A DNA stretch of 64,000 bases from an uncultured Schlesneria sp. (GTDB lineage: Bacteria > Planctomycetota > Planctomycetia > Planctomycetales > Planctomycetaceae). The stretch covers positions 1 through 64,000 of the forward strand of contig CAIULL010000062.1 of NCBI GenBank assembly GCA_903899985.1, in the 5' to 3' direction. Positions 1 to 64,000 of this stretch are shown here, piece by piece; position 1 is the first letter of the stretch, and each line of letters starts with the position of its first letter. The position numbers and the translations under genes were made by a program. The notes beneath the pieces are model-generated. The model was not told where the DNA came from, ran no database searches, and saw only the letters and a program-made list of their open reading frames with translations.

Positions 1-746
1 AACATCAGCGTCTTTTCCAGGACCAGTTCTAATTCCGTACTCGGCGAAAATGGATTGCTGCCTGATTTCTCCGTTGTCCAGGAAATGCGATTCAATGGCC
101 AGACATCCAGAAGCAAGAGTAACGCCGGCAACGTCACGAGCATCGGTTTCGCAAGAAGTCCCAATGAAAAAAGTAAAATTACCAAAGCCATTCGAAGGCA
201 GGATGGTCTTCTGGCATACCAAAGATAGGACGACAAGGTTGTCAGCAAAAAAAACGTGCTGAGGACATCTTTTCGCTCAGAAATCCAGGCCACAGATTCC
301 ACATGCAGCGGATGAAGTGAAAACAATAATGCGACGCAGAGACTGCGAACGATGCGATTTGTCATTTGGCACAAAACCAAAAACGTCAGAACCGTATTCA
401 ACGTGTGAAGGCCGACATTCGTCAGGTGGTAGCCAAAGGGATTATCTCTCCAGATTGTGGCATCCAGCTCAAGCGAGATCCACGTCAGGGGGTGCCAGTT
501 AGAACAATCCAATGTCTGGAATGCGTACTTAATGCCTGACCAGGAAATTCCTGAAAGCACGTTCGAGTTGCTGTACACGTAGAAGGGGTCATCAAAACCG
601 ACGAACCCACAGGAAAACACTCTCGAATAGGCGATCGTTGTCGCAGCAACTAAAAATATCGTGACAAGAGATATCCGACGGGCTCGCATCAAAAAATCCG
701 CTGGAAACAAAGACTTCGTTCGCGAAAGAACCACTGATTTTATCAT
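1..746 (-). CDS. TMTC-like multi-membrane glycosyltransferase / TPR protein, N-terminal part (cut by window edge)
   Basis: An open frame runs from an ATG at 746 to the window edge without a stop, about 248 codons; an in-frame TAG lies upstream at 813-815. The protein opens with a hydrophobic segment and carries signatures of the bacterial proteins that resemble eukaryotic TMTC protein O-mannosyltransferases: WHPLTWISLELD, FGYHLTNVGLHTLN, HPLHVESVAWISERKD and LLAKPMLVTLPALLLLLDVW. Family members are membrane GT-C-like proteins, usually with C-terminal tetratricopeptide repeats; that part would lie outside the window. The gene follows the minus-strand glycan cluster at 928-3796 after a gap of about 180 bp, so it may belong to the same surface-glycan or protein-glycosylation programme (inference). 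The family is clear; catalytic activity is unproven for most bacterial members. Confidence 0.8.
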   Translation of the reverse strand, partial: MIKSVVLSRTKSLFPADFLMRARRISLVTIFLVAATTIAYSRVFSCGFVGFDDPFYVYSNSNVLSGISWSGIKYAFQTLDCSNWHPLTWISLELDATIWRDNPFGYHLTNVGLHTLNTVLTFLVLCQMTNRIVRSLCVALLFSLHPLHVESVAWISERKDVLSTFFLLTTLSSYLWYARRPSCLRMALVILLFSLGLLAKPMLVTLPALLLLLDVWPLNRISWTTEKSGSNPFSPSTELELVLEKTLM

Positions 747-927
747 TTTGTTGCGGCGCCGTGCGAGGATCAGACTTGTCGAAGCGGAGCCTGCACTGGA
801 ACGGGGGGAAAACTATGAATGAGACAAACCATTACCGCGATTGAGAGCTGTTAAGAGCACGCGGCATTTTTTTTCGAATCCACAGGTCATTTGTTGATTC
901 GAATTCCTCTTCATGCCCAGACAGCCG

Positions 928-1764
928 TCAGCGAGCATCCGTGTGGTCCTTGGCCTTTAGCAGCAACTCCCTCAGCATATTCTTCGAGTTCCATGACAGC
1001 GGTGCCTGTGCTAGTTGAAATGTGTTGAGTTGGCACCAATCATTGGTCAGTCGCTCACGGAATCGATTCAGTAAGCGTCGATCATGAATGGACGCGATCA
1101 CAGTCTCGGCCAGGGGAGGAAATTTGGAAACTGGCAGGCCGACTGCCGCTGAAAACGCCAGTGCTCGCAAGTCATCTGCACGACGATCCAAATCCGACAA
1201 GTGTGGTAAGTGACGAATGTCAAAATCAATCCAGTTAGCCTCCTGCAAGTCAAGATTGACAATCACATTATGGGCTGTGGCATCTCCGTGACTGACGGAT
1301 TGAATAATCCCACTTCCCCAATCCGCTTGCCGGCGATGAAGCCGACCAAGCGAATCAAACGCCCATCGGACGGCTGAAAACTTCTGATCGTCCGAATATC
1401 GACCCTTTTTCAGCAAATCCCATAACGATGAACCAGAAATGTGGCGACGATTAAAGGCCTGGGGCCTTCCCTTATAAAGTTCCGCCGTTTCACCGGAGTC
1501 AGACTGTTTCATCTCATTCTGAACCGCGTTCTCCCAGCGAATCCATTTGTCGGTCGCCAGAATTTCGACATCGCATTTTTGATACTGCAAAAAGTAGTTC
1601 CCCATGCGGATTGCAATGCGACTGCCGGGCCGTCGAGATTTGACCACGATGATGTCGCCGGCCCGGTCGTCATAGCAAATATGATGCAGACGACACAGAG
1701 CCATCATTTCCCCAAGGCAGAGCTGGCTCATATGAAACAGTTGTTTCACGTAGACAGACGTCAT
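928..1764 (-). CDS. Kinase-like protein (LPS kinase / aminoglycoside phosphotransferase fold)
   Basis: A 278-residue protein with a degenerate protein-kinase-like core. The catalytic-loop motif is HGDATAHN (residues 159-166, with the expected Asp161 and Asn166), followed by WIDFD (Asp180/Asp182) in the place of the Mg-binding DFG loop. This layout fits the lipopolysaccharide kinase (InaA/WaaP/RIO-like) and aminoglycoside phosphotransferase superfamily, whose members phosphorylate sugars or lipids. The start lies directly next to the stop of the GT2 gene at 1765, so the two are probably translated from one message. With the glycosyltransferase, methyltransferase and deacetylase upstream, phosphorylation of a cell-surface glycan or lipid is the best guess. 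No signal peptide or membrane segment is seen. The substrate is not inferable. Confidence 0.6.
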   Translation of the reverse strand: MTSVYVKQLFHMSQLCLGEMMALCRLHHICYDDRAGDIIVVKSRRPGSRIAIRMGNYFLQYQKCDVEILATDKWIRWENAVQNEMKQSDSGETAELYKGRPQAFNRRHISGSSLWDLLKKGRYSDDQKFSAVRWAFDSLGRLHRRQADWGSGIIQSVSHGDATAHNVIVNLDLQEANWIDFDIRHLPHLSDLDRRADDLRALAFSAAVGLPVSKFPPLAETVIASIHDRRLLNRFRERLTNDWCQLNTFQLAQAPLSWNSKNMLRELLLKAKDHTDAR

Positions 1765-2487
1765 TCAACGAATCCGATCTGAATAATTTAAACGCCCGCT
1801 ACGATGGAGAATCGCCCAGACGTATTTCAGGAACGTCCGTGAATACCCGAATGTCAAAGCCTGCATCCGGCGATTAGAACTTAACGCCGTAATGGATCGG
1901 TCATAAACAAAATTTTGCCGACGCCTGCGATAATGGTTTGCCAGGATGGGCCATTCTTCGCCGATGGCAACACTTTCATCAAAGGGGCCAAACTCATCAA
2001 ATACTTTTGCCGTACAGAACATGAGCGCGGGCATGGCCTTCGCACGGCACAATGGAAGCCGGCGCACCTGCTCCCAGAATGACCACCACAGACGAGATCG
2101 AAGGCCGCCTTCCAGACCAGCCAGGCGAGTAATCCCCGCTTCAATTCCACGATGATCACAGTGCTCAACGATCCGCTGCAGGCAATCGGGTGAGACCTGT
2201 GTATCAGCATCAACAAACACAAGTATTTCGCCATAGGCATGGACCCGACCATGGTTTCTCGCACGAGCGGCCCCAAGTTGATTGAGCTGAATCGCTCTGA
2301 TCAGACCTTCGTTGACGTATCGTTGAAGGATGTCCCACGTCCCGTCAGTGCTGGCATTGTCCACCACAATCACTTCAGCCTGCATCGGGCCGAGACGACC
2401 GACGGCACTAAGAACACAATCCAATGTTGCGCGGATCAGCCGGTATTCATTGCGAGCCGGGATGATGACAGAGAGACGATAGCCCAT
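1765..2487 (-). CDS. Glycosyltransferase family 2
   Basis: A 240-residue GT-A fold enzyme. SVIIPARNE near the N terminus and VIVVDNASTDGT (about residues 39-50) form the nucleotide-sugar binding part; the metal-binding DxD is FVDADT (DAD at 93-95). The acceptor-side motif is looser (GEEWPI near residue 190). Such enzymes transfer a sugar from an activated donor to a lipid or glycan on the cytoplasmic face of the membrane. The start overlaps the last base of the methyltransferase stop and its own stop abuts the kinase-like gene, so it is the third gene of a tight operon. The C-terminal region is hydrophobic and Arg-rich but has no definite membrane helix. Family assignment is secure; donor and acceptor are unknown. 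Confidence 0.88.
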   Translation of the reverse strand: MGYRLSVIIPARNEYRLIRATLDCVLSAVGRLGPMQAEVIVVDNASTDGTWDILQRYVNEGLIRAIQLNQLGAARARNHGRVHAYGEILVFVDADTQVSPDCLQRIVEHCDHRGIEAGITRLAGLEGGLRSRLWWSFWEQVRRLPLCRAKAMPALMFCTAKVFDEFGPFDESVAIGEEWPILANHYRRRRQNFVYDRSITALSSNRRMQALTFGYSRTFLKYVWAILHRSGRLNYSDRIR

Positions 2488-3098
2488 CAGAGAACCTCCG
2501 GCTGAAGGACAAACAGATCACGACTGACGCCCAGTCTCCACCATTCGGCAGGGACAATCTCAACGACGACGAAACCGACCCTCGCAAACAAGGCGATTAA
2601 TTCAAGTCGCGTGAAATCGTGACAAGGTTGCAACGAGAATCTGTCCGGATGCACCAGACCGGCCAGTGTTGCTAATCTTAAGGCAAATCGCCCCCAGAAG
2701 AATTCACGAATCGTCAGCACAATTCGCCCCAGTCGACCTTGATAGGTCGACTGAATGATCAAAAGCGGTCCTCGAGAGACACGCCGACATTCTCGAAGAA
2801 GTTCCTCTGCCGACATTGGATACTGCAAAACAAAGAACATGATCAGCCCGTCAAACTCCTGATCTTCAACTGGTATTCTTGAATCGCTGATCAATTCCGG
2901 GCCCGGGCCAACCCAATGAAGATCGGCCACATCGAACTCGCGAACGTGATGCCTTCCCCAATGACGAATCGCTTCGGCATTGTGCCCGGTTCCGGAACCG
3001 ACATCGGCAATGATTCCCGATTCCGGAAGCCGATGAGAAAGCCGCGTAAGCAGCAGACGTGATCGCCGCGACATCACCCAATTCGCCAGCCATTTCAT
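2487..3098 (-). CDS. Class I SAM-dependent methyltransferase
   Basis: A 203-residue protein with the glycine-rich SAM-binding motif I ADVGSGTGHN at residues 31-40, an acidic segment after the second strand (EFDVADL), and a motif IV region in EFDGLIMFFVLQYP, as in Methyltransf_11-type enzymes. FRVVVEI-like strands close the fold. It overlaps the upstream deacetylase gene by 4 bp (ATGA) and the glycosyltransferase by 1 bp, which indicates translational coupling. In this setting it probably methylates a sugar or lipid intermediate of the same pathway (inference). No signal peptide or membrane segment, so it is cytoplasmic. A role on a small molecule or quinone is a less likely alternative given the neighbours. 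Confidence 0.8.
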   Translation of the reverse strand: MKWLANWVMSRRSRLLLTRLSHRLPESGIIADVGSGTGHNAEAIRHWGRHHVREFDVADLHWVGPGPELISDSRIPVEDQEFDGLIMFFVLQYPMSAEELLRECRRVSRGPLLIIQSTYQGRLGRIVLTIREFFWGRFALRLATLAGLVHPDRFSLQPCHDFTRLELIALFARVGFVVVEIVPAEWWRLGVSRDLFVLQPEVL

Positions 3099-3796
3099 GG
3101 GGTTTCAGACCTGTCTGACATCAATTGCGTCGCAGTGGTTGGAACATATCCGTGATCCAGTAATTTTCGGATCAGTTGCTCTGCGTATGGTAAATATCCT
3201 CTTCGCAAATCAATGGGGTGAATGACAACACAAGGAATCGCAACCGGATGACACAGACTTTGAATCCTTCCGAATATCTCACCTCCCCGTGACACACATC
3301 CTAAACGTCCCCAATCCCATGACCATGTCGCCAAACGATATGCGCGATACGGTTCTTGGCAACTTTCGATGACCGTGTACCGGACGACGAATCCAAGCGA
3401 TGATAAATCTGTCGATCGGATCGGCAGTTGCCATGCTGGAGGAACAAACCCCTCAGCGGGTTGGTTCGTCAATTCGCTGAACTCCGCTTGCCCGGCATTG
3501 ATTCGTTCGATAATCGTTTGACGATCAAGACCCCGCATCTCATCCGCCTGGCCCGTCAAAAGAGAGATTGGGTGATACGGAAAACAGCTTTGATGAGTCC
3601 AACCGTGAAGTAAACGCTCCTCAACGACACCTAGTAGCCTTCGATACCCGTCACTCGAATTTCCCTCTGAAGATCCGTGCCAGCAAGGCACGACTGCCGC
3701 CGACATCTGACCGCCAATCAGAGGGTAAAGCCTTTCAACAATTTCGTTCAATTCTCGAAGAAACACCGGCGCAAAATCGTGGATGGCAACCAGCAT
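3095..3796 (-). CDS. DUF2334-type polysaccharide deacetylase-like protein
   Basis: The protein begins MLVAIHDFAPV, a close match to the SIHD(V/F)xP strand that opens DUF2334 proteins of the NodB/polysaccharide deacetylase superfamily. LHGWTHQ supplies the H-x-W-x-H metal-ligand motif and GFVPPAWQLP the FRPP-like loop. The reading frame stays open upstream to a TTG at 3934 and an ATG at 3916, but that extra Cys-rich stretch does not resemble the family, so the ATG at 3796 is preferred; a GGGGGA stretch lies about 9 nt upstream of it. Members hydrolyse N- or O-acyl groups from carbohydrate. It is first in the operon with the methyltransferase, GT2 and kinase-like genes. The start remains uncertain. 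Confidence 0.72.
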   Translation of the reverse strand: MLVAIHDFAPVFLRELNEIVERLYPLIGGQMSAAVVPCWHGSSEGNSSDGYRRLLGVVEERLLHGWTHQSCFPYHPISLLTGQADEMRGLDRQTIIERINAGQAEFSELTNQPAEGFVPPAWQLPIRSTDLSSLGFVVRYTVIESCQEPYRAYRLATWSWDWGRLGCVSRGGEIFGRIQSLCHPVAIPCVVIHPIDLRRGYLPYAEQLIRKLLDHGYVPTTATQLMSDRSETP

Positions 3797-4151
3797 TGGC
3801 CGAATCCCCCGGCCGGAGATCTCGTTTGTCCGATCAGTCGAACGGTCTGAGTAAGATAAGTCAGCCACAACCGCGTTCCTCTCGCAACGACACTTTGCAA
3901 AGCAAAGCTTGTTCATTTTTGCCTGAAAAAGCAAGACTTCAGGCCATCAATTAAAAAAACGGGTAATCTGCCAAGACTCAAGGCCGCTCGAAACTTCGAA
4001 ATTCTTGAATTATCGTTAAGCAGTGTTCCAATTCTTTTCGCAACTTTTAATCGATTTTTCCCGAGATCATTCGTTTTCCCCCCTATCGACTTCTCGTTAA
4101 TTTGTGAGAATTACTGATGCACCGAATGTTTCAACTCGGACCGGGGATCTC
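3797..4151. other. Intergenic region between divergent genes (about 355 bp)
   Basis: This stretch separates the minus-strand glycan operon from the plus-strand GH53 gene and should contain both promoters. The part next to 3796 is open in the deacetylase frame and could be coding if that gene starts further upstream. The section 3950-4110 is AT-richer than its surroundings. No convincing -35/-10 pair, hairpin or RNA gene was recognised. Confidence 0.4.
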
Positions 4152-5249
4152 ATGACCATTCGATATTGGCTTTTGCTGCTGATTCTCTTCGCGACGATCG
4201 TGCCAATCACTCTCGCAGAGGAATCTCCTTCCCCGTTGTTCGGAATTGACAGCAACTATGCGCTGGATCTGGAAACACGGGGCAAAAGATGGACGTCTGA
4301 GACTGAACCGGTTGATCCCTTCATTTTATTCGGTGGTCAGGGTTGCCAAAATGCGCGAATTCGCCTGTGGGTCGGTGACGAAGGAGTTAACCGACTGAAA
4401 TATGCCACCGAGACCGCGCGTCGCGCAAAACAAGCGGGACTTAAGCCCTATCTCGTCATCTTTCTCAGCGATGATTGGGCAGACCTGGTCAAGCAACCTG
4501 TTCCCGCCGTCTGGAGGAATTTAACCCCTGACAAGAAGCTGGCAGCCATCGAAGAGTACTCGGAAAGTGTCGTCAAAAGTATGTCGGCCAGTGGAATTGA
4601 TTTTGATTTGTTCGAGATCGGCAACGAGATCGATTTCGGCATCTGCGGCGAATTTGAAGAAGAATGGCCCAAGCGCGTTAGTCTTGAATACATGCGAACC
4701 CGGATCTGGCCGAAGATGGTGCCAATCCTCAAAGCGGCGCAAGCGGGGGTCTTGAAGGCTCAACCTCAGGCTCGATTTATCGTACATCTGTCTCAGTGGA
4801 ACAACGTCGAATACTGCATTGCCTTCTGGCAGTCGATGCAAACCGCCGAAGTGAAACTCGATTATCCGGGACTCAGCTATTTTCCTACGTCTGTGAAAGA
4901 ACCCAGACAGCGGTCGCTCCACTATGTGCGTACTCAGGCCTCGAGAATTGTCGAATCGCTACACAAGCCTGTCATGATATGCGAGACCGCATACCCCGCC
5001 ACCGCAAACTTTGGCGGGCAATTCGCTGAATGGAACCAACCGACGGAGGGATACCCCCTCAATGACGACGGACAAGCCAGATGGATCGCCGATTTGGCCA
5101 CCATGATTCACGACGACAAGAATTTTGCAGGGGTGTTTTATTGGAGTCCCGAATGGTATGACAGCGAACTTTGGGAAGCCTTCGCGTTATTCAATCGCGA
5201 AGGTGTTTCTCGACCTGGCGCAAAATATTTCCGACCGAAATCCGACTAA
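4152..5249 (+). CDS. Exported glycoside hydrolase, GH53-like (arabinogalactan endo-beta-1,4-galactanase family)
   Basis: The ATG at 4152 opens a clear signal peptide (MTIRYWLLLLILFATIVPITLA); the frame is open upstream to an ATG at 4104, which would only bury that signal, and GGGGAT lies just before 4152. The mature part follows the GH53 order: ARIRLWV, a strand-3 region FLSDDWADLVKQPVPAVW that mirrors the (F)HYSDxWADPxKQxxPxAW signature, the acid/base Glu159 in FEIGNEID, and the nucleophile Glu278 in VMICETAYP (numbering from 4152). GH53 enzymes cleave beta-1,4-galactan in pectic arabinogalactan. The 365-residue length is typical. It stands alone as a transcription unit. The substrate could be another galactan or glucan. 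Confidence 0.82.
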   Translation: MTIRYWLLLLILFATIVPITLAEESPSPLFGIDSNYALDLETRGKRWTSETEPVDPFILFGGQGCQNARIRLWVGDEGVNRLKYATETARRAKQAGLKPYLVIFLSDDWADLVKQPVPAVWRNLTPDKKLAAIEEYSESVVKSMSASGIDFDLFEIGNEIDFGICGEFEEEWPKRVSLEYMRTRIWPKMVPILKAAQAGVLKAQPQARFIVHLSQWNNVEYCIAFWQSMQTAEVKLDYPGLSYFPTSVKEPRQRSLHYVRTQASRIVESLHKPVMICETAYPATANFGGQFAEWNQPTEGYPLNDDGQARWIADLATMIHDDKNFAGVFYWSPEWYDSELWEAFALFNREGVSRPGAKYFRPKSD

Positions 5250-5652
5250 CGCGTTGTCTCGGCGAAAACGTCGCGTGACACGGGATGAGTCCCCTCGGTG
5301 AGCCCGCGCCCTTGGAACATCACCGAAAAGCCCAAACACGCCGCGTCCCCAAAACGACGATTCATTAGAGTGGCCATACAAATCGACACTTGCAAAGAAG
5401 CTGAAACTCAGTGGTGCTGATAAATCCCGACTGTATCGGAGACCAAAAATTCATTTTTCCGAATAGGCCCTGTGAGTGAAGTTGAGTTCTCTAACCATTC
5501 ATCTCTTTAACATCAGCTCACTGAAAGTCATTTAATCGCTGATTTCACGTGTTGTGGTCAGGAAAGATCCCGCTGCTAAAATCCCTAATCTTCCGCAATT
5601 TGATTCAATTCTGAATCGGCTCAGAAAACTCAATCAAAAGATGAGGCCATAA
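5250..5652. other. Intergenic region (about 400 bp), nothing recognised
   Basis: Lies between two plus-strand genes. I see no gene, RNA signature or strong hairpin. The last 100 bases are AT-rich and probably hold the promoter and leader of the beta-propeller gene at 5653. Confidence 0.4.
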
Positions 5653-6930
5653 ATGATCACGACTGGTCGGCTGCTGAACACGGTGATACTGGCAAGCGTC
5701 TGGTTCAGTGCAGTTCCGTTCGCAACGGCTCAACAATCGACAGCAATAATTTGGGATCAATGGCGAGGTCCGACTCGGGACGGACTGGTTTCCGGTTCCG
5801 ACTGGCCATCGAACTTATCCAACGAATCGTTGACTCGTCTCTGGCGGGTTGAACTCGACTCAAGTTACTCCGGCCCGATCGTTTCTGATTCGATCGTGTT
5901 TGTGACGGGAACACGAAACAAAAAGACCGAAGTCGTCACCGCACTCGATCGCAAGACGGGGGAGAAACGATGGGAAGTGGAATGGCCCGGTGCGATGACC
6001 GTTCCGTTTTTCGCAAGTTCAAACGGTTCATGGATTCGATCGACTCCTTCCTATGACGGGTCAACGCTCTTCGTCGCGGGAATGTGTGATCTGCTTGTTG
6101 CTCTGGATGCAAAAACTGGCGACGAACGCTGGCGAATTGATTTTGTGAAAGAGTTCAAAACAACACTCCCCACTTTCGGCTGCGTCAGTTCTCCGTTGAT
6201 TGACGGCGATTTTCTTTTCGTGCAGGCAGGCGGTTCTCTGGTCAAGCTGAATAAAGCCACGGGCAAGGTGGTCTGGCGAACTCTTGAAGATGGCGGCGGC
6301 ATGATGGGTGGCGCATTTTCGTCGCCGACCATGGCGACCAGCTTGGCTGGACGAAGACAACTTGTGGTCCAGACTCGTGAGAAGCTGGCTGGAGTCGACC
6401 CGGACACCGGTAAAGTCTTGTGGGAACGAAATGTTCCCAGCTTTCGGGGAATGAACATCCTGACCCCGCTGGTCATTGGTGATTCGATTTTCACAAGCAC
6501 CTACCAGAATAAATCATGGCGATTCGATGTCTCCAATAACGAAGGAACATTCGCGACAATCGAAGCGTGGAATAACAAGTCACAAGGATATATGTCGACG
6601 CCTGTCGTGATTGACGGTTATGTCTATCTGCACTTGCAGAACCAGAGGTTTACCTGCATCAATCTTTCCACCGGAGCGGGCATGTGGACGTCACAGCCGT
6701 ACGGAAAATATTCGAGCCTGGTTGCTCAAAAGGACCGGATTCTGGCTTTGGACCAGTCAGGCAAGCTTCTGTTGATCAAAGCAAATCCTGACCGATTCGA
6801 GCTGATCGATGAAAAACAGGTCAGCGATCAGGAAACGTGGGCTCATCTGGCCGTCTGCGGCGACGAAGTCTATGTGCGAGAATTGAATGCGCTATCGACT
6901 TTCCGCTGGAAAAATGAAAAACGCGATTAA
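5653..6930 (+). CDS. Exported PQQ-like beta-propeller repeat protein
   Basis: A 425-residue protein with an N-terminal signal peptide ending near FATAQQ. The mature part opens with DQWRGPTRDG, the usual start of planctomycete outer-membrane-assembly/PQQ-type propellers, and has several PQQ-like repeats of the form LDxxTGxxxW: ALDRKTGEKRWE, ALDAKTGDERWR, KLNKATGKVVWR and VDPDTGKVLWE. These make blades of a beta-propeller; in this phylum most copies are not quinoprotein dehydrogenases but scaffolds or BamB-like proteins. I see no dehydrogenase catalytic residues. The cytoplasmic DMT-type gene follows by about 80 bp and may be cotranscribed. Function beyond a periplasmic or surface propeller is unknown. 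Confidence 0.82.
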   Translation: MITTGRLLNTVILASVWFSAVPFATAQQSTAIIWDQWRGPTRDGLVSGSDWPSNLSNESLTRLWRVELDSSYSGPIVSDSIVFVTGTRNKKTEVVTALDRKTGEKRWEVEWPGAMTVPFFASSNGSWIRSTPSYDGSTLFVAGMCDLLVALDAKTGDERWRIDFVKEFKTTLPTFGCVSSPLIDGDFLFVQAGGSLVKLNKATGKVVWRTLEDGGGMMGGAFSSPTMATSLAGRRQLVVQTREKLAGVDPDTGKVLWERNVPSFRGMNILTPLVIGDSIFTSTYQNKSWRFDVSNNEGTFATIEAWNNKSQGYMSTPVVIDGYVYLHLQNQRFTCINLSTGAGMWTSQPYGKYSSLVAQKDRILALDQSGKLLLIKANPDRFELIDEKQVSDQETWAHLAVCGDEVYVRELNALSTFRWKNEKRD

Positions 6931-7008
6931 TTGCAATTCAGCCTATTCCAGACTCGTCACCTTCTCGTCGACAAGACGGTCTCGCTCACCAGGAAATAAA
7001 AAGAACCC

Positions 7009-7395
7009 ATGACGACGATCCTGCTTTTGATGGCGTCGAATGTTTTCATGACATTTGCCTGGTACGGTCACCTGAAATATGGACATGATTGGCCGCTCGG
7101 GAAAGCGATCATCATCTCATGGTCGATTGCATTGCTGGAATATTGCCTGGCGGTCCCGGCGAATCGGTACGGTTTCAGTCAATTCTCGGGATTCCAGCTG
7201 AAGATCATTCAAGAAGTGATCACGCTCGTTGTCTTCATTGGCTTCGCGATCCTGATTCTCAAAGAGAAACTCCAGTGGAACTATCTCGTCGCGTTCGCCT
7301 TCCTCGGCGTTGCCGCGTTTTTTGCCTTTGCGTTCAAGGCCCCCTCATCCAACAACGCATCAACTTTCGTCGAAAAAACGCATCTGACACAATAA
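7009..7395 (+). CDS. DMT-family (DUF486) small membrane protein
   Basis: A 128-residue protein of four hydrophobic segments (about residues 1-16, 28-46, 66-87 and 91-110) with the conserved features of DUF486 proteins: FAWYGHLK after helix 1, SWSIALLEYCLAVPANRYG in helix 2, and QLKIIQEVITLVVF in helix 3. The family resembles half of a drug/metabolite transporter and may work as a dimer, but no substrate is established. It follows the propeller gene on the same strand after about 80 bp. The length and all four helices fit an intact member. Confidence 0.85.
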   Translation: MTTILLLMASNVFMTFAWYGHLKYGHDWPLGKAIIISWSIALLEYCLAVPANRYGFSQFSGFQLKIIQEVITLVVFIGFAILILKEKLQWNYLVAFAFLGVAAFFAFAFKAPSSNNASTFVEKTHLTQ

Positions 7396-7420
7396 AACCT
7401 GGTTCTGTCTCGCTCGAATG

Positions 7421-7443
7421 TCGGATCACGCATAAAGATCCGA
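7421..7443. terminator. Possible hairpin terminator between convergent genes
   Basis: A 7-bp inverted repeat (TCGGATC / GATCCGA) with a 9-nt loop lies 26 bp after the DMT gene and before the convergent thiaminase-like gene. There is no T-run directly after it on either strand, so the call is weak. Confidence 0.25.
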
Positions 7444-7537
7444 GACCACAGGACTCATCCCATCGGTAAGCATGCAAACATTCCACTCATCAATCAACAA
7501 AACAATCGAGTGAACGCGAGAGACATAGAAACAAATT

Positions 7538-8773
7538 TCAGGGCTTGATTGCTTTCTTCAGTTTGTCTCCGGCCACGCGCATTCCCCGCCATACTTTTGA
7601 ATTGGAAACGGGAAACGAGTCTGCCATTGCATCTCGAAACTGTGGTAAGAGAGGCTGCTTTTTTACAATCGTCGAATCCGCTTGATAGGCTTCGGCTGTT
7701 GCGGGAAGCAGATAGCTCGCTGCGTAGAACTGCGCCGGTTCGGCAAAGACCGAATAGGCTGCGTTCGTTTGGATAAACTGCAAAAATGCCGCGATCGCAG
7801 CTCGTTTTTTTGATAATCGCCCTTTAGGAATAATAAACGCATCCGTCCAACAAGGGGTCCCTTGTGATTTATCTGCAAATGAAAACTGGCGAATGACAAT
7901 CTCGTCGGGCTTCACGATCGGGGGAAATTGCCCTGGAGTCAGTTGAAGCTCGCGCTCGGCGTAATAGATGCGTTCGGAATACCCGATCAATGTGGAATCC
8001 TTTGAGTTCGCGAAAAGACGCGGCAAAACATACGAGTGATCGTTGTAATGTGACAAATGAGCCTGATTCTCTTTGGATAACTCTTTGATCAGACTCAGTA
8101 CTGCGGCTGTCGCCGGTTCGTCAAGTTCTGCTCCATCCTTCCAGAGTGAAATCAAATGTTCACGCGCCCATTCGGGACCGTGAATATCCAGGACCGCATC
8201 CGCGTAATACTCCCCCAATGTTGTGCTTCCCCACATCGCTGCCAGCACCGGCTTTCCGGCCGACGGGTCGACTGCTTTCAAAAACGACTCGAATGTTTTG
8301 GCATCAACAACATCTTTATTTGAGGCCCAGATTTGAAGATAATTCCCGCACACCCAATGAGGAACGACTTGCGTCCCAATCTCAGTCTTGCTGATGACGC
8401 TCGCCGGTCCGATATAACTGTCGGCCGCTCGGCGAACTTCGACAGGAATTTCGTCAATTCCTCCGAATTGGCCGTCCATCAATTCATCAATCCGGCATGT
8501 ATCAATCTCCACGACGTCAAAATCGACGATCCGTGACAGACCGTTCCCCTCAAATGAATCGTCGTAGGGATTCCACAGTTCAAGATCGAGGTCGATCGAC
8601 AAATATCGTCGCTCAAACGCATTCTCTAACTTTTTGATCGCCGTCGAGGCATCCGGCAGATATGCGAAAATGGCGACATTCAATTTCGTGTCACGCGATT
8701 GGCCGTTAGCACTTAGCGGTGCCAAAGCCCCAAAACAGATCAAGAAAAACAGCTGAATCCTGATTACCCACAT
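7538..8773 (-). CDS. Exported thiaminase I-like (thiamine pyridinylase) / solute-binding-fold protein
   Basis: The ATG at 8773 is preferred because AGAGGG lies 7-8 nt upstream and a signal peptide (ending near LSANGQS) follows at once; a TTG at 8791 would contain the ribosome binding site. The mature protein has a type 2 periplasmic-binding fold with the order seen in thiaminase I: KLNVAIFAYLPD, a strand-2 region LDLELWNPYDD, DFDVVEIDTC, then PHWVCGNYLQIWAS. That last segment aligns with the region carrying the nucleophilic Cys of thiaminase I. IGYSERIYYAE carries a Glu 125 residues later, close to the Cys-to-Glu spacing of about 128 in the Bacillus enzyme as I recall it. Members split thiamine at the methylene bridge. 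An ABC-type sugar-binding protein is the main alternative; no transporter genes are nearby. Confidence 0.55.
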   Translation of the reverse strand: MWVIRIQLFFLICFGALAPLSANGQSRDTKLNVAIFAYLPDASTAIKKLENAFERRYLSIDLDLELWNPYDDSFEGNGLSRIVDFDVVEIDTCRIDELMDGQFGGIDEIPVEVRRAADSYIGPASVISKTEIGTQVVPHWVCGNYLQIWASNKDVVDAKTFESFLKAVDPSAGKPVLAAMWGSTTLGEYYADAVLDIHGPEWAREHLISLWKDGAELDEPATAAVLSLIKELSKENQAHLSHYNDHSYVLPRLFANSKDSTLIGYSERIYYAERELQLTPGQFPPIVKPDEIVIRQFSFADKSQGTPCWTDAFIIPKGRLSKKRAAIAAFLQFIQTNAAYSVFAEPAQFYAASYLLPATAEAYQADSTIVKKQPLLPQFRDAMADSFPVSNSKVWRGMRVAGDKLKKAIKP

Positions 8774-9086
8774 CGGTTTTCCCTCTTTCAATCACATGCA
8801 AAAAGTCGCGAAGACAACTCGACCCCCGACGCATCTGCATCGTTGCGTCGCAAAGGCTAACGCACTACACCATTCCCGAAAAGCGAACTGAACATTTAGA
8901 CACAAGACGTGCGTCAGGTGATTTCACAGGATCAGGCTTATGACACACATATCAGACGGCTTGATTGTTAAAACGAGCGTCGATGAAGCAATCCTTCCCC
9001 TACTTCTTCTACATGTCAATTTTTATGTCGTCGGATGCAACGAGTAACTGCTTTGCAAATCACAAAACGTCATCAAACAGGTTAGA
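8774..9086. other. Divergent intergenic region (about 310 bp)
   Basis: Holds the promoters of the thiaminase-like gene (minus) and the GxGYxYP gene (plus). I looked for the CUGAGA core of a TPP riboswitch ahead of the thiaminase-like gene and did not find it. No hairpin or RNA gene recognised. Confidence 0.35.
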
Positions 9087-10892
9087 ATGACCGCTGCTCT
9101 GGATCCTTTGTTATGTTGGAAGGCGGTCTTTGTGTTAAGCCGGATTACGCGTTCAGTCTTCGCCATTTTCCTCATCTGTCAGTGCCCAATCGCATCAGCC
9201 GAAAATGACCGCTGGTGGCCGACACAATCCGTTCCTAAATCCATCGTGCGAACGCGCGAACATGGAGAGCCGGCTTACAAAATGCTTGTGCAGTCTGTCG
9301 CAGGCCTCGCCGCGAAAGCGGTCAATCTTTCCCACGGCAACGAAATGGTCTGGGTTTTCAACGATAACGAGGACATGGAACTGTGGTATCAGGCTTTTCT
9401 TAAACGTCATCCAACCATCACATCGAGTGGCACATTAACCCCGTGGGAATTAGTCAAACGCTTTTCTGAACGCGGCATCATCAAGGGATATCTCCTCTAC
9501 TCACAAGACAAATCGTCCGGCCAGACTTCGGCCCATCGGGCTGGGATGGATCTCACTCTCAACGTGGCAACGAGTCTCGCTGGCGTCCTTGACGGAATCG
9601 TCGTCGAAGAAAGCCTGGAAAACGAAGCGATCGCAAGTGGACTGACACGGCTGTTGGACGTCCGGGGCAAGAGCCAGTCATGGTGCTTCGAAAACTACAA
9701 AGATCGTTTCCACCGGCGACTGTTGTGTGCACAAGATCCTCGAATTTCCAATCTTCGCGATCTGGCTGTTGCTCAGCAGGCGCTGACCCTTTACGGAGCC
9801 GACGAGCCGATGGAGTCGGCGATGCGCTGGCTGGAACCGCTCTCGCCAATCGCAGGATGGAATGGTGGTGATGAATTTGAAACGACTCGCTTGTCTACGA
9901 TCTACGGTCATATCCAGACAGCGACCGACTGGTGCATGAATCTCCCTGTCCTGATGTCTGGCAGTGATCAAGAAACGGCCCCGGTCCCGAATCAATTTGA
10001 CCCCCGATCGATCGACTGGAATGATCACCGAAGCTGTGTCAGTTTCATTCTGACCGATGGCGATAACGTCCAATGGTTCCAGTCGAGTTTCTTCCATGGA
10101 AATACCAGTTTCTGGAATAGCCCCAATCGAGGCACAATACCGTTCGGCTGGTCATGTTGTTTTGCGTCATTAGCTCAACTCTGCCCCGACGCGATGGAAT
10201 ATGGACAGAATACGCAAAAGCCGAATGACGAGTTTATCGAATGGGGAGGTGGCTATTACTATCCTGATCTATTTGCAAAATCCCGGCCCAACCAGCACGA
10301 ACTATTGGCACGCCATGCAGCGCGAACCTGGAAATACATGCAGCAGACGGGTACTCGCATCATCGGCTTCAACGTCGCCAAAGCCGACTCCGAAGCAGCA
10401 CTAAAAGCATACGAGACAATCGCCAGTCAAACGGACGATTTATCAGCGATTCTCGTATTCCAGTATGCACCTTATGAAGCAGGAGCAGGAAAAACATTCT
10501 GGGTGAAAGACAGTCGCGGAGTCGAAATTCCCGTGATTACTGCTCGCTATTCCATCTGGGAAAACTCCAACCGCCGCCCGCGAAGTGGCACACCCGCCAA
10601 AGTCGCCCGGGAGATTCGCGACAGCGCAGGGGGCAACACAGTCCGGCACGATTGGGTCATCGTCCACGCCTGGTCTTACTTTCAGCGAGTTCCCGGACCA
10701 AACGAAACGGCTGAGAATCTGCCGCAGAAAGACGGCATTGTGCGAGGTGGAGTGCGCGGGTATGAACCTGCACTCTGGTGCTCTGAACGATTGCCGTCAG
10801 CAATTCGCACAGTCTCTCCCGCAGAACTCGTGTGGCGAATTCGCATGGAACACGACGCCAAAGCCACTCGGCAACTTCTCGAAAACAAGTGA
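9087..10892 (+). CDS. Exported GxGYxYP-domain protein (putative glycoside hydrolase-like)
   Basis: A 601-residue protein with a signal peptide ending near CPIASAEN. The family signature is visible as GGGYYYPDLF (about residues 385-395), preceded by the typical SCVSFILTDGDNVQW and followed by YMQQTGTRIIGFN. The GxGYxYP family is found mostly in Bacteroidetes and Planctomycetes, often in polysaccharide-degradation contexts, and is named for this motif; its activity is not established. There is no membrane segment after the signal, so it is probably periplasmic or secreted. It stands alone on the plus strand, facing the beta-lactamase-like gene, with a palindrome between them. Confidence 0.83.
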   Translation: MTAALDPLLCWKAVFVLSRITRSVFAIFLICQCPIASAENDRWWPTQSVPKSIVRTREHGEPAYKMLVQSVAGLAAKAVNLSHGNEMVWVFNDNEDMELWYQAFLKRHPTITSSGTLTPWELVKRFSERGIIKGYLLYSQDKSSGQTSAHRAGMDLTLNVATSLAGVLDGIVVEESLENEAIASGLTRLLDVRGKSQSWCFENYKDRFHRRLLCAQDPRISNLRDLAVAQQALTLYGADEPMESAMRWLEPLSPIAGWNGGDEFETTRLSTIYGHIQTATDWCMNLPVLMSGSDQETAPVPNQFDPRSIDWNDHRSCVSFILTDGDNVQWFQSSFFHGNTSFWNSPNRGTIPFGWSCCFASLAQLCPDAMEYGQNTQKPNDEFIEWGGGYYYPDLFAKSRPNQHELLARHAARTWKYMQQTGTRIIGFNVAKADSEAALKAYETIASQTDDLSAILVFQYAPYEAGAGKTFWVKDSRGVEIPVITARYSIWENSNRRPRSGTPAKVAREIRDSAGGNTVRHDWVIVHAWSYFQRVPGPNETAENLPQKDGIVRGGVRGYEPALWCSERLPSAIRTVSPAELVWRIRMEHDAKATRQLLENK

Positions 10893-10924
10893 CCTGACTC
10901 GTTCCCATGCTCCAGCCTTTACTC

Positions 10925-10948
10925 GTTCCCAAGCGCCCGCTTGGGAAC
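10925..10948. repeat. REP-like palindrome between convergent genes
   Basis: A perfect inverted repeat with 11-bp arms (GTTCCCAAGCG / CGCTTGGGAAC) and a 2-nt centre. A partial copy of the left arm, CTCGTTCCCA, also occurs about 25 bp upstream (from 10898), giving a tandem look. Similar GTTCCCA...TGGGAAC palindromes are dispersed repeats in many bacterial genomes. It sits between the convergent genes ending at 10892 and 11094 and could end transcription from either side. Confidence 0.6.
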
Positions 10949-11093
10949 ACACGTCTTGGAAACTCCGCTTCGCGAATCGCACAAGATCCGCCGCTGATTT
11001 AAAAGCAACAAACTCGCCACCTGACTCTGGCAAACTCTTAAAAACGCCACGACAGCAAATGAAATCCTCCTGACAATTAATCGTCCAACAGGA

Positions 11094-12263
11094 TTACTTC
11101 GTTTGTTTCACAATCGCACTGGCAGCAATCGTCGCCAATTTGCCAGCAAGTTGATTGACCGACCCTTTGCCGTCGGGATGGACTCGGTTGCTCAGGAATA
11201 TGAAAAAGAGATCCAACTCGGGATCGATCCATAAAACGGTGCCAGTGAAGCCACCGTGTCCGTAAGCAGATTCGGTAAGCAGTTCACCCTTGTTAATCGA
11301 AAAACTAGTCTGCTTGTCCCAGCCAAGGCCACGAATTCCAGAACTGACTCGAACACCTTGAGTCATCAGTGTGACTGTTTCGGGAGTCAGGATTTGTGTT
11401 TCGCCGATTTTGCCACCGCCCAGCATCATCGTGGCATAGATCGCCATGTCATCCGCGGTTGAGAACAATCCGGCATGACCCGCGACCCCCTTCAGTTTAA
11501 ACGCCCTCGGATCATGAACCTCCCCTTGTATCCACTGACCGTTGCGTTTTTGTGTTGGTGCGGATCGAGCCCTGAGTTCTTCGACCGGCAGATACCCTGT
11601 TTCGTGCATGCCCAACGGCTTAAAGATTTCCTGTTGAGAGAATTCGTGGACTGAACGCCCACTGACCTGCTTCACGAGAGCGCCGAGCAGAATGAAGTTG
11701 ACGTCCGAGTACACAAACTTTGTGCCAACAGGGTTCTGCAATTTCAAACCGTAAATCATTTGCATCGCCTCTTCGGGGCCGTTCTGATAGTCCCCGATGG
11801 GATTGTCAGCGATCAAGCCACTCTGGTGAATCAGCAAATCGCGGATCGTGATATCCTGCTTATCGTTGACGGCGAATTCAGGGATCAGCTTCGACACTTT
11901 GTCAGAAAGACTGAGCTTTCCACGCTCGACCAGCAACATGATACTCGTGGCCGTCGCCACCGGTTTTGTGATTGAGGCCATGTCAAATACGGTGTCGGTC
12001 GTCATGGGGACAAGCCCCGGTTCCACTTGCTTGTTACCGTAGGCTTTTTTCCATGCGATCTGACCTCGTCGACCAATGCAGACGACGCAGCCAGGCATCT
12101 TCTTTTCCGAAATGCCTTCCGCAATCATCGAATCAATCGCAGAAATCTTCTGCGAATCGAGACCGATCATTTGCGGCTCAACCACCGGCAATGCGGCTTG
12201 AGCATTGATGCCAAGCACCAACAATCCCGCGACATAAACTGATGACCAACGGCAAATCTTCAT
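11094..12263 (-). CDS. Exported serine hydrolase, beta-lactamase class C / esterase family
   Basis: A 389-residue protein with a signal peptide ending near NAQAAL. The S-x-x-K nucleophile motif is SITK (Ser97, Lys100), the second motif is YSD (Tyr185-Ser186-Asp187, in VYSDVNF) in place of YxN, and the third is HGG in YGHGGFTG. This combination is typical of EstB-like esterases and peptidases in the class C beta-lactamase/PBP4* group rather than of true antibiotic-hydrolysing enzymes. Export means it acts in the periplasm or outside. Substrates may be small esters, D-amino peptides or amides. It is transcribed alone on the minus strand. Confidence 0.85.
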   Translation of the reverse strand: MKICRWSSVYVAGLLVLGINAQAALPVVEPQMIGLDSQKISAIDSMIAEGISEKKMPGCVVCIGRRGQIAWKKAYGNKQVEPGLVPMTTDTVFDMASITKPVATATSIMLLVERGKLSLSDKVSKLIPEFAVNDKQDITIRDLLIHQSGLIADNPIGDYQNGPEEAMQMIYGLKLQNPVGTKFVYSDVNFILLGALVKQVSGRSVHEFSQQEIFKPLGMHETGYLPVEELRARSAPTQKRNGQWIQGEVHDPRAFKLKGVAGHAGLFSTADDMAIYATMMLGGGKIGETQILTPETVTLMTQGVRVSSGIRGLGWDKQTSFSINKGELLTESAYGHGGFTGTVLWIDPELDLFFIFLSNRVHPDGKGSVNQLAGKLATIAASAIVKQTK

Positions 12264-12358
12264 TCATTGACTTTCTGATGTTTCAGGTGTCCAAAGTTTT
12301 GTGACTTTGCACCTGCGAACGAGCAATGTTCTGCTCTGGACCCACTACTGATAAGACT

Positions 12359-12985
12359 TCAGCCCAACCGATCATCGGGACACACGCTGAACGGGATCAG
12401 TTCATTATTTGTCGTATCAAATAATGCACAATACCCATGGCGAACAGCATTCACGACAACGAGGTGTTGATGCCTGGCATCAAGCCTGATTGGTGACTCA
12501 CCCTCCCACGGGACAATGCCGACAGTCGAACCAACCAGCCAGGAATGGTAGTGCCCAATGAACATGACTCGATGAGGCATGGCCGCGAAGCTTCGATTCA
12601 GTTTTTCCTGCGTCTCGGGGAGACCATCGAAATACCAGAGATCTTCAATATTATTGGGATCGAGCCACGGTTCGATATGTGTGAACAGGCAACCCTCAAT
12701 CTCAAGCCGTGGCTGTAAACTGCTCATGAATTCGAGAGCATCCTTACTGTAGCGCTGGCGGATTTCATCAGACGGGTCAACACAGAGTCCATAATCATGG
12801 TTACCCCAGACGCCGATGGCGGCCACGTCACGCAACAGAGCGGTTGTTTCCTCGACTCGATCGCCACGATCGCAGGTATCACCCAGGACAATGAAGCTGT
12901 CGGCCTCATGTCTGCGAAGTACGTCAATTGCGCCTCGAAGTTGATCCAGCTGTTCGTGAGCATCAGACAAAATACCCAGTTTCAT
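12359..12985 (-). CDS. Calcineurin-like metallophosphoesterase (YfcE/MJ0936-like)
   Basis: A 208-residue cytoplasmic protein with the complete metal-ligand series of the calcineurin-like phosphoesterases: SDAHE near the N terminus, VLGDTCDRG, GNHD, a His in FTHIEPW, and FIGHYHSW (GHxH). The short length matches the YfcE/MJ0936 phosphodiesterase subgroup, which hydrolyses phosphodiesters with Mn or a similar metal; the natural substrate is generally unknown. The start at 12985 gives MKLGILSDAHE, the expected beginning for the fold. The gene lies about 95 bp upstream of the beta-lactamase-like gene on the same strand and may share its transcript. Confidence 0.87.
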   Translation of the reverse strand: MKLGILSDAHEQLDQLRGAIDVLRRHEADSFIVLGDTCDRGDRVEETTALLRDVAAIGVWGNHDYGLCVDPSDEIRQRYSKDALEFMSSLQPRLEIEGCLFTHIEPWLDPNNIEDLWYFDGLPETQEKLNRSFAAMPHRVMFIGHYHSWLVGSTVGIVPWEGESPIRLDARHQHLVVVNAVRHGYCALFDTTNNELIPFSVCPDDRLG

Positions 12986-13393
12986 CGCTGTCCCTGATTC
13001 GATTTATTGGTCAGCCACTTGTCCGCCTGTGAATCAATTCAACATTCCGCAGTTCGCAGGCCAATGCCATGATACAGCGGATACTCGGCCAATGCCGCCC
13101 TCAAATAAAGATCAATGCTGGTGACACCGCTTTTTCGTCAGAACGTACCATTAGCGCCGTTCTTCAAACGAAGTAAGCCGGCCGGCTCAGCCGGTTCTTG
13201 CGCGTCGCATGATGGGTTAAGAATTGGGAAGCATTCGCGCGTTGACTGATCGTAAGCCGGCACAGCCTTCAGTGTCTTCGATCGCCAATTTACATCGAGT
13301 GTCCGAAAATCCGAGGGAGACACCGCCTGAATCGCCTGAAACTTCGTTCTGGCGACGCTTGAGTCGTCGTGCTTAAAAAACGCGGCGAATGCG
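12986..13393. other. Intergenic region (about 400 bp) with GC-rich palindrome
   Basis: No gene recognised. A perfect 12-bp palindrome AGCCGGCCGGCT lies at 13176-13187, followed by CAGCCGG, so several overlapping hairpins can form. It is downstream of the minus-strand barrel gene ending at 13394 and may be involved in ending its transcription. The open frames here have no recognisable content. Confidence 0.35.
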
Positions 13394-14713
13394 TTAGAAC
13401 CGAATATCGATTTGCGCCGAGAGATAGGGTCCGCTGCCAATGTACACGGTGTTGTCACCCACCAGTCGAAAGCCATGCACTTCGGTGAAGTATCGATCAA
13501 AAGCCCAGCCACCGGCAACTTCGAGTCCAACATTCGGTTTGAACCACCATAGGAGACCTGTTGCCAGCTTTTTCTCATAGTAAAAGAAGTGATCACGCTC
13601 ATTGACCCGCTCAGCAAGCCGCCAGTTCTCGTTCGTCCAGTCAAAACCGGTATACAATTGCCAGGCCGCCGTGGGTTGGTAAACGGCTCTGGCATGCATC
13701 GTCGTCAGGAATGCCCAGACATACTGAAGTTGCCAGTCGCGAGCCGGCTTCCAACTTACAACGGAGAAAGGAAATCCAACGATTGCCTGAAAGTCTTCGG
13801 AGGGATGGTAGAAATATCCGCCGCCGGGAATCGGAATGCCATATAACACCTGACTGTTTGTTGACGCATTCGCGCCGATAAACCAGGCGCTCTTTTCGTC
13901 TTGAGGCATCAGCAGAAATGCCGTCCCTGATGCCAGCATGTCGCGTCCACTTTGAAACGGCTTGTCGCTTGCCGTTCCCATATCGAACACGATTCCGCCG
14001 ACGTTGCCGTTGTCATACGAATGGAAATAATTGACTCCCAGGGCGACGTTAAAGAGCTGTGTAGGAAACGACTGCATCGTCGTTGGTAAAATCGCTTTTG
14101 TCTGAATTGACGTGGTGTCCACATGTGCTGTGAGCATAAAAGTTTCAGCGCCAGTGTGATACAGAGGAACAGCCCCCTGAAAGTACGCTCGTTCCATTGC
14201 CAATGTCGTGCCGGGTTGATTCGTGTTCTGTTCGGGATACCACGTCATTCCCAAATGGGGATTAGCCATCAGCAGAGTCCCCACTCCACCAGGAAGATTC
14301 TTGATCCCTTTGATCCCACGAAATGAAGGGAGAGAATCAAGCCCGGTTCCCGTTCTCCGTGACTGAAAGGAAGAATCTTGTCCGGATTGCTGACTTGTCA
14401 AATAACTCGGAAAGTACCGAGATTCGGCATAGCGCTGCGAATCAACGGCGGCACAACTGACTGCAGGATGATCGTAGTCAGCGACATCCACCAAAGTCAG
14501 AGGGGCAGGTAGTCTGTCACTCTCGGTTGATCCCGTTTCCCAGATCAATGGCAATACCGAGCATTCCTGCGCAGAAGCCTCAATGCCGAGCATCGCCATC
14601 AGGCAGCAGCAGACGGTCACAAGATACAGTGCGATCCAATTCAGCCGAGTCGTCACATTAAAGAACCCACGGAAATTAAGGTCGATGCTTTCGCTTTCGT
14701 AATATTCGGCCAT
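13394..14713 (-). CDS. Predicted outer-membrane beta-barrel protein (planctomycete hypothetical)
   Basis: About 439 residues from the ATG at 14713. A hydrophobic segment (WIALYLVTVCCCLMAMLGIEASAQ) serves as signal peptide with a long polar N-region; the frame is also open to an ATG at 14767, and neither start has a clear ribosome binding site. The rest has no helical membrane segment but is rich in alternating aromatic and polar residues (for example DWQLQYVWAFL, AWQLYTGFDWTNENW), and the chain ends in YLSAQIDIRF with a terminal Phe, the usual end of a barrel recognised by BAM. It resembles planctomycete outer-membrane proteins of unknown function. It stands alone and the ligand is unknown. 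Confidence 0.55.
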   Translation of the reverse strand: MAEYYESESIDLNFRGFFNVTTRLNWIALYLVTVCCCLMAMLGIEASAQECSVLPLIWETGSTESDRLPAPLTLVDVADYDHPAVSCAAVDSQRYAESRYFPSYLTSQQSGQDSSFQSRRTGTGLDSLPSFRGIKGIKNLPGGVGTLLMANPHLGMTWYPEQNTNQPGTTLAMERAYFQGAVPLYHTGAETFMLTAHVDTTSIQTKAILPTTMQSFPTQLFNVALGVNYFHSYDNGNVGGIVFDMGTASDKPFQSGRDMLASGTAFLLMPQDEKSAWFIGANASTNSQVLYGIPIPGGGYFYHPSEDFQAIVGFPFSVVSWKPARDWQLQYVWAFLTTMHARAVYQPTAAWQLYTGFDWTNENWRLAERVNERDHFFYYEKKLATGLLWWFKPNVGLEVAGGWAFDRYFTEVHGFRLVGDNTVYIGSGPYLSAQIDIRF

Positions 14714-15268
14714 CGCCGTGGCAAAACTGAGAAGTCCGCCAGAAAATCTAAACAAATGCCATGACATTAATTAGCGAAAGTCGCTGGCCGCTTCACCAGA
14801 TGTTGTCATGCAGAATGAGTGTAAGCAATCTGAGCGTGGTTTGATCCAAATCGGCTTGTCCTGAACGAACATCGTATTCCGGCAGACTTCGCCGCCGTAA
14901 AGCCATTTTGGTGAATAATGACAATGAAATGGCGCCAGGATCAGATCTTCAAAACTTATCACAATTGATCCCTTTACTGTCATTTTCAAAGGACCCTGTC
15001 AGGACGGCCAATCTTAGTTTTTTTTGAACCCGTCGGCTTCGACTGACTGACTTGTCGTCAGGATGCGCGGTCGGCTACGCTGCAGGTCGAGGGTGTCAGT
15101 TTTGGTATTTCGAAAAAAGGCGAGCCGCAGCAGGTTGCAATGCGTTTCCTCTGAATGCCTTTTTACAGATTCTGACAACATCTCCGTTGCATCTCCCCCT
15201 AATCCCATTCTGATCGACGGCCTCGTCTTGTGGCTGAGGAAGAATGTGCACGAACAGAGACAATCCCC
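14714..15268. other. Divergent intergenic region (about 550 bp)
   Basis: Separates the barrel gene (minus) from the glutaminase-like gene (plus). A 72-codon minus-strand frame at 14771-14989 ends just ahead of the barrel gene, but its sequence resembles nothing I know and has no ribosome binding site, so I do not call it. The rest has no recognisable gene or RNA. Confidence 0.35.
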
Positions 15269-17731
15269 ATGAGAGCGATTACATTCCTGCTGATGACAGT
15301 TGTCGGTTCCACAGCCGTTCTTGGTCAGCAGTTGAACCGACCACCCGCCGTCCCCTTGGTGACTTGCGATCCTTATTTCAGCATCTGGTCTCAGGCTGAC
15401 AAACTGACGGATGCCGAGACAACTCACTGGACAGGAAAACCGCATCGGATATCCAGTTCGATTGTTATCGATGGCAAACAGATGAGATTAATCGGGGCCG
15501 AACCGGCCGCGATCCCCGCGATGGCACAAAAGAGCGTGGTCGTCCTGCCGACGAGAACCGTTTATCAATTCGAATCTCCCGAGATCGCCCTGACGTTAAC
15601 CTTCACGACGCCGAGCCTTCCCGAGAGTATCGACCTCCTCTCATGGCCCGTGACTTACGTGACCTATACTGTGAAGTCTGTTGATCGGAACCCACACAAA
15701 GTCTCATTCGATTTTGCCGTCTCGCCAGAAATCGTGGTCAACGATCCGAATCAAAGGACTGAATGGTCACAACCAACGATCGACGGGTTGTCGACCGTTT
15801 CGGTCGGATCGCAGGCTCAACCGATTCTGGGACGAAGTGGCGATGACTTACGAATTGATTGGGGGTACCTCTACCTCTCATCCCCAACGATCCAGCAGCC
15901 AGCCTGGAAGGACCATCAGCTGCAACTCGACTTTGGCACGGTGATTTTAAAAGAATCATCCCGCTGGCTGATGCTTGCATACGACGATCTGTATTCGATT
16001 CAATACATGAAAGAAAACTTGCGTCCGTTCTGGCGACGCAACGGATGGGAAGCCAGCGATCTGTTGAAGGCTGCGGCTCGTGACTACGACAGCCTTACGA
16101 AACGCTGTGCCACCTTCGATGACGAATTGATGGCGGACCTGAGACTGGCCGGAGGTGAGAATTACGCTCAACTTGGTGCGCTTTGTTATCGTCAATGTTT
16201 TGCCGCCGGAAAATTCGTCGCAGACGAAAATGGACAGCCTCTGCAATTCAGTAAAGAGAATCATTCAAACGGTTGTATCGCAACGTCTGACGTCTTTTAT
16301 CCGATGGCACCGCAGTTTCTGTTGTTCGGACCATCGCTCGCCAAATCGTTTCTCGTTCCTTTCATGAATTACGCGGCCAGTGAACGCTGGCGGTTTCCGT
16401 TTGCTCCTCACGACCTGGGTCAGTACCCCCATGCGAATGGCCAGGTCTACGGTGGTGGCGAACGAACCGAAGAGAATCAAATGCCAGTCGAAGAGTGCGG
16501 AAACGTCCTGCTGCTCATCGCTGCGATCGCCCAGATGGAAGGGAATCCCGGTTTCGCCAATCTTTATTGGAAACAAATCGAGACCTGGGCTGAGTACCTG
16601 AAAGAAAAGGGTTTTGATCCGGAAAATCAACTTTGTACAGACGATTTTGCAGGACATCTGGCTCACAACGTGAACCTCAGTGCGAAAGCGATCTGTGCCA
16701 TAGGCGCTTACGCAAAGCTGTGCGAGATGCGTGGCGATTCTGAAAAAGCGATCAAGTCCTTTGAACTCGCTCGCGCGTTTGCCAAACGCTGTATGGAAGC
16801 AGCTGACGAAGGGGATCACTATCGACTGGCGTTTGACAAAAAGGGAAGCTGGAGCCAGAAATACAATTTGATCTGGGATCGAATCCTTGGATTGAATCTC
16901 TTTCCTGCATCAGTCGCGAAGAAGGAGTTGGCGTATTATCGCAAGATTCAGAATGAATACGGACTCCCTCTTGATAATCGTGAGAACTATACGAAGCTCG
17001 ATTGGATCACCTGGACAGCAACTTTGACTCAAGATCGAAACGATTTCGAGGCCCTGATCAACCCCATCATCACCTTCATCAATCAGACGCCCGACCGTTC
17101 CCCGTTGACCGACTGGTATCAGACGAAGGACGCCAGAAAGGTTGGCTTTACCGCTCGCCCCGTTGTCGGTGGTGTGTTTGCTCAGATGCTTTACAACCAG
17201 AAAGTCTGGAAGAAGTGGGCTGCAAGAGATGTCACGAAGGCCACCAACTGGGCCGCCATGCCTAAGCCGCCAGTCATCACTGAAGTGATTGCAAGTGCCG
17301 CGACTCGCCCCAGTGACTGGTACTACACCACGTCTGCTCCTGCAGAAAACTGGAAGAAAACCGACTTCGATCCAAAGGAATGGAAACTGGGCAAGTCTGG
17401 TTTCGGAACAGCTGACACCCCAGGCACAACAGTGAGAACGACGTGGAACAACGCAGATATCTGGCTGGTTCGAGATATCGAAATCCCTCAGGCCGATATC
17501 GAGAAACTGAATTGGCTGATTCATCACGATGAAGACACGGAAATCTTTTTGAACGGAAAGCCCGTCGAACAATTTTCCGGTTACACAGTACAGTACACCA
17601 CGCGACCGTTGTCTCAGGCTTCGAAGACGGCACTCAAGCCTGGAATGAATCGAATCGCGATCCATTGCCATCAAACGGGTGGCGGGCAATACATTGACGT
17701 CGGCCTGGTCACCTTGAAGAAACAAAAATGA
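15269..17731 (+). CDS. Exported glutaminase-like protein (DUF4964/DUF5127/DUF4965/DUF1793)
   Basis: An 820-residue protein starting at the ATG at 15269, which opens a signal peptide (MRAITFLLMTVVGSTAVLGQQ); a frame open to 15230 adds only a charged tail. RPPAVPLVTCDPYFSIWS and HWTGKPHRISSSIVIDG are the hallmark opening of glutaminase A-like proteins; the middle has YRQCFAAGKFV, HSNGCIATSDVFYPMAPQFL and FAPHDLGQYPHANGQVYGGG, all typical of the DUF4965 and DUF1793 domains with an (alpha/alpha)6-like core. About 120 C-terminal residues form a beta-rich module (EDTEIFLNGKPVE). Known fungal members deamidate glutamine outside the cell; planctomycete and Bacteroidetes members may act on glycans instead. 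The alpha/beta hydrolase gene follows by about 150 bp. Confidence 0.85.
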   Translation: MRAITFLLMTVVGSTAVLGQQLNRPPAVPLVTCDPYFSIWSQADKLTDAETTHWTGKPHRISSSIVIDGKQMRLIGAEPAAIPAMAQKSVVVLPTRTVYQFESPEIALTLTFTTPSLPESIDLLSWPVTYVTYTVKSVDRNPHKVSFDFAVSPEIVVNDPNQRTEWSQPTIDGLSTVSVGSQAQPILGRSGDDLRIDWGYLYLSSPTIQQPAWKDHQLQLDFGTVILKESSRWLMLAYDDLYSIQYMKENLRPFWRRNGWEASDLLKAAARDYDSLTKRCATFDDELMADLRLAGGENYAQLGALCYRQCFAAGKFVADENGQPLQFSKENHSNGCIATSDVFYPMAPQFLLFGPSLAKSFLVPFMNYAASERWRFPFAPHDLGQYPHANGQVYGGGERTEENQMPVEECGNVLLLIAAIAQMEGNPGFANLYWKQIETWAEYLKEKGFDPENQLCTDDFAGHLAHNVNLSAKAICAIGAYAKLCEMRGDSEKAIKSFELARAFAKRCMEAADEGDHYRLAFDKKGSWSQKYNLIWDRILGLNLFPASVAKKELAYYRKIQNEYGLPLDNRENYTKLDWITWTATLTQDRNDFEALINPIITFINQTPDRSPLTDWYQTKDARKVGFTARPVVGGVFAQMLYNQKVWKKWAARDVTKATNWAAMPKPPVITEVIASAATRPSDWYYTTSAPAENWKKTDFDPKEWKLGKSGFGTADTPGTTVRTTWNNADIWLVRDIEIPQADIEKLNWLIHHDEDTEIFLNGKPVEQFSGYTVQYTTRPLSQASKTALKPGMNRIAIHCHQTGGGQYIDVGLVTLKKQK

Positions 17732-17878
17732 ATTCGAAACCCACGGCCTGACGCCAGCAACGTCGGACGACAATCCGAACGAAAACTCACCACCCCCGAC
17801 GGGGTGCTTAACAGGCCTTTGCAGCAGTGCATTCAACCACTCACGAGAAAACGAAGATCAAATCAGTGAAGACACAAA

Positions 17879-18940
17879 ATGAAAACGTCTGACATTGTCT
17901 GGAGCGTCCTGTTGATCGGTTTCGTGACAACGCAAATACTCGCTGATGATCGCCTTCCTCGACTAATACCCAACGGAACCGATACCAGGGATCGGTTTTT
18001 GAAATTGATCGAGCGTCCTCGTGTACCACTCAATTCCAATGAAAGACATTCGGTCGTTGTTGATGGCTTGTTAGAGACCGGCTTTGTATTTGACGCAGAA
18101 GAAAATCAGCGAGTACCCGGCGTGTTGCTGAAAATGGAATCAACCTCGGTGACGACACGTCGTCCGGCCGTGATCGTGCTTCACGGAACTGGTGGCAGCA
18201 AAGAGGCCATGAAGCCATTGCTGCGAAAGCTGGCAAATCACGGTCTCATCGCCGTCGCCATGGATGCTCGTTTTTCGGGTGAGCGAGCGACGTTCGGGAA
18301 AGGGAGTGACAACTACCGCGCCGCCATTTTAGAGACATGGAAAACCGGGAATGGTTACCCGTTTTATTATGACACGGTCTGGGATTTACAGCGGTTGATC
18401 GACTATCTGGAAACTCGGCCTGACGTCGATTCAAATCGGATCGGCGCCCTGGGGATGTCCAAAGGGGGAACTGAGCTTTATCTGGCTGCGGCAGTCGATA
18501 CGCGAATTCTCGCGACCGTGAGTTGTATCGGAGTCCAAAGTTTTGACTGGGCACTGGAACACAATGCCTGGCAATCGCGAATCAGCACGATTCAATCGGC
18601 TGTGAATGACGCCGCAAGAGATGTGAATGTTACGAACATCGACTCGCGCTTTATCCGCCGATTTTATCAACGAGTCGTACCGGGAATCGAAAAGGAATTC
18701 GACGGCCCGCAGATGTTGCCACTGATCGCGCCTCGTCCGCTGCTCGTGATCAACGGAGAAAAAGACGATCGGACGCCTGGCCCTGGCCTGGAGCTTTGCG
18801 TGAGCGCCGCTCGCAAAGCTTATCTCAGCGGCAACGCCAGCCACAACTTCGAGTTCTGGCTTCAACCGAATGTGGGGCATGCGGTGACACCCGAATCGGA
18901 GCACAACGCCATTGAATGGTTGATTGAGAAGCTTAAGTGA
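17879..18940 (+). CDS. Exported alpha/beta hydrolase (acetyl-xylan-esterase / dienelactone-hydrolase-like)
   Basis: A 353-residue protein with a signal peptide (ending near TQILADD). The oxyanion strand is VIVLHGTGGSKE, the nucleophile elbow is GALGMSKGG (Ser in G-M-S-K-G), the acid is in VINGEKDDRTPG and the His is in PNVGHAVT, so the catalytic triad is complete. The length and long N-terminal strap fit planctomycete abhydrolases of the acetyl-xylan-esterase or AB_hydrolase_7 group, which deacylate polysaccharide side chains or other esters. It may be cotranscribed with the glutaminase-like gene. Substrate is uncertain. Confidence 0.82.
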   Translation: MKTSDIVWSVLLIGFVTTQILADDRLPRLIPNGTDTRDRFLKLIERPRVPLNSNERHSVVVDGLLETGFVFDAEENQRVPGVLLKMESTSVTTRRPAVIVLHGTGGSKEAMKPLLRKLANHGLIAVAMDARFSGERATFGKGSDNYRAAILETWKTGNGYPFYYDTVWDLQRLIDYLETRPDVDSNRIGALGMSKGGTELYLAAAVDTRILATVSCIGVQSFDWALEHNAWQSRISTIQSAVNDAARDVNVTNIDSRFIRRFYQRVVPGIEKEFDGPQMLPLIAPRPLLVINGEKDDRTPGPGLELCVSAARKAYLSGNASHNFEFWLQPNVGHAVTPESEHNAIEWLIEKLK

Positions 18941-18951
18941 CCTCCCAATGC

Positions 18952-18974
18952 TGGCTACGTTGCTTACGTAGCCA
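18952..18974. terminator. Hairpin after the alpha/beta hydrolase gene
   Basis: A perfect 9-bp inverted repeat (TGGCTACGT / ACGTAGCCA) with a 5-nt loop, 12 bp after the stop at 18940. There is no T-run after it. It may be a terminator or a dispersed repeat hairpin. Confidence 0.45.
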
Positions 18975-19337
18975 ACGCAGTCAGGATCGGAAGGTTGTTC
19001 GACCGAAACCCCACGAACCCTCCACGCAATCGTTAACGGGTCGTTACACCCGGAGTTGTCACTTTTTACTGATCCCATGTCAGAAACAATTCCGCCTGCC
19101 AGATAAAGGGGTCTGAACCCTCTCTTTTCGCAACAGCTAATTCTTCGCGGAACTCACTCAATAACGACAATGACAAATGCCGCCTGTCGATGATCGCCTC
19201 GGGCGTGGCAATCACCGCGATGATTTTCATCGCACTCATCGCGCAACGAAGGCTGGCCAACCGTGCGGCAGGAATGCCACCGATGTCTGCATTGGGAAAT
19301 CCCATCGTCTTCAACGACCTTCAAAGCGATTGTTCGT
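18975..19337. other. Intergenic region (about 360 bp) between convergent genes, no gene recognised
   Basis: Short open frames on both strands have no recognisable sequence. The stretch 19066-19354 is open on the minus strand, but its translation shows no family signature and probably results from chance. Confidence 0.35.
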
Positions 19338-20768
19338 TCACGCCAGAATTCCATTCACAACATTGCCGTGGATGTCGGTCAATCGATAGTCTCGACCCTG
19401 AAATCGATAGGTGTGGCGCAAATGATCGAAGCCCAATAGATGAAGCAGCGTGGCATTCAGGTCATGCACATGGACGGGATCGGCAACGACGTTGAACCCG
19501 AACTCATCGGTTTGACCGTGAATGTGTCCCGCTTTGATTCCGCCACCGGCCAGCCAGACACTGAAGCCCCGGTTGTGATGGTCGCGACCGTCATTGCCCC
19601 CCTGGACCATCGGAGTGCGGCCGAATTCGCCCCCCCAGACAACGAGTGTGTCATTGAGTAATCCTCGCTGCTTGAGATCGCGAACCAGTGCCGCACTCGC
19701 CTTATCCGTGTCGAGGGCATTCTGTTTCACTCCCGCCGTCAGATTGCCGTGCTGGTCCCAGGCTTCGTGAAAGAGTTGCACAAATCGCACGCCACGTTCC
19801 GCCAGGCGGCGCGCGAGCAGACAATTGCGAGCGTAACTCGATTCCTTCGGATCTTTCACACCATACATTTCGAGAGTTTCTTTGGACTCACCGCTGAGGT
19901 CCATCAGCTCCGGTGCACTTGTCTGCAGGCGAAAAGCCATTTCGTAGCTCTGAATCCGCGCGGCAGTTTCAGGGTCACCGATGGTCTCTTCAGCCATGCG
20001 ATTGAGTCGCTGCAACGAGTCCAGCGAGGTCCTCTGTGTCTCTGCATCGATACCTTTCGGGTTCGAGAGATATAAAACCGGATCGCCCGCGCTGCGGAAG
20101 GGAATCCCTCCATACATCGTCGGCAAAAAGCCGCAACCATAATTACTGGCGCCGCCGCTGGTCCCCTTGGCACTGGTCAAGACCACAAATCCTGGAAGAT
20201 CTTCGCATTCTGAACCCAGTCCGTACAAAGTCCATGACCCGAAGCTGGGTCGGCCAAACTGCTGCGAACCGGTATTCATCATGATCTGAGCCGGCGCATG
20301 ATTTACTGCGTCTGTCTGAAGCGACCGGATCAGGCAGATCTCGTCGGCGATGCTACCGGTATGTGGTAAAACTTCGCTCAATTCCATCCCGCATTGACCG
20401 TGTCGTTCGAATTTGAACTTTGGCCCAAGCAATGCCGAGTTCGGATTGATGAACGCCGCGCGATACCCCTTGAGAAGTTCAGCGGGAGGAAGCTGGCCAT
20501 TTCGCTTTGTCAGTTCCGGCTTGTTGTCAAAAAGCTCAAGATGGCTGGGTGCCCCGGCATTGAACATGTAAATCACACGTTTTGCCTTGGGAGGAAAATG
20601 TGGCTGGCGAACTGCCAGCGGATTGCCGGCTTGCGGAGCCGCCTCGGATTGACGACTGCTCAACGCACTGGCAGCGATACCCGCCAACCCCAGACCACAG
20701 TCTTTCAGAAACCAGCGGCGGCTGACATATCGAGCCAGAGCTTCTTGAATTGATTGAGTGTGATTCAT
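19338..20768 (-). CDS. DUF1501 protein (sulfatase-like fold, Tat-exported)
   Basis: A 476-residue protein with a twin-arginine signal ([19 protein letters not shown]) and the usual DUF1501 sequence: [57 protein letters not shown] and [25 protein letters not shown]. The fold is related to alkaline phosphatase and sulfatase; the retained Asp/His residues (GRDHH) suggest metal binding, but no activity is established. The start is 8 bp behind the stop of the DUF1549/DUF1553 gene, a pairing found over and over in planctomycete genomes, and the two are surely one operon and probably one periplasmic system. Confidence 0.93.
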
Positions 20769-20776
20769 CGTGACCT

Positions 20777-23700
20777 TCAGTTCTTGTTAACAGTTTCATC
20801 AAGATTCAGCAGCACACGTGACACCAGAGTCCAGGCTGCGGCATCTTGCGGTGTTGTCTGTGGTGGAATACTGGGTAACTTTGTCGCGTCGCCAGTGGCG
20901 ACTTCTCGAATATCCAACCATCCGTCGGCCAATCGCTGGCGTCGCGATTTCAACAGCGCGAGAACTTCCTCCCGTTCGGCGGATGTTGGCAGGCGTGAGG
21001 TACAAAGCTGGAAGGCGTAGCTGGCACGTTGCGAATCGTCGGTGCCTCCTTCTCGCAAAATTCTTAAAGCCATCGCCTGAGCCGATTCGACGAAAATCGT
21101 TTCGTTCAGTCCTGCTAAGGCCGACAATGGTGTGTTGGAACGGACGCGACGAGCACAGGCGGAATCGCTGTTGGGGGCATCGAGACTCGACAGCACCGGG
21201 TCCGGCATTGACCGTTTCCGGAATGCATAAACCGTACGTCGGTAACGCTCGGGACCGGTCGTCGGTTTCCAGTAGGCAGGATAGACGTAATTGTAATCGA
21301 GCACATTTTGCGGCACAGGCGGAATGATGGCTGGGCCGCCGATTCTGTGAGTGATCAGGCCGGAGGCACTGAGTGCGATGTCTCGCAGGACTTCCGCTTC
21401 GGCTCGAAAACGGGGTCCGCGAGCGAGCAGATGATTACGGGGATCACGTTCCCGCAGTTCAGGACTGATCGCCGAACTTTGCTGATAGGTCGCGCTGTTG
21501 ACGATCGTACGAATCAGATGTTTCTGGCTCCATCCATGCTCCATGAAATCGACAGCCAGCCAGTCAAGCAGTTCTCGATACTCAGGGATAGCGGCACGTG
21601 TCCCGAAATCCTCGGACGTTTCAACCAGCCCTTCACCAAAGATGGCCTGCCAGACACGATTGACGGCAACTCGCGCCGTCAGCGGCGATCGTTTGTCCGC
21701 CAGCCAGCGAGCAAATCCAAGACGATTACGAGGTTCATTTGCGTCCATTGGATGAAAGGCGGCGATCGTGTGCGGCAACACGATTTTCTGCGGCTTATCC
21801 CAACTGCCTCGCTCAAGGAAATGGGTCGGACGGACGTGGTTACCCTGACGTTCAGCCAGATGCAGAACCGATGTGAGCGCCGTCGGGTATTGCTTCCACA
21901 GGCCATCGATCTCGTCATTAAGTGGCTTCAGGTCTGGAACCGACAATCTCCAGGCAGTGAAAATCGCGGACGTTTGTTCGGCAGTCCGCTGATCGACCGG
22001 AGTCTGCATCGCCAGCACCGCAGCATAATTGACGGGCAGTACGGCAGGACCAGGTGCGAGTGTCAGGCTGATCCTCATACAGACCAGCATGTCATTGGTT
22101 CGAACCGCCAGCTTGAACTTTGTCCCTTCAGGCAGATCCAGCGGTTGCTCAAACTGAACGACAGCCACGCTCGGTTGATTACGACGGCCGATGCCCCGAT
22201 CTGCTTTCCAGGATGTCTCATCGGTTCCATCGATCAAATACGCCACCGGCCCTTTTGATTTCTTGTCTTCCTTCTGGTCCGGCTCAGAAAAGTCGGCGGT
22301 CGCGTTGACCAGTTTGAGTTTTTCCCAAGCGTCGCCCCCGGGTCTCTGGATGGTCGTCTCAATTTCGGTCACACCCCAGATCCCTGCTGGACCACGACCG
22401 GGACCGCCAAACGGCAAATCTCCGTGCGTCAACGCTTCCAGTCGCAATCCAGTAACCCCTTTCAATACCGGTTGCGAAATCAGGAAAACATCATTACTGG
22501 GATGCCCCCGCATCAGGATCGACTTATCGCCTAGTTGTGTTGGATGGTTCAGTCCACTGAGGCTTCCCATTTCGATTGCTTCGATCGGGGTCCAGGGCAA
22601 TTGATGCTTGAGGACATCATTTTCCCAGGTCGCCAATTCCTGTTGCCACTGCGGATGCTGAGCACGTACTTTATCTTCAACCTCGCGGATCGATTTGTGC
22701 ACGTTTTGAAGTTGTTGTTTTTGCTCCGGAGTGTAGACCCACGATTGGGCTTCGTAGGAGTTATTCAAGAAGGCAAACATCCCGTAATACTCGTCCTGTG
22801 TAATGGGATCGAATTTGTGCGAGTGGCATTGAGCACACTGTGTCGAAAGACCGAGGACCGCTTTTCCGAGACAATCCATCCGATCGAACATCTCAACCAT
22901 GCGAAATTCCTCCGCAACAATGGCTCCTTCTTCGTTAAGCATGCTGTTCCGCAGGAATCCCGTGGCGATGATCTGATCCTGCTTCGCGCCGGGCAGCAGG
23001 TCTCCCGCAATCTGTTCGATCAGGAATTGATCGTAGGGAAGGTCTCGATTCAGAGCATTAATGACCCAGTCGCGCCAGATCCATTGATCGCGTTGCACAT
23101 CTTTCTCATAGCCATTCGTGTCAGAATACCGGGCGACATCAAGCCAGTGCCGAGCCCATTTTTCGCCGTAACGTTCGCTCTTCAGCAATGATTCAACTGT
23201 GGCGGCGAGTCCATTTTTCTCGAACTCTTCCACCTCTTTCGGTGAAGGAACAAATCCGACCAGATCCAGATAAAGTCGACGACACAGCGTCGATGCCGGG
23301 GCCGTCGGCGATGCCGGGACGTTCAAAGCCTGAAGCCGAGGCCTGACGATCGCATCAACGGGATTGACTGGCCCATCAGTGGGCAAGGCGACTTTCTGCG
23401 GCGGGACAAAAGCCCAATGAGCGGCATAGTTTGCTCCCTGATCAACCCAGCGTTTAAGAGTCTCAATCTGCTGAGGCTTCAGCGGCTTGTTCTCTTTCGG
23501 AGGGGGCATGACTTCCGCCGGGTCAGTCGAAACGATTCGGCGAATTAGCGCACTGATATCCGGCTTGCCAGGAACGATGGCAGGTGTTCCCGAATCTCCC
23601 CCCTTGAGAGCGACTTCACGGATATCCAACCGAAGTCCCCCCTGCCGTGTCACGTCATCGCCACCATGGCAATGAGTGCAATGTTCAGCAAGAATTGGCT

Positions 23701-23806
23701 GCACATCCCGTTGATAATCAACAGTCTGAGCCCAACCGATCGAGGGATCAATCAGACTGACGATTGTCGTCAGAAAAAGAAAAGCCGATACAGAAAAGCA
23801 TTTCAT
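20777..23806 (-). CDS. DUF1549/DUF1553 protein with planctomycete cytochrome c domain (PSD1-type)
   Basis: A 1009-residue exported protein. After the signal peptide (ending near GWAQ) a PSCyt1 domain has CTHCHGGDD (Cys43, Cys46, His47), a c-type haem site, followed by VMPPPKEN with the axial Met region. DUF1549 follows ([66 protein letters not shown]), including a second CxxCH. A beta-rich middle part leads to DUF1553 ([43 protein letters not shown]). Start at 23806 gives [12 protein letters not shown]. It is upstream of the DUF1501 gene in the same operon. The family is almost restricted to Planctomycetes and relatives; roles in periplasmic redox breakdown of complex substrates have been proposed but not shown. 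Confidence 0.94.
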
Positions 23807-24180
23807 AGTAAGCTCAATCTGGGCTGGCGGGACCGGATGTACTGACGTCGATTCGCAAGAATCAACCTCAGTGAATGCAAATCCGGGTTTCGGGAGGATA
23901 TTGATGGTACAAAACCCCGCCAGTCACGCACAACCGGTCGTACCTCGATGCGGATTTCCAAAACCGAGCGGAACTCGGGACGATCATCGATTCGAGAAAG
24001 CAACCAACTTATCGGAACGGTCCCGAAGCAAGTGAAATATCTCTGAAGCGACGCTTTGTACGCGACTTCTCATTCACCGACGAAATCGCGATGTCGATAT
24101 TCTGGTTCAGGAGATCGACGAACCATCCAATCCCCCGCACTCGACGCGGCTGCTATTGTTTCAGACTATTGAAAAAATGT
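23807..24180. other. Intergenic region (about 370 bp), nothing recognised
   Basis: Lies between two minus-strand genes and should contain the promoter of the DUF1549/1553-DUF1501 operon and the end of the repeat-protein transcript. No strong hairpin with T-run and no RNA gene was seen. Confidence 0.35.
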
Positions 24181-27100
24181 TTACGGGCGAAACACCGCCT
24201 GGAACAATGAGCCCTGATTCGTACCGCTCGTGGAAACGGTCGTAGTGCCGTAGGTGGCGATCACCTGGCTCGCCGCCAAATTGACCTTCAAAGTCGACGT
24301 CACATACCGGAAATCAAGTGCGTTGTATCCCGTACCGCTTGGTGTCACGATCACGGTGGATGCGTGATCCAGGCAAACGAACGTGTTTGCATCCCCGTTA
24401 GCACCGATCATTTGATCAACGCCTGTTCCGGTCGTGAACTCGTTGTTCCCCGCACCGCCGATCAGAGTGTTGTTCCCCAATCCCGCTGTCAGGATGTTGA
24501 TCGCGGCGTAACCGGTGGCATCCAGTGTCACATTCGCCCCGGTCCCTGCCGTCAATCGGTTTTCACCGCCAGCATTGGTTGAGCCATACACGCGTTGAAA
24601 CGCGTTTGTATCGATGGCATTAGCAACATAAACCCGTCGGTTTGTGGCTGACGCCAGCCATAACGTATCAGCCGGGTCATTCACCCCCCCAGGAGTATTG
24701 AGATTCACTTGTAGCGGCGCGCCGATTGACGACGTTACTTTTGAGAAGTCGAGTGTGTTGGCCCCCGTTCCCGGAGCGATGGCGTTAATTGAAATGCCGA
24801 TCGCATCGCCGAATTTATAGGTGGTCGCTCCCAGACCACCTCTCAATATTTCGGTTCCATAATTTCCTGCCGTCAGCGTGTTCGTTCCCGATGAAGTGGA
24901 GACGTCCAGTGTCACGTTCGGTCCCACTCCTCCCGTCAACTGGTTTGCGCCACCAGCATTAGCTGAACCAATCACAAGTTGAAACGCGTTTGTATCGTTC
25001 CCATTGCCAACATAAACACGTCGATTTGTGGCTGAGGCAAGCCACAACGTGTCGGTCGGATCGTTCACCCCTCCGCTGGTTGCCAGATTCACCTGAAGTG
25101 GCGCGGCGGTTGAGCTCGTTACGCTCGAGAAGTTGAGCGTGTTTGTTCCCGTTCCCGGCACGATTGTGTTGAGAGAAATCCCGACGGCATCACCGAATGC
25201 GTAGGTGTTCGACCCGGAACCTCCTTTTAACACTTCATTACCCGCGTTGCCTGCTGTCAACGTGTTCGTTCCCGATGAACCAGAGACATCCAGCGTCACA
25301 TTCGGGGCAGCACCTGCCGTCAACTGGTTTGCACCACCAACGTTGGCTGAACCGATGACAAGCTGAATTGCATTCGCAGCGTTACTGTTGCCAACATAAA
25401 CTCGTCGATTTGTGATGGATGCCAGCCATAAGTTGTCAGCCGGATCGTTCACCCCTCCGCTGGTTGCCAAATTCACTTGAAGCGGAGTTCCTGGCGCGGA
25501 TGTCACGTTCGCGAAGTTGAGTATGTTTGTTCCCCTTCCCGGCATGATGGTGTCGAGCGAAATGCCGGCCGCATCACCGAATCGATAGGTGTTCGAACCT
25601 GAGCCACCTTTCAACACTTCATTTCCTGCATACCCCGCTGTCAGCGTGTTTGTTCCCTGTGATCCGGCGACATCCAGCGTCACATTCGGTCCGGCACCTC
25701 CCGTCAGCTGGTTTGCTCCGCCAGGATTGTTTGAGCCAATCACAAGTTGGAACGCGTTCGTATCAATTCCATTGAAAACATAAACTCGCCGACTCGTTGC
25801 AGACGCAAGCCATAAGTTGTCAGCCGGGTCATTCGCCCCTCCGCTGGTTGCCAGATTCACTTGAAGTGGCGCGGCGGGAGACGACGTCACGTGCGAGAAG
25901 TCGAGTATATTCGCTCCCTTTCCCGGTACGATGGCATTGAGCGAAATGCCGACAGCATCGCCAAACCCGTAGGTGTTTGACCCCGAACCACCTTTCAATT
26001 CTTCAATGCCCGAATTCCCCGCTGTCAGCGTATTCGTCCCCGATGAACCGGAGACATCCAGGACCAAGTGCGGGTTCGCTCCACCCGTCAGTCGGTTTGC
26101 TCCGCCAGCGGTATTTGAGCCAGTGACAAGCTGAAACGCATTTGCATCACTGCCATTAACGACATACACGCGTCGTAGTGTTGCAGATGCAAGCCACAAC
26201 GTGTCGGTCGGGTCAGTCACACCTCCACTGGTCGCCAGATTCACTTGAAGAGGCGCGGCCACCGAGGACCTTACCTGTGAGAAATCAAGATTATTTGTTC
26301 CCTTTCCTGGCACGACGGTGTCGAGCGAAATGCCGACGGCATCAGCGAATTTGTAGGTGTTCGTCCCCGCCCCCCCTTTCAACTGATCATTTCCCGCCCC
26401 CCCGGCTGTCAACGTGTTCGACCCTGATGAACCAGAGACATCCAGGATATCGTTACCTGATCCGCCCGTCAGAGTATTCGTGGCGGACCCTCCCACCACG
26501 TTGATGTTTGACGAAACCGTGTTCGACGTCAGCGAGAGACTCAGGTTGGAATTTCCCTTATTGACCTGCTGAACGTACGTCATTGAAAGGTCCAGCTGAA
26601 CATCGGAACTCGTGGAAAAGTCCAGTTCGTCCTGAGCAACTGATCCCGTTAAGTCATCGACGACGACATTTCCAATCAGGTTTGTTGAGACAAAGCCATA
26701 AATGTTGTTCCCCGTCGCACTGACAAAGCCTTGTGTGGACGAACCTGATCCAGCTAACGTGATTCCGCCGGGGATATTTGAAAACCCTTGATTGGTCGAG
26801 TCGATACGAACCGTATCGTTATTGTTCTGGGTCAACACCGCAATTGCGGAGAAGGCCGCGAGATTTGCCGTCACATCGTAGTCAGCCTGACCGTTGATTG
26901 TCGTTGATCCCGAACCCGTCAGAAAAAAGTGCATCGTCGGCGTCTGGGAATTAGTCAAATGGTATTGCAGGGTAACGACGTTGGTGGCTGCGTTGGACGG
27001 ATCGGTAACGACCAGTACTCCGGCATTGGTGACAGCGGCGGTAAGGTCCGTCAGAAGTCGACGACTTTCCAGCATTTGGACATCTGCAAAAGATCGAGCC

Positions 27101-27183
27101 GCCTGAACAGGACGGCGGCTGCGTGACGAATGAACATTCAAACGTCCTCGACATACTTCACTTAGCCAGCTAATGAGTCGCAT
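24181..27183 (-). CDS. Large exported repeat protein with RTX-like motifs and LESRRLL signature
   Basis: A 1000-residue, Gly/Asn/Thr/Ser-rich protein. Near the N terminus VQMLESRRLLTD (residues 36-46) is the planctomycete signature found at the start of very large surface or secreted proteins, thought to mark export. A beta-rich region of about 220 residues follows, then RTX-like turns (GGSGNDILD, GGAGNDQLKGG) and five tandem units of 128 residues from about residue 270 to 909. Each unit contains NTYxFGDAxGIS, APLQVNL, TLWLASATxRRVYV, NAFQLVxGS and TLDVSGSSGTNTLTAG. The end has GGAGNNEFTTGTGVDQM and an Ala/Thr-rich tail. It is probably an adhesin, matrix or S-layer-like protein that binds Ca2+ through the GGxGxN/D turns (inference). 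It is transcribed alone. Confidence 0.78.
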   Translation of the reverse strand: MRLISWLSEVCRGRLNVHSSRSRRPVQAARSFADVQMLESRRLLTDLTAAVTNAGVLVVTDPSNAATNVVTLQYHLTNSQTPTMHFFLTGSGSTTINGQADYDVTANLAAFSAIAVLTQNNNDTVRIDSTNQGFSNIPGGITLAGSGSSTQGFVSATGNNIYGFVSTNLIGNVVVDDLTGSVAQDELDFSTSSDVQLDLSMTYVQQVNKGNSNLSLSLTSNTVSSNINVVGGSATNTLTGGSGNDILDVSGSSGSNTLTAGGAGNDQLKGGAGTNTYKFADAVGISLDTVVPGKGTNNLDFSQVRSSVAAPLQVNLATSGGVTDPTDTLWLASATLRRVYVVNGSDANAFQLVTGSNTAGGANRLTGGANPHLVLDVSGSSGTNTLTAGNSGIEELKGGSGSNTYGFGDAVGISLNAIVPGKGANILDFSHVTSSPAAPLQVNLATSGGANDPADNLWLASATSRRVYVFNGIDTNAFQLVIGSNNPGGANQLTGGAGPNVTLDVAGSQGTNTLTAGYAGNEVLKGGSGSNTYRFGDAAGISLDTIMPGRGTNILNFANVTSAPGTPLQVNLATSGGVNDPADNLWLASITNRRVYVGNSNAANAIQLVIGSANVGGANQLTAGAAPNVTLDVSGSSGTNTLTAGNAGNEVLKGGSGSNTYAFGDAVGISLNTIVPGTGTNTLNFSSVTSSTAAPLQVNLATSGGVNDPTDTLWLASATNRRVYVGNGNDTNAFQLVIGSANAGGANQLTGGVGPNVTLDVSTSSGTNTLTAGNYGTEILRGGLGATTYKFGDAIGISINAIAPGTGANTLDFSKVTSSIGAPLQVNLNTPGGVNDPADTLWLASATNRRVYVANAIDTNAFQRVYGSTNAGGENRLTAGTGANVTLDATGYAAINILTAGLGNNTLIGGAGNNEFTTGTGVDQMIGANGDANTFVCLDHASTVIVTPSGTGYNALDFRYVTSTLKVNLAASQVIATYGTTTVSTSGTNQGSLFQAVFRP
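24457..26376 (-). repeat. Five tandem 384-bp in-frame repeats inside the 24181-27183 gene
   Basis: Five consecutive units of 128 codons, each starting at a GGxGxxTYxF segment. Units 2 to 4 are most alike, unit 5 (C-terminal) is the most diverged at its end and unit 1 differs in DNPH/LVLDV-type substitutions. DNA identity is visible by eye, for example AACGCGTTTGTATCG recurring at 384-bp spacing (near 24600 and 24985), which argues for recent duplication or gene conversion. Confidence 0.85.
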
Positions 27184-27463
27184 TTCGTCAGCCCTCTCTT
27201 TTGCATTAAATCAAATCTTTTTCGTCGCGGCTGAACTTTGTCCAACACTTCGAACCGGTCGACTCACATCAAGCAGTTTCCTCAACCCGCGAGAAACGAC
27301 GGGTTCGGAACACTCAATTTCGCTTTACCACAGGCATACGGATTACACCAAATCATTCACGCACGGCGAACAACAGTCAACCCACGGGCCGCAAATACCC
27401 CAAACTATCGTATGGGACCACCCCTTGATTCGAATGAATGGCAATTGATCAGTTTGCGGGACG

Positions 27464-28573
27464 TTATTGGATCGATTGACCGTGCCCTGCGTCGTGCATT
27501 CCCATTTTTACCAGGCGGACGCACCATGCAATGACGAATGTCACGGCGATCGCTGCGACAACAAAGACTCCGAAACCACCGACATTCGCGGCTTCGACGT
27601 GGCGCGGATACAAGCTGGCGAAATCTACGGCGCTGATACGGATTGCTTCTCGGATCACAGAAACTCCCAGCAGCGTCATCAGTAACCCTGTCGTTGCGGT
27701 TGCCAAGCCAAATACACCCAAACGATTCGATCGCCACTGAAGGCTCCAACCGATTGCTTGCAAGATCGCACCGCAGATGGTCAGCAGGACGAAGGGAAGT
27801 GAAAATGTCCCGAGCACAAGACTTCGTGATGCCGTGCCTGAAAGCGCAACGTAAGTCGTCCCCGCAATGAGCGACGCGGCAAGCCCGCAAATCGACATTC
27901 CTGCCAGCGAGCGAGAACCAGCGACGGAACCGCCGTCTGAATCGGTCGATTGGCGATATTGCAATTGCCAGCCAACAATGACAGACATCGTGGCGAACGA
28001 ACCGCCGATCCAGACCAGCATTCTCAGAATGACTGCGACAACAGAAAACGGTAAACGACCCGTGAGGTAGATTTCCGGCCAATCGGCCTCGCTGTTCGCC
28101 AGCAGATGATTGATCGTCCAGCAGAAACCGACGAAAACGAAACTGGTTGATGTCGCCACCACAACTGCAGCGCGCACCGCGTAAGGCCAGTTCCATAGCG
28201 TTCGACTCTTGATCAGATACAAAAGATAGAACGCGATAATCATCACGGGAACAACCACACCCCAACGCCACCATAACAACAGGTTCGCCGTGTAGAACTG
28301 ATATTGATAGACGATCTGAATGAACAATAACGGAGCGACACCGGCTGTGATCGCGGCACTGAGCAAGAACGGCATCCAGTCGCGTAGTGTTGCTGATAAC
28401 GGCTGTTCGGTAAGGCAAGTCGTTTGCCCCTGCCGGATCGTCGCCCAGGTCAAATAGAGACTGCCTGCCAGGACATAATGCATGAATGCCTGATGCAGGA
28501 TGAATGTCAGCAGGAAAAGTGTGACATAGACAGCGGTGGGATGAGGTAAGCCAAAAGGAAAAATCGCGTTCAT
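27464..28573 (-). CDS. Polytopic membrane protein, possible second subunit of a cytochrome bd-like complex
   Basis: A 369-residue protein with about eight or nine hydrophobic segments. Its first helix region, VYVTLFLLTFILHQAFMHYVLAG, resembles the first helix of the neighbouring cytochrome bd subunit I-like protein (GLVMAGVAIVHVFLAQFAVGG), with His27 falling where that protein has His26, the counterpart of the b595 ligand of CydA. The remainder is less conserved; I see no CxxCH and no GRQPW. It starts 21 bp after the stop of the CydA-like/cytochrome c gene, so the two form one operon and probably one complex. It may be a degenerate CydA-like partner that replaces CydB (inference). A generic membrane anchor is the alternative. 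Confidence 0.5.
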   Translation of the reverse strand: MNAIFPFGLPHPTAVYVTLFLLTFILHQAFMHYVLAGSLYLTWATIRQGQTTCLTEQPLSATLRDWMPFLLSAAITAGVAPLLFIQIVYQYQFYTANLLLWWRWGVVVPVMIIAFYLLYLIKSRTLWNWPYAVRAAVVVATSTSFVFVGFCWTINHLLANSEADWPEIYLTGRLPFSVVAVILRMLVWIGGSFATMSVIVGWQLQYRQSTDSDGGSVAGSRSLAGMSICGLAASLIAGTTYVALSGTASRSLVLGTFSLPFVLLTICGAILQAIGWSLQWRSNRLGVFGLATATTGLLMTLLGVSVIREAIRISAVDFASLYPRHVEAANVGGFGVFVVAAIAVTFVIAWCVRLVKMGMHDAGHGQSIQ

Positions 28574-28594
28574 GGCGTTGACCAGCCCCGTGTT

Positions 28595-30019
28595 TTATTC
28601 GTGTTGTCGAGAAGAAGTCCGCTTACGGTTCTGTGCGAAGTCACCTGGCGCCGTCCCCGCCTCCTTCAGCCAGTCCGCAATTTGCGCAAGCGTCTCAGGG
28701 TTTTCACTGGTGGGCCATCTGGCCGGCCGATGGTCACTGGACCAGTTGACGAACTGCACGAGTGACTCCACCTCGTCGGCTGTACCGGCGAACGGAGGCA
28801 TGAACGGTTTTGTATGTTGGAGCTTTGCGAAATTGATCCGCATCTGATTTTCGTCCCATGAACCAGTCAGTTCCGCTACGGCGTTTGTTCCGTGCACGGT
28901 GTGGCAGACGCTGCATTGACGACGAAAGACTTTTGAGCCGATGCGGACCTGATCGTTGGGATATTGCGCATCCTGACGAAGTCCGTATCGATCATTGCGG
29001 AGACTGCCGACCTCCCGTAACAGGTCCACTTCCTCCGGTTTGATCGAGTTCGAGTAAAGCAAATGACGGATGGAATACGGCTTGCGTGAGCCCTCGCGGA
29101 CAAATTCGCCACCTGCCGTGGCACCAAACGCCAACATTAACATCAGCATTGCGGTGGCCCCGTTAATATATAACCGTTGTAACACCATGCCGATGATCGC
29201 ATAGGTTCCAATCGCCAGTGATGAACCGATCGAAATGCTGAAGAAGAGCATCATGGCCGGGCTGCCGCCGAGCACCCAGCTACGGCTGTCTGCTGGCATG
29301 ACGGCGAGAAACCAGATGCCAAGAAACGGCATCAGTACCATGGGGATCAAGAGATGTGCAGCGCGATTGATCAAGGCTCGTCGTGCTTCTCGATCGAGCG
29401 ACCACATTAAGTTCGTCACGACGCACGCGGCCAGGGCCGACAACGTCAGCGAGACAACGGTTCGAAACAACAGACTCGGCCAGAAGCTCGGATTAAAAAA
29501 GCCGTCAAAAATGTTCCGCGTTTCCAACCAACGTCCGGGGGTTAGTTGCCACGACAAAATTCCGTTGATGACAAACAGACTCAACCACGAAGCGATCGCA
29601 TAAATCGCCAGCAGCGTCATCGCCGTACGGTCATTCAATCGGGAGTGGTATCGGTAGAAACAATATCCTGAAACGATTTCCAGGCAGAAGAAGGTCCACT
29701 CGGTCGCCCACAACCAATGAAAGTTGTCGACCATGGCACCGATCGTCGCGGGACTCACCTGAATCGCCGTGAACCAGATTCCCACCCCGGTGAGTGCTCC
29801 GACAACAAAACTGATCAAGACCAGCAGCTTGAAATAACCTTCCACAAACTGACGAGCATGAGGCTCACGCCCCGTCATCGCCAGCCATTGGAAATAGCAC
29901 AATAATATTCCGCCCCCCACAGCAAACTGAGCCAGAAAGACATGCACAATCGCAACACCCGCCATCACAAGTCCTGGCATCAGCGGGCCGTAATCATTGA
30001 TGGGATAGACGTCTGACAT
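28595..30019 (-). CDS. Cytochrome bd-like oxidase subunit I fused to C-terminal cytochrome c
   Basis: The ATG at 30019 has AGAGGGA about 8 nt upstream and gives 474 residues; the open frame continues to 30223 but that part is not family-like. The N-terminal about 310 residues are CydA-like: VAIVHVFLAQFAVGGG (His26), ATEWTFFCLEIVSGYCFYRYHSR (Glu107, Glu114, matching the paired helix-3 Glu of CydA), and a degenerate quinol-motif counterpart EGSRKPY (309-315) where CydA has E-x-GRQPW. After a short linker comes a cytochrome c domain with CSVCH (Cys369, Cys372, His373) and a likely axial Met in KPFMPPFAG. CydA normally oxidises quinol and reduces O2; the loss of GRQPW and the added haem c suggest electrons enter from cytochrome c or another donor, as proposed for the OR-C branch of the bd superfamily (from memory). 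Confidence 0.75.
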   Translation of the reverse strand: MSDVYPINDYGPLMPGLVMAGVAIVHVFLAQFAVGGGILLCYFQWLAMTGREPHARQFVEGYFKLLVLISFVVGALTGVGIWFTAIQVSPATIGAMVDNFHWLWATEWTFFCLEIVSGYCFYRYHSRLNDRTAMTLLAIYAIASWLSLFVINGILSWQLTPGRWLETRNIFDGFFNPSFWPSLLFRTVVSLTLSALAACVVTNLMWSLDREARRALINRAAHLLIPMVLMPFLGIWFLAVMPADSRSWVLGGSPAMMLFFSISIGSSLAIGTYAIIGMVLQRLYINGATAMLMLMLAFGATAGGEFVREGSRKPYSIRHLLYSNSIKPEEVDLLREVGSLRNDRYGLRQDAQYPNDQVRIGSKVFRRQCSVCHTVHGTNAVAELTGSWDENQMRINFAKLQHTKPFMPPFAGTADEVESLVQFVNWSSDHRPARWPTSENPETLAQIADWLKEAGTAPGDFAQNRKRTSSRQHE

Positions 30020-30260
30020 TTTCTGAGTCCCTCTCATCAGTGTTATAGTGCGAGCGTCTTCGAGAAACACCAGCAGCATCCAATCAAAGTCACAATTCCG
30101 GGGCGAGTTCTTCAAGGGCGTTTTGTTCATTGTTCCCGACGGCCTCAGCATCGGAACGGTAAACTGAGCCGTATCGGCCTCGACTCTGTTTTGAAATTGT
30201 GCGACGCCCAGTCCAGAAACCACGCGGCTGGTTTACGGTTGCATCAAGGGAGCGTGAAGC

Positions 30261-31147
30261 GTGCGACGATCGGGAAAAAGGATTAGCACTTGTCTCTCAA
30301 CAATCGTCTTTACTTCCCTGATTGCTTTTGGCGGCCAAACGACGCTCGGCTCTGAACAGGCGGAACCCGCATCTGCTTCGAATCCGCTTAATGTCGTTCC
30401 GCTCACGCTGAAGCGAAATTGCAAGGGACGACCCAGGATCGTCTTGGCAATCCGGTTGTCGATGCAAAAGTTACGCTCTGGCTGATTCGCGAAACAAACC
30501 CTTTTGATGAAAGTGGCCGGGAAGAAGCGGTTGCATGGACTGCGTTGACGGATGAAAAGGGTCGCTATGGATTGCAACTTGATCAAAGGGTTCTTGAGGC
30601 GGGTGACGAAATCAGGCTGGTCGTTCAAGCGGAAGGCTTCTTAAAACTGAATTCCAGTATTGATCCGCTGACGTTGGTCGACGCCAGAATGACGGCGCAA
30701 CAACTCAAAGTCACCGTTAAGGAATTCAATGGAGGGTTCTTCAGGGCGAATAACAAGGGCCTCCCAGTCGGTTCGGCCACTCCCAATCCGCGGGATCAAT
30801 GGAAGGATGAAACGGACGAATTCAACGAACAAGACGCGGCAACACTCAATGGTGTCCCCATACTGAAGAAACATCTCCTCGTCCGTCATAGCGGATATTT
30901 GATTAGTGTTCGCGAGCAGATGCAGAATTCGGCGAAGCGAGCCTAGTTTGAAACACCACTTCAGACGCCCGCTGTTTATGAAGGATATCGCGAAACATTG
31001 CTGCAGAGGGAAACCCCTCTCTATCTCCGGAAGGTCGCCATTGATCAGTTTGCAACAAAAATGACGACTCCCAAACAACGCAGCAGGTGGAACGATGTGA
31101 TAAGTCAGTTGTCTCAAGCCAATGAACGGCGACTAGAATTCGCTTGA
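30261..31147 (+). pseudogene. Broken gene: exported carboxypeptidase-regulatory-like (Ig-like) domain protein
   Basis: A GTG at 30261 opens a signal peptide (RRSGKRISTCLSTIVFTSLIAFGG) and reads to about 30412 in frame, where the coding sense jumps to another frame. Adding one G near 30413 turns LKRNCKG into LKAKLQGTTQDRLGNPVVDAKVTLW, a standard carboxypeptidase-regulatory-like strand. The second frame ends at TAG 30944-30946, yet the same frame then stays open and gene-like (YRETLLQRETPLYLRKVAIDQF, WNDVISQLSQANERRLEF) to TGA at 31145-31147. Repaired, it would be about 295 residues, a usual size for planctomycete proteins of this kind. Two independent lesions (frameshift and nonsense) make a true pseudogene likely; a sequencing error could explain one of them. 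Confidence 0.7.
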
Positions 31148-31243
31148 GGCAAAAGGACTTCTCACAGACGTCGCGAATGATTCCTGCCGCGGCTTTGAGG
31201 CAGAGCTCTCGTATCGCGATTCGTAGCGATGTTTGTTCAGGAC

Positions 31244-31276
31244 AAAAAAAATCGTCGTGGATATACCACGACGATT
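31244..31276 (-). terminator. Rho-independent terminator for the pseudopilin/lipoprotein operon
   Basis: Read on the minus strand: an 11-bp perfect stem (AATCGTCGTGG / CCACGACGATT) with a 5-nt loop followed by a run of seven T. The stem occupies 31250-31276 and the T-run is the complement of A at 31244-31250. It lies about 160 bp after the stop of the lipoprotein gene. Confidence 0.85.
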
Positions 31277-31436
31277 CAAGGAGATTTTTCACTTAGGACT
31301 GCCACAGTGAATGGTTATCAGTTTTTGTCGTCAAGCAGCACCGTGGACTTAGACTTTTCAATTCACAGGAGGGAATCTAAGAGATCGAAACAATTCTCGC
31401 CTGATTTACGTTAAAAAACTGAAAAATCGGAGTTCA

Positions 31437-31604
31437 CTATTTAGGTCGTTCCAGCGTCATCACTGGTCCGGATTCCGCTGGTTCATCACCTCGCTCTTTC
31501 GCTGCCGCCTTTGCATCTTCCACCGAAACCGATTCTGTTGAAGACGAACCACAGCCGACAAGCATGAGAACCGCAACCAATGAGAAACGTTTAAATGAGT
31601 CCAT
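31437..31604 (-). CDS. Small lipoprotein next to a DUF1559 pseudopilin
   Basis: About 55 residues from the ATG at 31604: a basic start (MDSFKRF), hydrophobic core and a lipobox VLMLVGC, then a short Ser/Ala/Glu-rich tail ending in VMTLERPK. A frame open to a TTG at 31646 overlaps the spacer and is not needed; GGAAG precedes the chosen ATG. Tiny lipoproteins of this type regularly follow DUF1559 genes in planctomycete genomes, and here the gap to the pseudopilin gene is about 50 bp, so they form one operon ended by the terminator near 31260. Function unknown; it is probably anchored in a membrane. Confidence 0.75.
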   Translation of the reverse strand: MDSFKRFSLVAVLMLVGCGSSSTESVSVEDAKAAAKERGDEPAESGPVMTLERPK

Positions 31605-31655
31605 GTCTGTTACTTCCGTTGAAGAATAATTCACATTTTTAAACAAGCACCAGGC

Positions 31656-32630
31656 TTAGAAATCGCCGACGACATGACCATCGGAAGCACCGGCCAGATA
31701 TTGTTTAAAAATAATGCCATCGACATTAATCGAGATCGCTCGCACCGCGCCGTCGCCCATCGCAAAGTGAACCAGTCCGTCGTGTGCCGACGAGAATCGA
31801 TACCATGCGGGAGTGCTGCTCAACCCATAGCCTGTCACCATCATCCCCGATCCCATCCAGGTGTGGGAGTAGTTAACAGTCTTCGGGTTGGTCGATACTG
31901 GATCACCAATCGCTTCACCAAATAACAATGTATTCGAGGTTCCATCAAGGAAATCCCCAAAGCGATTCGGATGCCGCTTCAGAAAGGCTCCCTTGTAGAG
32001 GTCAAATCCGGTGATATCCGCGAAATAACCTGCAACGCCGAGATAATTGGTCGGAGCAACGGGATCCCAACCACTGGCAACAGACCCGATCCGTCCCTCA
32101 ATGGTCCCACTTGTCCCATTCAAGTATTCGTTGATGCGGGTGAAGAATCCGGCTTGGGCGGACTTGGCATCCGTCGAAGGACACAGAAAACCCGGGATCG
32201 TTTTCAATGCTGCGTTATAGCAACCATTCACATTGAACCATGGGTATTGTCCATAGAGCCCGACATTGATCTGATCTTGCTCCAGCGTCGAATACAGCGG
32301 GGCCTGATCAATAAATGGAAGTAAAAAGACGAGCGGACTGGCATACGACTGATTACCGCCAGTCGTGATCGAAACAGGATCCTTTGCTCCGAGGTAACCG
32401 GATGGCATCGTGCCGTTCGTACTTTCAAAATTGTGGGCCGCGAGAGCCAATTGTTTCAAATTATTTTTGCACTGCGTTCGGCGAGCCGCTTCACGCGCCT
32501 GTTGCACAGCCGGCAGCAACAATGCGATCAGCACCGCGATTATCGCGATCACGACCAACAGCTCGATCAAAGTGAAGCCCGCTCGCGGTAAATTAACCGG
32601 GTGAGCCTTACGGGAGATGATGCGCTTCAT
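31656..32630 (-). CDS. DUF1559 protein with type IV pilin-like N terminus
   Basis: A 324-residue protein. GFTLIELLVVIAIIAVLIALLL is the prepilin peptidase cleavage site (G|F) and first helix of type IV pilin-like proteins, followed by PAVQQAREAARRTQCKNNLKQLALAAHNFE, the constant stretch of the DUF1559 family. The H-x9-DG segment is recognisable as VHFAMGDGAVR near the C terminus. DUF1559 proteins occur in tens to hundreds of copies per planctomycete genome and are processed pseudopilin-like surface or periplasmic proteins of unknown role. The small lipoprotein gene follows in the same transcript. Confidence 0.95.
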   Translation of the reverse strand: MKRIISRKAHPVNLPRAGFTLIELLVVIAIIAVLIALLLPAVQQAREAARRTQCKNNLKQLALAAHNFESTNGTMPSGYLGAKDPVSITTGGNQSYASPLVFLLPFIDQAPLYSTLEQDQINVGLYGQYPWFNVNGCYNAALKTIPGFLCPSTDAKSAQAGFFTRINEYLNGTSGTIEGRIGSVASGWDPVAPTNYLGVAGYFADITGFDLYKGAFLKRHPNRFGDFLDGTSNTLLFGEAIGDPVSTNPKTVNYSHTWMGSGMMVTGYGLSSTPAWYRFSSAHDGLVHFAMGDGAVRAISINVDGIIFKQYLAGASDGHVVGDF

Positions 32631-33215
32631 ACTTTTTTCCTTCCAGAATCGTTGAAAATTACTTAATCAAGACAAACACGCGTCGGAAATTGAAACAATT
32701 CCTTGCAACATTACGGTTTTGCAATCTGCGTTCCAGATGTCGAAATAATTAAAATATCTGAAAGAAGGCTGAAACCGATTTCGTTGTTTTTCACGGCAAA
32801 TTAAGGTTTCGGCATTATTTCAACGGGAAAATTCACTTCGGGAAAACGAAGTTAGACGTCGAGACGAAGGCGGCATGAACAGAACTGGCGACTGCGAGGA
32901 AAACATCAAGAATGCTTCAATTCTGTGCGGAGTCGCCCGTAGAGTTGCCCGCACTCAACATTCAGGTGGCACTGGATGACCGTCTTCGGTAACAAGAGCT
33001 CTTTAATTGCCTCGAAAACAGGAAAGCCACTGCATCAAAAGTTTGGAATTGGTTCCAGCCAACGAGCGCGCACGAATACAGCATGGTGCGGTTATGCACC
33101 GAATTTTGCGCCCTTCGTCGACTTCTGTTTGAACCGCTTTGTACTGAATTTTTTTATTGCGTTGGTTTCAAGGGGGCTTGAATGCTTGCCCTTTTCTGCA
33201 GAAACAAATCAATTG
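32631..33215. other. Intergenic region (about 585 bp), promoter of the pseudopilin operon, otherwise nothing recognised
   Basis: The first 200 bases are AT-rich and probably contain the promoter and leader of the DUF1559 gene. The rest has a 93-codon plus-strand frame at 32976-33257 that overlaps the next gene and has no recognisable content. No hairpin with T-run and no RNA gene seen. Confidence 0.35.
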
Positions 33216-34445
33216 CTACGATTTGACGCCATCGACCCAGATCGCGGTACCACCTGATTTGAGTGCTCGATTCGCCAGATGAGCGGCAGCGGCCGCAGAT
33301 ACGCCTGCTTCAATCGGGGCGGTCGGTGTTTTGCGGCTTCTGAGGCAATCGACCCAATTGATCAAATGCACCAGTTCCCCGTCCGGTTTGTCGTAGAAGT
33401 CAGCACCTCGCGGTCCGGTCCCCAGAATCCATTCCGACGCTTCGACTTTGGATTTGCGTTCAGGAATAACTTGGTATCCCCCTCGATCAACGTGGATCGA
33501 CGCTTCGGTCCCTTGAAACTCGATCCGGGCACCGTTTCTCGCATTAGCGAATGTCCCTTCAAAATGCATCTGAATGTTACCGGGATAGCTCAATATGGTT
33601 TGCACTGTGTCCGGGGTTTCCCAGACCCCTTCGCTATAAAAATGTTCTCCGATGCTGACGGCGTGATCGGGGTGGTCGACGTCCAGTACCCAATGCGCGA
33701 CATCGATCCAATGCACCATCAGATCGGTAAAGATGCCACCACCGAAGTCCCAGAACCAGCGCCAGTTCATCATGCGATACTCGTCGAACGGCTGGTCCTT
33801 GGCATTTCCGCAGAACTTTTTCCAGTCGACACCGCTGAAATCGAGCTTGGGAATATTGCGACGGACTCGATCGGCATTGCGATTCCAGCTCATATGAACC
33901 TTGACGACCTTGCCGATGTGCCCGGCCTGGATCAGCTCGCGGGCTTTGACGATATGTGGCATCGATCGCTGCTGCGTTCCCACCTGAACGATCCGTTTGT
34001 ATCTGGTAGAAGCGTCAAGCAAGGCGGCTCCTTCAGACAGATCGTGAGTTAATGGCTTTTCGACGTAGACATCTTTTCCTGCGGCACAGGCAGCCAAAGT
34101 CATCGGGGCATGCCAATGATCGGGAGTACCGATTACGACGGCATCAATTCCCTTGTCATCCAGGACTGACTGCCAGTCTTTTCTGACGCTGGCTTGGGCA
34201 TCGGCAAGCGGTTTGGCCAATCCAATCGAGTGATCGAAGATGTCGCAGATTGAGGTGATTTTGACGCCAGGAATGGTCTTGAGAACCTCCATTAACTTTC
34301 GGCATCGGCCTCCAACTCCGATACAGCCAATCTGGATCACTTCGTTGGCCGCAAAGGCTCGGGCCGGTGATAACACGGTGGCTGCAGTGACAAGACCTGC
34401 CGCATGAAGAAATTCGCGACGATTACTCGTGAGTGATTTTGGCAT
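33216..34445 (-). CDS. Tat-exported Gfo/Idh/MocA-family oxidoreductase
   Basis: A 409-residue protein with a twin-arginine signal (NRREFLHAAGLVTAATVLSPARAFAA). The Rossmann part is IQIGCIGVGGRCRKL, a variant GxGxxG nucleotide site, followed by GTPDHWHAPMTLAACAAGKDVYVEKPLTHDLSEG: the EKP signature with its catalytic Lys and the usual DxWHxP. The C-terminal substrate domain has HWIDVAHWVLDVDHPD. Members oxidise or reduce sugars with NAD(P). Tat export with a tightly bound cofactor, as in glucose-fructose oxidoreductase, is common in planctomycetes. The CDGSH gene lies about 100 bp upstream and could share the transcript. Substrate not known. Confidence 0.92.
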   Translation of the reverse strand: MPKSLTSNRREFLHAAGLVTAATVLSPARAFAANEVIQIGCIGVGGRCRKLMEVLKTIPGVKITSICDIFDHSIGLAKPLADAQASVRKDWQSVLDDKGIDAVVIGTPDHWHAPMTLAACAAGKDVYVEKPLTHDLSEGAALLDASTRYKRIVQVGTQQRSMPHIVKARELIQAGHIGKVVKVHMSWNRNADRVRRNIPKLDFSGVDWKKFCGNAKDQPFDEYRMMNWRWFWDFGGGIFTDLMVHWIDVAHWVLDVDHPDHAVSIGEHFYSEGVWETPDTVQTILSYPGNIQMHFEGTFANARNGARIEFQGTEASIHVDRGGYQVIPERKSKVEASEWILGTGPRGADFYDKPDGELVHLINWVDCLRSRKTPTAPIEAGVSAAAAAHLANRALKSGGTAIWVDGVKS

Positions 34446-34547
34446 GATGTCCTTTGGAATTGAGCAAAGTTCGAGGCCAGGATGAAATTAAACGACTCGA
34501 TCGGATGTCGTGTGCCCGTTGACTGTGAACCATTCATCAGGAAGCAT

Positions 34548-34769
34548 TCATGACTGCGCCGGTTTAGCCACGGTTTCTGCTGCTTGAAACCCGTTCGTTT
34601 TGTGTGTTCCGTCACAGAAAGGCCTGCTTCGAGTTGCTCCGCACCGACAAAGAGCGATATTCTCTTTTCCTGCCGTGTCGTATTGATTTCCCAGGTGATC
34701 AGTAAGCTTCACAGGACCCGTTACTAATAATGGCCCATTTTCACGAGTCTTGATTGTGACTTCTGACAT
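34548..34769 (-). CDS. CDGSH iron-sulfur domain protein
   Basis: A complete 73-residue protein. The [2Fe-2S] site is CRCGATRSRPFCDGTH: Cys41, Cys43, Cys52 and His56, the 3Cys-1His ligand set of the mitoNEET family, preceded by GPLLVTGPVKLTDHLG. Single-CDGSH bacterial proteins of this size are soluble redox or iron-sulfur transfer proteins; no membrane segment is present. The minus-strand position upstream of the Gfo/Idh/MocA gene may be operon-like or chance. GGAG-like sequence (AAGGAG) lies a few bases ahead of the ATG. Confidence 0.93.
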   Translation of the reverse strand: MSEVTIKTRENGPLLVTGPVKLTDHLGNQYDTAGKENIALCRCGATRSRPFCDGTHKTNGFQAAETVAKPAQS

Positions 34770-35011
34770 GAATTGCTCCTTTGGTGAATTTAAGCCACGG
34801 GTGGCGTTAAGTTGAATCGATGAGATTCAAAAAATCTTACCTCGTTGAATGCGCGTGTCGAAGGGCCGTGCCGACAATTTTTGTCCCAATTCAATCTCGT
34901 CGAATTGTGGAAATTCGCATAGATTCCGAAATTGACTGCGTCGTTCCGTAATTTTGATATACTCCCGTCGAAAAGACGGGTTACTGGATCTCATCAAAAG
35001 GGGGGCTGGAG

Positions 35012-36244
35012 ATGCTTCACCAAGGTTTGTCTCATAAAGCAAAGTGGATTTTGCTGGTCGTCGTTTTTTTGGGACTGGAGCGTACTTCCATTGCCCAGAA
35101 GAAGGACCCTTTTCGAGAGGCCCGTCACTACCTCGTCTCCGAATACATCGAGCGAGAGGGGATTACAAATCCTCGTGTGCTGGATAGCCTTCGTCAGGTT
35201 CCAAGGCACGAATTCGTCACACCGCAATATCGCCACGATGCCTATGTCGACGCGGCGTTACCGATCGGTCATAAACAAACGATTTCGCCGCCGTTCGTCG
35301 TTGCTTATATGACCCAGACGATTGACCCCCAACCGGAAGACCGTGTGCTGGAAATTGGTACCGGTAGCGGCTATCAGGCAGCGGTCCTTTCAAATCTGGT
35401 CAAAGAAGTCTATTCGATAGAAATCGTGGAAGCACTGGGAACAACGGCGGCCGAACGATTGAAGCGACTCAAATACGATAACGTGAAAACGAAAATCGCT
35501 GACGGATATCTCGGATGGGAAGAGTATGCCCCGTTCGACAAAATTATCGTCACGTGTTCTCCGGAAAATGTCCCACAACCATTGATTGCGCAACTGAAAG
35601 AAGGAGGACGGCTTCTCGTTCCACTGGGCGAACGTTATCAGCAGGTCTTTCATCAGTTTGAGAAAAAAGACGGCAAGCTGGAAGAGAAGAAACTGATCTC
35701 GACACTGTTTGTTCCGATGACCGGGGAATCGGAAGAACAGCGTAAAGTGAAGCCTGATCCGCTACATCCGAAGATCTTGAATGGAGGTTTCGAAGCAGAT
35801 CAAAATAATGATGGCTACGCCGATCACTGGCACTATCAACGTTTGACGACGTTGTTGGAAGAAGGTGCCCAGGAAGGAAAACGCTGTATCTTGTTCGAAG
35901 CAACCGAACCTGGTCGACTTGCTCAAGGATTGCAGGCGGCTGCAATTGATGGTTCGAAAATTGGATCGCTGCAGGTTCGAGTTCAGTATAAGACCGAAGA
36001 CGTGAAAAACGGGCGAGAAGAGCACGAGATCGCTTCGATTCGATTTCATTTCTATGATGAAAATCGACGCGCAATCGATAACCCCTTTGTCGGACCTTGG
36101 GTTGGCACACACGACTGGTCAAGGGCCACAAAAACCATCAACGTCCCCCCAAAGGCTCGCGAGATGATTGTTCGTATTGGATTGAACGGTGCGACTGGAA
36201 AGCTGTGGCTGGATGATCTTGTCATCACGCCAAAGCCACGGTGA
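35012..36244 (+). CDS. pcm: Exported protein-L-isoaspartate O-methyltransferase with C-terminal beta-sandwich domain
   Basis: A 410-residue protein with three parts. Residues 1-29 are a signal peptide (KWILLVVVFLGLERTSIAQ). Residues about 33-215 are PIMT: VPRHEFVTP, HKQTISPPFVVAYMTQ, motif I VLEIGTGSGYQAAVLS, FDKIIVTCSPENVP and LKEGGRLLVPLG. Residues about 250-410 form a carbohydrate-binding-like beta-sandwich (NGGFEADQNNDGYADHWHY ... GKLWLDDLVITPK). PIMT methylates isoaspartyl residues in damaged proteins using SAM; an exported copy would have to obtain SAM outside the cytoplasm, so its use there is unclear. The GGGGGG ahead of the ATG at 35012 is a plausible ribosome binding site. The stop overlaps the start of the DNA methyltransferase gene by 4 bp. 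Confidence 0.85.
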   Translation: MLHQGLSHKAKWILLVVVFLGLERTSIAQKKDPFREARHYLVSEYIEREGITNPRVLDSLRQVPRHEFVTPQYRHDAYVDAALPIGHKQTISPPFVVAYMTQTIDPQPEDRVLEIGTGSGYQAAVLSNLVKEVYSIEIVEALGTTAAERLKRLKYDNVKTKIADGYLGWEEYAPFDKIIVTCSPENVPQPLIAQLKEGGRLLVPLGERYQQVFHQFEKKDGKLEEKKLISTLFVPMTGESEEQRKVKPDPLHPKILNGGFEADQNNDGYADHWHYQRLTTLLEEGAQEGKRCILFEATEPGRLAQGLQAAAIDGSKIGSLQVRVQYKTEDVKNGREEHEIASIRFHFYDENRRAIDNPFVGPWVGTHDWSRATKTINVPPKAREMIVRIGLNGATGKLWLDDLVITPKPR

Positions 36245-38592
36245 TATCCATTTCTACGAGTCGATCAGTGGAAACATCACTCAAGAACTGGTGCCGGGAA
36301 TCATTAGCACACTGCCGTGCTCGACCGCTGATTGATGAACTGACTGGTCTCGACGTCGAGCCCGAAAGAAGGGTGGATGTCTCCGCGTTTAACACGTTGC
36401 TGACGCAGCGAGGGATCAGCCTTGTCGATCAACGGTCTCGGTCAATTACAGAAGTTCTTCCCCGATGGGTTTCCGACGAGAATCTGCCCTGCACATGTCC
36501 ATTGGCTGTTGGATCACCGATCGAAATACTTGGAGAAATCCACGAATTCCTCGTGTCGATAAGGACAAAGTCGTGGAAGGGGTCTGGTGAACAGGGCCAG
36601 AAATCACGCACCGTCAATGGGATTTTCTACACGCCAAAATATATCGTCGATGAGATCGTTCAACAGACGCTTGGTACACGTCTGCTGAATGCGAGTCAAC
36701 CCGAAGGATCGCAAATCACAATCCTTGATCCCGCAGCCGGCTGCGGGGCGTTTCTCGTCGCAGCGTATCGAACTCTGCTGGACTGGCATCTGAATTGGCT
36801 GATTTTGAATGACAGTGCCAAGAGCACTTCCGATGTCGTCAGAACACAAGATGGATGTCAATTGACGTTTAGCCGATGTCAAGCGATTCTCGCGAATCAA
36901 CTGTTTGGCGTCGACCTTGATCCGGCAGCAATTGAAGTCCTGCGGCGATCGCTGTGGCTGATGAAGCTCGAATCCGCTGCACCCGAAAGCTGGCCTGATT
37001 CACTAAGCGATAGCTGGGATTCCCTGAGATCCAATTTCAAGACAGGACATGCGCTGATCGGTCAATCGTTCGCAGATGTCCATTCTCTAAACGATGCCTC
37101 GGCGCCTGAGCAACGCACCGATTCCGAATTTCACTGGGGTCGTGAGTTCCCCAAGGTCTTTGAGAAGGGCGGGTTTGATCTCGTCATCGGTAATCCGCCG
37201 TACCGTCGCGAGCGAGACTTCAAACACGAACTTGACAAAATTGGCGAAACCGCGTTCGGTCGTCAGCACCGATCTGCCCGCATGGACTTGTGGTATTACT
37301 TCGTTCATCGCGGCATGGAACTGCTGAAACAAGGCGGGTCACTCTCGTTCATCACCAATTCCTACTGGATCCACGGAAAAGGAGCCGAAAAGCTGATCGC
37401 CGCACTGCGAGATGAGGCGCACCTGGACGAACTGTTTCTGCTTCGCAACCAACCGATATTTTCGGGGGTTTCTGGTCAGCATGTCATATTCCGCCTGACA
37501 AAGTCGAGCAGTGATTGTGGTACGAAGATCAAGGTCGCCTCGAACAATCGCTCTTTCTCTGCAGAGCCTTTTATCACGGGTCAGGCTCACGTCCGTCAGT
37601 TTGTTAAAACGAAAGAACAATTGTTTCGTGGGGGTCGGCTTGACGTCATGCCACCGCTCGAGGGATTGCTCAATAAGCTTGAGAGTTGTCCCCCGCTTTC
37701 CGAATTCGGAGCCGTCCGGCAGGGGATTGCCGAGAACCCGGCCACCATAAATCGTCGGACACTGGAACGATTCCGCAGCCATCCCCAGGCATCTGGCTGG
37801 ACCGCCGGTGAAGGGGTCTTTTCGCTGCTGTCCGACGAAGTGATTCGCCTTCGCCTTTCACCTGATGAAGGCAAACTTCTGCGACCGTACCATGATCTTT
37901 GCGATCTGGATCGTTACTGGTCTGCCGCACAACCTTCGCGGCAATTAATCTTTTCAACTCGACAAACTTGTCCGGAGATCGAGATATTTCCTCAACTTCA
38001 TAAGCATCTTGAACGATTTCGGCCAATCCTGGAGGTACGTCGAGAAACAACTCAAGGGAGCAACAGTTGGTGGCACCTGCATTGGCCACGTGACGATCAA
38101 ATCTGGCAGTCAGACAAACTCGTTGCCCTTCAAATGGCAAAGCGTCCGAGCGTTGTGGCAATATTTGGACCGGCGTATGTGCCTTTTAGTGCGAATGTCT
38201 TTGTCCGATCGGCGGGTACGCGAGAGGATCTAAGATATTTCTGTGGCGTGCTCAATTCGAAAGCTCTCTGGACCTGGTTTGAACATCACTCAAAGCGCCG
38301 TGGAGTTGGCCTGGAAATTAACGGGCGGACACTCGGACGTGCTCCGATTCGCCGCATCGATTTCGATGCCACGCACGATGTCAGAAGACACGATGAAATT
38401 GTGGAATTAGTCGAATTAAGAGTGCAGTTGTCGTCGACATCCACGACAAAGTCTCAGGGGTCAACCAGCCAGACGAATATAAGGATCATTGAGGTCGAGT
38501 CAAGAATCGATTCTCTGGTTGCCGAGCTTTATGAACTGGACGACTTCGACAGAGAAACGGTTGACGAGATCACAGGTGGCGAAGACCGGTGA
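36241..38592 (+). CDS. Eco57I/type IIG-like DNA methyltransferase (adenine-specific), no nuclease domain seen
   Basis: A 783-residue protein beginning at GTG 36241, within the stop of the upstream PIMT gene (GTGA overlap). After about 120 residues without recognisable motifs comes GIFYTPKYIVDEIVQQTL, then motif I ILDPAAGCGAFL (from Asp163) and motif IV NPPY (318-321), the amino-methyltransferase order of N6-adenine enzymes. GGSLSFITNSYWIHG and LFLLRNQPIFSGVSGQHVIFRL fit the Eco57I methylase core, and the C-terminal half (LLRPYHDLCDLDRYW ... FCGVLNSKALWTWFEHHSKRRG) is a TaqI/Eco57I-like target recognition domain. The N-terminal stretch is shorter than a type IIG nuclease domain and shows no PD-(D/E)xK motif. 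It is likely an orphan modification enzyme or one half of a defence system whose partner is not adjacent. Confidence 0.8.
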   Translation: MISISTSRSVETSLKNWCRESLAHCRARPLIDELTGLDVEPERRVDVSAFNTLLTQRGISLVDQRSRSITEVLPRWVSDENLPCTCPLAVGSPIEILGEIHEFLVSIRTKSWKGSGEQGQKSRTVNGIFYTPKYIVDEIVQQTLGTRLLNASQPEGSQITILDPAAGCGAFLVAAYRTLLDWHLNWLILNDSAKSTSDVVRTQDGCQLTFSRCQAILANQLFGVDLDPAAIEVLRRSLWLMKLESAAPESWPDSLSDSWDSLRSNFKTGHALIGQSFADVHSLNDASAPEQRTDSEFHWGREFPKVFEKGGFDLVIGNPPYRRERDFKHELDKIGETAFGRQHRSARMDLWYYFVHRGMELLKQGGSLSFITNSYWIHGKGAEKLIAALRDEAHLDELFLLRNQPIFSGVSGQHVIFRLTKSSSDCGTKIKVASNNRSFSAEPFITGQAHVRQFVKTKEQLFRGGRLDVMPPLEGLLNKLESCPPLSEFGAVRQGIAENPATINRRTLERFRSHPQASGWTAGEGVFSLLSDEVIRLRLSPDEGKLLRPYHDLCDLDRYWSAAQPSRQLIFSTRQTCPEIEIFPQLHKHLERFRPILEVRRETTQGSNSWWHLHWPRDDQIWQSDKLVALQMAKRPSVVAIFGPAYVPFSANVFVRSAGTREDLRYFCGVLNSKALWTWFEHHSKRRGVGLEINGRTLGRAPIRRIDFDATHDVRRHDEIVELVELRVQLSSTSTTKSQGSTSQTNIRIIEVESRIDSLVAELYELDDFDRETVDEITGGEDR

Positions 38593-38649
38593 TCGAATGA
38601 CGGTCGAAATCAGCAGGCGCAGATCACGATGGTTCAAGCAAAGAATGCG

Positions 38650-38714
38650 AGCAGCCCGACCGCGTCAGGGCGATCGGGCTGCTGGTTCGGTGGCGGGCCG
38701 GGTCGCTCCGCCAC
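38650..38714. terminator. Two adjacent hairpins between convergent genes
   Basis: The first hairpin has 10-bp arms (AGCAGCCCGA / TCGGGCTGCT, 38650-38659 and 38674-38683), the second 7-bp arms (GTGGCGG / CCGCCAC, 38690-38696 and 38708-38714). They lie between the DNA methyltransferase gene and the convergent hypothetical gene. Neither is followed by a T-run, so they may act as a bidirectional barrier rather than as classic terminators. Confidence 0.45.
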
Positions 38715-38741
38715 GAATCAATCTCGTTTGTATTCGGTGAA

Positions 38742-39815
38742 TCAGTTTCGTTGTGGCGTAATCGTGGTTTGACTCGTTTGTTCAATAGGCCGAGCAGTGT
38801 TCGGTCGCGTCGAACTTTCTGCTGAACCAAGTCCATTCGCTTGCGAATTCCAGTTTCGAAATGGAGAGAGTGCTTCGTCTGGTGAAAATGGATGAAGCGC
38901 ATTGGCGTTTGCAAATCGTCGTCGGGCTTCGCCACAGCTGCGGGCAGCCACTTCGATGAATTCTTGCTTACGTTGTTTCGAGATCCCTTCCAATTTGTTG
39001 CCCGTCTGCTCCACCCAGCCGGGATGTTTCACCATGGCCTGCGACATCAGATGGACGAACAGCGTCATTTGCTTGAAATTGCGGTCCGCAATACTGTGAC
39101 TGACCGGCGCGATCACTCGAGCTGCGGCTTCAATCGCCTGCGAGGGAAATTCGACATACACGTCTCCCGAATGAGTTCCGATGATCCGCCCATCTTGCTC
39201 TTTCGAAAACGACGTCTGCACTCGCATTAACGAGCGGGCAATAATTGGCTTCGGCAGCAATGGACTTTTAAAAGCGCCGTCGCAATGGATCATCGTGTCG
39301 GTTGGCGTATGAACGAGAAGTTCCAGCTCACCGACGGAGCCGTCACCGGCGTCAGCGTGGTACTGATTAGGTCCCGTTTCGTGAAGTTGAAATTGAGAGA
39401 TATCCATGGCTCGCCATGTCGAGACTGCGACATCAGGATTTCTTAAGAAATACTCATAAACCGCCGGATCGCATTCAAAAGAGATCGTTGGCAGCTTGCG
39501 AAACATCCCCAGATTCTTGAGGACGGCGTTCGATTTCTGTTGACCCTCTGGCGAAAGTCGCTCGAGACCGAGTTCTGCGATAGACTGTTTGCGCACTGCC
39601 GTCGTTGAACTGCCCGGCTTGACGATTGTCAATCCGGGATACTGTGTCAGTTCTTCATGTTCCGTTTCCCGAACAACGGCTCGGTTATTAACCTGTGCCA
39701 ACCCCTCGGTTGATTCTGGTCCGTCGGCGGCATTGAGCAGTGCCGCCGAGAGACATACCGTCGCACCGCTTAATAACAGGCGCGACCATCTCCCCCGCAG
39801 GAACGAGTATGGCAT
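38742..39815 (-). CDS. Exported hypothetical protein
   Basis: About 357 residues from the ATG at 39815, which has AGGGGGA a few bases upstream and directly opens a signal peptide (RLLLSGATVCLSAALLNAADG); the frame is open to 39842. I do not recognise a family. The mature chain has a polar Ser/Gln/Glu-rich start with TVxxxSSTTAVRKQ, a compact central part (DPAVYEYFLRNPDVAVSTWRAMDISQFQLHETG, GELELLVHTPTDTMIHCDGAF) and a basic C-terminal region with KQRKQEFIEVAARSCGEARRRFA. It lacks membrane segments and Cys pairs, so a periplasmic soluble protein is likely. It is transcribed alone, facing the DNA methyltransferase gene. Confidence 0.65.
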   Translation of the reverse strand: MPYSFLRGRWSRLLLSGATVCLSAALLNAADGPESTEGLAQVNNRAVVRETEHEELTQYPGLTIVKPGSSTTAVRKQSIAELGLERLSPEGQQKSNAVLKNLGMFRKLPTISFECDPAVYEYFLRNPDVAVSTWRAMDISQFQLHETGPNQYHADAGDGSVGELELLVHTPTDTMIHCDGAFKSPLLPKPIIARSLMRVQTSFSKEQDGRIIGTHSGDVYVEFPSQAIEAAARVIAPVSHSIADRNFKQMTLFVHLMSQAMVKHPGWVEQTGNKLEGISKQRKQEFIEVAARSCGEARRRFANANALHPFSPDEALSPFRNWNSQANGLGSAESSTRPNTARPIEQTSQTTITPQRN

Positions 39816-40423
39816 TCCGTGATTCCCCCTGTGTCCGATCATGACGAAGCCAATTGGCTTTCGTCGGCACCCCGGCGACCGGCATCAATGTCGGCCGCGA
39901 TTTTTGACTCAACCTTTACCTTCGAGTGATTTCCGATCGCATCGAAGATAGTTGAGTGCAGGATTCATCGGCATAATCGATACGACCCCGATAGACATAA
40001 TAATTTCTCATGAACATCTATTTTTCATGGGGTTTCGCGCGATTCGTTTCTATGTTTTGTCATGAGTCGAATCTTGAATGAATGCGGTGTTTTCAGTTTA
40101 CCGAAGAACGATCGTCGACAAAGTCAACGCAGTTTGCCAAACGAAACGATGCCCGGTGATTCGTCAATCTTGAGTCAATAATACCGCCGGACGAACGACG
40201 AGAAGATCTGTTCCACCATGTCGAGAAAGTCTTATGAGATCCTCGAGGTCGTCCTATCCCGAATGATTCCTGTACTCTCTGTCATTCAACGCAGGATCAT
40301 TATTGAAAGGGAGATTAAGTCATTGTCGCGAAGAGCACATTGATCCGTTCTATTGTCATCGAAGGACAAAAAACTCTATACAAACAAAAATGCTAACGAT
40401 GACGAACTATTCCAGGATACCTC
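39816..40423. other. Divergent intergenic region (about 600 bp), nothing recognised
   Basis: Lies between the hypothetical exported gene (minus) and the CinA-type gene (plus), so it should hold both promoters. The last 100 bases before 40424 are AT-rich. No tRNA-like T-arm, riboswitch core or hairpin with T-run was found. Confidence 0.35.
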
Positions 40424-40966
40424 ATGAAACAACCGCTTACTGAGCAAATTCAAGAAGTCGCGTCCCTCTTGATGTTGCTTCAGGTCAAAATCGTCTTTGC
40501 AGAAAGCTGCACAGGCGGGCTGATCTCGGCCTCATTAGCAAGAACGCCAGGGATTTCTGAGGTACATTGCGGATCTGCTGTGGTCTATCGACTTGAGACA
40601 AAGTCGGAGTGGCTCGGCGTCTCCGCATCAATGCTGATTCAGCCCGGCCCCGTCAGCGAGCCGGTTGCAAGAGCCATGGCAACAGGCGTCCTTGAACGCA
40701 CGCCAGAAGCAGAAATTGCGGTCTCAATCACCGGCCATCTGGGCCCCAACGCGCCTGATTCCGAGGATGGACTGGTTTTTATTGGCATCGCGACCCGCGG
40801 CAAAACCTGCAGGGTGACAGAACACCGATTACAGAAGTTCCTCGGTGAAAACGAGAACTTCCCTTACCCTGGCGAAACGGAGCGAGAGCAGCGCCAGTGG
40901 CTCGCTGTAACGATCGTCTTCAGCGAGATCGCCACCGTACTTCGTGAAGAATATCTCAGTTTCTAA
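40424..40966 (+). CDS. CinA-type nicotinamide-nucleotide amidohydrolase (PncC-like)
   Basis: A 180-residue protein matching the CinA C-terminal domain. The catalytic Ser28 sits in VFAESCTGGLIS, followed by ARTPGISEVHCGSAVVYRLETKSEWLGVS and AVSITGHLGPNAPDSEDGLVFIGIA, the latter corresponding to the usual TGIAGPxG loop. Members deamidate nicotinamide mononucleotide to nicotinate mononucleotide in NAD salvage. The loop SITGHLGPN differs from the consensus SITGIAGP, which may alter substrate handling. It stands alone on the plus strand, with the convergent Cys-rich lipoprotein gene 5 bp after its stop. A standalone domain like this is common; no N-terminal CinA domain is present. Confidence 0.85.
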   Translation: MKQPLTEQIQEVASLLMLLQVKIVFAESCTGGLISASLARTPGISEVHCGSAVVYRLETKSEWLGVSASMLIQPGPVSEPVARAMATGVLERTPEAEIAVSITGHLGPNAPDSEDGLVFIGIATRGKTCRVTEHRLQKFLGENENFPYPGETEREQRQWLAVTIVFSEIATVLREEYLSF

Positions 40967-40971
40967 AGGTC

Positions 40972-41433
40972 TTACGGCATTGGTGCGGGAGCTGGTGCTG
41001 GTGCTGGCACCGGATCGGGTGCCGTTGCCGAGTCTGATGCTGGACCCGCAGGGCCCTGATGTTGCAACATTTCGTCCATCAGGTCCGCATCGAGGCGTCG
41101 CTGAATGCGTTTTGTGCGAATGGTAGGCGGCGGCATGACGTTGCTGGGAAATTCATACGGAGTCAGCGGTGGATAGAGATAGCAATCGTCGTAGCGATCA
41201 TAACAACCGTTGTTGCAACACCGTTTGCAGAGCAGGCGATTAAACGGACTGCACCAATCGGCTTTTCCCATTCGAGTGATGTCAAATCGAGGGTTGTAGC
41301 ACCGATCGAAATACAAATGAGTGTCGTTGGCGTCGTCAACCACGTTCGCATAGTGATCAAACAGCGGGCAACACTGGCAACCTGACGCCAATGCGAGCAG
41401 GACTGATGCGATCGAAATCCAACGAGTCTTCAT
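40972..41433 (-). CDS. Cys-rich lipoprotein with Pro-Ala tail (hypothetical)
   Basis: About 153 residues from the ATG at 41433: MKTRWISIASVLLALASGC is a signal peptide ending in a lipobox Cys, so it is probably lipid-anchored. The mature part is rich in Cys, Tyr and Asp (CQCCPLFDHY, LCKRCCNNGCYDRYDDCYLYPP) and ends in a proline-alanine repeat (APDPVPAPAPAPAPMP) that looks like a wall- or membrane-spanning linker. The open frame extends further upstream to 41826, but overlaps divergent sequence and lacks similarity. I do not recognise a family; several Cys pairs could form disulfides or bind metal. Confidence 0.65.
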   Translation of the reverse strand: MKTRWISIASVLLALASGCQCCPLFDHYANVVDDANDTHLYFDRCYNPRFDITRMGKADWCSPFNRLLCKRCCNNGCYDRYDDCYLYPPLTPYEFPSNVMPPPTIRTKRIQRRLDADLMDEMLQHQGPAGPASDSATAPDPVPAPAPAPAPMP

Positions 41434-41653
41434 ACAGAACCCCACTTTCCGCCGTTCGGCTTCTTCATGAGATCGACAGACAGGTGGAACGGCCTTGAAC
41501 GGTTTTGCCGGTGTTATCAAGGATCTCAACCGGTCTGACAAATAAAACAGATCCCGACGGAACAGCGGAATCACCTGTTTCACCCATGCTGTAAACACTT
41601 CTGTCAAGGCAATCGACGTTGAGATCGGAAAGTCGTGGCAGGCAGAATCTGAT

Positions 41654-42586
41654 TTGAATGGCGATGTGGTGTGGCTCTTTTTGCTGGTTTCCATAAAATC
41701 GTCGATTCGGGTTCGCCCCCTGAGATCGAAGCAGCTTTCCGTCGAACCCCGCACCAGCAAGGATGGCCGATTGACTCGTTTTGATTTGGAAACCTGGGAT
41801 TCAGGCAGGCTGATCGTTAACCACACGTATGCTGATCTTTTCCAGCGTCACGACTGGCTCACGTTTGCCACAATCTGGTCGCGTACGGCGGATGCCGCAA
41901 TCGCGAAAAAACTTCGTACGGATCGCATTACATTAAAGTTCACGTTGGATGATAATGGTGTTGAGCGCCCGTTCTATATCAAGCGACACGGCCGCTCTTC
42001 CTGGAAGGAATATCTCAAACCGCTCCTTCGGCTGACATGGCCGATCCTCGGTGCTCGTAACGAATGGAACGCGATCAACGATTTTCATCGTGTGGGACTC
42101 CCCACGATGGCTCCCGTTGCATTCGGCCAATCAGGGTCAGATTCGTTCCTTATCACCGAATCATTAGAGAACTGTGATAAGTTGTCAGACGTCCTTGTCG
42201 ATTCGAATAAATCGCCAATTCCCGCGTTGGCCCTTCGGCAGATTTCCTCGAGGGTCGCAAATCTGGCTCGGACCATGCACAACTCGGGTCTCCATCACCA
42301 GGATTTTTATCTAGGCCATCTGATGCAGTCGCAAAAATCTCCCGAAACGATCTACATTATTGATTTGGGACGGGTCCACAAACAAACCCCACTATCCCAA
42401 CGCTGGATCGTTAAGGATCTGGCTCAACTGAATTTTTCGGCCTCGGCCGTCCCGTTGTTAGAACGACTGAGGTTCTTACGAGAATACCTTGGTCATCCAT
42501 TGTCGGGTAAGGACAGACGTCTGATCGCCCGCATTCAGGCAAAGACTAATGCTATCGCGCGACATTCCCGCAAGAATCGACTTTAG
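41654..42586 (+). CDS. LPS/Kdo kinase-like protein (InaA/WaaP family)
   Basis: A 310-residue kinase-like protein. GVERPFYIKRHGRS supplies the nucleotide-binding Lys strand; LHHQDFYLGHLM is the catalytic loop (H-x-D-x-Y-x-x-H-L, as in the HRDLYLCHLL of WaaP/RfaP); YIIDLGRVH carries the Mg-binding Asp; WIVKDLAQLNFSA is the end of the domain. The family phosphorylates heptose or Kdo of lipopolysaccharide core, or other lipid-linked sugars. Planctomycetes do have lipid A, so a role in the outer membrane is plausible. The gene is plus-strand with the divergent lipoprotein gene upstream; the first 30 residues are not conserved and a later start is possible. Confidence 0.78.
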   Translation: MNGDVVWLFLLVSIKSSIRVRPLRSKQLSVEPRTSKDGRLTRFDLETWDSGRLIVNHTYADLFQRHDWLTFATIWSRTADAAIAKKLRTDRITLKFTLDDNGVERPFYIKRHGRSSWKEYLKPLLRLTWPILGARNEWNAINDFHRVGLPTMAPVAFGQSGSDSFLITESLENCDKLSDVLVDSNKSPIPALALRQISSRVANLARTMHNSGLHHQDFYLGHLMQSQKSPETIYIIDLGRVHKQTPLSQRWIVKDLAQLNFSASAVPLLERLRFLREYLGHPLSGKDRRLIARIQAKTNAIARHSRKNRL

Positions 42587-42636
42587 GAATCAATCTTTTC
42601 ACACGCTCAGATCACACTCAGCACTTGTGCCAGCGA

Positions 42637-43950
42637 TTATGACTTCGTGACGACCCGCTCAAGATGCCAATCGCTGATTCCAAGCACCTTCTTCAACCCC
42701 TCGTAGGATTCTCGTCGTGCCGCCAGATCAACAGCCTGTGGATCTGGCCTTCGGACGGAACGTAATAACAGGTTTTTTGGAGTATGCTCGGTCTCGATAA
42801 ACTCCAGCACCTGTGTCTTATATCCGTGTAGTTCCAGAAACTGAGCTCGAAGTGCGTCAGTCGCCAGCGAAGCAAATCGATCCTTCAGAATCCCGTATTC
42901 TGTAAGACCCGGAAGAGTTTGTTTACCGATCGCATGACAGACTTCGTGCTGACAGCAGGGAACCGCCAGTATGGCATCGCTTTCCCATCGCAATGCGGCA
43001 GCCAGGGCATCATCTGTCGCGGTGTCACAGGCATGCAGCGAAACCGCCAGATGAACGTGCTTTGACGGAACGTAACTTTCAATCCTGCCGATATGAAATT
43101 CCAGGCCGTTACAGTTCAATTTCTTGGCAATTCGAGAACAGTCTTCAATGACGTCCGATTTTACATCGAGGCCCACAAGCGACACTTCGCGTTCGTGAAT
43201 TTTCGTCAACAAGTGATGCAGAGCGAACGTAAGGTAACTTTTTCCACAACCAAAATCGACAATGTGGATCGGCCCGGCTGCGGGGAGCTGTGGTAAAATA
43301 TCTTCCACGAATTCCAGATAACGGTTGATTTGACGAAATTTGTGATACATCGCAGGTCGGACCTGACCGCTGGGCAGCATCACTCCAATTTCGATCAGGA
43401 ATGGACAGGGAACTCCCGCAGGAATCAGGTATTGTTTTTGCCGATTGTGGCCTTCACCTTCGGTCGGCTGCTGAGTTGGCGGCTTCCGCTTGATCTTTTG
43501 CGGCTTGCCATAATTCCAGCGAATGGTCAGATCGGCTTCGGTTGTGAAGACGTGTGCATCACCAAAATTCACGCCGAAGACACTCTTTGTCTGCGCAATC
43601 AATTCATCCGCCGTCAGGTTGTCGTGCAACTCTTGCGACTTTGACCGGACTGTCCATTGATACTTCGTTTCACCACCAACTTCGATCAGACGAACAGTGA
43701 TTTTCGAGATCGCCGTCTCTGACTTGGAAAGAGGTTGGCTGAGAACCAGTCTGAGAAACGTCCGGTCACGAAGTGATTCGGCCAGCAACGATGTCAACGT
43801 GGGAGTCGAGGGCTTTTCAGGGCGCGGCTTCTTTTCGCCAGGTTGTGCAGATGCACGGGGCTTCCCGCGAGCGGGACGTTTGGGGACCGGCGGCTTGGAT
43901 GAAGCCCTGGAGGTTATCGGGGCTTTCGATGAAGGCTTCGCGCGTGGCAT
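42637..43950 (-). CDS. SAM-dependent methyltransferase, METTL25/PF13679-like, with basic N-terminal tail
   Basis: A 437-residue protein. Residues 1-50 are a Pro/Lys/Arg-rich disordered tail (SKAPITSRASSKPPVPKRPARGK and following). The middle has a beta-rich part before the methyltransferase domain: IVDFGCGKSYLTFALHHLL is motif I, VSLVGLDVKSDVIEDCSRIA the acidic strand, and VSLHACDTATDDALAAAL plus AVPCCQHEV are the hallmark SLHACD...PCC motifs of the methyltransferase family that includes eukaryotic METTL25. An RNA or protein substrate is possible; the basic tail fits RNA binding (inference). The GNAT gene upstream ends 5 bp before the start, suggesting cotranscription. Confidence 0.82.
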   Translation of the reverse strand: MPRAKPSSKAPITSRASSKPPVPKRPARGKPRASAQPGEKKPRPEKPSTPTLTSLLAESLRDRTFLRLVLSQPLSKSETAISKITVRLIEVGGETKYQWTVRSKSQELHDNLTADELIAQTKSVFGVNFGDAHVFTTEADLTIRWNYGKPQKIKRKPPTQQPTEGEGHNRQKQYLIPAGVPCPFLIEIGVMLPSGQVRPAMYHKFRQINRYLEFVEDILPQLPAAGPIHIVDFGCGKSYLTFALHHLLTKIHEREVSLVGLDVKSDVIEDCSRIAKKLNCNGLEFHIGRIESYVPSKHVHLAVSLHACDTATDDALAAALRWESDAILAVPCCQHEVCHAIGKQTLPGLTEYGILKDRFASLATDALRAQFLELHGYKTQVLEFIETEHTPKNLLLRSVRRPDPQAVDLAARRESYEGLKKVLGISDWHLERVVTKS

Positions 43951-43955
43951 ACTGT

Positions 43956-44396
43956 TTAATAGGTCTCTCTAGTTTGCAGGAACAATGCTTTCTTTTCACC
44001 GGGCAAAGTGAAATCGAATCCGCACCTCTGGAAAAACTCATCCGAAGAGGTAATCGCCATGACTTCAAATACGTTCAGTTTCCTGGCCTGATCAATACAG
44101 GCGATGACAAGGGCTTTGCCGATCCCCTGCCCTTGATGATCGGGCGATACCGCCAGGCTTCGCAACTCGGCAAGTTTCACTGAGTAGATTTCCAGTGCGG
44201 CAAATCCAACGATTTTCTTGCCAATCACGGCGACAAAACCGTGCCTTGTCAGGTCTTCCAGTTCATCGTGTGTTCGCGGCAACAATCGACCTTGTTCGAC
44301 AAACGGTTCGATGAACTCTCCCAGTGCTTCAACATCCCGTATCGTGGCGGCACGAACGACGAACGATGGTTTAGTTTGAGTGCGCGACGACGGCAT
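43956..44396 (-). CDS. GNAT-family acetyltransferase (N-acetylglutamate synthase-like)
   Basis: A 146-residue single-domain GNAT protein. VRAATIRDVEALGEFIEPFVEQGRLLPR resembles the start of ArgA-type N-acetylglutamate synthases (with LLxR), and AELRSLAVSPDHQGQGIGKALV is motif A, containing the acetyl-CoA loop QGQGIG. VFEVMAITSSDEFFQRCGFDFT matches the ArgA C-terminal half. Short, single-domain ArgA proteins exist in other phyla and acetylate glutamate at the start of arginine synthesis; without other arg genes here this is only a suggestion. It lies 5 bp upstream of the methyltransferase gene and about 30 bp downstream of the cyclophilin gene, so the three minus-strand genes may be cotranscribed. 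Confidence 0.8.
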   Translation of the reverse strand: MPSSRTQTKPSFVVRAATIRDVEALGEFIEPFVEQGRLLPRTHDELEDLTRHGFVAVIGKKIVGFAALEIYSVKLAELRSLAVSPDHQGQGIGKALVIACIDQARKLNVFEVMAITSSDEFFQRCGFDFTLPGEKKALFLQTRETY

Positions 44397-44423
44397 GGGG
44401 ATTACAATTCAAATAAAGTTAGA

Positions 44424-45041
44424 CTATTTCTCGACGATCGTCACTTTCTTGACACCATCGAGTTTAGGAAATTTTTCGTTCAGATATTCGTTGCCTCGGG
44501 ACATCAGTTCGAACTGGTCCGGCTTCTCTCCGTACTCGCTGTTGATGTTGTCAACCACATCCATTCCCTCGACCACTTTGCCAAACGGAGCAAATCCCTG
44601 GGAATCGAGCGACGAGTTATCTTTATAACTGATAAAGATCTGTGATGAACGGGAATTCGGCAGCCCCAGCTTGGCAAACGTCACAAATCCACGTTTGTTG
44701 GATTTCACCACGGGATCGTCTCTCATTTTGGCATCACGCCATTTGGCCGCGATCTTGGGATCACCACTGATCCCGAATTGAACCATAAAACCCGGAACGA
44801 CTCGAAAGAATTTGCAGTCGTCGTAAACGCCCGTCGTGACGAGATGATAAAACCGATCCGCTCCGATCGGTGCCCATTCTCGTTCGACGTGAATCACAAA
44901 ATTACCCGCTGTTGTCTCAAACTTTGCATCGAACGTCGCGGGTGCCTTTCTTGGCTTTGCCCCCTCTTGTCCCAAGAGATTCAATCCAAACGCGATGACG
45001 ACTCCACAAGTCACGAGAATCGACCAGCCACTGTGTTTCAT
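44424..45041 (-). CDS. Exported cyclophilin-type peptidyl-prolyl cis-trans isomerase
   Basis: A 205-residue protein with a signal peptide (WSILVTCGVVIAFGLNLLGQ). The cyclophilin core includes FDAKFETTAGNFVIHVEREWAP, DRFYHLVTTGVYDDCKFFRVVPGFMVQFG (the FxRVxxxFxxQ active-site segment), RGFVTFAKLGLPNSRSSQIFISYKDN and FAPFGKVVEGMDVVDNI. It catalyses proline isomerisation during folding, here in the periplasm. Single-domain length with a small C-terminal extension. Standalone ribosome binding site AGGAGG is visible just upstream of the ATG (as CCTCCT on the plus strand at 45046-45051). It is the first of three minus-strand genes that may form an operon. Confidence 0.92.
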   Translation of the reverse strand: MKHSGWSILVTCGVVIAFGLNLLGQEGAKPRKAPATFDAKFETTAGNFVIHVEREWAPIGADRFYHLVTTGVYDDCKFFRVVPGFMVQFGISGDPKIAAKWRDAKMRDDPVVKSNKRGFVTFAKLGLPNSRSSQIFISYKDNSSLDSQGFAPFGKVVEGMDVVDNINSEYGEKPDQFELMSRGNEYLNEKFPKLDGVKKVTIVEK

Positions 45042-45195
45042 TGTTTCCTCCTGAAATCAATTCGGTTTCGTCATGACCTAAGGCCGAGTTGGCGAGGATT
45101 TTATCTCGAAACAGGTTCACAATGAAGGGACTTTCAGATCGAACCAGATAAACCTCAATCAACTTGATCGGTCGAGCCAGCCAAATCCCATTCGC

Positions 45196-47421
45196 TCACA
45201 TCTTGAAGTGGAATGTTCGTCGAATATACCGCCAACCCCACCCGAATGCCGACCGACGTGCCGCCATGAACCGGGCGAAGCCTCGTAAATTGGGTGTCAG
45301 CAGTTCAGGAGATTCATCAAGCAGTACCGTCGCCTGATACGCCGATTCCTGCAATTGTTCTCGACCTTCCCGATCTGCAGTCGTGGCAAGCAGCCCCCCA
45401 TTCTTCGACGCCAGATTCTTGGGGGCAAAATCCGAATGAGCCGACGCGATTTGCGTTATCGTGCCATGAAACGTGTGCTGCGGCAGGTGGTCAAACTTCA
45501 GGCCAACGTTCATTCCGATTGATACGTCGTGGCGATCCGCCTGGTCGAGGTACATAATCGCCTGCATCTTGTCCGTTGGAGCAATACTCAACAACTCGGT
45601 CCGTTCTTCCAGAAACGCATTTTCGTTCTTTTCGTCAAGCGGCGTTCCGGTCCAACCGACGAGTCGCTTCTTTTGCTGATCGAGTTTAGGCGAGGGGTTT
45701 CGAGGTGGTGCGATCACGGTTCCGGTAATCGGAGCTTTCACGACCAGGTGTTTCATCTGTTCGTCGAGTTCGGCGAGCTGATCATTTACCGATTTCAAAC
45801 CTTCATCCGCCATCGCCATTTCTGCGCGATCGTTGACCGCCCAGGCGTTCTGGCGGGCGGTTTCCTGAAGTAATTTTTGTTTCGTCAAACGCCGTTTGGC
45901 ATCGTCAAGCCTGGGATCATGCAGGCGCGCCAGTTGCTGCCCCGCTTCCACATGATCACCCGGCTGAACGTTCAATTCAACCAGTTCGCCAGGCACTTTG
46001 GTCACAACATGTCGCACGTCATGTGGCTCAAGAACGAAAGCCGCCCATTGAATAAATGGAATTGGGATCAGCCCTAAGGGGATGAGGATGCTCAACAAAA
46101 CCGCCGCCGTGACCGCCAGTCGCCATTTCTGGATCGGTTTTTCACGTGGCGTCGAGAGTAGCTGGTAAGAACTCATCCCCATTTGTACCAGAATTCCCGT
46201 GATAGAAAAGATCGCCATCGACTGTCCGATACTCTGCAGTCCATACGGTTTCAGCACCGTATAAAGGAACATCAGGATTCCGAACAGGACAAACCACCCA
46301 TAAAGCTTCGAGGCAATCGCATAAATGATAAACCAGTGCCGGTTCGTCTGTGGCATGAAGGGATCGTGCCGAGGTTCGATCCCAAGACATAACTGAGCCG
46401 CCATCTCCTGAGTCAGCTTATCAGCCTTCGGACGGAGATTCGGAATTTCAAGAAAGTCGCTGAGCATGTAGTACCCATCGAGACGCATCAGCGGATTGGC
46501 ATTGAAAATCACCGTTGTCGCGGTCGTCACGAAAAAGACGTTCAGACACAAGTAGTGGAATAAACCTGGTTCGGTCATCCACCAGAAGAAAATTGCAAAC
46601 GCCGACAGCACAATTTCGATGATCATCCCCGCCGCACCAATCAGGATGCGAGGCCATTTATTTTTAAGCATCCACGAATCTGATACGTCGCAATAAAGAC
46701 AGGGACTGCCGACCAGCAGCATCACACCCATCTCGTGGCATTCGCTGCCGAACATCTTGCACGACAGACCGTGTCCGAATTCGTGAATGATCTTTGAGCA
46801 AGCCAGTGTCATCCAGAGAAAGATCAGATTGGGCCAACCGAAAAACTGGTTAAACGCCGGCAATCCAGCCTGAAACGCACGAAACTGAATCGCCAGCAGC
46901 AACCATGAACTCAGCACAAACAGAATCGCAATCACTGCTGTGACGGGGTGATACATCCACCGTGTGTACGGAACCATTCGACCAAGAAACTGATCGCAGT
47001 CCCAACCGGGAAGACGCAGCGATAAAATGTTCGTTAAGCCGCTGAAAATCTTCTGCCGACGCTTCTTCTGATTTTGCTCAATTCGAGCCGCAGCCTGACC
47101 CGGACGGGTACTGTATGCCAAACCCTTGTGATGCAGGTCCGCGACCAGCATCTGAGTATCCGTCAATGTGGGACTGATTGCCGGAAACTCACGGACCAAT
47201 TCGTCACGAATGGTTTCCAGATTCTTCTGACCATCAAGCAGCGTGAGCACGCGATACTGATCGGCTCGAAGTCGATGATAAGTCAGTCCGACCGGGTCCT
47301 TGATGACATAGTGGGAAACCCCCTGAAAATCGATCAGCTTGACGACAAGATCGTTCCGAGCTCGTAGCGGCACAGGCCGCTGAGACGATCGCATCTCTTG
47401 AGTCGGAATCGCCATCGACAT
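45196..47421 (-). CDS. Membrane fusion protein: PqqD-like N terminus, M50-type metalloprotease core, HlyD-like C terminus
   Basis: A 741-residue protein in three parts. Residues about 24-105 resemble a PqqD-like winged helix (TYHRLRADQYRVLTLLDGQKNLETIRDEL ... LVADLHHKGLAY). Residues about 150-440 are polytopic with the zinc-binding HEFGH (213-217) in a membrane helix and a second motif NANPLMRLDGYYML (Asp315), the hallmark pair of M50 site-2-type proteases. Residues about 460-741 are an adaptor: lipoyl-like half-motif GELVELNVQPGDHVEAGQQLARL, a coiled-coil hairpin, VKAPITGTVIAPP, then a beta-barrel. Relatives are named peptidase M50/HlyD or YydH-like exporters. The second HlyD protein upstream (47571-48530) probably works with it. 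It could process and/or translocate a peptide; no peptide precursor or ABC transporter is adjacent. Confidence 0.83.
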   Translation of the reverse strand: MSMAIPTQEMRSSQRPVPLRARNDLVVKLIDFQGVSHYVIKDPVGLTYHRLRADQYRVLTLLDGQKNLETIRDELVREFPAISPTLTDTQMLVADLHHKGLAYSTRPGQAAARIEQNQKKRRQKIFSGLTNILSLRLPGWDCDQFLGRMVPYTRWMYHPVTAVIAILFVLSSWLLLAIQFRAFQAGLPAFNQFFGWPNLIFLWMTLACSKIIHEFGHGLSCKMFGSECHEMGVMLLVGSPCLYCDVSDSWMLKNKWPRILIGAAGMIIEIVLSAFAIFFWWMTEPGLFHYLCLNVFFVTTATTVIFNANPLMRLDGYYMLSDFLEIPNLRPKADKLTQEMAAQLCLGIEPRHDPFMPQTNRHWFIIYAIASKLYGWFVLFGILMFLYTVLKPYGLQSIGQSMAIFSITGILVQMGMSSYQLLSTPREKPIQKWRLAVTAAVLLSILIPLGLIPIPFIQWAAFVLEPHDVRHVVTKVPGELVELNVQPGDHVEAGQQLARLHDPRLDDAKRRLTKQKLLQETARQNAWAVNDRAEMAMADEGLKSVNDQLAELDEQMKHLVVKAPITGTVIAPPRNPSPKLDQQKKRLVGWTGTPLDEKNENAFLEERTELLSIAPTDKMQAIMYLDQADRHDVSIGMNVGLKFDHLPQHTFHGTITQIASAHSDFAPKNLASKNGGLLATTADREGREQLQESAYQATVLLDESPELLTPNLRGFARFMAARRSAFGWGWRYIRRTFHFKM

Positions 47422-47570
47422 ATTCGGTCACCTGCGTCGGCTGAAAAAGGTTTGTAGGACGTGTGCGACTAGCAAGCGTCTTCGCTCGCCAGGGTTCTTT
47501 CATTGATGACAAACTGATTGGCAGCCTCAATCCCGGTGAAAGAGAGATCCCCCTCGACCGGTGTCACAAA

Positions 47571-48530
47571 TCACTTCTGGTCCGCGGTTGGCTCGACGTC
47601 TTTCCCGGCTTTTTCCGACGGTGATTTGGCGGTGAGTGGTGTGGTTTCCACTTCGATTTCCATGATCGCTTCCAGGCCGGCTCGCAGAATATTTTTCCGG
47701 TTCTGAACTTCCGCATAGATGCGAGTTGTCCGGTCGATCGGCTCGGAAACAACGTCAACAAATGTGATCAAACCTTCAAAGGGTTGCTTGTCCTCGTCTT
47801 CCAGCAGATCAAGTTCCGCTACGGGCAGACGGACGTAAACTTTGGCTCCCTGTTTTGCGTACCGAAGATCGGCCAAAGGAACATACCCCTCGATACGAAC
47901 GCGATCTGTATTGATGATTTCCGCGACGGGATCACCCTGCCGAACCGCCTCACCCTTTTTCTTGTAGATCCGAGTGACCACGCCATCGAATTCAGCAAGG
48001 ACGGAATAGGTTCTCAATTCGGCCGCCGTGACGGCAGCGTTCAATTTATTCAAACCGATTTCGTGCTCTGCTGCAGCGATGGAAATCCCCGCCTTGTCAG
48101 CTGCTAATTGAGCCTTGTCGATCTCGACTTGGGCGACCGGTTTTTGCCCCCCCTTTTTCTCCGCGTCCTGGTTTGCCTTAACCATCCGCTCATGTTCACT
48201 ATCCGCTTGTTTTTTTGCGATCCTGGCAAAATTTAACTCATTCTCGTTTGACGCTTTCTTTTCAGCAGCCGCCAGATTCGCCTGAGCGACTTCATCTGCG
48301 ATCAGAACCACTCGACTGCGATTCTTGACCAATTCTCCTTCTTTATATTCCACCGCTTTGACAATCCCGGTTCGATCTGAAGCCAGAGTCACATGGTCGA
48401 TCAACGTAATATGACACTTCTCGAGGCGCACTCGGCGCGAAGGAGTTGACTGCACGGATTTGTCATCGGCAGCCGATGTCGATGCGAGCAGCAACAACAG
48501 CGGCAGGCACGAAACACGGGATTGTTTCAT
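47571..48530 (-). CDS. HlyD/RND-type periplasmic adaptor (membrane fusion) protein
   Basis: A 319-residue protein with a signal peptide (SCLPLLLLLASTSAADD). The adaptor plan is clear: first lipoyl half LASDRTGIVKAVEYKEGELVKNRSRVVLI, a Lys/Glu/Ala-rich coiled-coil hairpin of about 90 residues (ANLAAAEKKASNENELNFARIAKKQ ...), second lipoyl half AEFDGVVTRIYKKKGEAVRQGDPVAEI, then beta-barrel RIEGYVPLADLRYAKQGAKVYVRL. Such proteins link an inner-membrane transporter with the outer membrane. The M50/HlyD fusion follows about 150 bp downstream on the same strand. No RND pump, ABC transporter or TolC gene is in the window. Confidence 0.87.
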   Translation of the reverse strand: MKQSRVSCLPLLLLLASTSAADDKSVQSTPSRRVRLEKCHITLIDHVTLASDRTGIVKAVEYKEGELVKNRSRVVLIADEVAQANLAAAEKKASNENELNFARIAKKQADSEHERMVKANQDAEKKGGQKPVAQVEIDKAQLAADKAGISIAAAEHEIGLNKLNAAVTAAELRTYSVLAEFDGVVTRIYKKKGEAVRQGDPVAEIINTDRVRIEGYVPLADLRYAKQGAKVYVRLPVAELDLLEDEDKQPFEGLITFVDVVSEPIDRTTRIYAEVQNRKNILRAGLEAIMEIEVETTPLTAKSPSEKAGKDVEPTADQK

Positions 48531-48582
48531 CGCGAAAGTCCTTTTGGCAAAACGTAATCAATTTCCGACCAATTTCTACGGC

Positions 48583-48834
48583 TTACGTCAAAAGCAAGCA
48601 AGCACGATTTCCCGAGACTTGTTTCTCGTCGAACCATTTTGTCAATTTGGATTTGACGATCTTCAAAAATCCGGCGACCGAATGAACGGGTTTAAGTCCC
48701 GTCAAAAGATGAACGTGATTAGCCATCCACTCGCTTCCATCAACACAGCCCTTCGCCTCGAATGATGCGGCCGACAGGGGTTCCAATTTCGAGAAGCGTT
48801 CTTTTCCAAGTCGCAGAGCGATCAGGGTCGTCAT
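48583..48834 (-). pseudogene. Relic of a Y1 (IS200/RAYT-like) transposase
   Basis: An 83-codon minus-strand frame contains WMANHVHLLTGLKPVHSVAGFLKIVKSKLTKWFDEK, matching the HUH (His-x-His) motif region of Y1/REP-associated tyrosine transposases (consensus NHVHLL). The N-terminal strands and the catalytic Tyr helix are missing, and the frame ends shortly after. It is therefore a decayed fragment. No clear terminal palindromes were found at its edges. Confidence 0.6.
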
Positions 48835-49061
48835 AGTCGCGGAGCGACGCAGGCATATAGCCTGGCAGCTTCAGCCCAAGGCGGGTTTGAGATTGCTTTG
48901 TCTTGCCAACATGGCTGCGGTGAGATGAAGTCGCACACGCATTAACATGCCGTTTCTGAGTGAACTCTGTTAACATCAACGATTCAAACAAGGTTCGAGG
49001 GGATGCCATGTGAACCTGGTTCTGCTCACGGACTATTGATCGTTCAATTGAGATTTAAAAT

Positions 49062-52000
49062 ATGAACCGAGTTTGGAAAGAAACAACAATTCACTGTTTC
49101 TTAAGAAGTTGGCGTTTCGTTTGCCTTGCCGATACGGCTCTTATCATGATCGCCTTTGTTCTGGTCAACCCTCTTCTGGGATACGGCAATGAGCCCGCGA
49201 CCGATCGAGTCGACTTTGTTCGAGACGTTCAACCACTGCTGCTTTCCCAGTGTGCCGATTGTCATGGCGAGAATGTCGCAAAGGGTGGCCTTCGGCTCGA
49301 TCTGAAATCCGCCGCGTTGCTTGGCGGCGATAACGGCAACGCAATTGTTCCAAATCAGAGTGCAAAAAGTTTGCTCGTGCAACGGATCGTCAGTCGCGAT
49401 GAAGATAGTATGCCTCGCGATGGTGACCCGCTGTCGGACGCGCAAGTCTCCCTGATCAAACGGTGGATTGATCAGGGAGCAAACTGGCCGGATGGAGTGG
49501 ATAAAGCGAAAATCATCGACAAATATGACTGGTGGTCGTTAAGACCGCTGGTCCGGCCTGACATCCCCGCCATCACATCGAACATGATTCGCTCAAAGAA
49601 TCATACTGATGTTACCGCCGAAAACGTCTCGCCGATCGATGCATTCGTGATCGCCAGACTGCGTGAAAAGGGACTGAAACAATCTCCGGAAGCTGACCGC
49701 AGGACGCTGGCTCGTCGAGCCTATTTCGATCTGATTGGGTTGCCACCGACTCCTGACGAGGTCGAAGCTTTTGTGGCCGACAACGACCCGAAGGCCTATG
49801 AAGAACTGATCGACGAACTACTGAAGTCGCCTCATTATGGTGAGCGCTGGGCGAGACATTGGCTGGATGTTGTGCACTATGGAGACACTCATGGATACGA
49901 CAAGGACAAACCCCGACCGAATGCCTGGCCGTATCGGGATTATGTCATTCGAGCATTCAACGGCGATAAACCCTATTCACAATTCATCGAAGAACAGATT
50001 GCCGGCGACATTCTGTCACCAGGAACTGAAGACGGAATCACGGCCACTGGATTCCTTGCGGCAGGCCCATGGGATTTCATCGGACATGCCGAGGTCCCGG
50101 AATCGAAAACTGACGGAATGATTGCCCGACTGCTGGATCGAGACGACATGGTCTCGAACGCCTGTAACACATTCCTCAGTCTGACCGTTCAATGTGCACG
50201 ATGTCACAACCACAAATTTGACCCTGTCGTACAAGAGGACTACTACCGACTTCAGGCTGTCTTTGCCGCTCTCGATCGTGCTGACCGCTCTTATGATATC
50301 GATCCGCAGATCTCTGCCCGACGAACTGAGTTATTGGCCGGTCAAAAGAGACTTCAAGAGAAGCGGCGCGAGCTTCAAGCCAGGGTTGCAGAACTTGCCG
50401 GGGAAAAGCTGAAGGAACTGGACGCAAAAATTGCGTCGTCGAACAAACCTGATGCGCATCCCCTAGCGGCTCAGTTCGGGTATCACAGCCAGATTGAGCC
50501 AAAAGCGGAAACGGTAAAATGGGTTCAGGTTGACCTGGGCCAATCGATGCCATTATCTGCGATTCAAGTCGTGGGATGTCACGACGACTTTAATAACATC
50601 GGTGACGGATTTGGTTTTCCGGTCCGGTTCAAAGTCGAGTTATGCGACGACGAGAATTTTCAACAAACGGTCAATCTCGTCGTTGATCAGACTGCAAAAG
50701 ATTTTGTGAATCCGGGAGTTAAACCCCAGAGGTTTCCTGTTTCAGGACGATCGGGCCGGTTTGTCCGGGTGACAGCCACGAAGCTGGCACCGCGTCAAAG
50801 CGATTTCATTTTTTCACTGGGTGAGCTTGGTGTTTTTGACGATGCCGGAACAAACAGGGCGCAAGGCAAACCTGTTCAATCACTGGATTCCATCGAGGCG
50901 CCTCCACGATGGCGCACGTCCAATCTTGTCGACGGATACTACTATGGAATGACTCGACAGGAGGGAACGACTCTGGCCGAACTGAAATTGGAACGGGAAA
51001 AACTGCTGGCGACGGTCGTTGATGAAGGAACACATACGGCGGTCCTTGAAAATGAGCGCGAGCTTGTCACGACGACTGGGGAACTGGCGAAACTTCCACC
51101 GGCAAAGCTGGTTTACTCGGGAATGGTCTACTCGGGGTCGGGACCATTTACGGGAACAGGTCCGTCTGGTGGAAAGCCAAGAACGATTCATGTCCTCGCA
51201 CGCGGTGACGTACGGAATCCTTTGAAAATTGTCGCACCGGGGAAAGTCCCCTTGAGTTCTGAGGAGGCGGGCGAGTTTCAGTTGCCCGAAGATCACAGCG
51301 AAGGCCAGCGACGAGTGGCTCTGGCAAAGTGGATTTCATCGAAAGAGAACCCGCTGACCTGGCGGTCGATCGTCAACCGTGTCTGGCTTTATCATTTCGG
51401 ACGAGGGATTGTTGATTCCCCAAACGACTTTGGTCGCATGGGACAACTTCCGTCGCATCCAGAGTTATTAGACTGGCTGGCAGCCCAGTTCCGGGACGAA
51501 GGTCAAAGCCTGAAGCAACTTCATCGAATGATCATGACCAGCGCCACGTATCGACAAAGCTCGAGTGGTGCCGTCGAGCCGGTGAGAGCCGTATTGCCAG
51601 AGACGAAACAGAGTTTATTGAATCGTGTCGACGGCCAGAGTTCTGGATTAACCGACGGCCAGGCAGTCGATGCCAGCAATATCTATCTCTGGCGAATGAA
51701 CCGCCGGAAATTGGAAGCCGAAGCGGTGCGGGACGCGGTCCTGGCTGTTTCCGGAAAGCTGAACCTGCAATTCGGTGGTCCGGCGTTCCAGGACTTCGTT
51801 GTCGAAAAGCCAGAACATTCGCCGCATTACGAATACCTGTTGCACGATCCCGAAGATGTGCGGATTCATCGCCGATCGATTTATCGATTTCTCGTCCGAT
51901 CGCAACCACAGCCGTTCATGACAACGCTGGATTGCGCCGATCCGTCGATGAGCGTGGACAAACGAAGCGAAACCGTAACGGCGCTGCAGGCACTCGCGCT

Positions 52001-52226
52001 ACTGAACAACCGGCTGATACTGACGCTGGAGAAATACATGGCTGAACGGGTCGCACGCGAACGAACGGGGCTGTCGCAACAAGTCGATTATGCGTTCCGC
52101 CTGGCGATGTCACGGCCTCCAACGGCGGAGGAACTCGCGGAACTCACCCCTTACGCCGAAACCTATGGTCTTGTAAACTTATGTCGAGTCATCCTGAATC
52201 TTAACGAGTTCGTCTTCGTGGACTAA
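49062..52226 (+). CDS. DUF1549/DUF1553 protein with cytochrome c domain and F5/8-type C-like insertion
   Basis: A 1054-residue exported protein. A signal anchor (DTALIMIAFVLVNPLLGYG) is followed by a PSCyt1 domain with CADCHGENVAKGGLRLD (Cys64, Cys67, His68). DUF1549 includes [49 protein letters not shown] and QCARCHNHKFDPVVQEDYY, with another CxxCH. Between DUF1549 and DUF1553 sits a coiled coil and a discoidin-like domain (VKWVQVDLGQSMPLSAIQVVGCHDD ... SGRFVRVTATKL). DUF1553 has WRSIVNRVWLYHFGRGIVDSPNDFGRMG and RRKLEAEAVRDAVLAVSGKL. Unlike the copy at 20777 it has no DUF1501 partner downstream; an ECF sigma/anti-sigma pair follows instead. Function is unproven. Confidence 0.93.
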   Translation: MNRVWKETTIHCFLRSWRFVCLADTALIMIAFVLVNPLLGYGNEPATDRVDFVRDVQPLLLSQCADCHGENVAKGGLRLDLKSAALLGGDNGNAIVPNQSAKSLLVQRIVSRDEDSMPRDGDPLSDAQVSLIKRWIDQGANWPDGVDKAKIIDKYDWWSLRPLVRPDIPAITSNMIRSKNHTDVTAENVSPIDAFVIARLREKGLKQSPEADRRTLARRAYFDLIGLPPTPDEVEAFVADNDPKAYEELIDELLKSPHYGERWARHWLDVVHYGDTHGYDKDKPRPNAWPYRDYVIRAFNGDKPYSQFIEEQIAGDILSPGTEDGITATGFLAAGPWDFIGHAEVPESKTDGMIARLLDRDDMVSNACNTFLSLTVQCARCHNHKFDPVVQEDYYRLQAVFAALDRADRSYDIDPQISARRTELLAGQKRLQEKRRELQARVAELAGEKLKELDAKIASSNKPDAHPLAAQFGYHSQIEPKAETVKWVQVDLGQSMPLSAIQVVGCHDDFNNIGDGFGFPVRFKVELCDDENFQQTVNLVVDQTAKDFVNPGVKPQRFPVSGRSGRFVRVTATKLAPRQSDFIFSLGELGVFDDAGTNRAQGKPVQSLDSIEAPPRWRTSNLVDGYYYGMTRQEGTTLAELKLEREKLLATVVDEGTHTAVLENERELVTTTGELAKLPPAKLVYSGMVYSGSGPFTGTGPSGGKPRTIHVLARGDVRNPLKIVAPGKVPLSSEEAGEFQLPEDHSEGQRRVALAKWISSKENPLTWRSIVNRVWLYHFGRGIVDSPNDFGRMGQLPSHPELLDWLAAQFRDEGQSLKQLHRMIMTSATYRQSSSGAVEPVRAVLPETKQSLLNRVDGQSSGLTDGQAVDASNIYLWRMNRRKLEAEAVRDAVLAVSGKLNLQFGGPAFQDFVVEKPEHSPHYEYLLHDPEDVRIHRRSIYRFLVRSQPQPFMTTLDCADPSMSVDKRSETVTALQALALLNNRLILTLEKYMAERVARERTGLSQQVDYAFRLAMSRPPTAEELAELTPYAETYGLVNLCRVILNLNEFVFVD

Positions 52227-52401
52227 CTTTAACGCAAACGATTTAAATTAAACGACTTACGCAACAGCCACTGTCTTTCAAGGCGATTGCCAGGAGCGGT
52301 TCTCAGTCATTCTGGCATAGGGAACAGGTATTGAAAACTGTTTTCGTCAGTAACCTCCAACACTTTTTGGTACTCAGGCGTAATTCAACGCGGGGTGCCC
52401 A

Positions 52402-53103
52402 ATGCAGAACACGATGACGCTATCGGACAGCAGTATTTCCAGCTTGGACGAAACCGCCAGCGCGACTCACGAGTCGCGTCTGGTTGATGAGGCGCGCCGT
52501 GGAAGTCAGGCAGCATTTGGAGAATTGGTCACTCGTTACGAACGCAGGCTGATTCGTGTCATTCTGCAGTTCGTGAAGAGTCAGGAGCTCGCTGAAGATC
52601 TGGCTCAGGAATCGTTTCTGAAAGCCTATCAACGACTTGCTCAGTTTGATCCAGCTCGGCGATTTGGTCCGTGGTTATTCCGGATCGGAGTGAACCAGAC
52701 ACTGGATTATTTGCGGCGTCGCAAGCGTCGCGGATGGTGGTTGCTTTTTTCAGAGCGTGGTACGGAACGCGATCCTGATCCGGCGGTTGCCGATCCCCGG
52801 CAACAACTTGATTTGGAGCAGGAGGTCGCGGCAATTTTAGAACAGATCCCGGAGAACTACCGGATTGTGCTGATGTTGCGAGAACTGCAGAACTTTTCGA
52901 CTTCTGAAATCGCGACAATTCTCGAGCGGAAGGAAGCAACGGTTCGTTGGCGACTGGCTGAAGCGCGCTCGATGTTCCACGATTTGTGGGTCAAACGACG
53001 CGACGGTCGCCATGACGAAGCTGAAGGAATTGGCGAGCCACCCATAGGTGGTGCAGAGACTCCGAAAGCCGGGGGTCGGAAAAGACGAAAGGGTGAAAAA
53101 TGA
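52402..53103 (+). CDS. ECF-family RNA polymerase sigma factor
   Basis: A 233-residue sigma-70 family protein. Region 2 reads ARRGSQAAFGELVTRYERRLIRVILQFVKSQELAEDLAQESFLKAYQRL...FGPWLFRIGVNQTLDYLRRRKRR; region 4 reads LEQIPENYRIVLMLRELQNFSTSEIATILERKEATVRWRLAEARSMF with the expected helix-turn-helix. A Gly/Lys-rich tail of about 30 residues follows. It overlaps the anti-sigma gene by 4 bp. In the about 175-bp leader, GGAAC at 52321 followed by CGTCA at 52345 could be part of an ECF promoter, but the spacing is not standard, so autoregulation is only a possibility. Confidence 0.93.
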   Translation: MQNTMTLSDSSISSLDETASATHESRLVDEARRGSQAAFGELVTRYERRLIRVILQFVKSQELAEDLAQESFLKAYQRLAQFDPARRFGPWLFRIGVNQTLDYLRRRKRRGWWLLFSERGTERDPDPAVADPRQQLDLEQEVAAILEQIPENYRIVLMLRELQNFSTSEIATILERKEATVRWRLAEARSMFHDLWVKRRDGRHDEAEGIGEPPIGGAETPKAGGRKRRKGEK

Positions 53104-53597
53104 TGGATTGTCGACGAGTTAAACAATTGCTGCCACTTTGGGTCGGTCAGGATCTTCCTGATTCCGCCAATGCTGCTGACGTCGCGAGCCACCTGAAACG
53201 CTGTGCCGTTTGCGAGCATTATCAGAAAAGCTTGCAAGCCAGCCTGGAAACGTTGCACTCGTCGAAATCCTGGCCCGCAGAGCCCAGCCGGCCAAGTGTC
53301 TGGCCACAGCTTGCTTCCCGAATTTCGGAGTGGGATCGGCGAAATCGTCATGATCGGTTTAACGGTTGGATTCCCGCTTCCGTGATGGCGCTTGCTGCCG
53401 CCTTGATGGTTGCGGTCTCAATTCCTTCAATTCATCAAGCCCTGTTTGATGACGAAGCATCCAGTGGAGAAATCGTTGATCTTTTCCCTTCGGTAAGGGA
53501 CTTAAACTTTGTGCCGGGTGATGATCAAGCGAATCCTGCTCAAACAAGACCTGATCTTTCGGTAAACCTGAAGCGTCTCAGTACTCAACCCTACTGA
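53100..53597 (+). CDS. Anti-sigma factor (zinc-type, membrane-anchored)
   Basis: A 165-residue protein that overlaps the sigma gene by 4 bp (ATGA), the standard layout of an ECF sigma and its regulator. The N terminus has MDCRRVKQLLPLWVGQDLP and HLKRCAVC, the His-x3-Cys-x2-Cys of the ZAS/zf-HC2 domain that binds the sigma factor. A single membrane helix (SVMALAAALMVAVSIPSIHQA, about residues 97-117) is followed by an approximately 45-residue outer tail rich in Asp/Asn. Such proteins hold the sigma factor at the membrane until a signal outside releases it. The ligand or protease is unknown. Confidence 0.87.
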   Translation: MMDCRRVKQLLPLWVGQDLPDSANAADVASHLKRCAVCEHYQKSLQASLETLHSSKSWPAEPSRPSVWPQLASRISEWDRRNRHDRFNGWIPASVMALAAALMVAVSIPSIHQALFDDEASSGEIVDLFPSVRDLNFVPGDDQANPAQTRPDLSVNLKRLSTQPY

Positions 53598-53690
53598 GAG
53601 TCTTTTCAGATCGATTGAGCTCCAATTGAGACGATTGACGTTCTCGGTTCAACCGATGATGTTGATGGTACGTTCGCCTTCAAAAAGTAA

Positions 53691-53713
53691 AAACGCCTGA
53701 ACTCATGGCGTTT
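53691..53713. terminator. Hairpin downstream of the sigma/anti-sigma operon
   Basis: A 7-bp inverted repeat (AAACGCC / GGCGTTT) with a 9-nt loop about 95 bp after the anti-sigma stop. A run of A precedes it on the plus strand, but the T-run after it is only three bases long, so the call is moderate. Confidence 0.45.
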
Positions 53714-53953
53714 CTCGCATTAGTCTCCACCGACGGGTGATGATCTTATTCCTGCCGCTTCACATTTTGAACTGTTTTAACGTCATCGATTTCAGGCCAG
53801 TCCGCAGATGTTTTTTGCGGTCAAGTGGAATTGCTGAGCCTACAATCCCAACGGGTGCGTTAAACATCGGGCGTACTGCGCCACTCTGGGACGTTCGATG
53901 GCAATTGAAGTACGCGATGGGCTGTAATTGCCATCGGTAAGGGGATATTCATT
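53714..53953. other. Intergenic region before the HAD gene, nothing recognised
   Basis: With the preceding 95 bp this makes a gene-free stretch of about 356 bp. Short open frames here have no recognisable content and no RNA structure stands out other than the hairpin at 53691-53713. Confidence 0.35.
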
Positions 53954-54700
53954 GTGCTCTCTGATTTCGACGGACGTTTTTTACCGTCATCGATCCGATG
54001 CCTGGTTTTTGATGCGGTTGGAACTTTGATTCAACCAAACCCTTCAGTTCCAGTCGCCTACCACTCGATCGCTTCTCGGTATGGCTCCCGAATTTCCATT
54101 GATGAAATCGGGAGTCGATTCCGTCGAGCATTTCGCCAAAGCGAGACTGATCAATTCCCCAATGGACCAGCAGCCGGCTCAAACTACGTCAGCAGTGATT
54201 CCATCGAAAAGGCTCGCTGGCGATGGATCGTCGAAGAGGTTGTTCCTGACGTGAACAACATGCAACAGTGTTTTGCGGAACTCTGGGATCATTTTGCTCG
54301 GCCGTCCTCGTGGTCGGTCTTCGACGATGTCGGATCGACGTTGTCGGCACTCAGAAAGGCGGGTTATCGCCTGATGATTGCCTCCAATTTTGATTCCAGA
54401 CTGCATTCCGTTTGCCGTGGACATCATGTTTTAAGCACGATTGAACAAAGTTTCGTTTCGTCGGAAATGGGTTATCGGAAGCCGGCGAAAGAGTTCTACG
54501 CATCGCTGATCGCCCGTTGTGGCTATCCGCCGAACCAGATTCTTATGATTGGCGACGACCCTGAGCATGATGTTGCCGGCCCGATTGCAGCCAATATGCA
54601 TGCGATGTTAATCGACCGAAAAGCGACTAATGAAGACTCCAACTCGATTCGCTCTTTGGACCGATTACTGTCTACAAGCGTTTGTCATGCCGCGTATTAA
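53954..54700 (+). CDS. HAD-superfamily hydrolase (HAD-IA, HDHD3-like)
   Basis: A 248-residue protein starting at GTG 53954. The nucleophile motif I is LVFDAVGTLIQPN (Asp20), motif II is MIASNFDSR, motif III is GYRKPAKEFY (Lys) and motif IV is MIGDDPEHDVAGPIAANMHA. The insert between motifs I and II is a helical C1 cap. The second Asp of the usual DxD (motif I) is replaced by Val (D-A-V), which would weaken standard phosphatase acid/base chemistry, though the DAVGT form is found in a recurrent branch of the family. Substrate unknown; it lies alone between the sigma operon and scpB. Confidence 0.85.
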   Translation: MLSDFDGRFLPSSIRCLVFDAVGTLIQPNPSVPVAYHSIASRYGSRISIDEIGSRFRRAFRQSETDQFPNGPAAGSNYVSSDSIEKARWRWIVEEVVPDVNNMQQCFAELWDHFARPSSWSVFDDVGSTLSALRKAGYRLMIASNFDSRLHSVCRGHHVLSTIEQSFVSSEMGYRKPAKEFYASLIARCGYPPNQILMIGDDPEHDVAGPIAANMHAMLIDRKATNEDSNSIRSLDRLLSTSVCHAAY

Positions 54701-54859
54701 GTGCCGAAAACAGGTCCCGTCATTGGTTCCTTTTGTTTCGACAGCGTTTGGTCCGAATCAGATCGATCTTGACCCCTATTCATGACCGTACGATAACCTT
54801 GCAAAACTCACGCGAACGCAACCAATTCAGGCTTGAGATTTTGTTAGGGGTACATTTCG

Positions 54860-55780
54860 ATGGCGGATCGAATCGAGCCACATTTAGATGATTCCGACCC
54901 AACGGATCTGGAAACGGAAGATTGGGAACAGGATGAAGTCAGTAATGACTCTCTTTCTGAAGCGCCACTTGAGGACTGGGGTGGTGGTGAATTAGAGGCC
55001 GCCTACCTCAAAGCTCTTAGCGCATTAGAAGCTTCCGAATCCGAGATGCCACAGAAAACGGAAGAAGCAGTATCATCACCGCGCACATCCAACCCTACCG
55101 ATGGCTCAATTGAAGCCAGACACCTTTCTTCAGTAACGACCACGAAAAACGAAGAGATCGCTGCCGCTGAATCCGATTTAATAGACGAGATCGACTTCAG
55201 TGCAAACAGTCCCGAGTCTGTCATCAACGCCGAAGAATCGCCGCCTGTTATTGAAGTCCGACCCACGCCCCGGCAGATCATTGAAGCATGCCTGTTCGTC
55301 GGCGGTAACCCGCTGACCTCCAGCCGAATATCCGTCGTTTTACGAGGCGAATTCGATGCGGATTTTGTCGATCGTGAAATCAATGAACTTAACCGGCTTT
55401 ACGCTGTCGAAGAGCGTCCGTATGAAATCCGACTCGGCGAGGGAGGGTATCGACTGGCATTACGTGATGAGTTCGAACGCATCAGACACAAAGTTTATGG
55501 CCTCGGTCCCAAGGAAGTTCGCTTGTCGCAAGAGGCGTTAGAAGTCCTGGCTGTCGTCGCTTATCATCAGCCCATCAAACAGGCCCGAGTCGAAGAATTG
55601 GGAAAGCCCGGCTGTGGTCCGATTCTTCGACAACTCGTACGGCGCGAACTGATCGCCATCTCGCGTGATCCGGAACATCCCAAGGATGTCAACTACAAAA
55701 CGACGCCCCGCTTTTTATCGTTGTTCGGTATTGGCAGCCTTGACGAACTTCCGAGACACGAACAAGTGACTTATAAATAA
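54860..55780 (+). CDS. scpB: Segregation and condensation protein B, with long acidic N-terminal extension
   Basis: A 306-residue protein starting at ATG 54860, with AGGGG 9 nt upstream. The ScpB core runs from about residue 137: RQIIEACLFVGGNPLTSSRISVVL, EERPYEIRLGEGGYRLALRDEFE, KEVRLSQEALEVLAVVAYHQPIKQARVEELGKPGCGPILRQLVRRELI and TTPRFLSLFGIGSLDELP, the two winged helices of the protein that binds the SMC-ScpA kleisin in chromosome segregation. Residues 1-135 are an acidic, probably unstructured extension rich in Asp, Glu and Ser, not seen in the usual 190-residue ScpB. No scpA or smc gene is in the window. The small DUF4177-like gene follows after 50 bp. Confidence 0.93.
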   Translation: MADRIEPHLDDSDPTDLETEDWEQDEVSNDSLSEAPLEDWGGGELEAAYLKALSALEASESEMPQKTEEAVSSPRTSNPTDGSIEARHLSSVTTTKNEEIAAAESDLIDEIDFSANSPESVINAEESPPVIEVRPTPRQIIEACLFVGGNPLTSSRISVVLRGEFDADFVDREINELNRLYAVEERPYEIRLGEGGYRLALRDEFERIRHKVYGLGPKEVRLSQEALEVLAVVAYHQPIKQARVEELGKPGCGPILRQLVRRELIAISRDPEHPKDVNYKTTPRFLSLFGIGSLDELPRHEQVTYK

Positions 55781-55829
55781 GGATGGTTTCAGGCATCAGA
55801 TGCGAAAAGGTCCAGAAAGGACAGTGGTG

Positions 55830-56162
55830 ATGAATTCGATCTTTCAAAGGTTGAAACGCGGTCCTGTCGCGACAGTACTTGGATTAGCAGCCGGTTATAT
55901 TCTAGCTGGAATGCCGCATTCTTTGTCTCCAACAAAGGGGATCGCCTATGCGCAGTTGACGGCAGACGCGACGAATTGGGAATACAAAACGACTTCGATC
56001 GATTCAGCGTCTCTTCAAACGACATTGACGGCACTCGGAGCGGATGGCTGGGACGTCTTTTCAGTGACCACGAGTGATGCCAGCGTCGAGACCGGACCGG
56101 ATGGAAAGGCCCATATGACCACACAGCGGTTTGAAGTGATCGCGAAACGAAAACAACGATGA
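55830..56162 (+). CDS. Small exported DUF4177-like protein
   Basis: About 110 residues from the ATG at 55830, preceded by AGGA at a proper distance; a frame open to 55800 adds 10 residues. The N terminus looks like a signal peptide or anchor (VATVLGLAAGYILAGMP). The mature part has WEYKTTSIDSASLQTTLTALGADGWDVFSV and MTTQRFEVIAKRKQR, matching the WEYK...LNxLGxxGWEL pattern of DUF4177, a small alpha/beta fold of unknown role. It is 50 bp downstream of scpB and convergent with the aminopeptidase gene; cotranscription with scpB is possible. Confidence 0.72.
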   Translation: MNSIFQRLKRGPVATVLGLAAGYILAGMPHSLSPTKGIAYAQLTADATNWEYKTTSIDSASLQTTLTALGADGWDVFSVTTSDASVETGPDGKAHMTTQRFEVIAKRKQR

Positions 56163-56175
56163 AGGGCAGATCGCC

Positions 56176-57417
56176 TCAGTCAGAGCCAGGATCGCTAATC
56201 TTAGAGCCGACCAGTGATTCGATCGCATCCAGCTCGAGCGGCGCATGGCGAGTCAGTGATTCGACACCCGAATCCGTCACGACGACAGTATCTTCGACTC
56301 GAATATAAATCTGTTCGTCCTTGACCCATAACTGCGGGTCCAATGCGAAGACAAGCCCTTCTTTTAACGGTTTTGAACGGTAGCTTCCCACATCGTGAAC
56401 GGCCATTCCCACAGGATGTGTGAACGCAACTTCCGATTCGATCATCGCTTTGGCGGCATCTCGATACGCCGGCTTTGACCAAGGCCAATCCGACCATTTG
56501 GGGCGGATCACTTCCGCCGCCTCCTGTGCTAACTGGCTGACCAGGACATGAGGCCGGATCGTGTTCAGCAGGACTTTATGGTACTCCACAACGAACCCGT
56601 ACAGTTCTCGCTGAAGCGGTGAATAGCGAGCATTGACCGGCCACATCCGGCCAATGTCACTCGTGTAACAATCGCAATCAGGGGCATAGTCCATGAGGAT
56701 CAGATCACCGTCACGCAGGAGACTCTGGTTTCGGTAATAATGAGCGTTCCAGATGTTAACACCGCTTGCCACGATCGGACGGTATCCCGGCCCGCGCGCA
56801 CCGGATCTCAAAAACCGGTAATCGGCAATCGCAGCAAGTTCAAATTCAACAAGTCCCGGCCGAGTGATTCTGATCGCATCGATAATGGCCTTTGCCGTCA
56901 GTTCCCCCGCAGTTCGCATTAACGCAATTTCGCGAGGACTTTTAATCAGCCTCAATTGATCAAGGATGGGAGAAAGATCGCAGAACGTGGCGTGGGGACA
57001 GATTGTGGCCAGTTTCAATTGAAACAAGTTTTCCGTCGATGGACGACGATCCCAAGGGTCTGAGTCCCGCAAATGCTTTGCGTGCATCAGCGTATCACGG
57101 CAAGCCTCTCGTCCCTCTGCCGGAGCCATTGGCACGTAAACGCAGTTCGCGTTGAGAATGTCCTGTGCAAGAGCCTCAAGCGGTTTGACATTATCGATAC
57201 CCGTGAGACGAACGGCTGATTCCGGGTCGCTTGAATTGAGTTGCGGACCTTCACTTCTTTCTTGTTTGAGATCCCGTGGCGGAAGATAGAGCGTCGTTGA
57301 GCGATTGCGCCCGTCGAGTTGCAGATACGCATGCGGAACCTCGACGCCGCACAAATAATGAAACTCATTCGTCTGCCTGAACAAGTCGAATGCACCTGTT
57401 GCTGACGCCCCTTGCAC
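56176..57417 (-). CDS. pepP: Xaa-Pro aminopeptidase (M24/aminopeptidase P); true start probably further upstream
   Basis: From GTG 57417 the protein has 413 residues, with the creatinase/aminopeptidase P N-domain (DLFRQTNEFHYLCGVEVPHAYL) and the pita-bread catalytic domain. Metal ligands are visible in DYAPDCDCYTSDIGRMWPV (two Asp), THPVGMAVHD (His) and YIRVEDTVVV (Glu); the fifth site, usually EP, reads LDPQLW. It removes an N-terminal residue ahead of proline. However, conserved N-domain sequence continues upstream of this GTG (PPDEFNARRNKVYDEIGTSVAVVQ) up to about 57480, so the natural start lies before it; the frame back to TAG 57568-57570 contains no ATG, GTG or TTG. An ATC at 57505-57507 with AGAGG 7 nt upstream is the best candidate and would give about 443 residues. 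The gene follows the DUF4175-like gene on the same strand. Confidence 0.85.
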   Translation of the reverse strand: MQGASATGAFDLFRQTNEFHYLCGVEVPHAYLQLDGRNRSTTLYLPPRDLKQERSEGPQLNSSDPESAVRLTGIDNVKPLEALAQDILNANCVYVPMAPAEGREACRDTLMHAKHLRDSDPWDRRPSTENLFQLKLATICPHATFCDLSPILDQLRLIKSPREIALMRTAGELTAKAIIDAIRITRPGLVEFELAAIADYRFLRSGARGPGYRPIVASGVNIWNAHYYRNQSLLRDGDLILMDYAPDCDCYTSDIGRMWPVNARYSPLQRELYGFVVEYHKVLLNTIRPHVLVSQLAQEAAEVIRPKWSDWPWSKPAYRDAAKAMIESEVAFTHPVGMAVHDVGSYRSKPLKEGLVFALDPQLWVKDEQIYIRVEDTVVVTDSGVESLTRHAPLELDAIESLVGSKISDPGSD

Positions 57418-57504
57418 AACAGCTACGGACGTACCGATTTCGTCGTAAACCTTGTTACGGCGTGCATTGAATTCGTCGGGGGGAAAGACGGCCTGATAGT
57501 GAGT

Positions 57505-57519
57505 GATCGCGAAACCTCT
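57505..57519 (-). promoter_or_regulatory. Candidate non-canonical start (ATC) with ribosome binding site for aminopeptidase P
   Basis: On the minus strand AGAGG is followed after 7 nt by an ATC codon (57507-57505) in frame with the aminopeptidase gene. Starting there yields THYQAVFPPDEFNARR after the initiator, the expected length of the N terminus of the family. Either ATC is used as a rare start or an ATG has mutated or been misread. Confidence 0.35.
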
Positions 57520-57567
57520 CAGCTGACGCGGACAGGAAAACAGAATTAAAAACTCTCGTACGTGACC

Positions 57568-60500
57568 CTATTTTCCAGCCTTTTTTTCGGTTTCCGCCTT
57601 CTGTCGCGCGAGATCACGAGTGAACTTTTCGTAGACTTGGCGATAGGCGGGCGGAATAGGCGTCCGTTTTGATTGCACCTGGCTGACGTCACGCTTGGGC
57701 TCTTTTTCTCCAGACCGCTGGGACCCCGACTTCTGCAGATCAAGGTTCTTCAACATTTCCTGGAATTGTTGCTGGCGAGCTTTCGATTCTGGTGATTCTT
57801 CAGCTCGCTTCGATTCATCCAGATATTTAGAAAGTCGGTCGGCGAATTGTTGCATTTCGGCCTGGTTCCAACCCAGTTGCTCAAGAACCTCAGGATCAAC
57901 TGATCCTCGCTCCAGATCATTTTTCAACTTCTGCAGAACAAGCTCTGTTGCCTGGCGATTGTATTCAAGATTCGCATCGTCCCCTGGCCCAACGTCGGGT
58001 GTCTCACCACCGTTTGTCGCCGATCCGTCACCTTCGCCGCCAGTTCCTCCCTGACCATTGAAGCTGTTACCAGGCTTGCCCGGTTTGGACTGAGCTCCTG
58101 AATCGCCAGAAGGCTTACCACCGGGGTCTCCTTTTCCAGGTTCATCACCCTCACCCTTGGCACCTTTGCCCCCTTTGCCTGATTCCGAATCGCCTTTACC
58201 AGACTTGGTACCTTCGTCAGATTTTTCGCTTCCTGACTTCTTGTCTCCCCCCTTTTGACCTTCACCCGATTGACCCTCTTTCGAGTCGGAATCGTTCGAC
58301 TGTTTTTCGCCCGATTTTTTCAGGCTGTCCGATTTCTTGTCCCCCGAATCCTTGCTTTCAGACTTTTTACCGGACTTCCCGTTACCGGACTTCCCGCTCG
58401 ATGCATCGTCACTTGCCTCTGAATTCTTGTCTTTCGACGGCGACTTACCGTCAGCTTTCTTCCCAGACTCGGAATCAGAAGACGAATCAGAATCGGACGG
58501 GTCATCCTTCTTGGAGCCGTCCGCTTTTTTTGAATTGGATTGTTTCGACTTCGGCGAACTTGATGAGTCGCCAGACTGATCACCGTTGTCTTGCGGAGTC
58601 TTCTGCGAGTCAGATCCTGGTTCCTGTTTCGCTTTGCCGTTGGGTGATGGCTGATTTTCCTTCGACGCTTTACCGTCAGCGTCTTTCATTTCGCCTGGAT
58701 CGGCGTCGGGTTTTGATGAACCATCGTCCGAGCGTGGTTCTTTACGGCCACCCGGTTTCTTTCCCGTATCCGTATCATTCGTCTGCTTTTCCTCGGATTC
58801 CTTCTGGGTTTCTTCACGTGGAGTCAGATCCGGGCGCGTTGCTGGCTTTTCATTGGGATCGCGTTTGACCTTATCGTTTTTTGCCTTACCTGGCTGGCTG
58901 TTAGGGTCGTGATCTGGTTTTGCCGTGCCCGATTCTGTGCCGTCGGCAGGCCGCTTGACGGAATCAGGCGAATCCGGAGCTTGTTCGCCGGGCCCCTTTG
59001 GTGGTGTATTTGAATCGGAATTCTTCGGTTTCGTTTTCGATTTGCCACCGTCGGGCGAAGTTTCCTGTTTTGGAGAGTTCTCGTTTAGTCCTGTCGGAAG
59101 ATTGTCTTTGTCTGGTTTCTGAGATTCGGTTTTCGACTTGTCACCTTCCGCCTTCGATGATTGCTGCTTACTTTCGTTTTTATCAGATGCGGATTGCTTG
59201 CCGGTTTTCTTATCGTTTGCTGGCTGATCGGATTTGTCCTTGACCTTTTCCTGATTCGCCTTGTTCTTCGCATTATCAGACGCTTCAGCCTCGGACTTGG
59301 AACCGTTTGCTTCTGGATCAGACTTCGACTGGTCCGTCTGATTTTTTTCGGGATCCTTTTTGTCACCTTGTTTCGGCTGATTGTCCTGTTTAGACCGGTC
59401 TTTTTCTGCCGGCATTTCGTCGTTTTGATCGGATGGATTTTTATCTGTCGCCGAGTCCTTTGCGGGATCGTCGTTTAACGAAGATTTATCTCCCTTGGGT
59501 AAATCCCCTTTCGTTTTTTCTTTTTTTGGTTGAGCGCCGTCAGTTCGATCCGTCTTAGACTGGTCCCCTTCCGGCTTTTCCGAACTTGATTGTTCCTCAC
59601 TCGACTTGTCGCCGGTCGATGATTTCTGCTTATCGCCAACGTTCTTCTTCGGAACGTTTTGAGGCTCTGACTTATCTCGTTTGTCGGTGGGATTCTGTTC
59701 GGATTGTTCCTTATCGCTCGACATATCCTGCGTTTCTTTTGTGGCAGGTTCTGGCTTCGATCGATTCGGATCAGACTGCTCTGGCGATTGTAAATCACCC
59801 GGTTTTGTCGGCTTTTTGGCATCCTGTTGGAATTTTTCGACAAGGCGTTTGAGCGCTTCGTCGTCTTGAGATCCATCAGAACTGAGTGGCTTGGTCGACT
59901 GATTGTCCCCCTTGGTCTCATCCGCTTTCGCAGTATCGTTCGCCTTGTTCCCTCGTTCGCTCTTTGAAGTCCCCTTGGACTGACCGGCGGCGGTTTGTGG
60001 ATCAGCGGATTGCCCCTGCTTTTCTGACTCGCCTGACTTATTTTGTGATTGAGCCGTCTGATCCTGTTGAGGTTGATCCTCGTTGTTTTTATTGAGTTGT
60101 TTCGGATCGGTCTCGCTGGATGCGGTCTCTGTTGTCTTTTGACGTTCTTTCGATTCGGAGTCAGCTTGCATCGCTTGATCAGTCGGATCGGAATTGACGT
60201 CGCGCTCGGCCTCGGCCAGTTTCTGTTCCAGGCGATCGTTTTGTTCGGCCAACTGTTGTTCGACATCCTTTTTCGAAACGGGTTCCGTGACCCGAATTTT
60301 GACCTTCGGCGTATTTCGTGTATTCTGCTTTGGTTGCTTGTTGTCGTAGGCCTCGATCCACAACTCGAGCAAATCGCCGTTCTTCACATTGAGTTTGGCG
60401 AGCGATAGCCGGTGCTTGAGCGTGAGTTGTGGAACTCGCCCCTCAGAAAGTTGCTCGCGAACAATTTTCTGTCCCGCTTTTTCGATGTTCAAATAGAGAT

Positions 60501-61878
60501 AGCTCAGTTCAAAATCGGGATCGCGCGCCTGAATCAGTAGAGGTATCTCGCCGTTCGCAGAAGATTCTAAATCTCGTTCCGGGTACAGCAGTGCGATTTC
60601 CGGGGGCAAATCGGGGCGAATTGTCAGGCCATGGTTCGTCGGTGCTGTGTCCCTTCGCCCATCCTCGGTCCTGCAATCAATCCGGTAGTATTTCGGAAAG
60701 GTCCCGTCTGATCGCAGTGATAACGTCCAGGCCCCCTGGAGCTGACGCCCGCCAGCATTGACCGACATCGTTGCTTCTTCGCCAGTGGGTCCAGCCAGAG
60801 GTTCATCCATGAACTGAATCATTCCCATCCGCACGGGCATGTTTGTCCTTGCATTAACAACGACCTTGGCTCCTTCCCAGGCATCGATCTGGCCGTTATT
60901 CGCTTGTTCGATCGGCGGCAATTTCATGTACGGCGGGAACTCAATCCGAATGTTTTCAATGTTGGCCGATGGCGGCTGCTCGACGGTGATCTTATAGATT
61001 GCCGATTCAGCATCCCCTGCTTTGATCGAATATGTCAGATCCTGCATCAACCCTTGAGAGGACTCGCCAATGACCTGGCCTTTGAATCGAGTTTGACCTT
61101 CCGCTTCAACTCGTAGTTCAACCGGTTCGCGATGAAATTTACCGTCGGCAGACGTGTAGAGCAGCCAGACCTGGTGTGGAATTTCTCCACCAAGATCGAC
61201 CTGAACTTCAACCGATTGCGTATGGGCCGGAACCGTGATGTCCCCCGGCTTCACCGACAGTATTTCTGATCGAGTGGCCAGCGGAACTTCGGCGGCAGGA
61301 AGCAGTCCGCGCCAGATCGAATTCGAGATTTTCTTGGGTGACAACAGCGCATACAGACAAAACATCACGATCACGGCAAGCAGCACATAGGCTGTGCGTA
61401 CCAGCGGCCGATGATCAATGGCGTTTGACACATCGACTTGTTGCAGTCGTACTGCCGCACGCCGCTCCATCGCCCGAATGATTGCGGGATTAACCTCACG
61501 ACCGGCCGCCTTGAGATCAATCAAATTCAGCAGATTGCTCTTCAACTCAGGCTCCGCCTTTTCGATTTCCCTTGCGGCGAATAAACCGTTGACCGAGCGA
61601 AATGACGGGACGCCGACTTTCCACACCAGCCAGGATATTGTCGAAATCATCAGCGTCGAAAGCAGAACCCATCGCCAGGCGGGCCCAAAACCATCGCGGA
61701 CGACCCATTGATCGAACACGACAAACAACAGCAGATACCCCAGGAACATTGCGGCAACGCCTGCCAATGCCGTGAGCAAATCCGTCGTCCGGATCGTCGA
61801 ACGTGTTTTTTCCAGCTTCAGACCGACATACTCGTCAAAATCGACATAGTTGCCCGGATTAGATGTAGTCGTCATCAT
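57568..61878 (-). CDS. DUF4175-like giant membrane protein with about 730-residue charged low-complexity region
   Basis: A 1436-residue protein. Residues about 32-56, 68-90 and 160-180 are membrane helices; residues about 195-535 form several beta-rich domains (EILSVKPGDITVPAHTQSVEVQVDLGG ... LPPEIALLYPERD), as in planctomycete and proteobacterial DUF4175-type proteins. A coiled coil (VEQQLAEQNDRLEQKLAEAERD) leads into residues about 565-1298, almost only Lys, Asp, Ser, Glu, Gln, Pro, Gly and Asn. A helical C-terminal domain (residues about 1299-1436; LEYNRQATELVLQKLKNDLERG...) follows. Related proteins often lie near MoxR ATPase and von Willebrand (Bat-type) genes in planctomycetes; those would be outside the window. 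Its role is unknown. The aminopeptidase gene follows in the same frame after a single TAG and spacer. Confidence 0.8.
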   Translation of the reverse strand: MMTTTSNPGNYVDFDEYVGLKLEKTRSTIRTTDLLTALAGVAAMFLGYLLLFVVFDQWVVRDGFGPAWRWVLLSTLMISTISWLVWKVGVPSFRSVNGLFAAREIEKAEPELKSNLLNLIDLKAAGREVNPAIIRAMERRAAVRLQQVDVSNAIDHRPLVRTAYVLLAVIVMFCLYALLSPKKISNSIWRGLLPAAEVPLATRSEILSVKPGDITVPAHTQSVEVQVDLGGEIPHQVWLLYTSADGKFHREPVELRVEAEGQTRFKGQVIGESSQGLMQDLTYSIKAGDAESAIYKITVEQPPSANIENIRIEFPPYMKLPPIEQANNGQIDAWEGAKVVVNARTNMPVRMGMIQFMDEPLAGPTGEEATMSVNAGGRQLQGAWTLSLRSDGTFPKYYRIDCRTEDGRRDTAPTNHGLTIRPDLPPEIALLYPERDLESSANGEIPLLIQARDPDFELSYLYLNIEKAGQKIVREQLSEGRVPQLTLKHRLSLAKLNVKNGDLLELWIEAYDNKQPKQNTRNTPKVKIRVTEPVSKKDVEQQLAEQNDRLEQKLAEAERDVNSDPTDQAMQADSESKERQKTTETASSETDPKQLNKNNEDQPQQDQTAQSQNKSGESEKQGQSADPQTAAGQSKGTSKSERGNKANDTAKADETKGDNQSTKPLSSDGSQDDEALKRLVEKFQQDAKKPTKPGDLQSPEQSDPNRSKPEPATKETQDMSSDKEQSEQNPTDKRDKSEPQNVPKKNVGDKQKSSTGDKSSEEQSSSEKPEGDQSKTDRTDGAQPKKEKTKGDLPKGDKSSLNDDPAKDSATDKNPSDQNDEMPAEKDRSKQDNQPKQGDKKDPEKNQTDQSKSDPEANGSKSEAEASDNAKNKANQEKVKDKSDQPANDKKTGKQSASDKNESKQQSSKAEGDKSKTESQKPDKDNLPTGLNENSPKQETSPDGGKSKTKPKNSDSNTPPKGPGEQAPDSPDSVKRPADGTESGTAKPDHDPNSQPGKAKNDKVKRDPNEKPATRPDLTPREETQKESEEKQTNDTDTGKKPGGRKEPRSDDGSSKPDADPGEMKDADGKASKENQPSPNGKAKQEPGSDSQKTPQDNGDQSGDSSSSPKSKQSNSKKADGSKKDDPSDSDSSSDSESGKKADGKSPSKDKNSEASDDASSGKSGNGKSGKKSESKDSGDKKSDSLKKSGEKQSNDSDSKEGQSGEGQKGGDKKSGSEKSDEGTKSGKGDSESGKGGKGAKGEGDEPGKGDPGGKPSGDSGAQSKPGKPGNSFNGQGGTGGEGDGSATNGGETPDVGPGDDANLEYNRQATELVLQKLKNDLERGSVDPEVLEQLGWNQAEMQQFADRLSKYLDESKRAEESPESKARQQQFQEMLKNLDLQKSGSQRSGEKEPKRDVSQVQSKRTPIPPAYRQVYEKFTRDLARQKAETEKKAGK
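57985..60186 (-). repeat. Low-complexity Lys/Asp/Ser-rich coding tract
   Basis: This part of the DUF4175-like gene encodes roughly 730 residues of degenerate KSD/GDK/QSK-type repeats without a fixed period. The bias makes long false open frames in other reading frames, including a hydrophobic one on the plus strand at 59161-59478 that is not a gene. Confidence 0.85.
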
Positions 61879-62143
61879 CGAACTCCACTGCCGAGAAAAA
61901 AGACGCGATGTCTATTTTCTATTATTCGGGCATGCCAAATTTGTCAACAAGTCTCGGACAATCGTTGTTGGGCTTTCACTTTCTCGCGGCGCACCTACGA
62001 TACCATAATTCGACGCAATACGAGGTCGAAGAGTTGCCGAAATTCTTCCTGATTAATTTTGGGATTGATCTCGCCAAACATGATGTCAGTTCCTAGGGTT
62101 TAGTTTTCCATTTGATCTGTTCTCGATTTGCAGATACTTTCTC

Positions 62144-63487
62144 ATGATGTTTAAGCGTGTCCATTCCGTACTGATCGTCGAAGACGAAGATATTATCCGC
62201 ACGTCGCTGCGTGAATTTCTGGTCGAAGAGGGTTACGAAGTCGCCGTCGCCTCAACGGTGGCTGCCGGTATCCACCAGGCCAAGTTAAAGGATTACGACG
62301 TTGCAATTTGTGACGTCCAGCTTCCTGACGGGGATGGCCTGGTTTTGCTCCGGCGCCTCCAGCAACTGAATCCGAATATTTCGGGACTGATTATCACCGC
62401 CTATGCCACGGTCGAAAATGCGATTGAGGCATTCAAATCGGGAGCGTTTGATTTCCTCGTCAAGCCGGTCATTTTCGATGATCTGGCGAACAAACTCAGG
62501 CGATTGTTTGAGTACCGCGAACTGTATCTGGAAAATCAAGCACTTCGCCGCGAGCTTTCTCGACGTGATGACAGCGACGAAATCGTCGGATCCAGTAAAG
62601 CCATTCAACACGTGCGTGATGCAATTCGCAAGGTGGCCGTCACCAACGCCAATGCGCTGCTGGTGGGAGAGTCAGGAACCGGCAAGGAATTGTTTGCTCG
62701 AGCGATCCACAAGTGGGGGCCAAAACAGAATGAACGATTCATGGTCGCCAGTTGTTCGACTCGTCCCGATTCCGAGCTTGAATCCATGCTCTTCGGCACG
62801 GTAGGGAACGCGGGCGAGAATCCCGGATTATTTCGACATGTCGGCCAGGGAACGCTGTTCCTGGACGAAGTAACCCAGCTGCCGCTTGCCACACAGGGAA
62901 AACTACTGAGAGCCATCGAAAAGCAAGAGGTCACGCCAGGCGGTGGAACTGAGCCTTACGCCGCCAATGCCCGCGTTATCGCCGCCACGACGAAAGATCT
63001 GACCGTCGAAATCGCCGCAGGTAGGTTCCAGGAGGATCTGTTTTACCGTTTGGACGGGGTCAAAATCTGTATCCCTCCGTTACGGGAACGACTGGACGAC
63101 ATTCCAGAACTGGTCGAGTTCTTCATTGGTAAGCATGCTCGGGCCATGGGACGCAAAGCGACCCTCGCCTCCAGCGATACAATCCGACTGCTGATGTCAG
63201 CTCAATGGAAGGGGAACGTTCGGCAACTCGATAACGCGATCGAGCGGGCCGTCATGATGAGCGAAGGAACGCATGTCCGTCCGACCGATCTGCCGCCGGA
63301 TTTGCGAGGTGCCGAACAGCCATTACCCGACACGGACGATCTCCGTTCTGCCCTGCGTCATTACGAGCGCCTGCACATTTTGCGTGTCCTCGATCAATTC
63401 CCGGACAAACGTGAAGCAGCCAAACGCCTCAAGCTAGGCTTGTCGAGCCTTTATCGAAAAATTGAAGAGCTGGGAATCGATTTGTAA
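62144..63487 (+). CDS. NtrC-family response regulator without a GAFTGA motif
   Basis: A 447-residue three-domain regulator. Receiver: VEDED (Asp13-15 region), phosphoacceptor Asp57 (AICDVQLPDGDG), Thr/Ala pair ITAYAT and Lys107. AAA+ domain: Walker A VGESGTGKE (175-182), Walker B GTLFLDEV (Asp241), R-finger region RFQEDLFYRLDGVKICIPPLRER. C-terminal Fis-type helix-turn-helix: HILRVLDQFPDKREAAKRLKLGLSSLYRKI. The L1 loop, where sigma-54 activators have GAFTGA, instead reads MLFGTVGNAGENPGLF (about 215-230), so contact with sigma-54 is probably lost or changed. It is divergent from the DUF4175-like gene; no sensor kinase gene is next to it. Confidence 0.9.
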   Translation: MMFKRVHSVLIVEDEDIIRTSLREFLVEEGYEVAVASTVAAGIHQAKLKDYDVAICDVQLPDGDGLVLLRRLQQLNPNISGLIITAYATVENAIEAFKSGAFDFLVKPVIFDDLANKLRRLFEYRELYLENQALRRELSRRDDSDEIVGSSKAIQHVRDAIRKVAVTNANALLVGESGTGKELFARAIHKWGPKQNERFMVASCSTRPDSELESMLFGTVGNAGENPGLFRHVGQGTLFLDEVTQLPLATQGKLLRAIEKQEVTPGGGTEPYAANARVIAATTKDLTVEIAAGRFQEDLFYRLDGVKICIPPLRERLDDIPELVEFFIGKHARAMGRKATLASSDTIRLLMSAQWKGNVRQLDNAIERAVMMSEGTHVRPTDLPPDLRGAEQPLPDTDDLRSALRHYERLHILRVLDQFPDKREAAKRLKLGLSSLYRKIEELGIDL

Positions 63488-63573
63488 TTCCGCTTGCATC
63501 AGGCACGCAGAGTACGACACGGTGTTCCGGGCTTCAAAAATTGGATTTTACTGGTCGTTGGACTAACAAACGC

Positions 63574-63978
63574 ATGATTCATAACACTCGATCTGAGACC
63601 TGCGTTGCTGTCCTGCTGATTGCTCACGGCAGTCGGCGAGCCGAAGCCAATCACGACCTGGTGCAATTGGCCGAGTTGTTGATTGCTCGGCACGACTACA
63701 AAATCGTGGAAGTCTCGTACCTCGAACTGGCAACACCGACAATCCTTGAAGGAGGCCGGGCTTGTGCCGCCCGCGGCGCATCAAAAGTCCTGATGCTTCC
63801 CTACTTTCTCTCGGCAGGTGTCCACGTTGTCACCGATCTCAAAGAGTTCCAGCAGCAACTGACCGACGAGTTTCCGCAGGTCGAGTTCATTCTCTGTCCT
63901 CATCTCGGCCTGCATCCGCTGATGGCCGAGATCGTTGTCGCCCGATTGCAGGAAGGTGATCCCGTCCCGACGACGTGA
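63574..63978 (+). CDS. CbiX/SirB-type sirohydrochlorin chelatase-like protein
   Basis: About 134 residues from ATG 63574 (the frame is open to a TTG at 63541). VLLIAHGSRRAEANHDLVQLAELL contains the metal-binding His of short class II chelatases, and VLMLPYFLSAGVHVVTDLKEF has the second conserved His. Single-domain proteins of this size (CbiX-S/SirB) insert Co2+ or Fe2+ into sirohydrochlorin for cobalamin or sirohaem. It lies about 90 bp after the NtrC-type gene on the same strand. No other tetrapyrrole genes are in the window, so the metal and pathway cannot be fixed. Confidence 0.85.
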   Translation: MIHNTRSETCVAVLLIAHGSRRAEANHDLVQLAELLIARHDYKIVEVSYLELATPTILEGGRACAARGASKVLMLPYFLSAGVHVVTDLKEFQQQLTDEFPQVEFILCPHLGLHPLMAEIVVARLQEGDPVPTT

Positions 63979-64000
63979 TCACCGATACGATTCCCTGGTC

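Follow-up and report, generated by a model that had tools for sequence, protein, structure and literature searches.

The window, by which we mean the whole stretch of 64,000 nucleotides that was analysed, comes from a planctomycete bacterium and carries two neighbouring genes that together resemble part of a cytochrome bd oxidase. Gene A (28595-30019, minus strand) encodes a CydA-like subunit of 474 aa with a C-terminal c-type cytochrome, and gene B (27464-28573, minus strand) encodes a CydA-like partner, labelled CydA', of 369 aa with nine predicted helices and an invariant His27 in helix 1. B lies downstream of A after a spacing of 21 bp and both genes are intact, which agrees with the layout described in an earlier note on this DNA. 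The start of A is the ATG at 30019, and the conservation of the N-terminus supports this start. Directly upstream of A, the alignment of near relatives reveals a short conserved element, CGCACTATAACACTG (30038-30052, minus strand), all 15 bases of which are identical in the window, L001, and L002, with two differences in L003 and a weaker likeness in L004. It may represent a -10 region; a sigma-70 scan did not flag it upstream of A. FNR/CRP-type control of the pair was dropped from consideration after a search of 10 upstream regions for FNR/CRP-like sites came back empty.

The membrane domain of A spans residues 1-320 (29060-30019, minus strand) and contains eight predicted helices without a Q-loop. 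In hhalign, the A profile matched 13 canonical CydA proteins at 97.8-98.2% (E ~1e-13), against 0.3-0.6% for the column-reversed controls and 1.2-1.6% for CydB. The AlphaFold2 model of A (pLDDT 84.6) superimposes on the CydA chains with Z 26.4-29.6 over 302-314 residues at 2.8-3.1 Å, and the chains of alternative complex III and polysulfide reductase come next (Z 16.4-18.4). In single-sequence searches, the CydA family PF01654 misses A itself, which matches c-type cytochrome models only in Pfam, and the membrane part of A, searched alone against the PDB sequences, gave no convincing match. With the A profile, the PDB search picked up subunit I of a bd oxidase (E 3e-7). Among 38 members of the A family, PF01654 matches 11 at E <=0.1 (best 3e-17), and it exceeds its curated cut-off at the position of the A homologue in four relatives (G015, G041, G045, and G053). 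A tree built from TM1-5 contains a branch (100/98) that splits the A family from canonical CydA together with 18 OR-N-like proteins, with a long-branch warning attached and with the OR-N-like set being our own assignment from length and description. By profiles and a structural model, A is a highly divergent homologue of CydA that carries a c-type cytochrome at its C-terminus.

We examined residue conservation in wide alignments that were thinned by shared words, from 89 to 61 rows for A and from 88 to 65 rows for B; the window's own proteins and three later A rows or two later B rows were then added, giving 65 A rows and 68 B rows, and among the latter L040 duplicates the B protein of the window. 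The hhalign map of A onto E. coli CydA pairs His26 with His19, Glu107 with Glu99, Glu114 with Glu107, Glu309 with Glu445, and Arg312 with Arg448. According to PMC6853902, Glu445 of E. coli bd ligates haem b595, Glu99 ligates haem d, and His186 and Met393 ligate haem b558; a conserved histidine ligates the other high-spin haem in bd, as stated in PMC8951039. His26 is present in 64 of the 65 A rows, the remaining row having a gap, and Glu107, Glu114, and Glu309 are each found in all 65. The predicted ligands of both active-site haems (His26, Glu107, and Glu309) are thus kept in A, and so, by the same alignment, is Glu114, the putative counterpart of the proton-path glutamate Glu107 of E. coli. 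His26, Glu107, and Glu114, the CSVCH site of A, and His27 of B had all been pointed out in the earlier note, and all are present and conserved across the two alignments.

The motif E305-F-V-R-E309-G-S-R312-K-P-Y315 of A (29075-29107, minus strand) corresponds in the hhalign comparison of A with CydA to W441...E445-x-G-R448-Q-P-W451 of E. coli, the motif of the haem ligand. The earlier note had taken its EGSRKPY part for a degenerate quinol motif; this proved mistaken, since its counterpart in E. coli is E445-x-G-R448-Q-P-W, the motif that ligates haem b595. None of the residues that matter has been lost, because Glu309, Arg312, Lys313, and Pro314 each occur in 65/65 rows, as do Glu305 and Arg308, with the invariant Glu305 taking the position of Trp441 in E. 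coli.

The quinol site of bd is located at the Q-loop, as PMC8951039 describes it. This loop, with its conserved Lys/Glu, is gone from A: the stretch of about 240-385 in E. coli has only about 20 counterpart residues, so that the full quinol-binding loop, which the earlier note had named as a finding against its proposal, is not there. The claim that A has no quinol site therefore holds on the absence of the Q-loop, although the argument first drawn from EGSRKPY was wrong. The ligands of haem b558 are replaced as well. His186 of E. coli aligns with Phe185 of A, beside an invariant Arg186, and in helices 5 and 7 of A, histidine occurs in at most 3 of the 65 rows of any column; Met393 aligns with Ser263, and Met256, present in 54/65 rows, lies seven residues from the Met393-equivalent place. 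By the alignments, A is a CydA-type subunit that lacks the Q-loop and both haem b558 ligands.

The cytochrome c domain of A covers approximately residues 350-430 (28730-28972, minus strand; PF13442, E 4.6e-7, over the cut-off) and is found in 38/38 members of the A family at E <=0.1. It contains the CSVCH haem c attachment site, C369-H373 (28901-28915, minus strand), with a likely axial Met407 beyond it, and C369, C372, H373, and M407 are each conserved in 65/65 rows. The domain is situated C-terminal of the Glu309 helix, at the place of the ninth helix of CydA. The loops of A that precede it contain 10 Lys/Arg in 56 inner residues versus 3 in 64 outer residues, counted with helix ends that were placed manually on the model, and these counts locate the c domain in the periplasm, the compartment in which haem c attachment takes place. 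B shows a weak charge bias in its loops, with 6 in 68 residues on the inner and 5 in 92 on the outer side.

The loss of the Q-loop is in itself compatible with quinol use, because the mycobacterial bd oxidase, whose Q-loop seems incapable of quinol binding, has menaquinone near haem b595 according to PMC8951039. The enzyme might then still take its electrons from quinol, bound elsewhere than in the lost Q-loop and close to the haem ligated by Glu309, with the fused haem c serving as an electron exit or a sensor. Several further invariant residues of A, such as Arg186, Glu305, and Lys313, speak for such a site. Nevertheless, with the Q-loop and both haem b558 ligands missing and the haem c site complete in every row of the alignment, we consider this arrangement quite unlikely.

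B has no family match in Pfam or NCBIfam, and the PDB search with single B or with the B profile gave no convincing match. Its closest relative by profile is A: hhalign of the B profile against the A profile gave 91-94%, with reversed controls at 0.5-1.4%, and the match spans 270-273 columns from the helix-1 His to the E-x-x-R motif. In this comparison of A with B, R308-E309-A-I-R312 of B (27638-27652, minus strand) takes the place of R308-E309-x-x-R312 of A. At E 0.001, a model of the B membrane part detected 45 of 65 A rows and 0/13 CydA, 0/13 CydB, 0/24 long ORFs of OR-N-like loci, and 0/115 reversed rows; at E 10, the counts were 63 for A, 1 for CydA, 2 for CydB, 3 for the OR-N-like ORFs, and 15 for the reversed rows. 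The converse search was weak, with the A membrane model finding 5/68 B rows at E 0.001 and 37/68 versus 14/68 reversed rows at E 10. On these profiles, B is a distant and diverged paralogue of A.

Compared directly, B is far from both canonical subunits (1-3% against CydA and 10-12% against CydB in hhalign, the latter over the C-terminal half only), and its nearer kin among the two is less certain. The kinship of B with CydB appears weak, and B is not clearly a CydB by its sequence; that identity is not supported, and the 10-12% and a single Pfam match at E 0.068 in 38 members leave it a small likelihood. The earlier note had proposed a pair of CydA and a CydA-like protein instead of CydA and CydB, and had suggested the profile comparison with CydA and CydB. 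Most of the tests bear this proposal out, with A matching CydA and B closest to A, and B on its own resembles neither subunit closely. Because the direct comparison of B with CydA reaches so little, the label CydA' rests on the tie to A and on His27 and E309. His27 occurs in 68/68 B rows, Glu309 in 56/68 (the others being 5 Gln, 5 His, 1 Asp, and 1 gap), and Arg312 in 63/68; Gln or His at position 309 (10/68) belongs to the distant rows. B has no acidic residue at the Glu99 and Glu107 positions. Five of the 68 B rows, taken as whole ORFs, have a C-terminal CxxCH of their own, and three have it when the rows are cut to the match.

The AlphaFold2 model of B (pLDDT 86.2) has nine helices and matches CydA chains with Z 23.6-26.2; one best chain is listed per entry, and for each of the 10 bd entries this is CydA. 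Foldseek with B returned nothing at E 0.001, and the best 20 Foldseek rows are bd-oxidase chains. When the Foldseek TM-score is scaled to the target, the shorter CydB chain scores higher in 10/10 bd entries, and when it is scaled to B, the CydB chain scores higher in 4/10. These best 20 rows and the profile match to A rule out B as an unrelated transporter, an identity that the earlier note had named as refuting its proposal; the Pfam scans likewise gave no transporter.

Both A and B also match alternative complex III chains and, from polysulfide reductase, the membrane subunit, with Z 14.8-19.0, which would fit a quinone/cytochrome c oxidoreductase that works in the reverse direction, in the manner of alternative complex III, and connects the quinone pool to cytochrome c through a bd-like membrane fold. 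The CydA chains match better for A and for B alike, the bd haem ligands are kept in A, and no iron-sulfur protein or similar partner gene is widely shared beside the pair. NrfD-like proteins are not known to have the bd haem ligands. A reverse electron transport has been proposed for the bd-like protein of Nitrospina in PMC3578206, and it lends the idea some support; in sum, we regard such an oxidoreductase as unlikely.

The two genes form a stable pair. B follows A directly on the same strand in 88/89 A loci, a figure composed of sets of 58/59 and 30/30 that share genomes, including the window's own; the exception is L007, where the contig stops about 200 bp past A. Over 69 loci, the correlation between the pairwise distances of A and those of B is 0.88, a value reached by 0/2000 permutations; L039, L040, L072, L089, and L092 (fragments or window copies) were omitted, as were L007, which has no B, and the rows with identical A. 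ORF clustering in 39 loci yielded A, B, and ORFs in overlapping frames and no third widely shared gene; the next-largest clusters occur in 4 of 39 loci, and a larger operon around the pair was therefore rejected. From these comparisons, A and B are evidently inherited as a unit.

The A family is found in 20/59 near relatives and in 37/392 Planctomycetota genomes, with the own genome counted in both and at most four candidates scored per genome in the phylum-wide search. Going by record titles, the family is also present in four Polyangium records and in one MAG each of Myxococcales and Verrucomicrobiia, and homologues exist in named isolates, for example Polyangium fumosum and Aeoliella straminimaris. 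This patchy distribution suggests horizontal transfer. Canonical CydA, defined as a PF01654 match of about 150 bits and more, occurs in 2/20 near relatives with A versus 14/39 without A (p 0.06), and in 5/37 Planctomycetota genomes with A versus 69/355 without (p 0.51). A mutual exclusion of the two was suggestive in the near relatives and was dropped given the phylum-wide value; across the phylum, the A family does not replace canonical CydA, nor does it avoid it.

In the window's own genome, no PF01654 match was found, a search that excludes only a more typical CydA, as A itself is missed. There is also no PF02322 (CydB) match in this genome and B is closer by profile to A than to CydB, in keeping with the earlier note's view that a CydB is lacking. 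The genome contains two COX1 matches, which by reading of the ORFs belong to one aa3-like and one cbb3-like oxidase, and a cytochrome c pool in the host is therefore likely.

The genome thus already has two haem-copper oxidases, and the ligand set of A shows just a ligand-binding high-spin haem pair. The A-B complex might keep a c-type donor and serve in detoxification, with NO, peroxide, or some other small molecule as the substrate that it reduces. Against this stand the kept residues that align with the bd active-site ligands and the neighbourhood, which has no widely shared gene pointing to nitrogen or stress metabolism; we hold this to be rather improbable.

We consider it fairly probable that A and B form a heterodimeric CydA/CydA' oxygen reductase of the bd type, which is fed by a periplasmic c-type carrier and not by quinol. 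Because the quinol-binding part is lost, a c-type haem is gained, and a second bd-like partner is present, we infer an electron flow from cytochrome c to O2, an activity that has been predicted for proteins of this sort. A soluble cytochrome c or a cupredoxin would donate electrons to the fused haem c of A on the periplasmic side, and from there they would pass to the two high-spin haems, which lie close to the periplasmic face. At these haems O2 would be reduced with cytoplasmic protons arriving via Glu114 and Glu107, and charge would be separated without proton pumping. B would scaffold the complex at the place of CydB, and a haem might be bound in B as well. The donor, the acceptor, and the haem content of this enzyme are all predictions from sequence.

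A more specific and tentative version, which we think possible and less likely than not, assigns two unequal haem sites to the dimer. Here A would reduce O2 with electrons from the haem c fused to it, and His27 and Glu309 of B would bind a separate haem that takes part in the electron or proton traffic, in a dimer that would be a functional bd oxidase with no quinol, no b558, and no CydB. If true, this subunit make-up would be one not yet described for the haem-c branch.

Comparison of the A-B pair with known bd systems shows both shared and distinct features. E. coli bd-I CydAB shares with A the CydA fold, the active-site haem ligands, and the proton-path glutamates; unlike it, A lacks the Q-loop, the His186/Met393 ligands, and the ninth helix, has a fused cytochrome c, and comes without a CydB. 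The archaeal CydAA' of Caldivirga is reportedly a quinol oxidase and is said to have no haem c domain. It is like A/B in that a CydA is combined with a CydA paralogue instead of CydB. OR-C, which we take to be the bd branch with haem c and no quinol site, has a definition that A fits. By this assumed definition, A/B is most likely OR-C, a placement based on sequence, and the identity of B is both less certain and more interesting. OR-C as described by Murali, Gennis and Hemp (2021) is, like A, a bd branch outside the quinol-binding family, and the A/B pair may be exactly one OR-C subfamily of that work.

Divergent bd branches, to which the earlier note had alluded, are indeed known from sequence surveys, including non-quinol ones: three bd families (qOR, OR-C, and OR-N) are named in PMC13189123 and PMC10839748, and HMMs of the three are used in PMC11707229. 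In OR-N, CydAA' pairs have been proposed and quinol-binding residues are missing (PMC10839748, PMC12342949, PMC3578206), so that OR-N resembles A/B in the proposed pairing of two CydA paralogues and in the missing quinol-binding residues. The bd-like protein of Nitrospina has 14 predicted helices according to PMC3578206, compared with eight and a fused cytochrome c in A. OR-N bd-like oxidases are recorded in Nitrospirota and Nitrospinota, with a bd-like gene also in Kuenenia. Our literature search yielded the class names and the work on OR-N and no account of OR-C subunits, which is not proof of absence in print. Non-quinol bd families and CydAA' pairs have thus already been described from sequence, and A/B would add another member.

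According to a 2021 review (PMC8509429), every bd enzyme that had been characterised seemed to be a quinol oxidase, and one that uses another donor was still to be obtained. The A-B pair is a compact candidate for such an enzyme: it consists of two genes, its covalent c haem would be useful for spectroscopy, and named isolates have homologues. Enzymes like it are partly hidden from Pfam searches, as A misses PF01654 and B has no Pfam or NCBIfam family. If the enzyme is as proposed, bd-type O2 reduction would not be tied to quinol.

Tryptophan 441 of CydA (E. coli numbering), which lies near the haem ligand, aligns with a glutamate at residue 305 of A, the CydA-like protein with a C-terminal c-type cytochrome (window positions 29105-29107, minus strand), and this glutamate is invariant in all 65 rows of the wide alignment of A homologues.

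The oxidase genes, A and its distant paralogue and partner B, adjoin a gene for a large repeat protein (24181-27183, minus strand), most of whose length is formed by five tandem repeats of 384 bases (128 aa) each (24510-26445); a Pfam scan of this protein gave no match at E 0.001. At 19338-23806 (minus strand) the gene for a DUF1501 protein lies beside one for a PSCyt1/PSCyt2/PSD1 protein, which has a cytochrome c-like domain of its own; this combination is frequent in planctomycetes. An odd pairing was observed at 35012-38592 (plus strand), where the gene for a PCMT-domain protein is followed, with a 4-base overlap, by that for a DNA methylase (783 aa) that resembles Eco57I/MmeI.

Both subunits may carry haem c at five loci (L059, L098, L101, L127, and L128), because the B homologues there possess their own C-terminal CxxCH motif, with two in L128. 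Two CxxCH motifs also occur in each of two long bd proteins, which we assigned as OR-N-like (non-quinol) from length and description (L115, 1783-4317, 844 aa; L117, 293-2848, 851 aa); judging by these motifs, bd-like proteins beyond the A family may also carry a fused haem c.
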